DNA of 50,716 bases from Opitutaceae bacterium. Its GTDB lineage: Bacteria > Verrucomicrobiota > Verrucomicrobiia > Opitutales > Opitutaceae. The stretch is taken from the NCBI GenBank assembly GCA_028280945.1, contig JANQKV010000066.1, positions 1 to 50,716 of the forward strand. The letters are read 5' to 3'. Made by a program: the position numbers and the translations under genes. The notes under the pieces were generated by a model. It saw only the letters and a list, made by a program, of their open reading frames with translations, did not search any database and had not been told where the DNA came from. Of the stretch, positions 1 through 50,716 are shown in pieces. Positions within the stretch are counted from its first letter, which is position 1; each line of letters opens with the position of its first letter.

Positions 1-1
1 G

Positions 2-238
2 ATCACCGTGGCGAACGGCGCTGTGCAGCAAAGCAATTTCCACGATTACCCGCTGTTGCGGATTTCGGAGACGCCGGAAATCGAAACCCATTTCATCTCA
101 ACCCCCTACCCGACCACCGGCTTGGGTGAACCCGCCTTCCCGCCCGTGGCCCCCGCCATTGGCAATGCCGTCTTCGCCGCCACGGGCAAGCGCATGCGGA
201 GTATGCCTTTTAACCAACATGACCTGAGCTGGAGTTAG
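2..238 (+). CDS. Molybdopterin-binding subunit of a xanthine dehydrogenase/isoquinoline 1-oxidoreductase-type enzyme (C-terminal fragment)
   Basis: Only the last 78 codons lie in the window; the frame is open from base 2 to a TAG at 236-238, so the gene starts upstream. The visible tail carries the pattern typical of the end of the large molybdenum hydroxylase subunit: QQSNFHDYPLLR, then TGLGEPAFPP and a terminal stretch with FAATGKRMRSMPF. In this family the GEP/PP segment lies close to the molybdopterin site. Substrate cannot be told from the fragment. Members of the isoquinoline 1-oxidoreductase beta subunit group are usually Tat-exported and paired with a small 2Fe-2S subunit; neither can be checked here. 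Identification is by remembered family pattern. Confidence 0.82.
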   Translation: MTVANGAVQQSNFHDYPLLRISETPEIETHFISTPYPTTGLGEPAFPPVAPAIGNAVFAATGKRMRSMPFNQHDLSWS

Positions 239-534
239 GTTTCGGTCGATCCGGGGATGTCCGGGTATCGCCAGGGAAGCGTTGGATTTCCCCGGCGTCG
301 GCAGACTCGGCGGCTACTGAACGTCCAACAGGAAGAAAACCTAGAGAGTTGAGCCCCTAATTCCGGACTACCACCTTCACAGAACTGAGCAGATTGAGGA
401 CAAAACTGAGCTTGTTTCCGAGTGAAGTTGCCAATTTCTGCGCAGCGCCTTCAACCTCTGATCCCTAAAACCTTTGCCGTGAGTGTCGGGCTTGCAGCCG
501 CGACCCACGTCCCCCCAACCTCCCAACCCAGAAT
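239..534. other. Intergenic region with no recognised gene
   Basis: These 296 bases separate the molybdenum hydroxylase fragment from the first oxidoreductase. I see no convincing open frame, RNA or strong promoter. A CCGGGGA near 254 could pair with a TCCCCGG near 290, but the loop is about 30 nt and no T tract follows, so I do not call a terminator. Confidence 0.4.
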
Positions 535-1884
535 ATGAGCACTGATTCCGTTCTCTCGCGTCGCAGTTTTCTGCAGAAATCTACCCTCGCCTCCGCTGCT
601 GCCACGGCATTCCCGGCGATCATGAAATCACAAGGGAGCGGACCTTCCCCCAACTCGAAGATCAACTTGGCGATAGTCGGATGCGGCGGCCAGGGCCGCA
701 ATCCTGTCCGCAATCTGACGATGCATACGTTTGCGGCGTTCTGCGACGTCGATGACGAGCGAGCCGCGGAAAGCTACACCGCGCACCCGGATGTTCCGCG
801 GTTCCGCGACTACCGTGAGATGTTCGCCAAGATGGGGGACAAAATTGATGCGGTCGTCATTTCGACTCCCGACCACATGCACTTCCCGATCGCGATGACC
901 GCGGTCAAACTGGGCAAACACGTCTATGTCGAAAAGCCTCTCACCCACACCGTCGAAGAGGCACGTCTTTTGACCGAGGCAGCGCGCAAAGCGGGCGTGA
1001 TCACCCAAATGGGCAATCAGGGACACAGCAACGAAGGCACTCGAATCACCAAAGAATGGATACAGGCCGGCGTGCTCGGCGAAATTCGCGAAGTCTACAG
1101 CTGGACCAACCGTCCCATCTGGCCTCAGGGCGTCGGGCTGCCCGACCACAGCAAGGCCATTCCCGTTGTTCCCGATACCCTCGACTGGGACCTGTGGCTG
1201 GGGATCGCCGAAAACCGTCCCTACGATCCCGCCTACCTGCCCTTCGCCTGGCGTGGATGGTGGGATTTCGGCACCGGCGCATTCGGCGACATGGCGTGCC
1301 ATATCATGGACGCGACCTTCTGGGGGCTGGAACTCGAGTCCCCCACTGCGATCGAGGCCTTTTCCGCCAAAAACACCGCCCACTCCGGCCCCACCTCCTC
1401 GGTGGTGACCTACGAGTTCCCCGCCCGCGGTTCCATGCCGGCGGTAACATGGAAATGGTGCGACGGCGGGCTTACCCCGACGTTCCGTCCCGACTGGGAA
1501 GACGGCCGCGAGTATTACCGCGACGGCAGCGGCACCGTGATTGTCGGATCGGAAGCGAGCATGGTGAACAGCACTTACAACTCCAGTCCCCGGATCTTCC
1601 CCGAAACGAAGATGCGGAAACTGGCCCCCTCACTGCCGCCGAAGACGCTTCCGCGCGTGGAGACGAGCAACCACTACGAAGCTTGGGCCAATGCGATCGT
1701 GGACGGACGCCAACCGGCATCGAACTTCGACTACGCCGGTCCCTTCACCGAGACTGTATTGCTGGGCAATGCCGCCATCCGCGCCAATCGTCGTCTCGAC
1801 TTCGATGCGAAAAATGTCCGGTTCACCAACTATGAGCCCGCCAATAACTATCTGACCAAGTCCTACCGTCCGGGCTTTATGTAG
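535..1884 (+). CDS. Gfo/Idh/MocA family oxidoreductase with Tat signal
   Basis: A 449-residue NAD(P)-dependent sugar or polyol dehydrogenase-like protein. The N-terminus holds a twin-arginine signal (SRRSFLQKS, Arg9-Arg10) followed by an Ala-rich stretch, so export in folded form to the periplasm is expected. The Rossmann dinucleotide-binding motif VGCGGQGRN lies near residue 48, the family EKP motif (VEKPLTHTVEEA) near 140, and an Asp/His-containing GDMACHIMD segment near 250. The length fits the large Tat-exported group common in Verrucomicrobia and Planctomycetes. The ATG at 535 is chosen because the Tat motif follows directly. The substrate is unknown. It is separated from the next gene by 92 nt and a GC-rich hairpin, so it may be its own transcript. 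Confidence 0.9.
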   Translation: MSTDSVLSRRSFLQKSTLASAAATAFPAIMKSQGSGPSPNSKINLAIVGCGGQGRNPVRNLTMHTFAAFCDVDDERAAESYTAHPDVPRFRDYREMFAKMGDKIDAVVISTPDHMHFPIAMTAVKLGKHVYVEKPLTHTVEEARLLTEAARKAGVITQMGNQGHSNEGTRITKEWIQAGVLGEIREVYSWTNRPIWPQGVGLPDHSKAIPVVPDTLDWDLWLGIAENRPYDPAYLPFAWRGWWDFGTGAFGDMACHIMDATFWGLELESPTAIEAFSAKNTAHSGPTSSVVTYEFPARGSMPAVTWKWCDGGLTPTFRPDWEDGREYYRDGSGTVIVGSEASMVNSTYNSSPRIFPETKMRKLAPSLPPKTLPRVETSNHYEAWANAIVDGRQPASNFDYAGPFTETVLLGNAAIRANRRLDFDAKNVRFTNYEPANNYLTKSYRPGFM

Positions 1885-1897
1885 GCCCGGCGGACGG
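1866..1897 (+). terminator. GC-rich hairpin overlapping the oxidoreductase stop codon
   Basis: CCGTCC (1866-1871) pairs with GGACGG (1892-1897), and GGGC (1872-1875) with GCCC (1885-1888), leaving a three-base bulge and a short loop. The stop codon sits in the loop region. No run of T follows, so it may attenuate or protect the 3' end rather than terminate by itself. Confidence 0.3.
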
Positions 1898-1976
1898 TTC
1901 GAATTGTGTAACGGTTCAAGAACGTTCTAACGTCATCTGAACTGTGTTCCTGTAATAGTCTCCCAATTCTCTCCCC

Positions 1977-2510
1977 ATGAGTGCCGACACCCCCTCGAAA
2001 CCCAATATCATCGAAAACCTCACGGATACCTTCGGGTATCTCGTGCTTCGCGTCTGGCTGGGCCTGCGAGCCCTGCTCACCGGCTTGGAAAAATACGCCG
2101 GAGTAAAGGTCACCGAGGAACCGCTTTTGGACGAATTTGGTGAACCCGACATCAATGGTGCTGTCGTGGAGGTTAAATCGAAAGTGTATAGCATGGAGCA
2201 CTATCACGGACTTCCCCCAGCCATGGCGGACAAGTTCGCCGAGGAACCACTTATTCCCGGCTGGGGACTCGCGCTCTACGACGCAGTCCTGGGGCCCGTC
2301 CTGATCCTGTTGGGGGTCTCCCTGCTGATTGGGCTCGCTCCCCGGATTTCGTTGTTCCTCCAAGGCCTGCTCTACTCAAGCCTGACAATTGGACTTATTT
2401 TGTTCAACGCCTCTGACGGTGTCGCTTGGCTCGGCATCCACATCCTGTTGGTTGTCGCCGCACTCCGCCTCGTCAAACACGACCGTTTCGCTGTTCTCCC
2501 CCGTTGGTAA
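1977..2510 (+). CDS. DoxX-like integral membrane protein
   Basis: A 177-residue membrane protein with about four hydrophobic segments: residues 18-38 (LVLRVWLGLRALLTG), about 100-122 (LYDAVLGPVLILLGVSLLIG), about 127-147 and 150-165. A hydrophilic loop of about 55 residues separates segment 1 from the rest. The layout, with a charged residue in the first helix (FGYLVLRVWLGLRAL), resembles the DoxX/DoxD family, linked elsewhere to quinone-coupled thiosulfate oxidation or of unknown role. It ends 9 nt before the second Gfo/Idh/MocA gene, so the two are probably co-transcribed. The family call is by topology and weak similarity; the function is not established. Confidence 0.6.
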   Translation: MSADTPSKPNIIENLTDTFGYLVLRVWLGLRALLTGLEKYAGVKVTEEPLLDEFGEPDINGAVVEVKSKVYSMEHYHGLPPAMADKFAEEPLIPGWGLALYDAVLGPVLILLGVSLLIGLAPRISLFLQGLLYSSLTIGLILFNASDGVAWLGIHILLVVAALRLVKHDRFAVLPRW

Positions 2511-2519
2511 CCCACTGTC

Positions 2520-3857
2520 ATGAATCAAGTCGCCTCTGATCTTAACAACCTGCCTTGGTCGCGCCGAGGCTTCCTGAAGACCGGCCTCACCGCCGGTGGC
2601 ATGGTCCTCGCGGCCCCGTCGATTATTAAAGCCCAGAGTTCGGGCAACACCCTGAATGTCGCATTGGTGGGCGTCGGTTCACAAGGCCGCGTGCTGCTCG
2701 ACTCGCTGCTTAACATTCCGGATCTGAACTTTGTCGCCGTCTGCGACATCTGGGAACTGTCGCGCCGTTATGGCGTCAATCGTCTCCGCAAGGCTGGATT
2801 CCAGCCCAACGGTTACGAAGACATCGAGGACCTAGTCAGCAAAGAGACCGATCTCGACGCCGTGATCATCGCGACGCCTGATTTCTGGCACGCCCCCCAC
2901 ACCAACCTGTGCCTCAAGGCAGGAATACACGTTTACTGCGAAAAGATGATGGCGCATACGGTCGAAGACGCCCGCTCCATGGTCGTCACCCAGCGCGAGA
3001 CCGGTAAATTGCTCCAGATCGGCCACCAGCGCCGGTCCAACCCGCGTTACCTTCACGCCCTCAACAACATCATCAAGAAGGCAAAGATCCCCGGCCGCAT
3101 CACCAACATCAACGGCCAGTGGAACCGAGCCGTCTCCGACGATCTCGGTTTCCCCCGACGCTACGAAATACCGGCGGAAACCCTGCAGCGCTACGGCTTC
3201 AAGGACATGCACCAGTTCCGCAACTGGCGCTGGTTCCGTGATCTCTCCGGTGGTCCGATTTCCGATCTGGGCGCCCACCAAATCGACATCTTCAACTGGT
3301 TCCTCGGCACGGGTCCCAGCAGCGTGATCGCCTCAGGCGGCACCGATTACTACTCCACCCGGGAATGGTATGACAACGTCATGGCCATCTTCGAATACGA
3401 CACCGCGGAAGGGCCGGTTCGCGCGTTCTATCAAGTACTGACCACCACAAGCGCTGGCGGCGGTTACTTCGAGCAGTTCATGGGTGACGAAGGTTCGGTC
3501 AAAATGTCCGAAAACCCGAGCCTGACCAAGGTCTACCGCGAGGACCGCGCGCCCGAGTGGGACAAGTGGATTGACCTCAAATACCTCGAACAGTCCGCCG
3601 CGCCCGCGCCAGCCGAAGATACCGTGGCTGACGTGCGGGAGACGGCTCCCCTCGTCGCTTACGAACTCCCGGTCGTGCTCAACAAGCCGCTGCATCAACC
3701 GCATTTGGAAAACTTCTTTGGTGCGGTGCGCGGCGAAAACGAACTCAATTGCGACGGTGCCCACGCTTTTGAAAGCGAAGCGCCGATCTTCAAGGTCAAC
3801 CCCGCCGTGGCTGCCCGTACAACCATCGAAATGAAGCCCGAAGACTTCAAAGCCTGA
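2520..3857 (+). CDS. Gfo/Idh/MocA family oxidoreductase with Tat signal (second copy)
   Basis: A 445-residue protein with a twin-arginine signal (WSRRGFLKTG, Arg15-Arg16) and a hydrophobic stretch to about residue 38, so it is probably periplasmic. The nucleotide-binding motif VGVGSQGR is near residue 50. The usual EKP active-site motif reads CEKMMAHTVEDA: the lysine is kept but the proline is replaced by methionine. I recall this form from a subgroup common in Planctomycetes and Verrucomicrobia. GGPISDLGAHQIDIFNWF near residue 245 is the Asp/His region. It is divergent from the gene at 535, so not a recent duplicate. It follows the DoxX-like gene by 9 nt and precedes the discoidin gene by 23 nt. 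The substrate is unknown. Confidence 0.9.
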   Translation: MNQVASDLNNLPWSRRGFLKTGLTAGGMVLAAPSIIKAQSSGNTLNVALVGVGSQGRVLLDSLLNIPDLNFVAVCDIWELSRRYGVNRLRKAGFQPNGYEDIEDLVSKETDLDAVIIATPDFWHAPHTNLCLKAGIHVYCEKMMAHTVEDARSMVVTQRETGKLLQIGHQRRSNPRYLHALNNIIKKAKIPGRITNINGQWNRAVSDDLGFPRRYEIPAETLQRYGFKDMHQFRNWRWFRDLSGGPISDLGAHQIDIFNWFLGTGPSSVIASGGTDYYSTREWYDNVMAIFEYDTAEGPVRAFYQVLTTTSAGGGYFEQFMGDEGSVKMSENPSLTKVYREDRAPEWDKWIDLKYLEQSAAPAPAEDTVADVRETAPLVAYELPVVLNKPLHQPHLENFFGAVRGENELNCDGAHAFESEAPIFKVNPAVAARTTIEMKPEDFKA

Positions 3858-3880
3858 TTCGCCCAACCGCATTTACATCC

Positions 3881-4537
3881 ATGAAAATCCGTACGATTTC
3901 CTTTCTCCTCGCGGCCTGCGTGACACCCGCCTTCCTGGCCGGTGAGACCAAGGTGCTCGAACTTGAATTTCCTCCGCCCAAGGTGACCAGCACCCCCGCA
4001 CCGATTCGCCTGCCTCACCTCGAGGCGCCAAACACCCCCCCGCCTGAGATCCAAGTCCCGGCTAACGTCACCAACGTTGCCTCCGGCAAGACCGTGATCT
4101 CGTCCGACCCATGGCCGATCATCGGCGAGCTCGATATGGTGACCGACGGGGACAAGGAGTCCGAAGACGGCTACTACGTTGAACTCGGGGAGATGCAGCA
4201 GTGGGTGCAGATCGATCTGGAAAGCGCCACGGAGGTTTACGGAATCGGCCTCTGGCAATACCACGCCCAGCCCCGTTCCTACCTCGATGTCATTGTTCAA
4301 GTCTCCAACGACGAAGATTTTGGCGAAGGGGTCACTACCCTCTTCAACAATGATCATGACGACTCTTCCGGCATGGGCCGTGGCTCGGACCCCGCTTATC
4401 TCGAAAAAAATCGCGGGCGTCTCATCCCCGGCAACAAAGCCGTGGGACGTTACGTGCGAATTTACTCCAACGGTAACACCAGCGACGGACTAAATCACTT
4501 CATCGAAGTGGAAGTCTTTGGCCGCGCTGCTGAATAA
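3881..4537 (+). CDS. Exported discoidin (F5/8 type C)-like domain protein
   Basis: A 218-residue protein with a Sec signal peptide (MKIRTISFLLAACVTPAFLAG, cleavage probably near residue 21), a proline-rich linker (about residues 28-65), and one discoidin-like beta-sandwich. The recognisable core is NVASGKTVISSDPWP, LVTDGD-like MVTDGDKESEDGYY, WVQIDLESATEVYGIGLWQ and the closing GRYVRIYSNG. These domains bind carbohydrate or cell-surface ligands. It is likely periplasmic or surface-exposed. It lies 23 nt after the Tat oxidoreductase, and its end overlaps the next gene by 20 nt, implying translational coupling to a membrane glycosyltransferase. The ligand is unknown. Confidence 0.75.
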   Translation: MKIRTISFLLAACVTPAFLAGETKVLELEFPPPKVTSTPAPIRLPHLEAPNTPPPEIQVPANVTNVASGKTVISSDPWPIIGELDMVTDGDKESEDGYYVELGEMQQWVQIDLESATEVYGIGLWQYHAQPRSYLDVIVQVSNDEDFGEGVTTLFNNDHDDSSGMGRGSDPAYLEKNRGRLIPGNKAVGRYVRIYSNGNTSDGLNHFIEVEVFGRAAE

Positions 4538-6035
4538 CCGGGCTTGGTGGATTTTGGCTGTGCTGGCGGTGGTCGCCGGCACAGCTTGGCGCGCTTCCCA
4601 CTTGGAATCGCGCCCCTTGCACGCCGACGAGGCGGTGCAGGCCTGGCAGACCTGGCGACTGCTTGATGGCGAAGGGTATCGGTATGATCCCTACGACCGT
4701 CACGGCCCTTCTCTCTACTTCGGAGCGGCCTGGCTTCATCAATTGCGCGGGGGCAAGGCGGCGGATTTTGATGACCGCGACGCCCGGCGGTTTTCCCTGG
4801 CCCTCGGAGTAGCTACTCTGGCGCTGCTCGGCTTCGGCACCGGCAGCATCGGTCTCACGCGTGCGACCGGTGCCGTGGCGGCTGCCCTGCTCGCCTTTGA
4901 GACCATGAGCTCGGTCTACCACACCTACTTTGTCCAGGAAGCCACGCTCGCTTTCCTGATTTGGGCTTTCGTATTCACTTTGGTGGGACGCAGGGAAAGG
5001 GACTTTTCTCACGGATCCATGTTGGTGATGGGTCTGATCATCGGGCTCGCTCAAGCAACGAAGGAAATAACGCCGCTTTATGTCATCATGGCCTTGGGGG
5101 CGTGGTGGGTCAGTCTGCCCCGCGCCGACCAACCGGAGATACCAAGTCCACGCGGATTAGCATTGTTGGGACTGGGCTGTTTGCTGCCCTACGCCTTGTT
5201 CTATTCCAGCTTCGGCCAAAACATCCATGGTGTCTCCGACGGCCTTAAGCACTACTTTCTACAAATAAGCCGGCTGCAGGAAAGTCCGCATGAATACCCA
5301 TGGTGGTATCACTTGCGGTATCTGGGTATCCTGCCTTCCGGTGGTCCGCGTTGGGGGCAGTATGGGTTGCTTGCCCTCGCGGTGGGAGGTGGTGCCCTGG
5401 CATGGCGAAAGTCTGCTCCCGTGGCCGCACGCACGGTGGCGACCTTCACGGGCAGTCTGCTGTTTTTGCATTCCGTCGTGGCTTACAAGACTCCTTGGTT
5501 GCTGCTGACGTCAGTCATTGGGCTCGTCATCCTGGCGGCCTATTGCCTGGTTGTCATCGGGGCCGGCCGGCCATGGCGCTGGGCCCTGGCTGGGGTGATT
5601 TTGGTTGCTTCCGCCGGACAGTCTTTGAGCAAAAGTCGACTCGCTCTCGAGCGTTACCCGGGAGATGTGCGAAACCCCTATTTCTACGTCCAGACTCCCC
5701 GGGCCTTTGCGCGCTTGCCTGATCGGCTGGCAAATCTGGAGCAAGCGAATGATGGCGAGATCCGCGTTGCCGTCGTGAGCGCCGAGCATGCCTGGCCACT
5801 GCCTTGGTATCTGCGCGACGCTTCCGCCGTGGGTTATTTCGAGAGCCCGCCATCTGATTTCCAGACTTGGGATGTGGTGCTTTGGGATAGTCAATTGGGT
5901 GATCCGCCCATGAATTTGGGCGATAACGCGGTGATTGAGTTCTACGGATTGCGACCCGGAGTATTGTTGCACTGCTTCATTCGTCAGCCGGTTTGGGAAA
6001 AGCTCTTTCCCCCACTTAAACCTCAGAACGAATGA
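4518..6035 (+). CDS. Agl23-like polytopic membrane glycosyltransferase (TIGR03663-type)
   Basis: A 505-residue membrane protein with a GT-C layout: an N-terminal helix (WWILAVLAVVAGTAW), then an acidic first loop (LESRPLHADEAVQAW, RYDPYDRHGPSLYF) and roughly ten further hydrophobic segments, ending in a soluble tail from about residue 385. The HADEA and RHGPSLY patterns match the TIGR03663/Agl23 group, relatives of dolichyl-phosphate-mannose protein mannosyltransferases, which use lipid-linked sugars outside the membrane. The start is TTG at 4518, inside the previous gene; no ATG exists upstream of the first helix. It overlaps the next gene by 4 nt (ATGA). The neighbouring GT2 domain could supply its polyprenyl-phosphate sugar; that link is inferred from gene order. 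Confidence 0.75.
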   Translation: MAALLNNRAWWILAVLAVVAGTAWRASHLESRPLHADEAVQAWQTWRLLDGEGYRYDPYDRHGPSLYFGAAWLHQLRGGKAADFDDRDARRFSLALGVATLALLGFGTGSIGLTRATGAVAAALLAFETMSSVYHTYFVQEATLAFLIWAFVFTLVGRRERDFSHGSMLVMGLIIGLAQATKEITPLYVIMALGAWWVSLPRADQPEIPSPRGLALLGLGCLLPYALFYSSFGQNIHGVSDGLKHYFLQISRLQESPHEYPWWYHLRYLGILPSGGPRWGQYGLLALAVGGGALAWRKSAPVAARTVATFTGSLLFLHSVVAYKTPWLLLTSVIGLVILAAYCLVVIGAGRPWRWALAGVILVASAGQSLSKSRLALERYPGDVRNPYFYVQTPRAFARLPDRLANLEQANDGEIRVAVVSAEHAWPLPWYLRDASAVGYFESPPSDFQTWDVVLWDSQLGDPPMNLGDNAVIEFYGLRPGVLLHCFIRQPVWEKLFPPLKPQNE

Positions 6036-7684
6036 ATTCTCCTCCTGCCATCGTCCGCATTAACGATCTTGGTAGCCTGGCGGTCTACGATCATGAGGCA
6101 ATGGCGACCAGATTCAGGTTTCATCTCGCTCCACCGACGGATGGATCGTCGCTAGGTCCCATCGCCGAAGAGGTGTTTCGACTGGTGGATCGCGTGGAGG
6201 AAAAACTGAGTCTTTATCGGGACGGGAGCGATGTCACCCGCATCAACCGGGCGAGCGACGGCGATACTCTGCGCATCGATGAGATCACGCACCAGTGCCT
6301 GCTCAATGCCATCGAGATTGCGGCTGCTTCGAACAACGCCTTTGATCCCTTTGCAGGATATCAAGCGATCGTGGCCAAGGAACAATCGGTTCCGGCCCAC
6401 CTACGCGATCTGCCTCCTCCGGCTGAGAACGACAACGCACCGGTCATAGCGATCGACCCGGACCAGGCACAGGTCACCAAGCTCAGTGGCCGACGCTGGT
6501 TGGATCTTGGAGCCATAGGCAAGGGAGCTGCGCTGGACGCCGTGGCCGGGTTGTTGCGGGATTGGGAGGTCCCCTCGGCAGTGCTAAGCGGGGGGGGATC
6601 AAGCATTCTCGTCTTTGGAGAACCTCTTCAGCCCGGACAGGAAGAATGGGAACTGAGTCTTCCGCAATCGCCGGGAAACCCACGGCTCAGCCTGGAGGCG
6701 CCCTTCGCCTTGGGTGCATCGGGCGAGGGTTACCAACCAGGGCATATCATCGATCAGCAATCCCGCGTAGCCCGGCCGCAATCCCTGGTCATGGCTCCTA
6801 CGGCCGCGTTGGCTGACGCTCTTTCCACCGCTGCGGTACTGCTGCCCGATGACTCGCTCCGCGGAATACTGGGGGACGATCCCCGTTTCGCTGTCTTTGC
6901 CACCCAAGTGGAGGCACCCACTCTTTCGACCGGCGTTTTTGCCAGCGAAATCGTCCCTCCCCCGCCTGAAATCGCTTTGACCATACCCTGCTGGTGTGAA
7001 TCCCAGAGGCTCCCCCAATTTTTACGCGATTTGGCTGATGCATTGAGTGCAACCAGACTCCCGGTGGAAATTCTGATCGTGGATGATGCTTCCCCGGAAC
7101 GCGAAGCGGAGATGACCAACTCGGTGGTTGAGTCGGTGCGAAAGCTGCATCCTTTTGTCCGGCCGATGGCCCGCGTGGATCAACACTACGGCAAAGGCGG
7201 CGCGGTTTACTGGGGCTGGCGACAAGCTACGCCGACCGTGCGATGGTTGGGGTTCGTGGATGCCGACGGGGCCATTCCACCGCAGGCAGTTGTTGAAGGG
7301 ATACAAGTGGCGTTGGCCCAGGAAGCACCCTTGCCGCTGATCGCCGCGAACCGCTACCACAATGATCCTGCCAAACCCGTTGGCAGGTCATGGGTGCGCC
7401 AACGCACCGGCGGTTGGTTTGCCCAGTGGGCCCGACGCCAGCTCCAGCTCGAGGTCGAGGACTGCCAATGTGGCTTTAAAATCGTCCCGGCGCATTGGTG
7501 GAAGGGTCATGCCGACGAATGGCGGGAAAAGGGGTATGCCTTCGATTTGGAGCTCTTGGTGCGGGCACGCGAAGATGGCATTTCGGTTCAGAATTTGGAT
7601 ATCCCGTGGCAGGAAATCGGCGGATCCCACGTGGGGTTGGGGGATGGACTTCGCTTGATCAAATCTGTGCGAGACTGGCGCTGA
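6032..7684 (+). CDS. ApbE flavin transferase domain fused to a family 2 glycosyltransferase
   Basis: A 550-residue two-domain protein. Residues about 20-295 match ApbE, the FAD:protein FMN transferase that attaches FMN to Thr/Ser of target flavoproteins: MATRFRF near 24, LSLYRDGSDVTRIN near 59, FDPFAG near 104, LDLGAIGKGAALD at 157-169, a His-Ile-Ile-Asp at 238-241 and ADALSTA near 261. Residues about 313-550 are a GT-A fold glycosyltransferase resembling dolichyl-phosphate-glucose synthases: LTIPCWCES, LIVDDAS at 348-354, catalytic-type DAD at 410-412, and DCQCGFK at 477-483. No signal peptide or membrane anchor is seen, so both domains appear cytoplasmic, whereas many ApbE proteins are exported. 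Start ATG overlaps the previous stop. An in-frame G8 run (6590-6597) encodes part of SGGGSS. I know of no characterised enzyme with this fusion. Confidence 0.85.
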   Translation: MNSPPAIVRINDLGSLAVYDHEAMATRFRFHLAPPTDGSSLGPIAEEVFRLVDRVEEKLSLYRDGSDVTRINRASDGDTLRIDEITHQCLLNAIEIAAASNNAFDPFAGYQAIVAKEQSVPAHLRDLPPPAENDNAPVIAIDPDQAQVTKLSGRRWLDLGAIGKGAALDAVAGLLRDWEVPSAVLSGGGSSILVFGEPLQPGQEEWELSLPQSPGNPRLSLEAPFALGASGEGYQPGHIIDQQSRVARPQSLVMAPTAALADALSTAAVLLPDDSLRGILGDDPRFAVFATQVEAPTLSTGVFASEIVPPPPEIALTIPCWCESQRLPQFLRDLADALSATRLPVEILIVDDASPEREAEMTNSVVESVRKLHPFVRPMARVDQHYGKGGAVYWGWRQATPTVRWLGFVDADGAIPPQAVVEGIQVALAQEAPLPLIAANRYHNDPAKPVGRSWVRQRTGGWFAQWARRQLQLEVEDCQCGFKIVPAHWWKGHADEWREKGYAFDLELLVRAREDGISVQNLDIPWQEIGGSHVGLGDGLRLIKSVRDWR

Positions 7685-7705
7685 CCGACCGCAGCGGGCT
7701 TTGAT

Positions 7706-9898
7706 TTAAAACAGCTCGCCTTGCTGCTCATCATCGGGACTCTCCGCAACCTGCAAAAACGCGCCGTATTTGGTCACCCAGTCGTCCAGCTTCTTGAGAT
7801 AGAATTTTGGGTCGTAGGGTCTCTGCAAAGGATCAAAATCCTCCATGGCACACGCCCGCTGCCAATTGGTTGTCTGGCCCTTTTGACGGGGTAGAATGTA
7901 GTAACTTACCCGATCCCCCATGCGTGGTCGTGGTTCCATCTTAAGGGCCACCTCGGCCGCTGCCCGCCGCGGCTTGCCGCCTCCGGCCACAAATCGCTCA
8001 TACGCCTCGGGGTTCTGACTCAATGCCTCCGTCTTAGCCAATTCTGCGACGGGAATTCCGCCTGACTCGATTTGCGTTCGATACTCCGCCAACAAAGCTT
8101 CCGGTGATTCGCCGCCCGCCCCAAGCAGGTTGAAGATGAGGCTCTCGCTGAGTCGTTTCAGATAAGGCTCGATGCCGCGCGAACGAAGTGCACTACCGCG
8201 CAAAATCACCCGCTCTCCATCGTAAAGCGCGTAGTTCTTGGCTTTGTAGCAAAACATGGCGTCAAACCGCCCGTCGTATTCCAGTTCAATACCCTCGGGG
8301 AGGATCTCGGCCACCTGCTTCAACAAGTTTTCCGGATGCTCAAAATGCTCTTCGCTCGACAGGTAAATCCCGTCGGTGTCCGCCTCCAGAATGGTGACCC
8401 CGAGATCATGCAACCGTTGGATCAGGGATTGAAGCAGCTCCCGGCCTCTCCGGGTGACCTCAGCCGCCAAATCCCCATCGCCGAAACGAGCCCCGGAAAA
8501 ACCGAGATACCCGTAGAACGAGTTAATGAGAATTTTGAAACTCGATTGTCGCGCGGCCGCCTCGGCCCGTTCGTCCGCGTCGGGTGAATCACGCGCCAGT
8601 TTCTTATAGTGCAGCCGGTATTCCCGCAGTTGACGAAGCAGCGGGATAAAAACTCCCAGCACATCGTTCGCGGGATGCCGATCCATGTGCAGCAGCAGGC
8701 TCGGATACAGCGAAGCGACATCGAAGTGCAACACGTGCCGGTAGACGCCTTCTTGAAAACTGCGCGTGAATCCTCCTTCAAAGGCAGCCACATCGGGCGG
8801 CACGGGTGTGGCCTGCCTTGCATGGTAGTAGTGCTCGAGAAACAGCAGATCGATTTTACCCGTCGTTCCCCGCAGCGTCGCTTCCTGCAGGGTAATCGGA
8901 AACGTTTTGACCTGTTCGAAATAAGTCGGGAGCAGGATGTCGGCGATGCCCTTCGTTTCCCGCAAGTCGTCCCGCAGGTAAGCCAAAAATGCGTTGCGGT
9001 CGTCGCGAAAGGCCCGGGCGATTTCGTTTCCCGGCAGATATGTGCGGTCACCTCCATCCGCCGGAGTCACCCCAAAATGACGGGCCACATCCTTGAGCCC
9101 GAACGCCTCCAATTCCCGCGTGGAGACATCGTAAAGCTGGACCAGCAGAAACGTATCCACCACCGTTCGCCCCGGCAGGTCGCAACGCGGAAAATCAATC
9201 CAACGTTCGGCTACTTTGAGACGGCTGTTGCGAAACTTGGCCACCTGTCCAAACCGCCCCCAGCGGCATGGCACCTTCAGGCGCTTGGCTCGTTTTCTCA
9301 GGTAGTCCAGGTCGAACTTGAAAATGTTGTGTCCTTCAATGGTATCCGGATCGTGTGCGGCCAACACGGCATTGAGCTGACCGAGCAGCTGTTTTTCACC
9401 CTCGTCCGAATCATCCTCCAAAACCAGCGTCAGATCTGTATCTCCAAACTGAATACCGATCGCCAGCACGCGGTCCCGCGGCTGGGCCGGATCACTGAAA
9501 TCACCGGTGCTCGAAGCCGTCTCGATATCGAGCTGACAGCGCCTCAGTTCATGGAACCGGACTGCATGGAACAATCGCTCCCGATGGTGCAGCAAAAACT
9601 GGGACTCATAGGGCTTGATCACGTCGACCGGAAATTCCCCCCGCCAGGTTCGGGCCGACGCCTCCAAGGCATTGAGGTCGTCGCATTCGACCAATCGACG
9701 ATACACTGCGTCCCCCGCCAAATCGACAATCCCGGCACCATCGGGAATCGGCGGCGGGCTGGCCCCTCCCACCCACACGAACCAACTCCCATCCTGCTCG
9801 GATTCTATCCGGTTGCCGGCCGGGTCATGTCGGCTTGTCCAGACCTTGCCGGTTGGATCTACCCAGATGCCGCAGAGGTCCTGGGTTTTCGACTCCAT
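7706..9898 (-). CDS. Family B DNA polymerase (Pol II-like) with 3'-5' exonuclease
   Basis: A 730-residue family B polymerase. All key motifs are present: exonuclease I DIETAS (about residue 124), exonuclease II GHNIFKFDLDYL (about 189), exonuclease III YLRDD (about 307); polymerase motif A DVASLYPS (about 393), motif B with KILINSFYGYLG (about 455), motif C with DTDG (about 507; the canonical Ser/Glu after DTD is Gly) and a KAKNYAL segment. Proofreading and synthesis should both work. Size is near E. coli Pol II (783). I prefer the ATG at 9898; an upstream ATG at 9931 would overlap the neighbour by 23 nt. In known bacteria such enzymes act in repair or translesion synthesis; no other repair gene adjoins it. 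It converges on the ApbE fusion gene. Confidence 0.93.
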   Translation of the reverse strand: MESKTQDLCGIWVDPTGKVWTSRHDPAGNRIESEQDGSWFVWVGGASPPPIPDGAGIVDLAGDAVYRRLVECDDLNALEASARTWRGEFPVDVIKPYESQFLLHHRERLFHAVRFHELRRCQLDIETASSTGDFSDPAQPRDRVLAIGIQFGDTDLTLVLEDDSDEGEKQLLGQLNAVLAAHDPDTIEGHNIFKFDLDYLRKRAKRLKVPCRWGRFGQVAKFRNSRLKVAERWIDFPRCDLPGRTVVDTFLLVQLYDVSTRELEAFGLKDVARHFGVTPADGGDRTYLPGNEIARAFRDDRNAFLAYLRDDLRETKGIADILLPTYFEQVKTFPITLQEATLRGTTGKIDLLFLEHYYHARQATPVPPDVAAFEGGFTRSFQEGVYRHVLHFDVASLYPSLLLHMDRHPANDVLGVFIPLLRQLREYRLHYKKLARDSPDADERAEAAARQSSFKILINSFYGYLGFSGARFGDGDLAAEVTRRGRELLQSLIQRLHDLGVTILEADTDGIYLSSEEHFEHPENLLKQVAEILPEGIELEYDGRFDAMFCYKAKNYALYDGERVILRGSALRSRGIEPYLKRLSESLIFNLLGAGGESPEALLAEYRTQIESGGIPVAELAKTEALSQNPEAYERFVAGGGKPRRAAAEVALKMEPRPRMGDRVSYYILPRQKGQTTNWQRACAMEDFDPLQRPYDPKFYLKKLDDWVTKYGAFLQVAESPDDEQQGELF

Positions 9899-9908
9899 GG
9901 CAGGGCGG

Positions 9909-10244
9909 TTAGAAACGGTAGTAGACGGCAAGCAGTGCCACGAGAATCACCGCGAGGATCACGATCATGAACAAGCCGGATTTTTGCCGCTGACGATAGC
10001 CGATGCCCGCCAGGGCACTCAGAGCGAGCCAGCACACCATCTTCACTATCAGCCAACCGGGAAACCCCGTGTAGAGTTTGTGCCACAAACCAATGCCGCT
10101 CACGAGCTGCACAATGCTCGCAATACCCGTAATCATCAGGACTTTCTTTCGGGTCTCCTGTGCCGCCGCAAAGGCGTAAAATATTCCCCCGGTGAGGACG
10201 ATAAGCGACAGGACATGAAGGACGTAATAAAACTGGTGTGACAT
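9909..10244 (-). CDS. Small integral membrane protein of unknown function
   Basis: A 111-residue protein with four predicted hydrophobic segments (about residues 5-25, 36-54, 63-80, 89-108) joined by short basic loops, for example AAQETRKK and GYRQRQKSG. The size and four-helix layout resemble small membrane families such as SirB/DUF-type proteins found in many Gram-negatives, but I do not recognise a specific family. The ATG at 10244 is chosen because the first helix starts at residue 5; the in-frame upstream extension would run through the 6S RNA candidate. It ends 10 nt before the polymerase start and is probably co-transcribed with it. Confidence 0.75.
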   Translation of the reverse strand: MSHQFYYVLHVLSLIVLTGGIFYAFAAAQETRKKVLMITGIASIVQLVSGIGLWHKLYTGFPGWLIVKMVCWLALSALAGIGYRQRQKSGLFMIVILAVILVALLAVYYRF

Positions 10245-10301
10245 GGACGGAGATGGGGTCGAAGGGGATTTGATGCTAGTGCCACCCAACCGACTGGGAA
10301 C

Positions 10302-10320
10302 AAAAAAACACACCCCGCTT
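10302..10320 (-). terminator. 3' closing stem and U7 tract of the 6S RNA
   Basis: The 3' strand of the closing helix (10309-10320) is followed immediately by seven U residues. If the full RNA folds as drawn, the closing stem plus U tract would act as an intrinsic terminator and define the 3' end. Confidence 0.5.
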
Positions 10321-10487
10321 GTGCCGTGCATCAAAAGGCTCAGGACCTTTTTAGGTTTAGGTGGGCACCTCCGATGCAGGTTCCTGCCTTCCGATTTACG
10401 GCCGGGCATTCACCTACACCTCTTGGTTCCCGAAGAATCTCAAAGGCGAAGAGCAGTATTAAGACACCTCGAACACAGCAGGGTGTG
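10302..10487 (-). ncRNA. ssrS: Probable 6S RNA
   Basis: A 186-nt region with 6S architecture. The 5' end (CACACCCUGCUGUG, reading down from 10487) pairs with the 3' end (CAC-A-AGCGGGGUGUG, ending at 10309) to give a closing stem of about 14 bp, followed at once by seven U (10302-10308). Conserved-looking 6S elements sit inside it: GUGUUCG after the 5' stem and CGGCAC before the 3' stem, as in E. coli. A 6-bp hairpin AAAAGG/CCUUUU (forward 10333-10338 and 10346-10351) lies on the 3' side of the central bubble, and UAGGUG/CACCUA (forward 10411-10416 and 10358-10363) closes the apical part. 6S RNA binds the RNA polymerase housekeeping-sigma holoenzyme as a promoter mimic. The call is by structure and motif, not by a covariance model. 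Confidence 0.75.
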
Positions 10488-10495
10488 AGTCGAGC

Positions 10496-10523
10496 AAACT
10501 ACGGAACCGTTCGGCGCCGTCAA
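10496..10523 (-). promoter_or_regulatory. Candidate sigma-70 promoter of the 6S RNA
   Basis: On the minus strand TTGACG (10523-10518) and TAGTTT (10501-10496) are separated by 16 bp. The predicted RNA 5' end at about 10487 lies 8-9 nt below the -10 box, a normal distance. The -35 matches consensus 5/6, the -10 only 3/6. It starts 25 nt after the DUF2017 stop codon. Confidence 0.5.
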
Positions 10524-10548
10524 ATGCTAAGGGGATTGCGGACGCGGA

Positions 10549-11022
10549 CTATGACTGCGCCCCGTCGGTATATTCGGCCGGCTCCAAGTGCTCGATGACC
10601 AGTTCTTGGACTGTAGCCAGGAACAGGTAACACATAAAGGCTCTGCGCTGATCCTCGGGCAACTCCTCCAAAAGGATATCACTCCCCTCAAGATCTTCAT
10701 CTGATACCTTCCGCAAGTGACGCTGGCGCAAGCACAGCCTGACGGCGGCGCAAGCACGCAGGATGGCATCAGCGTTGTCTTCGTCCAGATTTACGACTCC
10801 GGTGGAAAAGAACTCGGAATCGAAGAGAGCCAACAGGTTGGCCACGTCTCCATTTTGTGCGGCGATCAACTCGTCCCGCCAATCGTTGCGTAGATCATCG
10901 TCGATCTGTTCGAGCTGCACGGGTGCGGCAAGATCGTCATGCAGTGAGTCGCCAACTGACTTCACCACATCAAGCAAAGGCGCCACCACCGCCAGACTGA
11001 GTTTAACCTCAATCCGTTTCAT
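10549..11022 (-). CDS. DUF2017 family protein (ClpS-linked)
   Basis: A 157-residue, acidic, soluble protein with no signal peptide. It begins MKRIEVKLSLAVV and contains a long helical region with a conserved-looking RNDWRDELIAAQ and a C-terminal LYFLA-like CYLFLATVQELV segment. Its position directly after clpS is the arrangement I know for DUF2017, mainly from Actinobacteria, where it is presumed to work with the Clp adaptor but has no established role. The ATG at 11022 is used; it overlaps the clpS stop by 14 nt, indicating coupled translation. The 6S RNA promoter begins just after its stop codon. Confidence 0.7.
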   Translation of the reverse strand: MKRIEVKLSLAVVAPLLDVVKSVGDSLHDDLAAPVQLEQIDDDLRNDWRDELIAAQNGDVANLLALFDSEFFSTGVVNLDEDNADAILRACAAVRLCLRQRHLRKVSDEDLEGSDILLEELPEDQRRAFMCYLFLATVQELVIEHLEPAEYTDGAQS

Positions 11023-11314
11023 TACGTTCCAGAATCGCCGTAAGGTGCCACTGTTGCAGCACAAACGCGAAGTGTTCCGCCTGCTCGCGCAGTCCGCACC
11101 AAACGATGGACCTTCCCTGCTCATGGACTTCCAGCATGTGCTTCCGGGCCGTGGACTCGTTGTAACCAAACACCTTCCGAAACACGAGCACGACATAGCT
11201 CATCAAGTTCACGGGATCATTGAGCACCACCACTTTCCACGGTCCCACCATGGCGGGGGCCTCGGCGTTTTCGATTACCGGTGCGGGAGTGGTCTGGGCT
11301 TGATCAACGGTCAT
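11009..11314 (-). CDS. clpS: ATP-dependent Clp protease adaptor ClpS
   Basis: A 101-residue protein with the ClpS fold: a flexible N-terminal tail rich in Ala, Pro and Thr (residues 1-22), the substrate-binding signature VVVLNDPVNLMSYVV (about 28-42), VFGYNESTARKHMLEVHEQGRS, and a closing AEHFAFVLQQWHLTA. ClpS binds N-end-rule substrates (N-terminal Leu, Phe, Tyr, Trp) and hands them to ClpA(P). The Asn-Asp of LND corresponds to the residues that contact the substrate alpha-amino group. Length is normal. It lies 82 nt downstream of proS on the same strand with its own promoter candidate, and overlaps the DUF2017 gene. Confidence 0.95.
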   Translation of the reverse strand: MTVDQAQTTPAPVIENAEAPAMVGPWKVVVLNDPVNLMSYVVLVFRKVFGYNESTARKHMLEVHEQGRSIVWCGLREQAEHFAFVLQQWHLTAILERNETD

Positions 11315-11344
11315 ACTTGGGCAGCGCCAACAGGCAACTTGACT

Positions 11345-11372
11345 AACTTAGCGCATCGATCCGGGTGGTCAA
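11345..11372 (-). promoter_or_regulatory. Candidate promoter for clpS
   Basis: Minus-strand TTGACC (11372-11367) and TAAGTT (11350-11345) with a 16-bp spacer, 31 nt upstream of the clpS ATG. The layout is like that of the 6S promoter candidate. The -10 is a poor match to consensus. Confidence 0.35.
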
Positions 11373-11396
11373 TCGCACGATGGACGCAGAATTGAT

Positions 11397-13163
11397 TTAC
11401 TCCACCTGATCCGCTTGTTCCACCAACTTGGCGATGTGGCCGGCTGCCCCCGCAACCGGCACCTTCTCTGCTTCCGCCTGACGGCGCCATTTGACCTCAA
11501 CAACTCCTTCTTTCAGGCCACGTCCGCCAATAGTCACTCGCAGCGGGAACCCGACCAGATCGGCATCCTTGAATTTCACACCCGGCCGCCCATCCCGGTC
11601 GTCGATCAACACATCCGCTCCCGCCAATTCCGCGGCCACGCCAATGGCCTTGGCCAGATTTGCAGCCTCCTCCATCGCAGGATCCAGCAGCGTGATCAGC
11701 ACTTGGTAAGGCGCAATTGCCCAAGGCCAGACGATTCCGTGATTGTCATGGCTTTGCTCAATCACGGCCTGCAGCGTCCGACTGATCCCAATGCCGTAGC
11801 ACCCCATGACCAAGGGGTGGGAAGCCTTTTGATCATCCATGAATGTGGCTTCGAAACACTCGGCGTATTTCGTGCCAAGTTTGAAGATATGACCGACTTC
11901 AATGCCGCGCCGGCTTTGGAGTGGTTTACCGCACTGCGGACATGGTTCTCCGGCTTGGACGGTCCGAAAATCGCCCCAGCCGGTGATGGCCAGATCTCGC
12001 GCAACGTTCACATGGCGCAGGTGGAATCCATCCTCGTTTGCGCCGGTGGTTCCATTGCCAACCAGTTTGATGGCCTGATCGGCGTAAATTCCGGCGAGCT
12101 TGCCCGGATCCTTTATCGTGCCTTTGACCGCGCCCAGACTGCCCGGCTTGGCTCCCAACACCGGTTCGATTTCCGCCGGAGTTGCGGGACGAACGACCGA
12201 GAAACCCAGTGCTCCCAGTTTGGCTTCCTCAAGATCATCGCAGCCTCGGAGCAAAACAAGAAACAGTTTCTCGTCGCCGACGTAGACCAAGGTTTTGAAC
12301 TGCCGTTCCGCCGGCACGCCGAACGGCTCACTCGCCAAACCGGCGATCGTCGTGACTCCCGGGGTGGCAAATTTTTCGACTTCCGCCTCCAAGGCGGCGT
12401 CAGCGATATCCGCAGGAACCAGAGCGCTGGTCGCCTTCTCGCGGTTGGCGGCATAACCACTCTCCTCACAATAGATGATGTCATCATCTCCGACCTCGGC
12501 CGGCACCATGAACTCGTGGGAATAACTGCCTCCCATCACGCCTGTATCGGCTTCCACCGCGATGGCCAAAACACCAACTCGTTTAAAGAATGCCTCGTAG
12601 GCCGCCTTCATTTTGCCGTAAGCCACGATCGCCCCATCGTCGTCCGCATCGAATGAATAAGCGTCCATCATGACGAATTCTCGCGCGCGCATCAGTCCAT
12701 AACGAGGCCGGATCTCGTTTCGAAACTTCGTTGCGATTTGGTAGAAATTCTTCGGCACGTCCCGGTAGCTGCTGATCTCGGATTTCACCAGTGGCGTGAC
12801 AACCTCCTCATGGGTGGGCCCGAGAACAAACTCGGGCTCTTCGCTGGGCTTCTGGCGATCCCCCGCGTGATCTGCCCGAAACATGATTTCGCGTGCTGCA
12901 GCCCATCGCGGGCCCTTTTTCCAGTTTTCGGCGGGATGGACGTGAGGCATCCACAACTCGATCGCACCGGCTCGATCCATTTCCTCCCGACAAATCTGAC
13001 TGAGTTTCCGCATCACCCGCAGTCCCGCCGGCAAGTAAGTGTAGAGTCCACCGCTGAGTTTTCGCACCAAACCTGCCCTCACAAGCAATTGGTGTGAGGC
13101 TGTTTCTGCGTCTGCCGGGCTTTCCTTAAGGGTGGGAATAAAGAACTGGGACCAATACTTCAT
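11397..13163 (-). CDS. proS: Prolyl-tRNA synthetase
   Basis: A 588-residue class II synthetase that charges tRNA-Pro. It starts MKYWSQFFIPTLKE at the ATG at 13163, typical of the family; a 14-codon in-frame extension upstream is unlikely. Motifs in order: LVRAGLVRKLSGGLYTYLP, motif 2 region with FRNEIRPRYGLMRAREFVMMDAYSF, the inserted editing domain between motifs 2 and 3 (about residues 220-390), a CPQCG pair, the motif 3 region with GCYGIGISRTLQAV, and the C-terminal anticodon-binding domain with IDDRDGRPGVKFKDADL. The editing insertion and length mark the bacterial type. It diverges from xseB across 119 nt. Confidence 0.97.
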   Translation of the reverse strand: MKYWSQFFIPTLKESPADAETASHQLLVRAGLVRKLSGGLYTYLPAGLRVMRKLSQICREEMDRAGAIELWMPHVHPAENWKKGPRWAAAREIMFRADHAGDRQKPSEEPEFVLGPTHEEVVTPLVKSEISSYRDVPKNFYQIATKFRNEIRPRYGLMRAREFVMMDAYSFDADDDGAIVAYGKMKAAYEAFFKRVGVLAIAVEADTGVMGGSYSHEFMVPAEVGDDDIIYCEESGYAANREKATSALVPADIADAALEAEVEKFATPGVTTIAGLASEPFGVPAERQFKTLVYVGDEKLFLVLLRGCDDLEEAKLGALGFSVVRPATPAEIEPVLGAKPGSLGAVKGTIKDPGKLAGIYADQAIKLVGNGTTGANEDGFHLRHVNVARDLAITGWGDFRTVQAGEPCPQCGKPLQSRRGIEVGHIFKLGTKYAECFEATFMDDQKASHPLVMGCYGIGISRTLQAVIEQSHDNHGIVWPWAIAPYQVLITLLDPAMEEAANLAKAIGVAAELAGADVLIDDRDGRPGVKFKDADLVGFPLRVTIGGRGLKEGVVEVKWRRQAEAEKVPVAGAAGHIAKLVEQADQVE

Positions 13164-13282
13164 GCTAAGACTGGTCAAAAGATCAGGCGCATCAGGTGTC
13201 AGCAATCGAATTTACGGCAAGGCGCTCAAGACTTGGCTTAAAGCGTTGAAAAGGCCCGCAGGCGGAACATGTTTCCGACCTT

Positions 13283-13534
13283 ATGACAGACGCCAAAGCC
13301 CAGGAACTCTCGTTCGAGGAGTCCCTTGAACAGCTCGAAGCCATCGTTGCGCAGATGGAAGACGGTGACGTGCCCTTGGCTGAACTGCTTGATCAATTTG
13401 AAGCCGGCACCAAACTCCTGAAGGTGTGCGAAGAACGCTTGAAACAAGCCGAGCTTCGGATCGAAAAACTTAAACAGACCAAGGACGGCAAAGACGATTT
13501 TGAGTCCTTTAGCTCTCCCGAGACCGGCGATTGA
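13283..13534 (+). CDS. xseB: Exodeoxyribonuclease VII small subunit
   Basis: An 83-residue protein with the XseB pattern: LSFEESLEQLEAIVAQMEDGDVPLAE-type core (residues about 8-35) followed by LLDQFEAGTKLLKVCEERLKQAELRIEKL, two helices of a short coiled coil. It binds the large subunit XseA to form the enzyme that degrades single-stranded DNA. xseA is not in this window. The gene ends 28 nt before dxs, an order seen in many bacteria, so the two are probably co-transcribed. Length is normal. Confidence 0.92.
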   Translation: MTDAKAQELSFEESLEQLEAIVAQMEDGDVPLAELLDQFEAGTKLLKVCEERLKQAELRIEKLKQTKDGKDDFESFSSPETGD

Positions 13535-13562
13535 TCCGCGTCCGGTCCTACTCTCCCCACCC

Positions 13563-15509
13563 ATGAATCCTACCGCCGACCCTCCGGCTCAGTTTTCGCC
13601 AAGCCCGATCCTACCCACGATTGCAGGACCGGCCGACTTAAAAGCCCTGCCTGCCACCGCTTTACCCCAGTTGGCTCAGGAAATTCGCGATCAAATCATC
13701 CAGGTGACCTCGATTCAGGGAGGTCACGTTGGACCCAACCTCGGTGTGGTTGAATTGACTCTGGCCCTGCACCGGGTCTTTGAGACCCCACGGGACCAAT
13801 TTGTTTTCGACGTGGCTCATCAAGGCTACGTGCATAAACTCCTTACCGGACGCGGCGGTGGATTTTTTGAGAATCTCCGTCACAGCGGGGGGGCAAGTGG
13901 GTTTCTTTACCGAGCCGAAAGTGAGCATGATGCCTTCGGCGCCGGACATGCCGGCACCGCTTTGAGTGCAGCTCTCGGCATGGCCACCGCCCGCGACTTG
14001 AAAGGCACCGATGAACATGTCGTGGCCGTATGCGGCGATGCTGCATTCACGTGTGGAGTCACTCTGGAAGCTCTCAACAATGTCGTGGCGTCGACCAAGC
14101 GCCTTATTGTTATTCTCAACGACAACGAGTGGTCGATTGCCAAAAATGTAGGCGCAATCGCGCACTACCTGAATCGCCTGTCCACCCATCCGACCTACAA
14201 CAAGATCCATCACGATCTTGAGCGATTCTTCACCAGCCTGCCCGGCGGCCATGAGATGCACCGTGTCTACATGAAGTGGAAGCGCGAAACGAAGGACTTC
14301 TTCATGGAGTCGTCGTTGTTCGAAAAATTTGGCCTACGCTACGTGGGGCCGGTCGACGGTCACGACCAGGAGGAATTGATCAAGAATCTCGAATTCGCCC
14401 GGGATTGTGATCAGCCGATTTTGCTCCACGTGATCACCAAGAAGGGCAAGGGACTCGAAGCTGCGATACGCTCGCCTGAAAAATTCCACGGCGCTTCACC
14501 CTACGATCCCGCGACCGGTGAAAGCACGCGCCCCAAGGGTGGCCCGCCAAACTATCAGGATGTATTCGGCAAAGCACTGACGAGATTTGCGCAGGCCGAT
14601 CCACGGGTTGTCGGCATAACCGGCGCCATGCCCTCGGGCACGGGACTTACCCATCTTGCGAAGGGATGCCCGCGGCAGTTTTTCGATGTCGGCATCGCCG
14701 AAGAACACGCCGTGCTTTTCGCCGCTGGTTTGGCGACGAAAGGCCTCCGGCCGGTATGTGCGATCTACTCGACCTTTCTTCAACGGGCCTACGATCAAAT
14801 CATTCACGATGTTGCCCTGCAGAAACTTCCAGTGACCTTTTGCATGGATCGAGCCGGACTCTCGGCCAACGACGGTCCCACCCACCACGGACTCTTTGAC
14901 ATCGCTTACCTGCGCTGCGTGCCGAACGTCACCGTGATGCAACCCAAGGACGAGGATGAACTCGTGGACATGTTGCACACCTCCTTGGAACACGATGGTC
15001 CCGCGTTCATTCGATATCCGCGTGGTGCGAGTGAGGGAGTTGAAATGAAATCCAAGCCTTCAGCCCTGCCCATTGGACAAGCCGAGGTGGTCCGGGCAGG
15101 AACCAACATCATTATTTGGGCGTTGGGGCCCATGGTCGGCTTGGCGGCCAAACTCGCCCAGGACATCGAACACGAATTGGGCATTTCTGTCGGTGTGATG
15201 AATGCACGTTTTGCCAAACCGATCGACGCCGCCCTGCTCAAACAGCACGCTGCCAAGGCCTCGCTTTTGGTCACGATGGAGGACCATGTCGTGACCGGTG
15301 GGTTCGGCAGTTCGGTTCTGGAAATCTTGGAAGGCGTTGAAGACTCCCCTCCACTCGAACGCATCGGTTGGCCCGACAGTTTTGTGGAACACGGCAGCAG
15401 CAACGATATCCTGCGCGAAGCCCACGGTCTTTCCCCCGAGCAAATCCGCTGTCGCATCCTGAAGCGTTGGCAGCACCTCGCCCCCATTCCCGTCGAAGCC
15501 GACGCCTGA
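13563..15509 (+). CDS. dxs: 1-deoxy-D-xylulose-5-phosphate synthase
   Basis: A 648-residue thiamine-diphosphate enzyme that condenses pyruvate and glyceraldehyde 3-phosphate, the first step of the MEP isoprenoid pathway. Seen: GGHVGPNLGVVELTLAL, a GHAGTALSAALG segment, the ThDP/Mg motif region GDAAFTCG...NDNEWS, YVGPVDGHD, GIAEEHAVLFAAGLA with the catalytic Glu, DRAGLSANDGPTHHG and FIRYPRG. Two usual residues differ: the common GDGALTGG is GDAAFTCG and GHSSTS is GHAGTA. The metal Asp and Asn are kept, so activity is expected. The ATG at 13563 is used rather than an in-frame start inside xseB. Isoprenoids also supply the lipid carrier needed by the glycan locus. Confidence 0.95.
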   Translation: MNPTADPPAQFSPSPILPTIAGPADLKALPATALPQLAQEIRDQIIQVTSIQGGHVGPNLGVVELTLALHRVFETPRDQFVFDVAHQGYVHKLLTGRGGGFFENLRHSGGASGFLYRAESEHDAFGAGHAGTALSAALGMATARDLKGTDEHVVAVCGDAAFTCGVTLEALNNVVASTKRLIVILNDNEWSIAKNVGAIAHYLNRLSTHPTYNKIHHDLERFFTSLPGGHEMHRVYMKWKRETKDFFMESSLFEKFGLRYVGPVDGHDQEELIKNLEFARDCDQPILLHVITKKGKGLEAAIRSPEKFHGASPYDPATGESTRPKGGPPNYQDVFGKALTRFAQADPRVVGITGAMPSGTGLTHLAKGCPRQFFDVGIAEEHAVLFAAGLATKGLRPVCAIYSTFLQRAYDQIIHDVALQKLPVTFCMDRAGLSANDGPTHHGLFDIAYLRCVPNVTVMQPKDEDELVDMLHTSLEHDGPAFIRYPRGASEGVEMKSKPSALPIGQAEVVRAGTNIIIWALGPMVGLAAKLAQDIEHELGISVGVMNARFAKPIDAALLKQHAAKASLLVTMEDHVVTGGFGSSVLEILEGVEDSPPLERIGWPDSFVEHGSSNDILREAHGLSPEQIRCRILKRWQHLAPIPVEADA

Positions 15510-15600
15510 ACAGGTCCCCCAAGGCGGGTCGGCTGACGGAAGCCTGTTACCATCGACAAGGATTCTTCTCCGCCAACATTACCGGACTTCAGCCAAAGAC

Positions 15601-15674
15601 TGGTGCGCCGAGAGGGAATCGAACCCTCCTCTCAAGCTTGGGAAGCTCGCATTCTACCGATGAACTACCGGCGC
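15601..15674 (-). tRNA. tRNA-Gly (anticodon CCC)
   Basis: A full cloverleaf folds on the minus strand: acceptor GCGCCGG/TCGGCGC, D-stem GTTC/GAAT with loop ATCGGTA, anticodon stem CGAGC/GCTTG with loop TTCCCAA (anticodon CCC), four-base variable loop, T-stem GAGGG/CCCTC with loop TTCGATT, discriminator A and encoded CCA. Total 74 nt. It reads GGG glycine codons. It lies 54 nt downstream of recR on the same strand. Confidence 0.97.
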
Positions 15675-15694
15675 ACTTCGAACTGACTGAAGTT

Positions 15695-15734
15695 CACGAA
15701 CTCAAGCGTTCGTGATCAATCCTGATTTTCAGGA
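15695..15734. repeat. Two adjacent hairpins between recR and tRNA-Gly
   Basis: CACGAAC (15695-15701) pairs with GTTCGTG (15708-15714) across a 6-nt loop, and TCCTGA (15720-15725) pairs with TCAGGA (15729-15734) across a 3-nt loop that reaches the recR stop codon. Neither is followed by a strong T run on the minus strand. They may end the recR transcript or separate it from the tRNA. Confidence 0.4.
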
Positions 15735-16328
15735 ATACTTGCGGCGCGCTTCCAGCGCACTTTGCAGCGTCACGGAGTCCGCATACAGCACCCCTCCTCC
15801 ACTCGGGAGCCCAAATCCGATGCGAGAGACCCTGAGGGCAGGGTTTTGCGCAAACACCTCTTCGGTCAAAAAGTGACAGGTGGCTTCACCCTCGACATCG
15901 TTGGAAAGCGCCAACACGACCTCGTCCACCTCGTCCGACTGGAGACGATCGGCCAGGGACTTGAGATTGAGATGCTCCGGTCCAACTCCCAGAACGGGAG
16001 AAAGCTTGCCATGCAATACATGATAGCAACCGCGGTAGGCCCCACTGCGTTCCATCGCGATTAAATCAGGAATCCGTTCGACGATGCAGATTGTGCTTTG
16101 GTCACGCTTGTCGTCCAAGCAGATGGAGCACAGCTCTGTCTCCGCGATGTGCCCGCAACGAGTGCAGCGACGGGTTTGAGCCGCCGCGGACTCCAATGCT
16201 TCAACCAGTTTCGGCAACGTCTCCGGTTCTTCAAGGAGGAGGTGCAATGCAACCCGCTCGGCGGAACGATAGCCAAGCCCGGGAAGTTTTTTCAGGATCG
16301 CCTGCAGGTTTTCCAGTGCCGGAGTCAT
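15729..16328 (-). CDS. recR: Recombination mediator protein RecR
   Basis: A 199-residue protein with the RecR domain order: N-terminal helix-hairpin-helix (LKKLPGLGYRSAERVALHLL, about residues 12-31), a four-cysteine zinc finger (Cys55, Cys58, Cys67, Cys70), a Toprim domain (ICIVERIPDLIAMERSGAYRGCYHVL onward) and the C-terminal Walker-B-like tail with GLPSGGGVLYAD. With RecO and RecF it loads RecA at single-stranded gaps. Length is exactly typical. It sits 19 nt downstream of the YbaB-family gene, the widespread ybaB-recR pair. Confidence 0.97.
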   Translation of the reverse strand: MTPALENLQAILKKLPGLGYRSAERVALHLLLEEPETLPKLVEALESAAAQTRRCTRCGHIAETELCSICLDDKRDQSTICIVERIPDLIAMERSGAYRGCYHVLHGKLSPVLGVGPEHLNLKSLADRLQSDEVDEVVLALSNDVEGEATCHFLTEEVFAQNPALRVSRIGFGLPSGGGVLYADSVTLQSALEARRKYS

Positions 16329-16347
16329 GCAACGAGGGGTGCCGGCC

Positions 16348-16656
16348 TCACATCATGCCCGGCATTTGAAAACCCGCCGTGGCTGACTTCATCTTCTCGT
16401 CCGAGTAGGCTTTGGCCTGATCCGCTGCGTCCTGTACCGCGGCCAGAATGGTCTCATTGACCAACGACGAATCCTCCTGCAGCAGCTCCGGGGCAATTTC
16501 GAGGGAGAGAAACTTGCCCGCTCCGTTGATCTTGATGCTGACTGCCCCTCCCCCACTGGAGATATCGAGTTCTTTCGCTTCGATCTCGGCCTGAGTGGCT
16601 TCGACCTTCTGCTGCATTTTCTGGGCTTGTTTAAGAAACTTTCCGAGTCCGGCCAT
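16348..16656 (-). CDS. YbaB/EbfC family nucleoid-associated protein
   Basis: A 102-residue dimeric DNA-binding protein. The N-terminal helix (AGLGKFLKQAQKMQQKVEATQ) is followed by the beta-sheet core (VSIKINGAGKFLSLEI) and a C-terminal helical tail ending in PGMM-type residues (MPGMM), all characteristic. Members bind DNA and may bridge it. The pairing with recR 19 nt downstream is conserved across many phyla. Length is normal and the start at 16656 is the usual MAGLGK. Confidence 0.95.
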   Translation of the reverse strand: MAGLGKFLKQAQKMQQKVEATQAEIEAKELDISSGGGAVSIKINGAGKFLSLEIAPELLQEDSSLVNETILAAVQDAADQAKAYSDEKMKSATAGFQMPGMM

Positions 16657-16711
16657 GATGGGAATAGAATTGAATCTTCGTAGCGGGGCAGCGAGTCAGG
16701 GGTTCGTCAAC

Positions 16712-17623
16712 TCAACGACTCGGCAAATTGGCAATGATCTCCGCAAAACCGTCGCGAAACGACGGATACTTGAGGGTCCACCCAAGCGCAGACTTTATTC
16801 TCTCATTCGAAATCACCCGATTGGGGGTCACGCGACGGCGGCCTTCGGCCGGCCGGCCGGAAAACACCGGCACGTTTCTTCCAAGTCTTTCACACATCCA
16901 TACCACCAATTCCCGCCGGGTGGGAGCACTGTCGTCGGCGAGATTGTAGATTTCACCGTTTGCTTGAGAGCAGTTGTTCGCAACCTGGATCAATGCAGAT
17001 ACAACGTCTTCGCGATGGATCAGGTTGAGCCGGTGCTCCGGCAGGCCCGCCAGTGGCTCGCCATGGCTTTGCAGAATCTGATTCAGCAAATGATGTCGCC
17101 CCGGGCCATAAATGCCGGCCAGACGGAGGATGGTTTTCGGCCCGCGCCACGCCGCCATCTGCAGTTCGGTGTCGATCAAAGTCTGAGTGCGCGGGTTGCT
17201 CGCGGCGATTGGATCCGACTCTCGAACGATCGCGCCATCACCCTGGGGGTAGACTGACGTTGACCCGGTGTAGACCAAGTGACCCACACGATCAGCGGCA
17301 CTGGCCCAGCGACAAATCGAGCGAGTCCCGAGTAGGTAAGAATTGCGGTAGCCGGAGTCACCCCCGCCGCCGGAGCCGACGGCGTTGAGCACAAAATCCG
17401 CCCGCGGTATCTTGGCGTGCCAATCGGAGGACTGAATCTCGCTCACCACAACATCACAGCCCAGCCGACCAAGTGCCTCGGCCTTGTCCAGGTTTCGAGT
17501 AAGCGCCGTGACCCTTGCCCCCAGAGCCAACGCGACGGCCGCAAACCTTCCGCCAATGTAACCGGCGCCGAAAACAACCGCGTGCTTTCCTTCCAGAGAA
17601 CTTTGGTTCAGGTTATGGACCAT
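16712..17623 (-). CDS. NAD-dependent epimerase/dehydratase-like protein
   Basis: A 303-residue extended short-chain dehydrogenase-like protein. The N-terminal Rossmann motif reads VVFGAGYIGGRFAAVALALGARVTAL, with a GxGxxG spacing, followed by YTGSTSVYPQGDG near residue 125, ILRLAGIYGPGRH near 170 and a RLNLIHREDV segment typical of the YeeZ-like group. The classic YxxxK pair is not evident; the SVYPQ stretch holds the Tyr. The substrate is unknown. The ATG at 17623 is preferred over a TTG at 17635. Only 17 bases separate it from the divergent DJ-1 gene. It is 55 nt upstream of the YbaB gene on the same strand. Confidence 0.82.
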   Translation of the reverse strand: MVHNLNQSSLEGKHAVVFGAGYIGGRFAAVALALGARVTALTRNLDKAEALGRLGCDVVVSEIQSSDWHAKIPRADFVLNAVGSGGGGDSGYRNSYLLGTRSICRWASAADRVGHLVYTGSTSVYPQGDGAIVRESDPIAASNPRTQTLIDTELQMAAWRGPKTILRLAGIYGPGRHHLLNQILQSHGEPLAGLPEHRLNLIHREDVVSALIQVANNCSQANGEIYNLADDSAPTRRELVVWMCERLGRNVPVFSGRPAEGRRRVTPNRVISNERIKSALGWTLKYPSFRDGFAEIIANLPSR

Positions 17624-17625
17624 AA

Positions 17626-17637
17626 ATTTGCGCAAAT
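17626..17637. repeat. 12-bp perfect palindrome between divergent start codons
   Basis: ATTTGCGCAAAT is self-complementary and lies between the ATG of the epimerase-like gene (minus strand, 17623) and the ATG of the DJ-1 gene (plus strand, 17641). With so little space it overlaps both ribosome-binding regions. It may be an operator; it may also be chance. Confidence 0.45.
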
Positions 17638-17640
17638 ACC

Positions 17641-18195
17641 ATGGCCACCATTCTAACGATTTTACCAGAGGGTTTTGAAGAACTGGAAGCGGTTGCTCCC
17701 ATCGATCTTTGGCGGCGGGCAGGATTCAAAGTCATCCTCGCTTCACTCGGTTCTAGAAAGCTTGTCACCGGCAAGAACCGGATCGCAATCGAAGCCGAAA
17801 CGACGGTGGGCGGTGTGCCCCCGGAAGCGACCTATGATGTCCTGTTTCTGCCCGGCGGCCCGGGGGTCGAGCATCTTCGCTCCTCCCCGGAAGTTCGTGA
17901 GATAATTGGCCGGCAAGTTGCAGCGGGTAAATTCATCGCGGCAATCTGCGCGGCACCCCTGGTTTTGAAGGATGCGGGCCTGTTGGTTGGCCGTCGTTAC
18001 ACCGCACATCCTTCAACTGAAACCGAGCTTAACGAAATCATCGCCGAAGAACCGGTAGTGGTTCACGGAGGCGTGGTCACATCCCGTGGGGCCGGCACTG
18101 CCATTGAGATGGCCTTAAGGATAATAGAACTCCTGAAGGATGCGGAAAAAGCCTCTGAAATCGCACTAAGTATTTGTGCGAAAACCGCTTCTTAA
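17641..18195 (+). CDS. DJ-1/PfpI family protein
   Basis: A 184-residue single-domain protein of the DJ-1 group. Seen: PEGFEELEAVAPID with the conserved Glu16, the nucleophile elbow AAICAAPLVL with Cys103, and TAHPSTE with a downstream His. DVLFLPGGPG is the usual GG turn. Relatives act as glyoxalases, deglycases, chaperones or redox sensors; which applies here is not decidable from the sequence. Length matches YajL/DJ-1. It is cytoplasmic. Its start is 17 nt from the divergent epimerase gene, leaving almost no 5' leader. Confidence 0.9.
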   Translation: MATILTILPEGFEELEAVAPIDLWRRAGFKVILASLGSRKLVTGKNRIAIEAETTVGGVPPEATYDVLFLPGGPGVEHLRSSPEVREIIGRQVAAGKFIAAICAAPLVLKDAGLLVGRRYTAHPSTETELNEIIAEEPVVVHGGVVTSRGAGTAIEMALRIIELLKDAEKASEIALSICAKTAS

Positions 18196-18349
18196 GGGTC
18201 GCGGTCGGGGGTTATATCCTCCAAAGAATTGCAGTTATTCAGCATAGGGGATTTCCCCCGTGCCCAACAAACGTGCAATTGCAGCCGTGTGATTTGCCTG
18301 GTGGTTCACGAATCATGGTCGTGGAGGGGCGAAGCTTGCGCCTGAGCGG
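18196..18349 (+). promoter_or_regulatory. Leader region upstream of the glycan locus
   Basis: This 154-bp gap is the largest next to the glycan genes and the natural place for their promoter. It contains GGGGA-TT-TCCCC (inverted repeat near 18247-18258) and AATTGCAG twice about 55 bp apart (near 18227 and 18281). I see no clear -35/-10 pair and no JUMPstart/ops element of enterobacterial type. Confidence 0.3.
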
Positions 18350-19441
18350 ATGAAAGAATCAGATAAATGGATACTCTTTGCCCCCGAGCTTTTTCGGGCT
18401 CCCGGAGGGATAGCCCGTGTATCGCGGCACTATCTGCAAGCCCTTGCCGAATCACGGGAGGGTCGTGCTCTTTCTGTTTTGGTTCTGAATGACGACCAAA
18501 TCGCGGAGAAAGACCTTGCTGCTTGCCATGCAGCGGATGTCCAAGCCACAGGGTGCAATCGATCAAAGCTCAAGTGCGCCCGAACACTGCTTCGTGAAAC
18601 CAAGGGACAATCGGTTCATATCACCTGCACCCACGTTCGTCTGGCTCCCTTGTTGAGGTTTGTGCAAATGCTGCGTCCCGAGGTGACCTTTGATATCGTC
18701 GTGCACGGGATCGAAGTTTGGGGACCACTGCCGCGATGGCAGCAAAGCGCCCTTCGTGAAGCCCGTTTGATCTTAAGCGTGAGCGACTATACCCGACGAG
18801 AACTGGTCACTCGATATCCCGAGCTCGATGTCCGCACTCAAGTTCTGCCCAACGCTTTGGATCCCGGGTTCAGTCCCCCGGATTCTCAATCCGCGGACGA
18901 GCACACCGTTGAAGGCCGTATTCTGACCGTTTCGCGGCTGGCCGCTCATGATTGGGAAAAAGGCATTGATCACTTGATCGAGGCGATGGTGGCAGTGAGG
19001 GCAAAACTGGCGAACGCACATTTGCATGTCGTGGGCGATGGCATCGACCGCAACCGTCTGGAAGGCATCGCTCGCCAATCCGAAGCACCTGAAGCGATCA
19101 CTTTTCTAGGGAGAGTGGACGATGACACACTTCGCCGGGAACTGGAGTCCTGCCAGCTGTTTGCACTCCCGAGTCGCAAGGAAGGTTTCGGTTTGGTTTA
19201 CCTCGAAGCGATGGCGGCCGGAAAACCATGCATTGTGGCCAATGCGGGCGGTGCTCCCGAAGTCATCGATTCCAATTCGGGTGTGGTGATACCCTACGGA
19301 GAAACCAATTTGTTGGCTCAAACCCTGATCGAAGCCATGCGCAACACCTGGGATACCGGAAAAATCAAACAACGAGCTCAGCAGTTCTCATTTCCCGCTT
19401 TTGTTGAACGCTGGCGCGGTCTTTCCTCACTCGCTGAATGA
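18350..19441 (+). CDS. Glycosyltransferase family 4
   Basis: A 363-residue GT-B fold retaining glycosyltransferase. The N-terminal domain begins ILFAPELFRAPGGIARVSRHYLQAL, with the Gly-rich acceptor loop; the C-terminal domain opens at ILTVSRLAAHDWEKGIDHLIEA and contains the EX7E nucleotide-sugar signature in PSRKEGFGLVYLEAMAAGKP. It uses an activated sugar to extend a lipid-linked glycan on the cytoplasmic face. It is the first gene of the locus and overlaps the ABC permease gene by 4 nt. Sugar and linkage are unknown. ATG at 18350 is the first good start. Confidence 0.9.
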   Translation: MKESDKWILFAPELFRAPGGIARVSRHYLQALAESREGRALSVLVLNDDQIAEKDLAACHAADVQATGCNRSKLKCARTLLRETKGQSVHITCTHVRLAPLLRFVQMLRPEVTFDIVVHGIEVWGPLPRWQQSALREARLILSVSDYTRRELVTRYPELDVRTQVLPNALDPGFSPPDSQSADEHTVEGRILTVSRLAAHDWEKGIDHLIEAMVAVRAKLANAHLHVVGDGIDRNRLEGIARQSEAPEAITFLGRVDDDTLRRELESCQLFALPSRKEGFGLVYLEAMAAGKPCIVANAGGAPEVIDSNSGVVIPYGETNLLAQTLIEAMRNTWDTGKIKQRAQQFSFPAFVERWRGLSSLAE

Positions 19442-20265
19442 GTTCTGCCCCGGAAGAAATGATCATCGAGGCCGGGAAAGCCGAGCGCCACTACTGGCGG
19501 GACCTTTGGCGTTATCGAGAGCTGCTCGGATTTCTGGCCTGGCGAGATGTCCGTGTGCGCTACAAGCAGGCAGCTCTCGGACTCTCCTGGGCAATCATTC
19601 AACCCGTAGTGACCACCGTTATCTTCACCGTGCTTTTCGGCCGGCTGGCAAAAATGCCCGACGGTGGAGTGCCTTACCCGTTGATCGTTCTGTCAGGACT
19701 GTTGGCTTGGCAGCTGTTTGCCAACTCCCTGGGGGGTTCGAGTGGAAGCCTGGTCGCGAATTCGAGCCTCATATCAAAGGTCTACTTTCCGCGACTCATT
19801 GTGCCGCTCGCTGCCCTGGGTGTCGCCGTGATTGATTTCAGTGTCGTGCTCGTCCTGTTCATCGCCGTGTCTCTCTTTTATGGCTGGTTGCCGGGGCCAC
19901 AGATTTTACTGCTGCCGTTGTTCATCTTGATGGCTCTGGCCGCCGCCATCGGTGCGGGTCTTTGGTTCACCGCGCTGACCGTAAAGTTTCGCGATTTTCG
20001 TTTCATCGTTCCGTTCATTTTGCAGGTCGGCGTCTTTGTGACCCCAGTGGGGTTTCGCACGGATTTTTTTCCGAGCTGGCGCCAACTCATGGCGCTCAAC
20101 CCCATGACTTCGGTGGTGGACGGATTCCGTTGGTGCCTGCTGGGCGGTGCTCAAGACATTGATCCACTGGGCCTGGCGTTTGGATGCGGGGTCATCCTTT
20201 TTGGCGTCTTCTCCGGAGTTTGGTATTTTCGGCGCACCGAAAAGCGTTTTGCCGACATCATCTGA
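19438..20265 (+). CDS. wzm: ABC-2 type polysaccharide export permease (Wzm-like)
   Basis: A 275-residue inner-membrane protein with about six helices. The N-terminal amphipathic segment (RYRELLGFLAWRDVRVRYKQAALG) followed by LSWAIIQPVVTTVIFTVLFG is the hallmark of O-antigen and teichoic acid export permeases. The C-terminal part holds VPFILQVGVFVTPVGF and NPMTSVVDGFRW, also typical. With the ATPase encoded 12 nt downstream it should move an undecaprenyl-linked glycan from the cytoplasm to the periplasm. The ATG overlaps the stop of the preceding glycosyltransferase by 4 nt. Confidence 0.92.
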   Translation: MSSAPEEMIIEAGKAERHYWRDLWRYRELLGFLAWRDVRVRYKQAALGLSWAIIQPVVTTVIFTVLFGRLAKMPDGGVPYPLIVLSGLLAWQLFANSLGGSSGSLVANSSLISKVYFPRLIVPLAALGVAVIDFSVVLVLFIAVSLFYGWLPGPQILLLPLFILMALAAAIGAGLWFTALTVKFRDFRFIVPFILQVGVFVTPVGFRTDFFPSWRQLMALNPMTSVVDGFRWCLLGGAQDIDPLGLAFGCGVILFGVFSGVWYFRRTEKRFADII

Positions 20266-20277
20266 TTTATAACCGGA

Positions 20278-21495
20278 ATGAGTGCTGTTACGGTCCAAGA
20301 CCTTTCCAAACGCTACATCATCTCCCATCAACAGACGGCGGACACGATGCGAGATGCGCTGGGCCAAGGCGTCACTCGAATCTGGCAGTCACTGCGACGC
20401 CGGCGACGTCAATCCGAGGAATTTTGGGCCGTGCGCGACTTGAGTTTCGCGATTCCCGAAGGCCAGGTCGTGGGGCTGATTGGCCACAACGGGGCCGGAA
20501 AATCGACGGTTCTGAAACTGTTGTCGCGAATCACCGAACCGACCACGGGCACAATCAAACTGAATGGCCGGGTGGCGTCTCTTTTGGAAGTGGGCACCGG
20601 TTTTCATCCGGAACTCAGCGGCCGGGAGAATATCTTCCTGAACGGTGCGATCCTGGGGATGACGCGTCGCGAAATTGAACGGAAATTCGACGAAATCGTG
20701 GAGTTCGCGGAGATCGAACGATTCTTGGACACGCCGGTCAAGCGCTACAGCAGCGGGATGTATGTGCGGCTGGCGTTCGGCGTCGCCGCCCATCTTGATC
20801 CCGAAATACTCATCGTCGATGAGGTCCTGGCGGTGGGTGATCAAAAATTCCAGGACAAGTGCCTGGGCAAGATGCGGGATGTTTCCCGGCAGGAAGGACG
20901 GACCGTGTTTTTTGTCAGCCATAACCTGGTGGCCACCCAGTCACTTTGCTCCCGGGTCATGTTGATGCAGGCCGGTCGCAAAGTGTTTGATGGTGAACCC
21001 ACCGAAACCGTGGCGCGTTACCTGCAAGCTTCCAGCACTTCTCCAGAAGACGGGGGCAAAGCCATGTATCATGGGGGAGAGACCGCTGTTCGAGTGAACC
21101 GGCTGGAATTTCGAGCAGCCGCGGGGGCAGATGTTATTCGAGTTGAACTGGGACTGCGGTCGAGTGAAAGCCGGGAGCTCGCGGTCGAGCTGATTTTAAC
21201 CGACGCGATGGGCACTCCCTTGGCTCTGGCCGACCGGGGAACCCTCGATGGCGATTTGCGCGAGACCATTCCAGCAGGCGAATCGCAACAAAGCTGGCTG
21301 ATGGAAGTGAACCAGATGGCAAACGGAGCCTATCGCCTCGTGATTCAATTGGTCGACCCCTATGCCCATGTGGTGCTCCGTTATGAGCATCCCCAGACCG
21401 TCACCATTGCGCGCGCTCCTCGCGCCGGTGCCAGTCGAGTGCTGGAACTGAACTGGCAGGCGGGTGCCGTGGAGTTGCCCCTGAGACGAGAGTAA
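20278..21495 (+). CDS. wzt: ABC transporter ATPase with C-terminal cargo domain (Wzt-like)
   Basis: A 405-residue ATPase partner of the permease. Walker A is GHNGAGKST (residues 69-77), the signature YSSGMYVRLAFGVA is near 157, and Walker B ILIVDEVLAVGD has Asp181-Glu182. Residues about 255-405 form an extra domain with alternating beta strands (VNRLEFRAAAG, RVELGLRSSESRELAVELILTD, GAYRLVIQLVDP), matching the position and feel of Wzt_C. In characterised systems that jelly-roll domain recognises a specific chain-terminal modification before export; methylation is one known cap. That fits the methyltransferase genes that follow. Confidence 0.92.
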   Translation: MSAVTVQDLSKRYIISHQQTADTMRDALGQGVTRIWQSLRRRRRQSEEFWAVRDLSFAIPEGQVVGLIGHNGAGKSTVLKLLSRITEPTTGTIKLNGRVASLLEVGTGFHPELSGRENIFLNGAILGMTRREIERKFDEIVEFAEIERFLDTPVKRYSSGMYVRLAFGVAAHLDPEILIVDEVLAVGDQKFQDKCLGKMRDVSRQEGRTVFFVSHNLVATQSLCSRVMLMQAGRKVFDGEPTETVARYLQASSTSPEDGGKAMYHGGETAVRVNRLEFRAAAGADVIRVELGLRSSESRELAVELILTDAMGTPLALADRGTLDGDLRETIPAGESQQSWLMEVNQMANGAYRLVIQLVDPYAHVVLRYEHPQTVTIARAPRAGASRVLELNWQAGAVELPLRRE

Positions 21496-21512
21496 TTAAT
21501 CGAAGCTCTCCT

Positions 21513-22316
21513 GTGAAAAGCCTCCTAAACCACCTACTGAAGCCCTTGGGGCAGCAAGTTGAGCCCCGCTCACGCACAACTGTAGAGGAGCAACTGCAAT
21601 GGGCGCGGAACATGTTCAGGATCAAAGGAGCGACTCTCGAATCGGTGGCACGCTTGGGGCGTCCCGTGGAAACCGTAAATCAGCAGGCGCTGTTCGATCT
21701 GCACGGGATCAACACGGTTTTGGATGTGGGGGCCAATCACGGCCAATTTAGCCAAGGACTGCGAAAGGCTGGTTTCGAAGGGCATATTCACTGTTTCGAA
21801 CCCCTTCCCCATGCGGTCGAATCCCTGCAAGGACTGCGCGATCCCAATTTGACCGTGCACAAGATCGCTCTCGGGGCCGAAGCTCTGAAGACCGAACTGA
21901 CCCAATCGGTGGATGATTCGTTCTCCTCGCTCCATGCCTCCTCCAAGCACGGGGAGGCAAATTTTGGGAAAGATATCGCCGCAGCCCAAAAGATCCCGGT
22001 GGAAGTCCGACGACTCGACAGCATGTGGGATCAACTTGCGATCGCAGACCCGCAAAGGTGTCTCCTGAAGTCGGATACCCAGGGCCATGACATGGCCGTG
22101 CTGCAAGGCGCCGGCAAACACCTTCACCAAATCGGCTTGCTGGTGATTGAGGTTCCCATCGTTCCGCTTTACGAGGGGGCAGCCAGTTTCGAGGAGCTCG
22201 GCCGTTTCCTGGCTGAACATGGATTGCTGCTGGCGGGAGCATATCCGGTTTCCTTTGCGGAAGACCGCGGAAACCTACTCGAGCTCAATGCATGGTATGC
22301 CCGCAGCAAACCGTGA
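21513..22316 (+). CDS. FkbM family methyltransferase
   Basis: A 267-residue SAM-dependent O-methyltransferase. The start is GTG at 21513. The SAM-binding region reads TVLDVGANHGQFSQGLRKAG (motif I), then CFEPLPHAVESL (acidic motif II) and LLKSDTQGHDMAVLQGA, which is the usual FkbM D-x-x-G-x-E region in variant form. FkbM enzymes methylate sugar hydroxyls on macrolides and glycans. It follows the exporter ATPase by 17 nt, so it could add a chain cap read by the ATPase's C-terminal domain; that is inference. A second, divergent FkbM gene lies at 25239. Confidence 0.87.
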   Translation: MKSLLNHLLKPLGQQVEPRSRTTVEEQLQWARNMFRIKGATLESVARLGRPVETVNQQALFDLHGINTVLDVGANHGQFSQGLRKAGFEGHIHCFEPLPHAVESLQGLRDPNLTVHKIALGAEALKTELTQSVDDSFSSLHASSKHGEANFGKDIAAAQKIPVEVRRLDSMWDQLAIADPQRCLLKSDTQGHDMAVLQGAGKHLHQIGLLVIEVPIVPLYEGAASFEELGRFLAEHGLLLAGAYPVSFAEDRGNLLELNAWYARSKP

Positions 22317-23251
22317 GCACGTCTGATTTCCCTAAAATCGCCCTCCTGGTGCCATGCTACAATGGCAGCGAACATCTGCCCAAACTATGGCAGTCAGTCG
22401 AAGCCCAGACACAGCCTTTTGCGGAGTGCTGGGTCTACGACGACGCGAGCACCGACGATACCAGCTCAGTGGCTGCTTCGCTGGGAGCTCAAGTCCTGAG
22501 AGGCGAGACCAATCACGGCCCTTCCCGGGGACGGAACGCGCTGCTCCGAGCCACGCAATGCGAATGGGTTCACTTTCATGACGCCGACGACCGCATGTCT
22601 GCGACGTTCGTGGAATCAATGGGAGCTTGTGCCCAACAATCGAATGCCGAGGTCATCCTATGCCAAGTGGATTGGGAAGACGCCAAGTCCGGTGAAACCG
22701 TGTTGGAGTGGAGATATCAGGAGTCGGTCTACGCTACCCCCGCAGCCCCAACGGATATGTTGGTCAACATCATCGGGGGAATCGGAGGACTCTACCAGCG
22801 GAGCATGCTCGAGCAAATCGGTGGCTTCGACGTGACGCTTCGATTCTGGGAGGACCTCGATTTGCACTACCGCCTTTGGCGTGAAGGAGCAAATTTTCGT
22901 GTCGTGGATGAAGTCTTGGTAACCGCGCTGCGGCATCAAAACAGTTCGAGTAATGCAAGTTTGAATGAGGTTTGGCGGGCCAAAAGCGAATTGCTTCAAC
23001 GTTATCTGGACGACCCTGTTTCTTCGTCTGAATTTGCTGCTGGAATCGGTCGAGAAGCTCAAAATATAGCCTTTCGACAATTGGAGGCCGGGGATCGGGA
23101 AGGTGCGCGTTCCAGCTTGCGACTGGCTCAATCAGCCGGAGTCGCCGTTCCCAACACCAACAATTCTCTTTTGCGGTTGATTGGCCGGTCTCTGGGGCCT
23201 TGGACGGCATTTCAACTACAGCAAAAGATTCGCCGAGTGTTCTCGAAATGA
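22313..23251 (+). CDS. Glycosyltransferase family 2
   Basis: A 312-residue GT-A fold inverting glycosyltransferase. The N-terminus gives IALLVPCYNGSEHLPKLWQSVEAQ, VYDDASTDDT and WVHFHDADDRM with the metal-binding DAD. I choose the GTG at 22313, whose overlap with the previous stop (GTGA) matches the pattern in this locus; an ATG 21 nt upstream is possible. The C-terminal 80 residues form a helical tail without a clear membrane anchor. Sugar specificity is unknown. Confidence 0.88.
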   Translation: MSTSDFPKIALLVPCYNGSEHLPKLWQSVEAQTQPFAECWVYDDASTDDTSSVAASLGAQVLRGETNHGPSRGRNALLRATQCEWVHFHDADDRMSATFVESMGACAQQSNAEVILCQVDWEDAKSGETVLEWRYQESVYATPAAPTDMLVNIIGGIGGLYQRSMLEQIGGFDVTLRFWEDLDLHYRLWREGANFRVVDEVLVTALRHQNSSSNASLNEVWRAKSELLQRYLDDPVSSSEFAAGIGREAQNIAFRQLEAGDREGARSSLRLAQSAGVAVPNTNNSLLRLIGRSLGPWTAFQLQQKIRRVFSK

Positions 23252-24228
23252 GTGCCCCTGAGGAGTCACATTTCTTAACTCGGACTCGGTGCCCCATTTG
23301 CCGATCGGAAGAAAGTTCTCTCAAGATCGTGCATCGAGTGTCCTTCGCCCACTCGACCCTGCAAAACTACTTCCGCTCGTTTTATGCAGATTTCCCCGAA
23401 GCCGTCGCGTTGCTGCAAAAGGTGGATGGAGATCTGGAAATCGTGGAGTGCACGCAGTGTCACAGCCATCACCAACGCCGGTTGCCGAAGGATGACTGGC
23501 TGAATCAGTTCTATTCCCGCACGATCCCTTCCCTCGATGAACCAACGGGAATCGATCCTTATTTCGTCGAGCAACGGGCTCGCGAATGGTCCATGGTGCT
23601 GCGATATCTCGATGCCCAATTTGGTCGTCAGCCTCGGACTCTGGACTATGGCTGCGGGCCCGGACAGTGGCTGCGGTTTATCGGAGCATACGCGGCAGAT
23701 GCACATGGTTGTGATGTCGCACTGGATGCCCGGTCCAGCGTGGAAAAATGGGGAGCGCGGTTTTTTCCCGCGGACGGAATCGCCGAGCAAGCACCCTTCG
23801 ACTTCATCCACACTGAACAGGTGTTGGAACATGTTTCCGACCCTCATGGGGTAATCTCTGCACTGGCGAATAAGCTTTCGCCCGGAGGGGTGCTGCAAAT
23901 CGGGGTTCCCTTCGACCCGGAACTCAAAAGCAAAGTCGAAGCGCCCGATTGGAATGCCTCCAAGAACACCCCTGCATCCATGAACGCCCTGGCTCCCCTG
24001 GAACACCTGCAACACTTCTCGCCCCAGTCTTTTCCAATTTTGGCTGAAAGACTTGGCCTGGAGGTGTTGTCGACGGAAGGCTGGGCCTTGATCAGCCCAA
24101 CCGAGAAGCGAACCGCCATCGAAGTCGCGCGGCGGCGGGTGGCAGCTTTGCTTCGACGGCGTCAGGAAGAATATCATCCCTATTGGCGCCGCGCCCAGAC
24201 TTGGTTTCTGCAAAAACCAGCCCTTTAG
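23248..24228 (+). CDS. Class I SAM methyltransferase with N-terminal zinc ribbon
   Basis: A 326-residue protein. The N-terminus has CPIC near residue 15 and CTQCHSHH near 70, a likely zinc-binding arrangement. The SAM domain follows with LDYGCGPGQWLRFIG (motif I, about residue 135), CDVALDA and FIHTEQVLEHVSDPHGVISALANKLSPGGVLQIGVPF. This zinc-ribbon plus Methyltransf_23-like order occurs in sugar C-methyltransferases and glycan modifiers. The ATG at 23248 overlaps the previous stop (ATGA). Whether it acts on nucleotide sugar or on the polymer cannot be told. Confidence 0.85.
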   Translation: MSAPEESHFLTRTRCPICRSEESSLKIVHRVSFAHSTLQNYFRSFYADFPEAVALLQKVDGDLEIVECTQCHSHHQRRLPKDDWLNQFYSRTIPSLDEPTGIDPYFVEQRAREWSMVLRYLDAQFGRQPRTLDYGCGPGQWLRFIGAYAADAHGCDVALDARSSVEKWGARFFPADGIAEQAPFDFIHTEQVLEHVSDPHGVISALANKLSPGGVLQIGVPFDPELKSKVEAPDWNASKNTPASMNALAPLEHLQHFSPQSFPILAERLGLEVLSTEGWALISPTEKRTAIEVARRRVAALLRRRQEEYHPYWRRAQTWFLQKPAL

Positions 24229-24272
24229 GATACCATGCCCGGGGAACTTGGGGGTTCGCCCTCATCGACTGA

Positions 24273-25220
24273 ATGAATCTGACCGTCGCCATCTGCACCC
24301 GCAATCCCGACCCAGGTAGATTGCACCGTGTCCTGAATGGTTTGGGACGCCAGGATCTGTCCCCTTCGCATTGGCAGATCACCCTGATCGACAACGGTTC
24401 CAATCCACCGGTCGCATCCAAAAACCTGGGGATGACCGTCCAGGTGATCCGAGAGGAACAACCCGGATTGTTTCATGCCCGAATGGCTGCCATCCGCGCA
24501 TGTGAAACTCCTGTTTTGATATTCATCGACGACGATACGGTGCCTCACGAACGCTTCCTTTCGGCGTTGCAGGAGGCCTTTCAAAGGGACCGCGATCTGG
24601 TCTGCGCGGGTCCGAGGATAATCGCGGACTATGAGCAACCGCCTCCGGACTGGATCGGCGAATTTGAGTGGGCTCTGGCTTTGCGGGATTTGGGAGAAGA
24701 TGACCGGTTTTGGCACCTCGATTCCAGCGAAGGGGCATTGCCAAATTTCACACCGGTGGGTGCAGGCCTGGCCCTGCGTGTGGCCGCCTTGAACCCTTAC
24801 CTTGATCACGTGGCCCGGAATTCGAAGGAAATCCTGAAGCGATCCTGGAAAGGACAGGGTGCGGGCGGCAACGAAGACAAGGACATGGTATACACTCTCA
24901 TCCGAGCAGGTTCCAAAGTGGGTTATGTCGGGAGGGCTAAACTCGCCCATATCATTCCCTCCCATCGCTGCTCGGAGGAATATCTTCAAAAAATTCTCCC
25001 AGCCCTTGGTTTCCTGAGCGTCAGAACTCGGCATGCGCACGATCTGAGCTTTCTACCGCCCATCGCCCCCTGGACTTTGGTGCCTCGGATATGCAAAGCA
25101 TGGTGGAGTCTTCGTGCCTGGCGGCATCCCGCCCCCAACCTGCGTTTTCGCTATCGAGTGGGACTGTATCGAGGTTTGGCGGATAATTTCCGCGATCCGT
25201 TCAGGTATGCCGAAAACTGA
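24273..25220 (+). CDS. Glycosyltransferase family 2 (paralogue of the gene at 26054)
   Basis: A 315-residue GT-A enzyme. It begins NLTVAICTRNPDPGRLHRVLNGLGRQ and has LIFIDDDTVPHERFL with the DDD metal motif near residue 90. The middle segment FTPVGAGLALRV and the C-terminal KAWWSLRAW are shared in form with the product at 26054 (SPIGAGMALR, KAWWHFR), so the two are paralogues. It is separated from the methyltransferase by 44 nt, the largest gap in the locus. The sugar is unknown. Confidence 0.87.
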   Translation: MNLTVAICTRNPDPGRLHRVLNGLGRQDLSPSHWQITLIDNGSNPPVASKNLGMTVQVIREEQPGLFHARMAAIRACETPVLIFIDDDTVPHERFLSALQEAFQRDRDLVCAGPRIIADYEQPPPDWIGEFEWALALRDLGEDDRFWHLDSSEGALPNFTPVGAGLALRVAALNPYLDHVARNSKEILKRSWKGQGAGGNEDKDMVYTLIRAGSKVGYVGRAKLAHIIPSHRCSEEYLQKILPALGFLSVRTRHAHDLSFLPPIAPWTLVPRICKAWWSLRAWRHPAPNLRFRYRVGLYRGLADNFRDPFRYAEN

Positions 25221-25238
25221 GATGACCGCGCGCTGACG

Positions 25239-26057
25239 ATGCTTAAATCCCATCTGCAGTCTTTTTTTCGTTGGCTCAAACTGTGGGGCAAGACCTCTGA
25301 TCGGGCACAGGTCGAGCGGTTGCTACCGTTACTTGAACAACCGCATGGGGTGCCGGGGCAAATCACTTGGCGCGGAAATCCTCTCCATTATCTCGACGGA
25401 CCGTCGGTTTACTACCAACTCGCCGAAATCTACGTGGCCGGAGTGCATGACTTCGACCATTCCGAACACTCTACCCCGTGCCGTATCTTGGATGTGGGGG
25501 GCAACATTGGATTGGCCTCAATCAGACTGAGAGAACGATTCCCCGACGCTGACATAACGACATTCGAAGCTGATCCGACCTTGGCCAAGGTTCTTCAGAA
25601 AAACCTTCATGCCTTTGGTGACCGTGACACCAAGGTAATCGCCGCCGCCGCCTGGCGGGCGGATGGCAAAATCGGATTCAGGTCATCCGGTGGTGATGAT
25701 GGTTCAATCGATCATTCTTCGAGTGATCAGGTTGAGGCTGTCGATCTCGGCCGCTATCTCTACTCAACGGTCGACTACCTGAAGATCGACATCGAGGGGG
25801 CGGAGTTTGAAGTCCTGCCCCACTTGGCTTCGACCGGTGCCCTCCAACGGGTAAATCGTCTGGGTATCGAGATTCACCACTGGAATCTTCCAACCCCTCC
25901 ACGGTTCCACGAACTGTTTCAAATTCTGGTCGACGCGGGTTTCAACTACCGGATCCTTTCGTCCACCCTCAATCCTGCCGACATTTGGCGACACAAGGCG
26001 GAATGTAACAGCCAATTGTTCCTGGCTGCCTGGAAGGACGATCCTCATCCCTCATGA
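25239..26057 (+). CDS. FkbM family methyltransferase (second copy)
   Basis: A 272-residue methyltransferase. Seen: RILDVGGNIGLASIRLRERFPDA (SAM motif I), TTFEADPTLAKVLQKN, and VDYLKIDIEGAEFEVLPHL with the full FkbM DIEGAE motif, which the copy at 21513 lacks. A basic, helical N-terminal segment (residues 1-40) carries no clear signal. It is 18 nt after a GT2 gene and overlaps the next GT2 by 4 nt. A sugar O-methyl modification is the likely product. Confidence 0.88.
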   Translation: MLKSHLQSFFRWLKLWGKTSDRAQVERLLPLLEQPHGVPGQITWRGNPLHYLDGPSVYYQLAEIYVAGVHDFDHSEHSTPCRILDVGGNIGLASIRLRERFPDADITTFEADPTLAKVLQKNLHAFGDRDTKVIAAAAWRADGKIGFRSSGGDDGSIDHSSSDQVEAVDLGRYLYSTVDYLKIDIEGAEFEVLPHLASTGALQRVNRLGIEIHHWNLPTPPRFHELFQILVDAGFNYRILSSTLNPADIWRHKAECNSQLFLAAWKDDPHPS

Positions 26058-27046
26058 GCGCGAACCCCGCTGCTGATACAGAAACCGTAGCGAAACCGGC
26101 AGCGCCTGCTCCGTTGATTTCTGTTGTGGTACCGACCCACAATCCCAGCGCCGGTCTGTTGCAGGGGTTGGAAGATGCCCTGGTGCAGCAGTCACTACCG
26201 AATGACCAATGGGAACTGTGCATCGTGGATAATGCCAGCGATTCACCGGTCAGAATTGACCAAGGTAAATTCCGCGAGGCTGGGATTGCCAGCCGTTGCG
26301 TAAAAGAGCCGCGACCGGGATTGACCTTCGCCCGACTGGCCGGTTTTGCGAACACCACCGGCGAAATCATCGTCATGCTGGATGATGACAATCGGCCAAA
26401 ACCAGACTACCTCGAACAGACCGTAATTTTTGCGAAACAGCATCCGCAAATTGGAGCGTTCGGCGGCAAGTCTTTGCCACGTTTCTCGCGTCCCCCACCG
26501 GCGTGGTTTGAGGCAAGCGAAATTTCGTTGGGGTGCCGGGATCTGGGGGATGAGCTGCAGGTCTTCCAACCATCGCCGGACCACGCCATTGAGGCTTATC
26601 CCGAAATCTCGCCAATTGGTGCAGGCATGGCTCTCCGGCGAAAACCGGCCGAGGCATATGCCCGGACAATTTCGGACCGAAAGAACGACATCATCACTGA
26701 CCGGGTGGGCACCCAACTGGCATCCGGAGGAGATTGCGACATCGTGCTCACCACCCTGCGCCACGGCTGGGGAATCGCTTACGTGCCGCAGCTCGAGCTC
26801 GACCATTTGATTGCCGCCGGGCGCCTCGAGCTGCCCTATTTGAAACGGATGGCATTTGATTCCAATCGCTCCTGGGTGCAGGTGCTCGCGGCGCACGGGA
26901 TCCGCCCCTGGCCATCAATCGCCACATGGACGCTCCCTCTGCGCGAATTAAAAGCATGGTGGCACTTTCGCCCCAGCCAAGGGCCTCTGGCGACTCTGGC
27001 CTGGCACGGCGCCCGAGGGCGACTGAAGGGCCAAACTGAAATTTGA
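26054..27046 (+). CDS. Glycosyltransferase family 2 (paralogue of the gene at 24273)
   Basis: A 330-residue GT-A enzyme. The N-terminus has ISVVVPTHNPSAGLLQGLEDAL and IIVMLDDDNRPKPDYLE with the DDD motif near residue 112. Unlike its paralogue it includes RKNDIITDRVG before a GGDCDIVLTTLRHGWG segment. The ATG overlaps the stop of the FkbM gene. The order FkbM-GT2 occurs twice in this part of the locus. Confidence 0.88.
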   Translation: MSANPAADTETVAKPAAPAPLISVVVPTHNPSAGLLQGLEDALVQQSLPNDQWELCIVDNASDSPVRIDQGKFREAGIASRCVKEPRPGLTFARLAGFANTTGEIIVMLDDDNRPKPDYLEQTVIFAKQHPQIGAFGGKSLPRFSRPPPAWFEASEISLGCRDLGDELQVFQPSPDHAIEAYPEISPIGAGMALRRKPAEAYARTISDRKNDIITDRVGTQLASGGDCDIVLTTLRHGWGIAYVPQLELDHLIAAGRLELPYLKRMAFDSNRSWVQVLAAHGIRPWPSIATWTLPLRELKAWWHFRPSQGPLATLAWHGARGRLKGQTEI

Positions 27047-28053
27047 GCCGATCGAACCCAGTCAACCGCGACTCCAGTTGGGTCCGCAAGATGGGCTTGG
27101 GCAAACTGGCCTACCGATTCTACTTCAAGCCCCTGGGACGCCTCCGGACCATCCGACAGCAGGGGCTGGTTCGTTCTGCTCGGATAGCCTCGGGGGAGCA
27201 CCAAATGCGCAAGGCCGGCCGAGCGCTCCCCACCCTTCCGCAATCACAACTGCCTCCTCCCGAAGATGCGACGCGCGTCACGTTTCTGACCGGAGACGCC
27301 TACTGGTGGCAGACGGTATGGTGTGCCCAAACGCTGTTACACCATGCCGGTCAGCCTCTGGCTTTGGAAATCGTCGATGATGGGAGTCTGAAGTCCGCAC
27401 AGCAGGCGGAACTTGTGCGTCTGTTTCCCCAAGCCGAAATCGTGAGCAACCGCGCGGTGGAAGCTACCTTGCGAGAAACGCTCCCGGAAGTTGAACACCC
27501 TCACATTTGGCACTACCGCCGAGTTAAGCCCATTTTTCGAAAACTCTCCGACGTATTCGGACGCGACGATCGATGGCGGCTTCTGCTCGACTCCGACATG
27601 TTGTTCTTTGCCCGGCCGGAAGCCCTGCTGGAATGGCTAAATCGACCGACTCGTCCCGTTTACATGCTCGATGTCCATGACGCCTACGGATATACTCTCC
27701 CACTGATGGAACGCCTTACGGGCGGACCCAATCCCTCCAAGGTAAACATCGGGATTTTTGGCTTCAGCGGTGGCCGGGTGGATTGGTCCAAGGTCGAACG
27801 ATGGATCGAGGAACTCGTGTCAACGGAAGGTCTGCGCTACAACCTCACCCAAGCGCTTTCCGCCATGCTCATGGTAGGTTCTACATGCGAAGTCCTCCCG
27901 GCCGAAGACTACCTCCTGTTGCCGAACGCTGACCAGGCCCAGGCACCAAGCGGTCCTCTCCAACACTACGTCGCGGAGTCAAAGGAGTGGTATTTTCGTT
28001 ATGCTTGGAAGGAAGCGGCCCGCCTACTTTCGCAGGCACCCGCAAACGATTGA
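27043..28053 (+). CDS. Putative GT-A glycosyltransferase of unrecognised family
   Basis: A 336-residue protein starting at TTG 27043, whose bases overlap the previous stop (TTGA). After a basic N-terminal helix (residues 14-60) comes VTFLTGDAYWWQTVWCAQTLLHHAG, LALEIVDDGSL near 112, then RLLLDSDMLFFARPEAL with a D-x-D at 183-185, and VNIGIFGFSGGRVDWSKVE. The order resembles GT8-like retaining enzymes, but I cannot assign a family. No membrane segment is seen. Its place among glycosyltransferases, with couplings on both sides, supports a role in chain assembly. Confidence 0.68.
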   Translation: MSRSNPVNRDSSWVRKMGLGKLAYRFYFKPLGRLRTIRQQGLVRSARIASGEHQMRKAGRALPTLPQSQLPPPEDATRVTFLTGDAYWWQTVWCAQTLLHHAGQPLALEIVDDGSLKSAQQAELVRLFPQAEIVSNRAVEATLRETLPEVEHPHIWHYRRVKPIFRKLSDVFGRDDRWRLLLDSDMLFFARPEALLEWLNRPTRPVYMLDVHDAYGYTLPLMERLTGGPNPSKVNIGIFGFSGGRVDWSKVERWIEELVSTEGLRYNLTQALSAMLMVGSTCEVLPAEDYLLLPNADQAQAPSGPLQHYVAESKEWYFRYAWKEAARLLSQAPAND

Positions 28054-28054
28054 G

Positions 28055-29068
28055 ATGAGCCGAATCTCCGTCATCATTCCCTACTTCAACCGATATAAGA
28101 CGCTGCCGGATACCCTGGACAGTATAGACGCCGCCAGGGGAGAGCACGACGTGGAAGTCATTCTGGTCGACGACGGGTCCTGTCCGCCGGCCGAAACCCA
28201 ACTTAAACCGCAAGAATTGGATCGGGTGACCAAACTGGTCACCCAGGCAAATCAAGGATTGTTGTTTGCCCGTCTGGCCGGTTTACCCGAAGCGACTGGA
28301 GAGTTCGTGCTGTTTCTGGACTCCGACGATTTGATCGGACCGGGAAAGTTTCGAGACCAGATTGCCCGGCAGGAGGAAGAAGGCGCCGACGTGAGTTATT
28401 CAGACCATGCCGAAGTCGACCTGACTCTCCCGCCGATTGAACGCGTTCCTCTCAACGTCCACAATTCAACCGACACCTCAGATGTGCTTGAGCTGATGTT
28501 GCGGGTGCAGCCAGTCCCACACTCCCCGGTTTTTCGCAACGCATTTCTCCAGTCGGCCTTGGCGTCGCCGATTGTCCCCGCCTTGCCGGCTTACAATCCG
28601 GTCGCTGAGGTTTGGTTTTATCACAACTGCGCCCTGCAATCCGGATCAGCGATCAAGATTCCGGGCATTCACAGCTTGGTTGGACGGCACGAGGGACCAC
28701 GCATCACCCAGAATTGGGAACGGATGGGATTCGCCGCGACGGCCATCGCAGAGGCCTTTGTTGAAAACTGCCCTTCAGGAAAAGCCGTGGAAAAGGCGCG
28801 ACAAATAATCGCGCACAAGGCGTTCGCTGCCTGGCTTCGATCGCCAACCGGTTATTCGAAGTCCTACCAAAACAGGCTGCTGCAGTTATGGCGAACGGCC
28901 CCCGATCCGCGGAACGCAGCCCGGGGCGGACGGAAATTTGAACTACTGTCACGCCTGCTGGGACCGTTGCAGGCCGGTCGTTTGCATCGCACATTTTGGG
29001 GGCAACGTTATTCCCATTGTCGCACGATCACCGACGAGGAGCTGCTCATCCTGGAGAGAAATGCCTGA
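28055..29068 (+). CDS. Glycosyltransferase family 2
   Basis: A 337-residue GT-A enzyme. It begins MSRISVIIPYFNRYKTLPDTL, with VILVDDGSCPP near residue 45 and FVLFLDSDDLIGPGKF near 88. The ATG at 28055 is one base after the previous stop; an in-frame upstream ATG at 28001 would lie inside the neighbour. The C-terminal region is rich in Arg and Trp with no membrane anchor. It overlaps the next gene by 8 nt. Confidence 0.88.
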   Translation: MSRISVIIPYFNRYKTLPDTLDSIDAARGEHDVEVILVDDGSCPPAETQLKPQELDRVTKLVTQANQGLLFARLAGLPEATGEFVLFLDSDDLIGPGKFRDQIARQEEEGADVSYSDHAEVDLTLPPIERVPLNVHNSTDTSDVLELMLRVQPVPHSPVFRNAFLQSALASPIVPALPAYNPVAEVWFYHNCALQSGSAIKIPGIHSLVGRHEGPRITQNWERMGFAATAIAEAFVENCPSGKAVEKARQIIAHKAFAAWLRSPTGYSKSYQNRLLQLWRTAPDPRNAARGGRKFELLSRLLGPLQAGRLHRTFWGQRYSHCRTITDEELLILERNA

Positions 29069-30020
29069 CTCAACCACACCGCTCGTCAGCGTCCTTATTC
29101 CTTGTCACAATGCCGCATCATGGGTGGGTGACACCATCGCTTCGGTGCAGGCCCAGGATCATCCCCATCTGGAAATAATCGTGGTGGATGACGGCTCGAG
29201 CGACGATTCGCTCAACGTGCTGAGGAGTCTGCCCCAATCACGCCTCACCGTCCTCTCCCAACCGGCATCAGGCGCCTCCGCTGCGCGCAACCGGGCCTGG
29301 CAGGCGTCCCACGGATCGTTCCTGCAGTTTCTGGACGCCGATGACCTGTTGCATCCTCAAAAAATCTCCGCGCAGTTGTCCCGCCTGCAACAAGAGCCCG
29401 TTGGCCGAATGGCCAGCGGAGATTGGGCAGACTTCCGAGACGATCCAGCCAACGCCAGGTTTCAATCCCGTCCCCTCGGACATGATGCCGATCCGGTGGA
29501 TTGGCTGGTGGAAGCGTTCGAGATCGGCGATATGATGCACCCTGGCGCCTGGCTAACACCCCGAGGAGTTGCCGATGCCGCCGGGCCATGGGATGAAACG
29601 CTCTCGTTGGATGACGACGGAGAGTTTTTCGGTCGGGTGATGCTGCAGTCCTCCGGTATATGCCACTGTCCCGACGCCCGGACTTTATACCGTCGGCACT
29701 CCTCCGGAAGTCTCAGTCAGGCAAAATCTCCCGGAGCATGGAGATCCGGATTTCAGGTGTGCCAAAATCTGACGCAATACGTCTTGCAGCGGGAGGACAG
29801 CCCACGAACGAGGCATGCGTGTGCGCTCCGGCATCTGCGTTTCGCCTTTCAAGCCTGGCCTTATGATCGGAAGCATGCCCGAGCGAGCGAACAGGCGGCC
29901 AGCAAACTGGACCCATCTGCGCGGATGCCCGCCGCCGGCCCCCGGTTCAATTCCCTGCGCCGCTGGCTTGGCTGGAAAATAGCCCGCACCCTGCAGGCCC
30001 GACTCACCTCCGCCCCCTGA
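29061..30020 (+). CDS. Glycosyltransferase family 2
   Basis: A 319-residue GT-A enzyme with LVSVLIPCHNAASWVGDTIASVQAQ, IIVVDDGSSDDS near residue 39 and FLQFLDADDLLHPQKI near 90. A downstream DDDGEFFGRVML resembles the ED/DD acceptor-base region. The ATG at 29061 has a good ribosome-binding site (GGAGAG, 6 nt upstream) and overlaps the previous gene by 8 nt. It is related to the enzyme at 28055 in layout but differs throughout. The sugar is unknown. Confidence 0.88.
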   Translation: MPDSTTPLVSVLIPCHNAASWVGDTIASVQAQDHPHLEIIVVDDGSSDDSLNVLRSLPQSRLTVLSQPASGASAARNRAWQASHGSFLQFLDADDLLHPQKISAQLSRLQQEPVGRMASGDWADFRDDPANARFQSRPLGHDADPVDWLVEAFEIGDMMHPGAWLTPRGVADAAGPWDETLSLDDDGEFFGRVMLQSSGICHCPDARTLYRRHSSGSLSQAKSPGAWRSGFQVCQNLTQYVLQREDSPRTRHACALRHLRFAFQAWPYDRKHARASEQAASKLDPSARMPAAGPRFNSLRRWLGWKIARTLQARLTSAP

Positions 30021-30023
30021 GGC

Positions 30024-31235
30024 ATGGCGCGCGTCTCCATCTATACCGCCCGACATCTGTGCACCGCCCCGCGTCCGCAGAAGGAGGCTGATGCTTTGAC
30101 AGCCGCAGGCCATGCGGTGGCCGTTCACGGCATTGCCTTTGATCGCGAAATGGCTCGCCGTGACGCAGAGATAACCCAAGGGAAAGCATGGCGCTGGGAG
30201 CCGGTAATGGACCATACCACTGGAGGATCAGGTCCCGGTTGGTTTGGCGCCCGCATCAGGCATCGCATCGCCAAGATGATCTACCGAGCCACCGGCCGCA
30301 TTACTTCCGACGTGTGGGGCTATAACAACCGTGAGTTGCGTCAGCATGCTCTGGAGCATGCGACTGACCTGACAATTGTTCATGCGGAAGGGGGACTGTG
30401 GTTCGGGCGTGAGCTGATGTTGCGCGGACGAAGGGTCGGCGTTGATTTTGAGGACTGGTTTTCGCAGGACCTCACCCCTGATCAACGACGAGGACGTCCG
30501 GTGGCGGAGCTGGAGCAATTGGAGCAGCATTATTGCCGAAAGACAAAATACTGTCTCACCACTTCCCGCGCATTGGCCCAAGCGATGGCATCGCGCGGTG
30601 GAGGACCTGCTCCTGCCGTCATCTACAACTCCTTCCTCGACGAACCTCAATTGCCTCCTCCCCGTCCCGTCAATGGGCCCGTGAAACTGCACTGGTTTTC
30701 TTTGGTGGTAGGACCACATCGAGGCCTCGAAGAGCTTTTCGACACCCTTCGTCTGATTCAGGGTGAGTGGACCCTGAGCCTCCGTGGCCGGGTCGAGCCC
30801 GCATATCGAGACCACCTGCTCGCCAGACTGGATGAAACCAAGCGATCCCGGGTAAGCTTTCTGCCGCTGGTGCCCTCGGCTGACCTAGCCCGGGCACTTA
30901 TGGATTTTGATGTCGGGCTTTCCCTTGAGAGGAGCGAAATCCCCAGCCGCAATCTAACCATAACCAACAAGTTTTTTCACTACCTGCAATCCGGGTTAGC
31001 CATCGTCGCCAGCGATACCGCCGGCAATCGGGAGGGTCTTGGGAATGCACCCTCCGCCGGATGCATCTTTCCCCCCGGCCGGTTACATGAGGCCCTTGCT
31101 CGTGTCGTGGAACACCCGGACCAGACATACCGGGCAAAGCAAGCGGCGCGTGAGCAATTCCGGGGGCGTTTCGCTCACGATCATCAAGCCGGCCGCTACG
31201 CCGAACTCGTGGATGAGGTGCTTTCCACCAGGTAG
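30024..31235 (+). CDS. Glycosyltransferase, GT-B fold (GT4-like)
   Basis: A 403-residue protein. The N-terminus [30 protein letters not shown] is a typical GT4 acceptor domain entry. The C-terminal half contains [21 protein letters not shown] and [24 protein letters not shown]; the NK-x-F-x-Y-x-x-x-G motif is the donor region of a GT4 subgroup that lacks the standard EX7E. It is cytoplasmic with no membrane segment. It is 3 nt after the preceding gene and 11 nt before the next. Confidence 0.78.
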
Positions 31236-31246
31236 TCATTTATCTC

Positions 31247-32293
31247 ATGCGCATATTGCTGACCGCTGACCCTGAGCTTCCCGTGCCCCCGGGTGACTAC
31301 GGCGGGATTGAAAGACTCGTAGCCATGTGGGTCGAAGAACTGCGCAAAATGGGACACCAGGTGGGACTGTGCGCTCACCGCGACTCGACGGCTGAAGTGG
31401 ATTTTTTCGCAGCATGGCCGGGGCGGGCTTCACAAGATGGTCCTTCAACCTGGCAAAACACTTGGGCTTTGCATCGCGCAGCCAAGAGTTTCCGGGCCGA
31501 TGTGGTTCACAGTTCCAGTCGACTGATTTACACCCTTCCCCTGCTGCTGCGTCGACTGCCCACGGTCATGACCTATCACCGATGGCCCGGAATCAGGCAA
31601 ATTCGATGGGCGGCCCGAATCGGAGGCAACCATCTGCGATTCACCGGGGTGAGCAGCTTCATTGCGTCGGTCGGAGGAAAAGGAGGAGGCCGGTGGGACG
31701 TCGTGCCCAACTGCATCAATCTCCCCGCCTACCGGCACCATGCCACCGTGGCAACGGATGCTCCGTTGGTGTTCTTGAGTCGAATCGAACGGGTAAAGGG
31801 GGTAACGCAGGCCATCAGCATCGCCCGTGCGGCCGGACGGTCCCTGGTGATCGCGGGCAACCACTCTGCCGATGCCAACGCCCGTGCCTATTGGGAAAAT
31901 GAAGTGCGGCCCCTGATCGACGATCAATCGGTTCGCTACGTCGGCACCGTCAACGATGTCGAGAAGAACGAGCTTTTGGGCAATGCCGCAGGCATGTTGC
32001 TGCCGGTGCAATGGGACGAACCCTTTGGCATGGTGGCTGCCGAAGCCTTGGCCTGCGGCACTCCGGTCATTGCCACGCCGCGAGGCGGGCTCCGTGAAAT
32101 CGTGCAGGACGGGGTGAACGGCTTTCTTTGTGCCGACCACGAATGCGCCGTGAAGGCCATTGGAAGACTGACCGCGATCGATCGCGATGCTTGCCGAAAA
32201 TCGGCTGAGCAAAACTACTCTCCCCGCAGTGCGGCCAACCGGTTTCTCGCGGTCTATCAAAGGGCGATTTCTCCATCCCAAAATGGACACTGA
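31247..32293 (+). CDS. Glycosyltransferase family 4
   Basis: A 348-residue GT-B enzyme. The N-terminal [27 protein letters not shown] is diagnostic of a GT4 subgroup that has PxxYGGxE near its start. The donor site reads [28 protein letters not shown], an EX7E motif. [23 protein letters not shown] begins the second domain. The gene overlaps the next by 11 nt. It probably transfers a hexose to the growing lipid-linked chain. Confidence 0.9.
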
Positions 32294-33251
32294 CTACACG
32301 TTGCAGATCAATCTCAGCCCGGGTGATGTGCGCTACGCGGAACTCACGGTCCCCGCCTTGATCAGGGCACACCCGGATGCCTCCGAGCGTCTGCTCGTGG
32401 TCGATGTTTGCAAACCCCAGCGCACAGGAATAGTCGATCCCGAGAAGCGTTTCCCGGAGCCCGCCTACTCCCAACGGGTGGCACGGATTCGTGAAATCGC
32501 CTCCAACCTGCTGGCCGCAGGCATGGTTGATCGGGTGGAACTACTGGAACCCGAATTTTCGCTTCGCCGTCGACTCAGCGAAAAATACCTAGCCAACGTG
32601 GTGCAGGAAACCCACGACTACGGTGGCTGTGCCCTTATGGCTTATCTCGCGGCCTTTGAACTCTGCAACACCCCATGGCTGCTGCACTTTGATGCCGATA
32701 TGCTCATCCATCGGTCCACGGATCATTCATGGGTGTCCGAAGCTTCGCGGGAGGTGGCCCAAAACCCCGACCTCATCGCGGCCTCTCCGCTCTCCAGCCC
32801 TCCGTTAGCCGAGGCACAATCCCTTCCCAGTCAAGGAGAGAAGCTTGCCCATCGCCCCCACCCGGCCGGATGGCTTAGCCACTGGTTCAGCACCCGGTGC
32901 TACCTGTTCCAAATGGAGAAGCTCAAGCAACAACTTCCGCTTTTGCAGGGACGCATCCTTTGGGAAACTCGTTTCGCCAAATGGCTACGCCGAGGTTACC
33001 CTCGGTCCCCGGAAATCATGCTTTTCCGGCGCATGCAATCGGCGGGAAAATTTCGGCTTACGCTGCACGACCAACACACTTGGCTTCTGCACCCGATCGA
33101 CAAAAGCGACCGCTTTGTCCGTTTTTTACCAGACATGCTAAGTTCAGTCGAAAACGGCCACTACCCAGCCGCACAGGCAGGGCACCAGGACATAGCCATG
33201 TCAGCTTGGGAGGAATTCTTGGCGGAGGACTCGGCAAACAGACTGAACTAA
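32283..33251 (+). CDS. Putative GT-A glycosyltransferase of unrecognised family
   Basis: A 322-residue soluble protein. The ATG at 32283 is chosen because it overlaps the previous stop; a longer frame begins inside the neighbour. The N-terminus [26 protein letters not shown] looks like a GT-A first strand, and [13 protein letters not shown] holds a D-x-D at 137-139. [21 protein letters not shown] precedes it. A basic C-terminal half ends [12 protein letters not shown] cannot place it in a numbered family, and it is not closely similar to the enzyme at 27043. Confidence 0.65.
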
Positions 33252-34523
33252 GTGCGCCGACTGCTCATCATCTCACCCAATTTTCCCCCGGTGAATTCAC
33301 CGGACTCCGCCCGGATTCGCGCAAGTCTACGTCACTACCGTGACCAAGGTTGGGAAACTCGCGTGCTGGCTTTTGCGCCGGATGAAACAGCCCAGTCCCT
33401 GGAACCCTCGCTGCAAACCATGCTGGAGGGGATCAGCACTATCGATCGGGCTTCCACCTGGCCCCTGCGATGCACGGCATGGTTTGGGCTGCGCAATCAA
33501 GGCTGGCGGGGTTGGCGTAATCTGCGGCGTGCCGGTGACGAAATCATTGCGGGCTGGAAACCGGACCTGGTGTTTTTTTCCACCACCGTGTTCAGCGCAT
33601 TTTATCACGGACCGTATTGGCTGAAGCGCCACCACATCCCCTTCGTGCTCGATTTGCAGGACCCGTGGTTCAATGACCACTATGAGCGAAACCCTACGGA
33701 ACGCCCGCCTGGCGGGATGAAATACAAGGTTGCCCGTTTCATCGCCCGTCACGGAGAAAGTCACGTTTACCCCCATGCCGGTGGATTCATGAGTGTTTCT
33801 CCCGGATACTTTGATGATCTGTCGCGGCGATTTCCGCAGATATCCGCTCCTCGACTGGTGCTTCCTTTCGTGCCCGATACCGGTGACATGGAATGGGTGC
33901 GTGAACACCAGAACGAAATCCCTTCGCCCAACATGAGCGCAAAGCACTTGAATCTCGTCGCGGCCGGCCGGGGAGGCCCCGACATGATCCCCGCCCTCCA
34001 AGCTCTGTTGCAGGCTCTCGCTGAGCTTTCCGAAGGAAAACCGCACTGCCAATTGCACCTTGTCGGCACTGCTTATACCAACCAGGACAATCCGTGTCCT
34101 CAATACGCTAGGGAACAGGCGCAAAACCACCCAAACGTGTCCGTCCAAGAAATTCCATGGCGGATCGGCTACTTGGAATCCCTTCGCTGGATGACCGAAG
34201 CCACGGTGAATGTAATTTTGGGATCTTCCGATCACCGTTACTCCCCTTCCAAAGTCTATAACACCGCTCTCGCCGGGCGGCCGGTTCTGGTAGTCGCTGT
34301 GATAGGTTCCGAACTCAATGACCTCGCCCGAAGTCTTCCCGACTACTACCTGCTGGATCCAAACGCTCCACTGGCGAACCCTCGCGAGTTTGAGGCATTT
34401 CTGCAAAATGCCTTAGAAAATCCTCAACCCAATGTTGCCCCCCTTGCAGTGCCATCGGCGGCCGTGGCTACAAAACAACAGTGTCAGTTCTTTGAACAAG
34501 TCATAGCCCATGTCCGAGACTGA
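33252..34523 (+). CDS. Glycosyltransferase, GT4-like
   Basis: A 423-residue GT-B type protein. It starts at GTG 33252 directly after the previous stop. RRLLIISPNFPPVNSPDSARIRASLRHYRDQGWETRVL is the acceptor-domain entry; PFVLDLQDPWFND near residue 135 is the DxxDxW-like motif common to WbuB/WcaI-type enzymes. The donor region SPSKVYNTALAGRPVLVV replaces the usual EX7E. It contains a T7 run in-frame near 33573. It overlaps the following membrane protein gene by 14 nt. Confidence 0.8.
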   Translation: MRRLLIISPNFPPVNSPDSARIRASLRHYRDQGWETRVLAFAPDETAQSLEPSLQTMLEGISTIDRASTWPLRCTAWFGLRNQGWRGWRNLRRAGDEIIAGWKPDLVFFSTTVFSAFYHGPYWLKRHHIPFVLDLQDPWFNDHYERNPTERPPGGMKYKVARFIARHGESHVYPHAGGFMSVSPGYFDDLSRRFPQISAPRLVLPFVPDTGDMEWVREHQNEIPSPNMSAKHLNLVAAGRGGPDMIPALQALLQALAELSEGKPHCQLHLVGTAYTNQDNPCPQYAREQAQNHPNVSVQEIPWRIGYLESLRWMTEATVNVILGSSDHRYSPSKVYNTALAGRPVLVVAVIGSELNDLARSLPDYYLLDPNAPLANPREFEAFLQNALENPQPNVAPLAVPSAAVATKQQCQFFEQVIAHVRD

Positions 34524-35967
34524 ACACCAATTCCACCCCATGCCGGCAACCATCGAAGCCGGCCTGGAAGAACCTCGGCCTCCGCTGCGTCAACGGCTCA
34601 AACTCGCCAACTCCGTAATCTGGGGAGGAGCTTTGCTCATTGGTTATCTGGTTTATGACTCTCCTCGGACATTTGATCTGACTTACAACCTGGGGCTGCT
34701 GATTGCCGTGCTCTCGATCTATCCCACCTACCGCTGGGCTCGGGACATGCAGCATCGCTACCCTATTTTTGAGATCTTTATCGCTACAAATCTCACGACC
34801 TACGCCATTCCCGTCATTTCCGGCACTGCCCAAAATAGATTGTTTTCTCCGGCTGTGCTCAGCAATGCCACGACAACGGCGGCAGCGTTCATTCTGGCCG
34901 CCTTTGTCGGTTACTATTGGGTGAGAGTTCGGCCCAAACTGACGCGCTTTTGGACCGAAAATCTATTCACAACATTCCGGGTTGAGCTCCTCTCTGGAGC
35001 CCTCGCAGGGGCAACCATCTATGTGATTGTGACCACCTTTTTCTGGTCCCCTCCCGCTGGCTTGGCCGGCATTTTAAGAGCGGCTTTCTTTGGCATCACG
35101 ACGTCCACGGTCTTTTTGTTAACGATGCAGTGGGGACGAGGAGACCTCCCCCAGCGTGATCGTGTCGTTACGACTGTCTGCATTGTACTTCAGTTTATTT
35201 TCCTGGCGTCTTCGTTGGTCATGCGATCAGGCGCATCCTTGGTTTTGCTGGGGATAATCGGGTTCTTTTTTGGCGCCCGGCGCGTTCCCTGGTTAGTGCT
35301 CATCGTGGTAGTGGCGTCACTGGGTATTTTGCACAATGGAAAGTTTCATATGCGCGGAAAATACTGGTTCGATGACGTTCCTCAGAAAGTGGAACTGACC
35401 GATTTACCCGCCTACTATCAAGAGTGGTTCATGGCGGGAATGGCGGGAGACGATGAAACCAACAACGAAGAAGCGAGCTCCAGTCTATTGGAGCGTAGTT
35501 CGCTTATCCAGATGCTATGCCTGGTGGTCGATGAAAGCCCACACCGCCGCCCATTTCTAGGCGGCGAGACCTACGGTCACATTTTGGGACAATTTATCCC
35601 TCGTTTTCTTTGGCCGGACAAACCCCGGGGCCACGTCAGCACGTATCGATTATCGATTTACTACGGGTTGCAGGATGAAGATGCCACGACCCGTGCAACC
35701 ATTGCCTTTGGGTTGGTCCCGGAGGCATATGCCAACTTCGGATTACTTGGGGTGGTCGGATTGGGATTTCTCATCGGTGCAGTTTATAAGATATTCACCC
35801 GCTGGTCGCTCAACAGCCCTCTCTTCTCGCCTGCCGGGATGCTGGTGATCCTGCTCACCGCGTGGAGTTTTCAAACGGAGCTCACCCTAAGCGCTTGGTT
35901 GGGTTCGTTTTTCCAAGCCACCATAGCGCTGATGGGCATGCTATTTGCCCTGCGAAGACTGTTCTAA
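34510..35967 (+). CDS. Polytopic membrane protein, probable polysaccharide polymerase (Wzy-like)
   Basis: A 485-residue inner-membrane protein with about ten to twelve hydrophobic segments and a large periplasmic loop (about residues 280-370). The loop includes GGETYGHILGQFIPRFLWPDKPRGH; the IPRxLWPDKP phrase is one I associate with oligosaccharide repeat unit polymerases and related EPS proteins. Sequence conservation in this family is low, so the call rests on topology, this motif and gene context. Codon use is a little more A+T-rich than in the upstream genes. It could instead be a ligase or unknown transporter. Confidence 0.62.
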   Translation: MSETEHQFHPMPATIEAGLEEPRPPLRQRLKLANSVIWGGALLIGYLVYDSPRTFDLTYNLGLLIAVLSIYPTYRWARDMQHRYPIFEIFIATNLTTYAIPVISGTAQNRLFSPAVLSNATTTAAAFILAAFVGYYWVRVRPKLTRFWTENLFTTFRVELLSGALAGATIYVIVTTFFWSPPAGLAGILRAAFFGITTSTVFLLTMQWGRGDLPQRDRVVTTVCIVLQFIFLASSLVMRSGASLVLLGIIGFFFGARRVPWLVLIVVVASLGILHNGKFHMRGKYWFDDVPQKVELTDLPAYYQEWFMAGMAGDDETNNEEASSSLLERSSLIQMLCLVVDESPHRRPFLGGETYGHILGQFIPRFLWPDKPRGHVSTYRLSIYYGLQDEDATTRATIAFGLVPEAYANFGLLGVVGLGFLIGAVYKIFTRWSLNSPLFSPAGMLVILLTAWSFQTELTLSAWLGSFFQATIALMGMLFALRRLF

Positions 35968-35995
35968 TTACGAACATCGAAGAAAACTTTCAAAC

Positions 35996-37186
35996 ATGGC
36001 ACCCCATCGACTTGCCATCGTTCTCTCGCATCCAACGCAGTATTACAGCCCCTGGTTTGCCTACCTGCGAAGGAAGAGCCCCATTGAGTTTAAGGTATTC
36101 TACTTGTGGGACTCCGGCGTGAGTCCGACCAAAGATCGGCGTTTTGGGAGGACCTTTACTTGGGATGTCGACTTGCTGTCGGGTTACAAATCCGAGTTCG
36201 TCCAAAATTCCGCCACCGACCCCGGAACCCACGCATTTAAAGGCCTGGATAATCCCAAACTCATCGAACGTCTGCGTGAATACTCCCCTTCCACGGTCCT
36301 GCTTTTCGGATATCGCTACCGATCACACATGCGAGTCATTCGGGCAGCCCGACGGGAAGGATGGCGATTGCTGTTTCGGGGTGATTCGCACCTCTTGGGA
36401 CATCCATCTCCGAGCTGGATCAAACGTTTCTTGCTCCGTCGAATCTTTCGGCGCTTTGCCGGGTTTCTTTATGTGGGCAAAGCCAACCGTTCCTACTTTG
36501 AAACGTTCGGCGTAAGTGAAGATCGACTGTTTTTCAGCCCTCACTCGGTCGATGCCCGGCGTTTTTCAGCGCCTCCTACCAAGGAAACCGTAACCGAACT
36601 CCGCAACAGTCTTGGGGCCGGGACTTCAACCCAGATCGTGCTTTTCGCCGGGAAGCTCCACTGGGAAAAAGCACCCTTCGATCTATTGCGAGCCTTCTTG
36701 AGGTGCGATGAAAATGACGCATTGTTGCTTTTTGCCGGCGACGGTGAGCAAGCCAACAGGCTTCGATCCGAGGTTTCCGACCTCGGTGCTCGCAACGTGC
36801 GATTTCTCCCTTTCGCAAATCAGTCGGAAATGCCTCTCCGTTATGCCGCAGCCGATCTTTTTGTGCTGCCTTCCACAGGTCTCTACGAGACTTGGGGATT
36901 GGCGGTCAACGAGTCGATGCATGCCGGAACACCTTGTTTGGTATCCGACCGGGTTGGGTGCTCTCTAGACCTAATCGACCATGGAAAGACGGGATGGCGT
37001 TTTCCGGCCGGGAATGCCGAATCTCTCTCCAACACCCTCGCAGAAGCGCTCGGCTACCTACGGCGCAACGACCTTCGCGAGGAAATGAAAACTGCCATCC
37101 AAGAGCGCATTTCCCACTACACTTATCAGCAAACGACCGACGGCCTGCTCGCCGCGCTGACCTCCCCATTTCTCGAACCGGCATGA
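35996..37186 (+). CDS. Glycosyltransferase family 4
   Basis: A 396-residue GT-B enzyme. RLAIVLSHPTQYYSPWFAYLRR opens the acceptor domain; the SHPxQYY phrase is typical of a GT4 subgroup. LFAGKLHWEKAPFDLLRAF starts the donor domain and LYETWGLAVNESMHAGTPCLVSD gives the EX7E signature. The ATG at 35996 is used; a longer in-frame start at 35945 lies inside the previous gene. It overlaps the next gene by 4 nt. Confidence 0.9.
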   Translation: MAPHRLAIVLSHPTQYYSPWFAYLRRKSPIEFKVFYLWDSGVSPTKDRRFGRTFTWDVDLLSGYKSEFVQNSATDPGTHAFKGLDNPKLIERLREYSPSTVLLFGYRYRSHMRVIRAARREGWRLLFRGDSHLLGHPSPSWIKRFLLRRIFRRFAGFLYVGKANRSYFETFGVSEDRLFFSPHSVDARRFSAPPTKETVTELRNSLGAGTSTQIVLFAGKLHWEKAPFDLLRAFLRCDENDALLLFAGDGEQANRLRSEVSDLGARNVRFLPFANQSEMPLRYAAADLFVLPSTGLYETWGLAVNESMHAGTPCLVSDRVGCSLDLIDHGKTGWRFPAGNAESLSNTLAEALGYLRRNDLREEMKTAIQERISHYTYQQTTDGLLAALTSPFLEPA

Positions 37187-38343
37187 AAATCACTATTGTT
37201 GGTGGTTTCTTTCTCCCGATTCCGGCTCTAGCCGGTGGTGCTCATGAAAAAACCTGGACGAAACTGAGTGAAGTCTTTGCCCGGGAAGAGCACGAAGTGA
37301 CGGTGGTTTCCCGGACATGGCAGTCTTTACCTCAATCTGAAGTGTCAGGGAATATCCGCCACTTCCGAATTCGGGGATATGATCACTCGACCAATATAGG
37401 ATGGAATCTCCTGAAAGATTTCCGATGGAGCCTGCGCCTGACCCGGCGCCTGCCAACCGCAGATATTGTCGTGGTGAATCCAGTTTCCATGCCTATCTGG
37501 CTACGTCGCGTGCGCCCCCAGTCTGGCAGATTGGTTATCATGACCGGACGCGTTCCCAAGGGACAGTATCGTTTTTATCACGATGTAGCACTCGCTCTAG
37601 CCGCCAGTTCCTCCATCCTTGCCAAGGTAGCGCTTGAAAACCCGCAGATCGGTTCGGTGGGACAAGTTTACGGCTACCCCATCGATTACGCAGGTCTCAG
37701 CGGCGCTCGATTATTGCGAAAGACTCCGGCGCAACCCTCCCGGTGTGAGCTGGGATTCATAGGTCGAATCCATCGAGAAAAAGGCATCGAGCAACTTGTC
37801 GAAGCACTGAGGATGCTAGAGGCAAAACCCGATCTACCTCCTTGGCGTTTTACGTTTTGCGGTCCCACCGAAGTTTCCGCGGGAGGCTCCGGAGCCGCAT
37901 TTTTGAAATCGCAGGTGTCTCGGCTGTCGGAAGTATTGCCCGCGGATCGTTTTCGCATCCTCCCACCCTGCTTCAATGAAAAAGACCTCGCCCAAGTTTA
38001 TGCCGATCTGGATGTGTTTGTCCTTCCCAGCCTCGCGGAGAGGGGAGAAACCTTTGGTGTAGCGGCCGTGGAGGCCATGGCGGCGGGCTGCGCCGTGATC
38101 ACCTCAAGTCTGTCCTGTTTCTCAGACTATCTGCAACCAGACCACAACGGCCTTGCCTACAATCACCGTGCTGATGACGCGCCCCGATTGCTGGCCGAAG
38201 CCATGGCAAAACTAATCTCCGACCAAAGACTGCGCTGCGATTTGAGCACTCGCGGGCAACAGACAGCACGTTCTTATGATTTCGAAGCTTATGGACAAAG
38301 GTTGCTTGTGGATTTCACGCGGATCCAGAAACCTCAGCCGTAA
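37183..38343 (+). CDS. Glycosyltransferase family 4
   Basis: A 386-residue GT-B enzyme. ITIVGGFFLPIPALAGGAHEKTWTKL has the Gly-Gly acceptor loop found in bacterial GT4 enzymes that take lipid-linked acceptors. GFIGRIHREKGIEQLVEAL and RGETFGVAAVEAMAAGCAVITS give the donor domain and EX7E motif. The ATG at 37183 overlaps the previous stop (ATGA); a much longer in-frame reading upstream is a shadow of the neighbouring gene. Sugar unknown. Confidence 0.9.
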   Translation: MKITIVGGFFLPIPALAGGAHEKTWTKLSEVFAREEHEVTVVSRTWQSLPQSEVSGNIRHFRIRGYDHSTNIGWNLLKDFRWSLRLTRRLPTADIVVVNPVSMPIWLRRVRPQSGRLVIMTGRVPKGQYRFYHDVALALAASSSILAKVALENPQIGSVGQVYGYPIDYAGLSGARLLRKTPAQPSRCELGFIGRIHREKGIEQLVEALRMLEAKPDLPPWRFTFCGPTEVSAGGSGAAFLKSQVSRLSEVLPADRFRILPPCFNEKDLAQVYADLDVFVLPSLAERGETFGVAAVEAMAAGCAVITSSLSCFSDYLQPDHNGLAYNHRADDAPRLLAEAMAKLISDQRLRCDLSTRGQQTARSYDFEAYGQRLLVDFTRIQKPQP

Positions 38344-38361
38344 GCTGAATCCCCAAACCGG

Positions 38362-38937
38362 ATGAGTTCATCCCCTCCATACCTCGGCCAAAATTGCTCG
38401 ACTCCAGTGAGTTCGCGGCGGGTTTTTCGCCGCATACTTTGGGCCCTGGTGCAGGCGACCCTGTTTCGATGGAGCCCTCGGCCTTTTCACTGGTGGCGCG
38501 CAATTCTCCTCAAGTGTTTTGGAGCAGCCATCGAAAATCCCAGCCGCGTAGTGATATTTCCCACCGCACGAATCACTTACCCCGAGAATTTAACCTTGGA
38601 GGACCGCACCATGATTGGTCCACGGGTCGATATCTACAATTTGGGTCAAGTTTGGCTCAGATTCGGTGCCAACATCAGTCAAAACTGCCATCTCTGCGCA
38701 GGAACCCATGATTTCGAGAGATGGGACATGCCCTTGATTACCGCACCCATAGAAATCGGACAGAACACTTGGCTTGCCGCCGACGTCTTTGTCGGACCGG
38801 GAGTGACGGTGGGTGAACTCGCGGTAGTAGGAGCACGCTCAGTAGTCGTCCGTGACCTGCCCGCATCACAGGTTTGTGTGGGTAATCCCTGCCGCCCCGT
38901 TAAGCCCCGGCAACATCCCGTCACGTTTCCCCAATGA
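38362..38937 (+). CDS. WcaF-like sugar O-acetyltransferase
   Basis: A 191-residue left-handed beta-helix acetyltransferase. Hexapeptide repeats run from about residue 75 (ENLTLEDRTMIGPRVDIYNLG) to 165 (VFVGPGVTVGELAVVGARSVVVRDLP), with the catalytic His in CAGTHDF near residue 113. The N-terminal WALVQATLFRWSPRPFHWWRAILLKCFGA is the entry typical of the colanic acid WcaF group. It acetylates a sugar hydroxyl from acetyl-CoA. It overlaps the next glycosyltransferase gene by 4 nt. Confidence 0.88.
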   Translation: MSSSPPYLGQNCSTPVSSRRVFRRILWALVQATLFRWSPRPFHWWRAILLKCFGAAIENPSRVVIFPTARITYPENLTLEDRTMIGPRVDIYNLGQVWLRFGANISQNCHLCAGTHDFERWDMPLITAPIEIGQNTWLAADVFVGPGVTVGELAVVGARSVVVRDLPASQVCVGNPCRPVKPRQHPVTFPQ

Positions 38938-40055
38938 AAATCGCCCAGGTCATTGCGAGTCTCGAAGGCCGCCACGGTGGGCCCAGCCGATCGAGTCAGG
39001 GTCTCGCGCAAGGTCTGGCTGACATGGGACATTCCGTGAGCCTATTGGCTGCAGGCACTTCCGAACAAACTGATGTTTCCGGGTCGCTCTCCATTCACAC
39101 CTACGCCCGGGGATTTCCCGCCCGGTTCAGCGCATCTTCCGGACTAAGACAGGCGATACGACAAGGCAGTTTCGAAGTCGTGCACAATCATGGTCTCTGG
39201 CTTCGTCCCTTGCACTATGCCCATCGCTATACCTCCAGAAATGCCGTCCCTTTGGTCATTTCCCCTCGAGGCATGATGGAGCCTTGGGCGTGGAATCATC
39301 ATAAACGACGCAAACAGTTTGCCCAGTTTTGGGTTCATCCTGGTGCATTGACCGCAACTTCGGGCTGGCACGCCACCAGTAATGGCGAGGCGGACAGCAT
39401 CCGTGATCTCGGCTTCAAGCAGCCCATTTGTGTCGCTCCGAACGGAGTTGAGATTCCTTCCGATCAACAGCTTCAAATCGCCCGCGAATTTTGGTGGGAG
39501 CGAGTGCCCCAACTGAGGGAACGCAAAGTCGGTCTCTTTTACTCCCGTCTGCATAGCAAGAAACGGGTGATAGAGCTGATCGATCTTTGGCGCAAACTCG
39601 CGCCAAAAGACTGGCTCCTCCTTTTGGTGGGGATACCAGACCAATTCACCATCGAACAACTCCGGGCCCAACTCCTGCGAGAAGGAGCGAACAACAGCAT
39701 TTTCGTCTTCGACGGGACTTATCAGCCCCCTCCCTACGCCGTTGCGAATCTGTTCATTCTGCCATCGCATTCAGAGAATTTCGGCCTCGTGGTGGCGGAA
39801 TCTCTCGCTGCGGGAGTACCGGTCATCACCACCGACACCACGCCCTGGCAGGGACTCGACGAACGAGATGCCGGCTGGTGTGTGAACTACGCGGATTTCG
39901 ATGCCAGTCTCAGTCATGCGTTGGTCGAGGCAACCTCCGTCCTGAGTCGTCGAGGAGCCTTGGGGAAAGCATGGGTCAAAGCCGACTTCACCTGGGACGT
40001 GGTGGCTCAGAAGCTAAGCGGCTTCTATCGGGAGCTTCACCGAACCGAAGCGTAG
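38934..40055 (+). CDS. Glycosyltransferase family 4
   Basis: A 373-residue GT-B enzyme. IAQVIASLEGRHGGPSRSSQGLAQGL opens the acceptor domain, followed by VISPRGMMEPWAWNHHKRRKQ, a phrase characteristic of a GT4 subgroup that also has SENFGLVVAESLAAGVPVITTDTTPW (EX7E then T-x-x-x-x-W). This subgroup is frequent in colanic-acid-like EPS loci next to WcaF, as here. It is coupled to the acetyltransferase by a 4-nt overlap. Confidence 0.92.
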   Translation: MKIAQVIASLEGRHGGPSRSSQGLAQGLADMGHSVSLLAAGTSEQTDVSGSLSIHTYARGFPARFSASSGLRQAIRQGSFEVVHNHGLWLRPLHYAHRYTSRNAVPLVISPRGMMEPWAWNHHKRRKQFAQFWVHPGALTATSGWHATSNGEADSIRDLGFKQPICVAPNGVEIPSDQQLQIAREFWWERVPQLRERKVGLFYSRLHSKKRVIELIDLWRKLAPKDWLLLLVGIPDQFTIEQLRAQLLREGANNSIFVFDGTYQPPPYAVANLFILPSHSENFGLVVAESLAAGVPVITTDTTPWQGLDERDAGWCVNYADFDASLSHALVEATSVLSRRGALGKAWVKADFTWDVVAQKLSGFYRELHRTEA

Positions 40056-40058
40056 GCC

Positions 40059-41453
40059 ATGTCGCGTTTTCAAGCGATTGATCATCGCAGCCATCTGGAA
40101 AAAGCCACGCAGTGGCATGTCGCCGTTTTGGTCATTTCCGCTGCGTGGATGTTCGGTGGCAGAATTGATTGGGCGCGGACGCCGTTGATTTGCCTCGGCG
40201 TCATTGGAGTCGGACTGACCATTCTCGGTCTAATTGACCGGCGCCAACGCGGAGCTCCGGTGGGACGCTGGCTGATGTGCTTACTGCCACCGACGCTGTT
40301 GGCCCTTTTTTCACTGCTGAGCTCGTTCAACCCGAGCATGGAAAAAATCCGGTTCGATGAAGTAATGGTTTATCGTCCCAGCGAAACCATACCATGGCTA
40401 CCTTCGTCCGTTGATCCGGCACTCACCCGTTCGGAGCTTGCCCTGTTGTTCGGAATCTTCCTCTCGGCCTTCAACCTCGCTCTCAATATTCACCAACGGC
40501 GAACGCTTCGTCAGTTAACTTTGGTTCTGGGCCTTAACGCATGTGTGTTGGCCCTGTTCGGAACCATCCAGAAAATCGCGGGAACCGATATGTTTTTTGG
40601 GCTGATTGAATCACCCAACCCCACGTTCTTTGCCTCATTCATCTACCACAATCATTGGGGGCCGTTTGTCCTCGTGAATATCGCCGGATGGTTCGGATTG
40701 GTTGAGTTTCTCGCCCGCCGAGACCGGGGTCGGGGGTTCTTACACAGTCCGGCGATGTCCGCTCTGATAGCTATTTTGTTGCTGGCAGTAACCCTTCCGC
40801 TCAGCACCTCGCGGTCATCTACAGTGATGCTTTCAGTGCTGCTCCCAGTCTGTGGCTTTTGGCTGCTATGGCGTATGGGACGGCGTAGTAGCCAACCACT
40901 CGCGCGATCTACTCTTGGTCTCATCGGAGTTACAGCTGTCGCGTTCGCCGGGGTTTCAGCGTATTGGTTGGGGGGCGACACGATCAAATCTCGCATCGGC
41001 GATACCAGAGACCAAATCGGCGATATGCGGGAAGCCGGCACCATTGGCCAACGAGCCAGAGTTTATGAAGACACTTGGCGGTTCTTTCAGATGCGTCCCG
41101 TAGCTGGGTGGGGTTTGGAGTCCTACGCCTTCGTTTATCGGCGCTACAACGATGAGCCCCGGACCGCCGACGGCTTCATCATCCAGTTCGACGAAGCCCA
41201 TTCGGATTGGTTGCAATTGTTGGCGGAGGTGGGAGTGGTCGGAATCACCCTGTTTTTGTTGAGCATCGGTGTCCCGCTCTGGCCCGTGCGACATCGGCTT
41301 TGGCGGGAGCCCTATTCAGGATGTGTTTTCCTGTGTCTGGGGCTCTTGATGCTTTATGCATGGGTGGAGTTCCCCTTCGCGAATCCTGCCGTCACTGCAA
41401 GCGCTGCAACCGCATTCTTTGGTGCAATCAGACACCTGCAACTCAGCCGGTGA
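40059..41453 (+). CDS. O-antigen ligase/polymerase family membrane protein (Wzy_C)
   Basis: A 464-residue inner-membrane protein with about eleven to twelve hydrophobic segments. The large periplasmic loop (about residues 345-400) contains RARVYEDTWRFFQMRPVAGWGLESY and AHSDWLQLLAEVGVVG, the conserved H-x-D/N-x-(W/Y)-L-x-x-x-A-E-x-G core of the O-antigen ligase/Wzy_C family. WaaL ligases and Wzy polymerases share this domain. With the separate Wzy-like protein at 34510 present, a ligase role joining the chain to its acceptor is plausible, but either is possible. Confidence 0.83.
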   Translation: MSRFQAIDHRSHLEKATQWHVAVLVISAAWMFGGRIDWARTPLICLGVIGVGLTILGLIDRRQRGAPVGRWLMCLLPPTLLALFSLLSSFNPSMEKIRFDEVMVYRPSETIPWLPSSVDPALTRSELALLFGIFLSAFNLALNIHQRRTLRQLTLVLGLNACVLALFGTIQKIAGTDMFFGLIESPNPTFFASFIYHNHWGPFVLVNIAGWFGLVEFLARRDRGRGFLHSPAMSALIAILLLAVTLPLSTSRSSTVMLSVLLPVCGFWLLWRMGRRSSQPLARSTLGLIGVTAVAFAGVSAYWLGGDTIKSRIGDTRDQIGDMREAGTIGQRARVYEDTWRFFQMRPVAGWGLESYAFVYRRYNDEPRTADGFIIQFDEAHSDWLQLLAEVGVVGITLFLLSIGVPLWPVRHRLWREPYSGCVFLCLGLLMLYAWVEFPFANPAVTASAATAFFGAIRHLQLSR

Positions 41454-41487
41454 CCAAGCAATGACCTCCTAACTGTTGACTAATAGC

Positions 41488-42306
41488 ATGGCCCAGCGGT
41501 TCTCGGTTGTCGTCCTGACCCTCAATGAGGAAAAAAAGCTCCCTCGTTGCCTGAAAAGCATACCAAACTGCGACGATGTGCTGGTTGTCGACTCGGGCTC
41601 GTCCGACCGGACGGTCGAGATCGCTCAAAACCACGGAGCACGGGTCATTTTTAACCGTTTCGAAAACTTCGCCCAACAGCGCAATTTCTCGCTTCGTTAT
41701 GGTTCACTGCGTCATAGCTGGGTGTTTCATCTCGATGCCGATGAGACCTTTACCTCTGAACTTTGGGAGGAATGCCGTTCTCATCGGTTGGATGAACACA
41801 CCGACGGTGTTTGGGTGGCGCCCAGAATGATGTGGCGCGGACGTTGGCTCAAGCGGTGCACAGATTTCCCGGCCTGGCAGGCCAGATTCGTCCACCGGGA
41901 TCGATTTGAGTTCATTGAGGTTGGGCATGGCCAACGAGAGTCGCCCAACATGCGGATGACACGCTTTGTCTCCTGCTATGAACATGACCTGTCGGCGGAG
42001 GGAGTTGAAGGTTGGCTCGAAAAGCATCGAAGATACGCTGCTGCAGAAGTAGCGAGCTTCCTGACTCAACACCCACCTCGATTTCGTAAACTGTGGGCCG
42101 CCGATCCACTGAAAAGGAGACGGGCATTAAAGCGACTCAGTTATCGGCTGCCATGCCGTCCCGTATTGAGATTCATCTATCAATACGTCCTGCGACGAGG
42201 TTTCTTGGACGGCAAAGGCGCTTGGGAGTATTGTCATCTTCTCGCTCGATATGAGGGGTTCGCCAGCGACGCTCTTCGTCACAAAAATGCAAAGTCCAAT
42301 GACTAG
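41488..42306 (+). CDS. Glycosyltransferase family 2 (WaaE/KdtX-like)
   Basis: A 272-residue GT-A enzyme with FSVVVLTLNEEKKLPRCLKSI, VLVVDSGSSDRTVEIA near residue 35 and WVFHLDADETFT near 78. The FENFAQQRNF phrase between them is characteristic of the WaaE/KdtX and related lipopolysaccharide core beta-1,4-glucosyltransferases. Total length fits. The ATG at 41488 is preferred over an in-frame TTG 12 nt upstream. It overlaps the next gene by 8 nt. Confidence 0.9.
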   Translation: MAQRFSVVVLTLNEEKKLPRCLKSIPNCDDVLVVDSGSSDRTVEIAQNHGARVIFNRFENFAQQRNFSLRYGSLRHSWVFHLDADETFTSELWEECRSHRLDEHTDGVWVAPRMMWRGRWLKRCTDFPAWQARFVHRDRFEFIEVGHGQRESPNMRMTRFVSCYEHDLSAEGVEGWLEKHRRYAAAEVASFLTQHPPRFRKLWAADPLKRRRALKRLSYRLPCRPVLRFIYQYVLRRGFLDGKGAWEYCHLLARYEGFASDALRHKNAKSND

Positions 42307-43519
42307 ACTGGTTTTCGTGAATCGCGTTTGTTGGCCATCCGAAGAGGCAACCGCGCAGCTACTCAGGGATCTGCTGGAAGGGCTCTCCAAGCGTGGATGG
42401 GATTGCCACATCGTAACTGCCACGGCGGGCATAGCGGACTACACCAGTCCCGATGGAGGAAGCATTCGTATTCATCGATTGAGTTCCGGTGATTCGCTCC
42501 GCCCCAAAGGGCTCATCGGTAAGGCGCTCGGTTACCGCCATTTTGCCCGAGCCACGCGAAGGTTTCTGGATACGTTCCTGGAATCTGGTGATTATCTGGT
42601 CGCGATGACGGATCCTCCGCTGATCGGCCGCGATGTGGCAACGATCGCAAAACGCCGCGGGGTAAACCTGTGGCATTGGACCCAAGATGTTTATCCGGAA
42701 GTGGCAATGGCGTTGGCGCCTAACCCGCTGGTTCGTGGATTGCTTGGTCGATTCCGCAAACCGCGAAACCAAGCATGGCGAGAGGCCTCAAGAATAGTAA
42801 CGATTGGAGAGGACATGGCGTCTTTGATCAAACAGCAGGTTGGACAAGACACGCCTGTAAGCATTGTTCCCAACTGGTATCCCCAGTCGCGAGAAGACAT
42901 TGAAACTCGAGACTATCGTCACTCATGGGGGATCGCCGAAAATTGTCTTCTCGTGATGTATGCGGGAAACCTCGGTCGCGCTCACGCTTTGACGCCGCTC
43001 CTTGAACTTGCCCGGCGGAAACGCGATACCCCAAGAATCCACTTCATATTCGTCGGCGACGGAGCTCAACGAGCATCTCTTGAGAAGACTGTGGCTGATG
43101 AGAACCTTGGCAACGTAAGCTTCCACCCCGCGGTCCCGCGTGAGGCACTCGACAGCTTGCTTGAAGCGGCGGACATCCACGTCGTCAGCATGAGAACCGC
43201 GTGCCGGGGTACCGTGCTGCCGAGTAAATTCTACGGAGTGATGGCGGCCCACCGGCCATGTATTTTCATCGGACCAACTGAAAGTGATCTTGCCAAGACG
43301 ATCGTCCAACAGGAACTCGGCATCGCCTGTTCGCCGGGCAATATTGCTGAAGCCGTCCGTTTTCTCGATGAGCTGGTGACAAGGCCAGAGGCCAGAAACT
43401 CGGCTAAAACACGGGTAAAAGTGTTTAATGACACCCTGCCCAAAGCCGAAGATGCCGCGGTGGCCTGGCACCAACTCTTGCAAGCCGAGAGCGGCAGTCC
43501 TAGCAAAACGACCCCATGA
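42299..43519 (+). CDS. Glycosyltransferase family 4 (WcaI/WbuB-like)
   Basis: A 406-residue GT-B enzyme. RLVFVNRVCWPSEEATAQLLRDLLEGLSKRGW fits the WcaI/WbuB entry. NLWHWTQDVYPEVAMAL near residue 123 and TVLPSKFYGVMAAHRPCIFIG near 315 are the subgroup's acceptor and donor motifs. The ATG at 42299 overlaps the previous stop (ATGACTAG). These enzymes often add the second sugar after the initiating transferase, and here it is directly followed by one. Confidence 0.9.
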   Translation: MTRLVFVNRVCWPSEEATAQLLRDLLEGLSKRGWDCHIVTATAGIADYTSPDGGSIRIHRLSSGDSLRPKGLIGKALGYRHFARATRRFLDTFLESGDYLVAMTDPPLIGRDVATIAKRRGVNLWHWTQDVYPEVAMALAPNPLVRGLLGRFRKPRNQAWREASRIVTIGEDMASLIKQQVGQDTPVSIVPNWYPQSREDIETRDYRHSWGIAENCLLVMYAGNLGRAHALTPLLELARRKRDTPRIHFIFVGDGAQRASLEKTVADENLGNVSFHPAVPREALDSLLEAADIHVVSMRTACRGTVLPSKFYGVMAAHRPCIFIGPTESDLAKTIVQQELGIACSPGNIAEAVRFLDELVTRPEARNSAKTRVKVFNDTLPKAEDAAVAWHQLLQAESGSPSKTTP

Positions 43520-44919
43520 GCCCCTACATCAAGCCACGCCGCACTCAGAGCCTGATTCTACTGGCTTTGGACATTGTGGTGATGGTGGGAAGCTTCAACA
43601 CCTTGCAGTGGCTGCGGGGAGTTTCGGCCTACGGCTCTTGGATCATCGAGCCATTGATTGCGCCAATCTTCGTCACGATTGCAGCGATCTACCTGATCGA
43701 TGGTTATCGCTCCCGCACGGAAATGATGGGCGCCGACTACACCTCGCAGCACTTTGTGGCCATTGCGATAGCTGCTTTGCTGACCCTGTTGATGACCTTT
43801 GTATTCAATACTGACGGCACTCCTTTGGAACAAAGTCGTGGTGTGATCATGGTCAGCTTTATCACGATAGGCTTCGTAACGTTGAGTTATCGGCGATCAA
43901 TCCACCGCCTGAGCGACCAAAACCGCTCCACACGATTCTTTTTGTTCATCGGAGATCGAGACTCCTGCCGCAGCTTTCGCGAGGTCTGCGAGCAAAATGG
44001 AATTCATCAGCGTGTGATCTGTGCGGTGACAGGTGAAACTACTCAACCTCCGATCGAACTCGGTAATGAAGATTTGTTCAAAGACTACCAAAGTGTCGTT
44101 GATGAAATCAGAGACGGAACACTTTTGGTGGAAGCGGTTGTCATCAAAGAGTCCGCCGGCGCGGTTCGGGACTTTCTAGCCGATGACCTTACCGAACTTT
44201 ATTTCCGGGGAGTGCCAACCTTTACCTTGGAGTTGTTTTTCGAGACCTATTGGAGAAAAATTCCTCTCTACCGAATTAACCACACTTGGCTGTTTCAGGA
44301 AGGTTTCGAAATTGCCCGGACCCCGGTTTTCGCGAGAGCCAAACGGATCGTGGATATCACTTTGTCGACCATTGGGCTCATGGTTTTCGCACCATTTTTG
44401 GCGCTTGCAGCCGTCGCCATCAAACTAACCGATCCGGGCCCCATTTTGTTTCGTCAAACTCGAATCGGACGAAATCGTGAACCCTTCAGTATCCTGAAAC
44501 TGCGGAGTATGCGGACCACTCTTCCTGCTGACACCACTTCGGGAGATTCACGTTACACCCAAGAAAATGATCCCCGAATCACCCGGGTAGGACAAATTCT
44601 GCGCAAATCCCGGTTGGATGAGGTCCCGCAATTATGGAATGTAATAAGAGGTGAGATGAGTCTGATAGGACCTCGTGCCGAATGGGACGAACTCGTCGAA
44701 GACTACCAAGCCGAGATTCCTTGCTACCACTTTCGCCACTTGGTTCGCCCTGGAGTCACGGGTTGGGCCCAGATAAACTACCCCTACGGTGCGAGTATTG
44801 ATGACACCCTGCGCAAACTTGAATATGACCTATATTACATCCGTCACTTCTCGTTCGTGATGGATGCGGCCATCGTCTTACGAACTGTGCATCTGATGCT
44901 TTTTGGGAAAGGCCGCTAA
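43516..44919 (+). CDS. Polyprenyl-phosphate sugar-1-phosphate transferase (initiating; EpsB_2/WbaP-like)
   Basis: A 467-residue polytopic phosphoglycosyltransferase. Four hydrophobic segments (about residues 13-30, 45-65, 84-102, 112-130) and a degenerate nucleotide-binding middle lead to the catalytic core from about 275: [64 protein letters not shown] and [10 protein letters not shown]. The tail INYPYGAS...[11 protein letters not shown] resembles the group linked to PEP-CTERM/EPS systems. It transfers a sugar phosphate to undecaprenyl phosphate and so starts chain synthesis. It is the last gene in the glycan run. Confidence 0.93.
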
Positions 44920-44928
44920 CTACTCTCC

Positions 44929-46329
44929 ATGCCAAAAATCAAACAATTCGATTTCATCGCTGTCGGGGGTGGCAGCGCCGGTTTCAACGCAGCCCGCACG
45001 GCAGCGGACCTGGGAAAGAAAGTCGCCATCGTCGACGGAGCCAAGGAGCTTGGAGGGCTCTGCATCCTTCGTGGATGTATGCCTTCCAAGACGCTGCTTT
45101 ATTCCACCGACGTCCTTCATCTGGCCCAGCACGGCAAACTATTCGGTCTTAAAATCCCCCATGCGGCGGCGGACATGAGAGAGCTTCACCGGCGCAAAAA
45201 GACGATCATCGGCGAGTTCGCTGATTACCGCCGCCAAGCGATGGAATCGGGCCGCTATGCCATCTACCGAGCACACGCAAAGTTCATCGATCCGCACACC
45301 ATCCAGCTCAGCAGCGGCGAGAAACTTCAAGGAAAGAGGTTTATCATATCGACAGGCTCGCAAGTTTCAGTTCCACCGATTCCAGGACTGGCAGAAACTC
45401 CGTTCTGGACCTCCGATGATGTGCTCGATCTGGATCATATCCCATCCAGTGTGATTGTGCTAGGAGGCGGCATTGTGGCCTGTGAGCTCAGTCAGTTCCT
45501 GCGCCGAATCGGGTCGCGGGTGGTACTGATTCAACGTAGTCCCAACATCCTCAAGGACCATTCGCCAGCCGCATCCGAGGTCGTTCAACAGGCATTCCGC
45601 GATGAGGGAATCGACCTGCACACTGATACCAAGGTCGAACAAATCAAAAAGACCAAATCGGGGGTCTCTGTGCGATTCCGGAGTGGAGACCGGACAATTA
45701 CGCGATCGGCCAAACACTTGTTCAATGCCCTCGGTCGCGAACCCAATACCGCTGGCCTTGATCTGGCCGCGGCTGGAGTGACTACGACAGCGGGAGGAAG
45801 GGTGAAAACCAACCGCTGGCAGCAAACCAGTGTTTCACATATCTACGCCGGCGGAGACGTGGCGGGACCGCACGACATCGTTCACCTCGCCGTCGCCCAA
45901 GGTGAGCTCGCTGCACGCCACGCATTTGGGATAAAGCGCATCAAACCCATCAACCACGATCTGCTTTTGAACGTTGTCTTCACCGATCCGCCACTGGCAT
46001 CCATCGGCCGCCAAGAAGCTGAGCTGGGAGTGGCTGGAAAAGACTACCTTGTAGCGGACTACCCCTTCGATGACCACGGAAAGTCCATCCTGATGGAGGC
46101 AAAAAGGGGTTACGTGAAGGTTATAGCTGAGCCGAAGAAGGGACGCATCCTCGGTGCCGAAATCGTCGGCCCCCAAGCGGGCGAGCTTATCCACTGTTTC
46201 AGCGGTCCGCTGGCGATGCGCGCGACGGTTTTCGACCTGCTTAAAGCACCTTGGTATCACCCCACCCTGGCCGAAATACTGACCTATCCGCTGGAAACGA
46301 TCGCTGATGAAGTAACCCAAAAATCGTGA
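44929..46329 (+). CDS. Pyridine nucleotide-disulfide oxidoreductase (dihydrolipoyl dehydrogenase/mercuric reductase-like)
   Basis: A 466-residue FAD enzyme. FAD motif AVGGGSAGFNAARTAADLGKK (residues 11-31), the redox-active pair GGLCILRGCMPSK (Cys45 and Cys50), a second NAD(P) motif VIVLGGGIVACELSQFLRRIG near 180, the AGGDVAGPHDIVHLA FAD motif near 305, and a C-terminal WYHPTLAEIL with the His-x-x-x-Glu of the dimer-interface active site. No 2-oxoacid dehydrogenase genes adjoin it and the N-terminal metal-binding domain of mercuric reductase is absent, so the substrate is open. It starts 9 nt after the glycan locus and could share its transcript. Confidence 0.87.
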   Translation: MPKIKQFDFIAVGGGSAGFNAARTAADLGKKVAIVDGAKELGGLCILRGCMPSKTLLYSTDVLHLAQHGKLFGLKIPHAAADMRELHRRKKTIIGEFADYRRQAMESGRYAIYRAHAKFIDPHTIQLSSGEKLQGKRFIISTGSQVSVPPIPGLAETPFWTSDDVLDLDHIPSSVIVLGGGIVACELSQFLRRIGSRVVLIQRSPNILKDHSPAASEVVQQAFRDEGIDLHTDTKVEQIKKTKSGVSVRFRSGDRTITRSAKHLFNALGREPNTAGLDLAAAGVTTTAGGRVKTNRWQQTSVSHIYAGGDVAGPHDIVHLAVAQGELAARHAFGIKRIKPINHDLLLNVVFTDPPLASIGRQEAELGVAGKDYLVADYPFDDHGKSILMEAKRGYVKVIAEPKKGRILGAEIVGPQAGELIHCFSGPLAMRATVFDLLKAPWYHPTLAEILTYPLETIADEVTQKS

Positions 46330-46330
46330 T

Positions 46331-46378
46331 TCGAGCCAACGGCCTTCATTGGTTTCTAAGTCTTCGTAGCATTTTTTT
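46331..46378 (+). terminator. Weak hairpin and T7 run after the oxidoreductase gene
   Basis: GAGCCAA (46333-46339) can pair with TTGGTTT (46349-46355) across a 9-nt loop. A run of seven T begins at 46372, about 17 nt below the stem, further than in a standard terminator. It could close the long glycan transcript; support is weak. Confidence 0.25.
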
Positions 46379-46519
46379 GCGGCCCATTGCCCCGAGGAGA
46401 TTGAAATTCTGAACTACTTGATCTCCGAATTCGGATATAATGCCGGCAACCTCTCCAGCACGTTCTTACACGTAGTCACGGAATGTGGTGATTATCTTCT
46501 GGCACCAACCCACAACTAA
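46370..46519 (+). pseudogene. Small unassigned reading frame, possibly a gene remnant
   Basis: A plus-strand frame is open from just after a TAG at 46367-46369 to a TAA at 46517-46519, overlapping the 3' end of hisA by 4 nt. It encodes 49 residues that look protein-like (EEIEILNYLISEFGYN, then STFLHVVTECGDYLLAPTHN) with codon use like the neighbours, but there is no ATG or GTG start; a TTG at 46418 is the best candidate. It may be a decayed C-terminal fragment, a small gene with a rare start, or chance. I recognise no family. Confidence 0.3.
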
Positions 46520-47253
46520 CCAGCCTGGGGTCCGCAGACTTTAAGCAGATCTGGAACGGTTACCCGTTGTTCGTAAATCGCTTTCCCCACGATGACGCCG
46601 CTCAAATTTGGGCGGCGTTTTTCTATGGCCGCCAACGCCACGACATCTTCACGGCAACTCACTCCTCCACTGGCGATGATTTGGGCTTTTACACATTCTG
46701 CCATTGTCTCCTGGGCCGAGAGATTCGGACCTGTCAGCATGCCATCCGTGCCAATATCGGTGTAGATGATCGTCCTCACTCCCATCTCATCCATGCGCTG
46801 AGCGAGCTGAGTGGCGGACAAATCGACAGTGTCGACCCACCCCTTGACAGCAACCTTGCCATCCTTCGCATCGATCCCCACGGCAATTTGGTCTCCGAAT
46901 TCACGCACCAAAGACTCCACCAAACCGGGATCCTCGGCGGCCTTGGTGCCAATCACAACCCTTGCAACACCCAGACTCAACGTCTCCTCCACAATCTGTG
47001 AACTTCTCTGCCCCCCGCCCAGCTGCACTTTCATACCTACTGCAACAATGGATTTGATGGTTTCCCGATTCCGTGGGATTCCCTCAAATGCTCCATCCAA
47101 GTCAACCACGTGGACCCACTCGCTGCCCTGCTCGCGGAATCTTTCGGCCACGGCAGCGGGATGCGAATCGTAAACCGTTTCTTGATCGGCACGACCTTGA
47201 AGCAGGCGAACGGCTTGTCCGTTCTTGATATCAATGGCTGGATAAATCGTCAT
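46516..47253 (-). CDS. hisA: Phosphoribosylformimino-AICAR ribotide isomerase HisA
   Basis: A 245-residue TIM barrel for the fourth step of histidine synthesis (ProFAR to PRFAR). Seen: MTIYPAIDIKNGQAVRLLQG with catalytic Asp8, VVDLDGAFEG near residue 49, VQLGGGQRS phosphate loop near 76, VGIDAKDGKVAVKGW with Asp128, and IYTDIGTDGML near 163. ATG at 47253 gives the normal N-terminus; 7 more codons upstream are possible but untypical. No other his genes are adjacent. It diverges from the M42 peptidase across 68 bp containing a perfect inverted repeat. Confidence 0.96.
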   Translation of the reverse strand: MTIYPAIDIKNGQAVRLLQGRADQETVYDSHPAAVAERFREQGSEWVHVVDLDGAFEGIPRNRETIKSIVAVGMKVQLGGGQRSSQIVEETLSLGVARVVIGTKAAEDPGLVESLVREFGDQIAVGIDAKDGKVAVKGWVDTVDLSATQLAQRMDEMGVRTIIYTDIGTDGMLTGPNLSAQETMAECVKAQIIASGGVSCREDVVALAAIEKRRPNLSGVIVGKAIYEQRVTVPDLLKVCGPQAG

Positions 47254-47268
47254 GGTTGCGAGTGCGAA

Positions 47269-47294
47269 GGACAACTCCCCGATTTGAGTTGTCC
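47269..47294. repeat. Perfect 9-bp inverted repeat between hisA and the M42 gene
   Basis: GGACAACTC (47269-47277) and GAGTTGTCC (47286-47294) are exact reverse complements with an 8-nt spacer; the arm centres are 17 bp apart. It lies in the 68-bp divergent promoter region, 16 nt from the hisA ATG and 27 nt from the peptidase ATG. It could be an operator or a leader hairpin in either transcript. Confidence 0.55.
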
Positions 47295-47321
47295 GCTCAA
47301 GCGAATTGCGAACCGAATCCC

Positions 47322-48401
47322 ATGCCTCGAAAATCTGTTTCCGCTCCTACCTTCCTGACCGACCTGCTCGGCGCTCACTCGCCTTCCGGCGACGAATTCG
47401 AAGCCCAAGCCGTATTTGACAACCACTTGTCGTCGGTGGCCGACGTTTACGAGAAAGATGCCCTGGGAAACCGGATTGCCCGGCTTAACCCGAATGGCAC
47501 CCCGACGCTCATGCTGGCGGGTCACCTTGACGAACTTGGTCTGCAAATCAGCTACGTGGATGATAGAGGTTACTTGTATTTTCAGATGCTCGGCGGTCAC
47601 GATCGCAGCATGATTTCCGGGCGCCGGGTAGTGATTCGCTCCACCAAACAAAAGTCGCGAGTCAGGGGCGTCACCGGCAAACGGGCAGTGCACCTCATGA
47701 ACCAGGAGGACCGTAAAAAGGTGCCGGAGCTCCATGAGATGTGGATTGATATCGGGGCCCGCTCCAAGGCCGAGGCACTCAAGCGTATCAACATCGGGGA
47801 TACCGCAACCTATGATCACGAATTCGAGTTGGTGCACGGCAGCGTGGGCACCGCCCGGGCGTTTGATAACAAAGTGGGAGCCTACATTGTCGGTGAAACG
47901 CTGATCCACTTGAAAAAAGCCAAGCGAAAACTCGCCGCGCAGGTGGTATCGGTCGGAACGGCCCAGGAGGAAGTCGGGGTCCGCGGGGCGACTACGTCGT
48001 CATATGCAATCAACCCACAGATCGCCATTGCCATCGACGTGGGCCATGCCACCGATCATCCCGATTGCGACAAACGGAAATTCGGCGATTTCACCCTAGG
48101 GGGAGGCCCGATGATTTGCCGAGGTCCCAACATCAACCCCCTAGTCTACAACCGTCTCGTAAAAGCTGCCGAAAAAGCCGACGTATCCTACCAGATCGAA
48201 GCGGATCCTCGTCCTACCGGCACCGATGGGAGAGCTATCCAGATGGCCCGAAAAGGCGTGGCGACGGGAGTCATCAGCGTGCCTCTCCGCTATATGCACA
48301 CTCCCAGTGAAATGATCGATCTCGCAGACGTGGAAGCCACGGTGCGATTACTGGTGGCCTTCGCCCAGTCGTTGAAAGCAAACGAGAGCTTTCACTTCTA
48401 G
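47322..48401 (+). CDS. M42 family metallo-aminopeptidase
   Basis: A 359-residue binuclear metal aminopeptidase of the FrvX/glutamyl aminopeptidase type. Metal ligands and catalytic residues are in place: AGHLDELG (His) near 65, a GAFDN-like RAFDNKVGAY (Asp) near 180, AQEEVGVRGA (Glu-Glu) near 214, AIDVGHATD (Asp) near 237, and a C-terminal RYMHTPSEM (His) near 323. The early TDLLGAHSPSGDEFEAQ is the usual start. It removes N-terminal residues from peptides in the cytosol. The ATG at 47322 is preferred to an upstream in-frame start at 47256 that would cross the inverted repeat. Confidence 0.93.
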   Translation: MPRKSVSAPTFLTDLLGAHSPSGDEFEAQAVFDNHLSSVADVYEKDALGNRIARLNPNGTPTLMLAGHLDELGLQISYVDDRGYLYFQMLGGHDRSMISGRRVVIRSTKQKSRVRGVTGKRAVHLMNQEDRKKVPELHEMWIDIGARSKAEALKRINIGDTATYDHEFELVHGSVGTARAFDNKVGAYIVGETLIHLKKAKRKLAAQVVSVGTAQEEVGVRGATTSSYAINPQIAIAIDVGHATDHPDCDKRKFGDFTLGGGPMICRGPNINPLVYNRLVKAAEKADVSYQIEADPRPTGTDGRAIQMARKGVATGVISVPLRYMHTPSEMIDLADVEATVRLLVAFAQSLKANESFHF

Positions 48402-48409
48402 TTCACGAC

Positions 48410-49108
48410 TCAGTCCGACTGCACGAATTCGCCGTCGCGCATCGGACGGATGAAGTCGCAACGCTTTGCGATCTCAGGATTATGGGTAACTAAGACAACG
48501 GCTTGGTCGTTTTCTCTCGCGATCTTGGTCAACAGATCAAAAACCAAATTGGAGTTCCTCTGATCCAGGTTGCCGGTGGGTTCGTCTGCCAAAATGACCG
48601 AGGGCTCATTGGCAAGAGCCCGGGCAATCGCAACGCGTTGTTGCTCTCCACCCGACAACTGAGTGCCCAAACGATGAGTTTTATCCCCCAAGCCAACTGA
48701 TTCGAGCAACCCGCGGGCCCGATCCTCCATTTCCGCCTGGGACATCTTCCCCGCCTTCCGCAACGGCATCATGACATTCTCAAGGGCGGTGAATTCCAGC
48801 ATCAAAAAGTGAAACTGAAAAACAAACCCCAGGTGTTTGTTTCGCGCTGCAGTGCGCGCCAGATCACTGCTGTTGGACATCAGTTCGCCATCCAACCAGA
48901 TCTTTCCGCCATCAGGCTGGTCGAGTAAGCCTAGCTGGTAGAGCAAAGTCGATTTGCCGCAGCCGGAAGGTCCCACAATCGCGTAAACATTGCCTCGCTT
49001 GGCCTCAAAGGTGACTCCACGCAAAACATGCACCCTGCCCTCGCCCTCGCCCAAAAAACGATGGAGATCCTCGCAGCGAATGACCACCTCACCTTTCGAT
49101 TCGCTCAC
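48410..49108 (-). CDS. ABC transporter ATPase, LolD-like
   Basis: A 232-residue ATPase of the MacB/LolD class. Walker [10 protein letters not shown] (46-54), [15 protein letters not shown] signature near 145, Walker [14 protein letters not shown] near 165, and H-loop [14 protein letters not shown] at 49108 is used; it overlaps the permease stop by 4 nt (GTGA). An in-frame ATG at 49234 lies inside the permease gene and would add a nonsense leader. It powers the adjacent permease, which lies immediately upstream on the minus strand. Confidence 0.92.
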
Positions 49109-50346
49109 TGGGCAGTCCCCCGAATCACATCCCCCGGTTCCAAACGTGCCGCCCGACGGGCCGGCACGATGCTCGCAAGCATAACCATGATGGTGGCCGT
49201 AAGGACGGCCGAGATATAGTGCCAACCCGACCATGCCACGATGAACGTATCAGTGGCAAAGATGCCGGTAATGCGAACCGGAACATTGGATATTACGTAA
49301 GTTCCGGAAAGCCCCAACAGGCACCCCAGTATGGTGCCGATGAACAGAACGATACCTGCCTGCCATAGAAATATCTGCAGGACATCGTCTTGGGTATAAC
49401 CCATGGAACGCAGAATCGCGATGTCCTTGGTCTTTTCCATCACGATCATGGCCAAGGTGTTGAACATCGCCAGGCCTGCGATGAGAGTGAAAACGGATAC
49501 CGTGATCGCGCTGGAAATGCGCAAAGCTCGAAACACCTCGAGCCAGGTTTTCTCCCGCTCCTGCCAACTCGTAGCACTGTGGGCCAAGGTCTCCTCCATG
49601 AGGAAAGCATCCGCCGGGGCACGATTTGGTTCGATTAACCCAACTTGCAGAAACGAGGCTCCGGTTGTTTTTTTCAGCAATGAACGGGCCTCGCCCAGAT
49701 GGGTATAGATACGTTCCTTGTCGATGTCCGCCACGCCGGTCTCGTATATCGCCATGATCGTGTAGCGACGATTCTGTTCGCGAGTTTTTAACGTGATGGA
49801 ATCACCCGGATCGACCCGCAATCGCTCCGCCATAACCGAACCGATCATGATGCCCAGCGGCGACACCCGGTAGGCTGCGATGTCGCCCCGGATGATTTGA
49901 TGCTCCAGATCGGAGACCGCGATATGGTCGTCCAACTCAATGCCATAGAGCTTCACGACTTCCTCTTTGAAAGCGCTCTCGGCGGTAACCGAACCGGTGA
50001 CGACTTGAGACACAGCCGCTACATTGGCGAATGGTCTCAGCGCTTTGATCAAAAGATCGGGTTCGTCGATGCCTTCGATGTATTTCCGCTGGTCGCGTTG
50101 AAACACCATGCTGGATTCGTCCGGGTTGGCGAACATCGCGCCCATCGTGTCCTGGATCTTGTCCGCGATCCGGACCGCACCATTGGTCCCCAGAATGGTG
50201 CGAATGAAAAACTTCTCAAAACCACTGGTGGTGGCTTGGGTAATAACAAAGAGTCCCACCCCGAGCACGATGCAGGATAGGCTCATCAACATGGCCCGTT
50301 TTTTCGCCGTCAGGAACCGCAGAGCAATGAGGAAATTAGGCGACAT
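49105..50346 (-). CDS. ABC transporter permease, LolE/LolC-like
   Basis: A 413-residue MacB-superfamily permease. One N-terminal helix (about residues 18-40, AMLMSLSCIVLGVGLFVITQ) precedes a large periplasmic domain (about 45-270), then three C-terminal helices near 280-305, 330-355 and 380-400. NFLIALRFLTAKKRAMLMSLSCIVLGVG and the cytoplasmic KDIAILRSMGYTQDDVLQIFLWQ coupling region match lipoprotein-releasing permeases. Lol systems extract lipoproteins from the inner membrane, but the gene upstream encodes a membrane fusion protein, which Lol systems lack, so an export or efflux role is also likely. Confidence 0.88.
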   Translation of the reverse strand: MSPNFLIALRFLTAKKRAMLMSLSCIVLGVGLFVITQATTSGFEKFFIRTILGTNGAVRIADKIQDTMGAMFANPDESSMVFQRDQRKYIEGIDEPDLLIKALRPFANVAAVSQVVTGSVTAESAFKEEVVKLYGIELDDHIAVSDLEHQIIRGDIAAYRVSPLGIMIGSVMAERLRVDPGDSITLKTREQNRRYTIMAIYETGVADIDKERIYTHLGEARSLLKKTTGASFLQVGLIEPNRAPADAFLMEETLAHSATSWQEREKTWLEVFRALRISSAITVSVFTLIAGLAMFNTLAMIVMEKTKDIAILRSMGYTQDDVLQIFLWQAGIVLFIGTILGCLLGLSGTYVISNVPVRITGIFATDTFIVAWSGWHYISAVLTATIMVMLASIVPARRAARLEPGDVIRGTAQ

Positions 50347-50355
50347 ACGCCGGCT

Positions 50356-50716
50356 TTAACTCCTCTCAATCGGAGCCACCCGATCACCATCACGGAAAAG
50401 ATCGAGTTCTTCGGTCACAACCAACTCCCCGACCTCCAGTCCATCAAGGATTTCGACTTCGTTCAGACTCTCGTAACCGGCCTCGACCGACCTCACTTCA
50501 ACGACGCCATCGCTAACGACCATAACCTTGTCACCGATTAGGGCGCGCCGAGGAATGATAACGGTATTGGACCTTTCCGCAGTGACGATGCTGACCTCTC
50601 CGGTGAGACCGGGCACAAGCTTATCGAGCTCAATTTCAACATCGAGATGAACGATGTAACGCTGGGTCTCGGCATCGGCCGAAGGCAGCACTTTGGAGAC
50701 GGTGGCGTTGAACTGT
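50356..50716 (-). CDS. Membrane fusion protein (HlyD/RND adaptor-type), C-terminal fragment
   Basis: The frame is open to the window edge (50716), so the N-terminus is missing. The visible 120 residues contain a beta-barrel and membrane-proximal domain: LVPGLTGEVSIV, NTVIIPRRALIGDKVMVV and LEVGELVVTEELDLFRDGDRV. The P-G-L/M-T/S-x-x-V and IP-x-x-A-L phrases are typical of periplasmic adaptor proteins. It stops 9 nt before the LolE-like permease. A tripartite adaptor-permease-ATPase exporter is the likely unit. Confidence 0.85.
   Translation of the reverse strand, partial: QFNATVSKVLPSADAETQRYIVHLDVEIELDKLVPGLTGEVSIVTAERSNTVIIPRRALIGDKVMVVSDGVVEVRSVEAGYESLNEVEILDGLEVGELVVTEELDLFRDGDRVAPIERS

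Follow-up and report, generated by a model that had tools for sequence, protein, structure and literature searches.

A conserved Verrucomicrobiota envelope gene set in which, in one genus, an ApbE-like flavin transferase domain is fused to a polyprenyl-phosphate sugar synthase-like domain

ApbE enzymes normally attach flavin to proteins, an activity known mostly from secreted electron carriers that share one short motif. Polyprenyl-phosphate glycosyltransferases of family GT2 normally load a sugar onto a membrane lipid, and Agl22 is also a GT2 enzyme. Cytosolic ApbEs with a client are described, in the available part of PMC12052999, for the fumarate reductase of Klebsiella and for the ApbE-fumarate reductase fusions of trypanosomatids. 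The survey of Meheust et al. (2021), according to the part of PMC8238504 available, kept only genes with a signal peptide or lipidation site, and the ApbE clade considered here would therefore be missing from it.

The stretch of DNA analyzed, hereafter the window, comprises positions 1-50,716 (50,716 nucleotides, forward strand) of contig JANQKV010000066.1 from an Opitutaceae bacterium (GCA_028280945.1). It carries, all on the + strand, a conserved Verrucomicrobiota envelope gene set consisting of a MauE/DoxX-like membrane protein of 177 aa (1977..2510), a core-partner Tat-exported Gfo/Idh/MocA oxidoreductase (2520..3857), a secreted discoidin (F5/8 type C-like) protein (3881..4537; PF00754/PF22633 just below cut-off), an Agl23-like GT-C/PMT-type membrane protein (4518..6035) and an ApbE of a particular clade, accompanied in part of the genomes by a GT2. 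In the window the ApbE-like flavin transferase domain (6032..6946) and the GT2 domain (6941..7684) are the N- and C-terminal parts of a single protein. A second Tat-exported oxidoreductase of the Gfo/Idh/MocA type, glycoside 3-dehydrogenase-like (535..1884), is accessory and found in only part of the loci; it scores 458.7 bits against NF058561 (BT_2158_fam), below the cut-off of 750, and 19.6 bits against the TAT signal. An earlier note on this DNA had proposed a small system; the system is larger than that, and the MauE/DoxX-like protein and the oxidoreductase at 2520-3857 also belong to it. The gene set recurs in Verrucomicrobia, and no description of it was found in the literature searched.

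The fusion is one frame of 550 uninterrupted codons (6032-7684), as had been read earlier, with PF02424 matching residues 24-278, Glycos_transf_2 residues 318-431 and the DAD motif present. The Agl23-like frame terminates in the ATGA at which the fusion begins, which confirms the 4-nt overlap described before; the overlap claimed with the discoidin gene amounts to 20 nt provided that the TTG start of the Agl23-like gene is correct, and loci L060, L061 and L062 show an identical one. An accident of assembly does not explain the fusion, because six of the seven sampled other genomes of the genus have a full-length copy at 56-60% identity (7/8 counting the window's own genome). In the seventh (G006) the gene is split between frames beside a run of N, through either decay or an error in the assembly. 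The search for the domain pair elsewhere had a divided outcome: the fusion extends across the genus and was not seen outside it among the genomes searched, while in sister genera ApbE and GT2 are separate neighboring genes, overlapping by a 4-nt ATGA in at least two (L077, L078). Separate neighbors in sister genera, taken with full-length copies in congeners, therefore indicate that the fusion is derived but maintained. It might nevertheless have no function of its own, translationally coupled operon genes having lost an intervening stop while the halves act separately. This origin, which we consider rather doubtful, agrees with the ATGA overlaps, with the restriction to one genus and with the closest ApbE outside it (G015), whose genome keeps the gene set with no GT2 match, but not with the retention of full length across the genus at such divergence.

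The ApbE half scores 94.7 bits against PF02424 (cut-off 25.6), or 97 bits where the two canonical ApbE copies of the genome score 240-247, and belongs to a distinct clade (support 100/99). Residues M24, C89, D158, L159, G160, G163, K164, G165, S190, W206, S230, H238, D262 and T266 are invariant in 52 aligned sequences. Asp262 and Thr266 are presumably Mg ligands. The active-site residues, which the earlier note had left to an alignment, are kept: across the clade Ser230 and His238 occur in 86/86 members, Asp262 in 84/86 and Thr266 in 85/86, and the active site is intact in 84/86, the exceptions being L140, with Glu, and the broken L063, with a gap. A Ser/His/Asp catalytic triad of ApbE is named in the available part of PMC12052999. 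The Asp of the GGD stretch, found in 4/8 outgroup rows, is replaced by Ser190 in 86/86 members of this clade and in 21/21 of a second clade; five members of the first have an Asp one position earlier. This Asp does not define ApbE, as the solved 4xdt and 4xgw also lack it. A hydrophobic N-terminal stretch is absent in 85/86 members, consistent with the previous reading that no signal peptide is visible, by a crude test that passes 44/53 discoidin leaders, only 3/8 outgroup ApbEs and 6/57 Tat oxidoreductases. From sequence, the clade appears to be cytosolic.

A fold so divergent from the canonical copies could serve mainly as a scaffold, or as an FAD pyrophosphatase, joining GT2 and Agl23 in a role other than FMN transfer. 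Such a role is suggested by the lack of a client bearing the motif (see below) and by genome G054, whose clade ApbE has lost the active-site Lys, His, Asp and Thr and persists beside an Agl23-like gene. The oxidoreductase and the membrane protein are unmatched in G054 at the thresholds used. We regard this reading as quite unlikely, given the intact residues in nearly all members and the strong co-occurrence with a redox enzyme.

The GT2 half matches PF00535 with 46.7 bits (cut-off 23.3), and the DAD motif (FVDADG) is invariant in 30 aligned domains. The solved chains nearest to its profile are ArnC (9hwj), sll0501 (5eke) and dolichol monophosphate mannose synthase (5mlz), the last matching positions 6-242 of 249; by similarity and the DxD motif the half is classed as polyprenyl-phosphate sugar synthase-like (DPMS/GtrB/ArnC). 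The Agl23-like protein scores 93.3 bits against TIGR03663, below the cut-off of 126.25, and 27.4 bits against PF02366, while all 34 aligned relatives match TIGR03663 at E<=0.001 (best E 2.3e-57); it is accordingly classed as Agl23-like rather than as a TIGR03663 member. The membrane protein at 1977..2510 is similarly termed MauE/DoxX-like rather than a Pfam member, since it reaches 12.2 bits against MauE (cut-off 27), its relatives (n=30) matching MauE in 23/30 and DoxX in 13/30 at E<=1; the gene occurs in 44/86 loci of the ApbE clade. The anticipated co-occurrence with TIGR03663-type genes is borne out, an Agl23-like gene lying directly upstream of ApbE in 63/86 loci and within 200 nt in 36/53 genomes of the class that have the clade. 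Outside the class, 12/14 fetched ApbE loci contain Agl23 and 7/14 the core oxidoreductase. The proposed, still hypothetical chemical tie between flavinylation and glycosylation agrees with this adjacency and with the conserved fusion, but not with G015 or with a second Agl23 type, of which 14/36 loci have a GT2-Agl23 pair with no clade ApbE nearby.

The core oxidoreductase scores 67.9 bits against PF01408 and 17.3 bits against the TAT signal TIGR01409 (cut-off 16.7), and RR-x-F is found in 53/57 oxidoreductases. Among 236 genomes of the class, the ApbE clade is present in 53, the oxidoreductase in 49 and both in 48, although the profiles follow phylogeny and the genomes are therefore not independent. 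In these 48 the two genes lie less than 10 kb apart in 32, more than 300 kb apart on the same contig in two, and on different contigs in 14, some of which may reflect assembly breaks. Fifteen further genomes of the order (eight with a fetched ApbE locus without Agl23 and seven whose context was unfetched) contain the oxidoreductase in 14/15 and an Agl23 gene in 12/15, adjoining ApbE in G253. In G113 (98% complete), ApbE and Agl23 are present with no oxidoreductase match.

The second Ser190 clade (n=21), likewise with no visible signal peptide, adjoins a different Gfo/Idh/MocA gene in 15/21 loci, with twin-arginine leaders in the four inspected; a strong adjacent oxidoreductase is absent from 6/21. 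No family other than ApbE and oxidoreductase exceeds 5/21 loci, and no recurrent sugar-lipid gene was found alongside. The tree keeps the two clades apart, the second grouping with canonical rows under a midpoint root, so the shared partner may be convergent.

The motif D-x-x-[ST]-G-A-[ST] is found in 0/412 members of six families (0/323 with ApbEs excluded); the looser [ST]GA[ST] occurs in 6/45 MauE/DoxX-like proteins, 2/108 oxidoreductases, 2/74 Agl23-like proteins, 1/43 GT2 and 0/53 discoidins. To our knowledge, Gfo/Idh/MocA enzymes are not flavoproteins. The Tat oxidoreductase, earlier named as a possible client, stands as a conserved partner, but lacks the motif expected of a client. In favor of the reading set out below, in which it is the leading client, are the co-occurrence, the neighbors of the second clade, G054, where the oxidoreductase is unmatched and the ApbE degenerate, and the ordinary partners of the genome's two other ApbEs (a DUF3570 gene next door to one, and about 9 kb from the other the single FMN_bind gene that the genome has). 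The missing motif, the separation of the two Ser190 clades in the tree, the degenerate ApbE of G054 beside its Agl23-like gene, G015, G113, the 6/21 second-clade loci, the phylogeny-bound profiles and the fact that ApbE adjoins Agl23 more often than the oxidoreductase count against it.

FMN might instead go to the discoidin protein or to a product encoded elsewhere, the oxidoreductase acting only downstream in that pathway. The discoidin gene is found in 52/86 loci, and in 51/51 relatives one Ser and T38 are invariant, the latter mostly within [GS]TP in a proline-rich tail that follows the leader. That leader is of Sec type whereas the ApbE appears cytosolic, and the second clade offers no further recurrent neighbor family; we judge this alternative unlikely.

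A bolder alternative has the ApbE half moving FMN from FAD onto a hydroxyl of the polyprenyl-phosphate hexose made by GT2, after which the Agl23-like protein would flip or transfer the flavin-sugar to an exported protein, providing covalent flavin outside without FAD export. We know of no ApbE with a sugar acceptor. Apart from the fusion itself and the lack of a protein motif, this route draws on the 4-nt overlaps (ApbE-GT2 in sister genera, Agl23-ApbE in many loci), on another GT2 that, where present, sits between Agl23 and ApbE (L072, L081) and on the invariant discoidin Thr as a possible acceptor. In the liposome work described in the available part of PMC11182771, the Agl23 of Haloarcula hispanica moves sugars that are lipid-linked. 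The second clade, with its oxidoreductase and no recurrent sugar-lipid gene, G015 and the 14 GT2-Agl23 pairs without clade ApbE make it very unlikely; its extension, in which flavin held within the glycan would be the envelope electron carrier of the Tat-exported dehydrogenase, is very improbable indeed.

The best explanation, which we hold tentatively, is that a cytosolic enzyme of the ApbE clade matures an exported redox module, in which the dehydrogenase is the leading client, and that a lipid-sugar pathway of the Agl23 type runs alongside. It builds on what was observed of the gene set and its co-occurrence, of the clade and its intact active-site residues, and of the history of the fusion. 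The ApbE half would take FAD in the cytosol and place FMN on its partner before export. The Tat oxidoreductase would exit folded and cofactor-loaded, so that its bound NAD(P)H could donate electrons to the membrane protein and to quinones. A polyprenyl-phosphate hexose would be the product of the GT2 half. The Agl23-like protein would flip this lipid or use it on the outer side, probably to glycosylate that exported apparatus at sites such as the discoidin tail, and the fusion would hold both maturation activities together.

Compared with known systems, the ApbE half resembles ApbE/Ftp FAD:protein FMN transferases in its DLGxIGKG, SG...H and AD..ST motifs, its Ser/His/Asp triad and its profile matches to 1vrm and 4xgw. 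It differs in having no visible signal peptide, a near-invariant Cys89, the GT2 fusion in one genus, a gene set without a D-x-x-[ST]-G-A-[ST] partner, and a Ser in place of the GGD Asp of 1vrm (GGN in 4xdt, GGA in 4xgw). As in the extracytosolic systems of Meheust et al. (2021; Nqr, Rnf, NapH-like, DUF2271, DUF3570), the ApbE is clustered with a membrane protein, but it appears from sequence to be neither secreted nor lipidated and has no motif client, and no FMN_bind, DUF2271 or DUF3570 gene was seen in the window cluster. As far as the Klebsiella and trypanosomatid cases are described in the available part of their source, they share a cytosolic ApbE dedicated to a neighboring or fused redox enzyme; here the likely client is Tat-exported, and what is fused to ApbE is a glycosyltransferase rather than the client. 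Agl22-Agl23 of H. hispanica, in the available part of PMC11182771, similarly combines a TIGR03663-type membrane protein with a glycosyltransferase acting on lipid-linked sugars, whereas the system of the window is bacterial, has a member that scores below the TIGR03663 cut-off and comes together with an ApbE and a redox module. Finally, the core oxidoreductase, whose profile is nearest to DgpA, has the twin-arginine leader and Rossmann domain of Tat-exported Gfo/Idh/MocA sugar dehydrogenases (glucose-fructose oxidoreductase, DgpA, the BT_2158 family), but forms a distinct conserved subfamily tied to the gene set. The route by which a periplasmic NAD(P)-bound enzyme of this type could be re-oxidized also becomes testable. 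The fusion, read from its sequence, suggests that one polypeptide can combine flavin transfer with lipid-sugar synthesis, and an apparently cytosolic clade with an Agl23-type gene upstream in most of its loci seen across the phylum, a Tat-exported dehydrogenase as partner and no motif client points to an unrecognized class of flavin maturation.

The fusion of an ApbE flavin transferase with a family-2 glycosyltransferase (GT2) is real, young and maintained. As the earlier note had read it, one uninterrupted frame of 550 codons (6032-7684, +) holds both halves, and the Pfam matches to ApbE (residues 24-278) and to a family-2 glycosyltransferase domain (residues 318-431) lie above cut-off. The 4-nt overlap reported with the Agl23-like gene (4518-6035) is likewise found, as an ATGA joining the 3′ end of that gene to the fusion start; the TIGR03663 (Agl23) match of 4518-6035 lies below the model cut-off. 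Profile comparison with solved structures places the GT2 half nearest to ArnC, sll0501 (GtrB) and dolichol monophosphate mannose synthase (5mlz). A structure predicted for the fusion from a three-row alignment has a mean pLDDT of 41.9. Downstream lies a family B DNA polymerase gene with an exonuclease domain (7706-9931, −), found in the same opposite orientation in several congeners. A scan of 20 ORFs of the window also delineates a large surface-polysaccharide cluster (18350-44919) with an ABC-2 transporter and its ATPase, many glycosyltransferases, a Wzy_C O-antigen ligase and a Bac_transf priming transferase.

The idea that the domain pair recurs in other genomes holds within the genus, but beyond it the two domains are separate. 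In a sample of 57 genomes, including the window organism's own, the full-length fusion is present in six of the seven other congeners (56-60% identity), a conservation that rules out an origin by chance or assembly. In the seventh (G006) it is broken at about residue 260 across two frames, next to a run of N. Outside the genus no full-length fusion was found, whether among these 57 genomes or among 273 from the order. ApbE and GT2 are separate neighbouring genes in other genera (for example in genomes G019, G026, G241, G263 and G297), and an ATGA is shared by the ApbE stop and the GT2 start at loci L077 (G297) and L078 (G241). The closest ApbE outside the genus, that of G015 (53%), is accompanied by the remaining gene set, while neither this genome nor the locus has a GT2 match, which makes the GT2 a frequent but dispensable companion.

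Our best reading, held tentatively and at somewhat less than an even chance, is that a cytosolic ApbE matures an exported redox module, with the dehydrogenase as leading client. Fourteen columns of the ApbE half are invariant among 52 relatives (M24, C89, D158, L159, G160, G163, K164, G165, S190, W206, S230, H238, D262 and T266). Ser-His-Asp is given as the triad of ApbE/FmnB in PMC12052999. None of 86 clade members departs from S190, S230 or H238; T266 is retained in 85, D262 in 84 and C89 in 83. The earlier note had allowed for a dead domain lacking its active-site residues; their retention rules this out for the clade, and the copy of genome G054 does look dead. The absence of a visible signal peptide agrees with the lack of an N-terminal hydrophobic stretch in 85 of the 86 members, according to a crude test that is positive for 44 of 53 discoidin leaders, yet for only three of eight outgroup ApbEs.

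C89 is confined to this clade among the sequences compared. Position 190 is Ser also in all 21 members of a second clade and Asp in four of eight outgroup rows. Solved ApbEs vary there (GGD in 1vrm, GGN in 4xdt, GGA in 4xgw), so that Ser190 marks the clades and does not prove new chemistry; a change from GGD to GGS was dropped as a hallmark because the Asp is missing also from two solved ApbEs. In a tree of 72 sequences, built with 43 of the 86 clade rows and without the broken L063 sequence, support is 100/99 for the clade, one degenerate G054 sequence included, and 100/99 for the second clade, which joins the canonical rows under midpoint rooting. The second clade is therefore no longer regarded as a sister clade, since the tree does not join the two, and this slightly lowers the probability of our best reading and slightly raises that of three rivals.

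Recurrent neighbours emerged from the clustering of 61 loci, and a profile search of 93 loci gave as the usual order MEM177, oxidoreductase, discoidin, Agl23-like and ApbE, with GT2 last where present. Gene calls are naive longest ORFs, and loci were fetched from ApbE matches, partly for a nearby GT2 match, which biases GT2 frequencies. MEM177 (1977-2510 in the window) is a MauE/DoxX-like protein with a score below cut-off, and solved-structure profile searches with the Agl23-like and MauE/DoxX-like alignments returned nothing usable. The oxidoreductase (2520-3857) carries RR-x-F in 53 of 57 members, and its profile is nearest to DgpA, inositol dehydrogenases and glucose-fructose oxidoreductase. 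In the 86 loci with a clade ApbE, Agl23 is immediately upstream in 63, elsewhere in 9 and absent from 14; the oxidoreductase occurs in 50, the discoidin gene in 52 and MEM177 in 44. Some genomes (loci L072, L081) have another GT2 between Agl23 and ApbE. Outside the class, 14 fetched ApbE loci (193-303 bits) comprise 12 with Agl23, seven with the core oxidoreductase (>440 bits) and two with the complete gene set (L190, L194).

The partners also travel together across genomes. Among the matches listed for 236 class genomes, a single sample, the ApbE clade is found in 53, the oxidoreductase in 49 and both in 48, and MEM177 is found in 39, of which 38 are shared with the clade; these genomes are related, and Fisher values for co-occurrence consequently overstate the evidence. 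Strong Agl23 matches occur in 64 genomes, and the proposed association with TIGR03663-type proteins is borne out by 49 of the 53 clade-ApbE genomes (both among matches listed). The 53-genome set rests on a cut of about 245 bits, chosen by us at a gap in the score list; E-value cuts for the other searches, including that of 15 further order genomes (oxidoreductase in 14, Agl23 gene in 12), were also our choice. In the 48 genomes, ApbE and oxidoreductase are less than 10 kb apart in 32, on separate contigs in 14, and on one contig more than 300 kb apart in two. Among matches listed, five genomes have ApbE without the oxidoreductase: completeness is 77-78% for G472 and G476, a contig end falls at the relevant place in G308 and G480, and G113 is without explanation. 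The converse occurs once (G355, 75% complete).

In the cytosol, ApbE would have FAD at hand, and its targets would be limited to proteins awaiting export and to the cytosolic side of the membrane. Tat substrates cross the membrane already folded and with their cofactors in place, which makes the oxidoreductase a natural candidate client. The flavinylation motif D-x-x-[ST]-G-A-[ST] is found in none of 323 members of the partner families; of the 2574 longer ORFs in these loci, four carry it, all outside the families. An acceptor site in the partners would therefore be new. Candidate positions in the oxidoreductase are T310, S173 and S330, kept in 48 of 48. In the discoidin protein (3881-4537), residues 31-39 form a conserved P-x-P...[GS]TP in a proline-rich tail outside the discoidin domain; T38, present in 51 of 51 and mostly as [GS]TP, could be a glycan or flavin acceptor. 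MEM177 is an unlikely Ser/Thr acceptor, with no invariant Ser/Thr in a 30-member alignment; at one position all 37 sequences carry either Ser (11) or Thr (26), and a loose [ST]GA[ST] occurs in 6 of 45 family members. Placement of FMN on a polyprenyl-linked sugar made by the GT2 would account most directly for both the ApbE-GT2 fusion and the missing motif, but to our knowledge a flavin on a lipid-linked sugar is without precedent, and we consider it very improbable.

A canonical role of the fusion through DUF3570 or FMN_bind proteins was set aside, as those partners go with the two other, canonical ApbEs of the genome. One (locus L001, contig C47) adjoins a DUF3570 protein, a kind of ApbE substrate reported in PMC8238504; the other lies about 9 kb from the sole FMN_bind match of the genome. 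The large flavinylation survey in that source kept only genes with a signal peptide or a lipidation site, which would leave the clade outside its coverage. Glycosyl-, Verrucomicrob- or DoxX words were not found in the accessible text of PMC8238504, nor glyco-, Verrucomicrob- or DoxX words in that of PMC11334425. The component parts are known kinds (ApbE, DPMS/GtrB-type GT2, Agl23-like and Tat Gfo/Idh/MocA proteins). Among the papers listed from an open-licence library, none was found to describe the ApbE/glycosyltransferase/Agl23/DoxX/Gfo combination, and the client named here is a candidate.

Comparison of the clades bears on the choice of partner. The second ApbE clade has GTS and likewise shows no signal peptide; in 15 of its 21 loci (L163-L182 and L184) the neighbour is a Gfo/Idh/MocA gene of another kind, and 12 of its 21 genomes are without Agl23 at E<=1e-60 among matches listed. 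The exported oxidoreductase is thus the partner common to both clades, and the second clade with its Gfo/Idh/MocA gene may be a separate two-gene system. In G054, whose genome is 99% complete, locus L189 (6011-8304) retains an Agl23-like gene overlapping the clade ApbE by 4 nt; this ApbE carries substitutions at the Lys, His, Asp and Thr of the active site, an aligned Ser-to-Lys change is read as an alignment shift, and profile searches at the thresholds used gave no oxidoreductase or MEM177 match. The case is a single one on a long branch; it is compatible with catalysis linked to the oxidoreductase, and also with a non-catalytic function alongside Agl23.

Of 36 loci with a second type of Agl23 gene, 14 have it in a divergent pair with a GT2 gene (genomes G386, G397, G405, G349, G461, G438, G453, G394, G371, G416, G477, G401, G409 and G434); 12 of these genomes have no clade ApbE, and the other two have it on a different contig. 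In Haloarcula hispanica, Agl23 moves lipid-linked sugars in liposomes, according to PMC11182771. The bacterial pairs resemble the H. hispanica pathway and may correspond, in bacteria, to the Agl22-Agl23 pathway of archaea.
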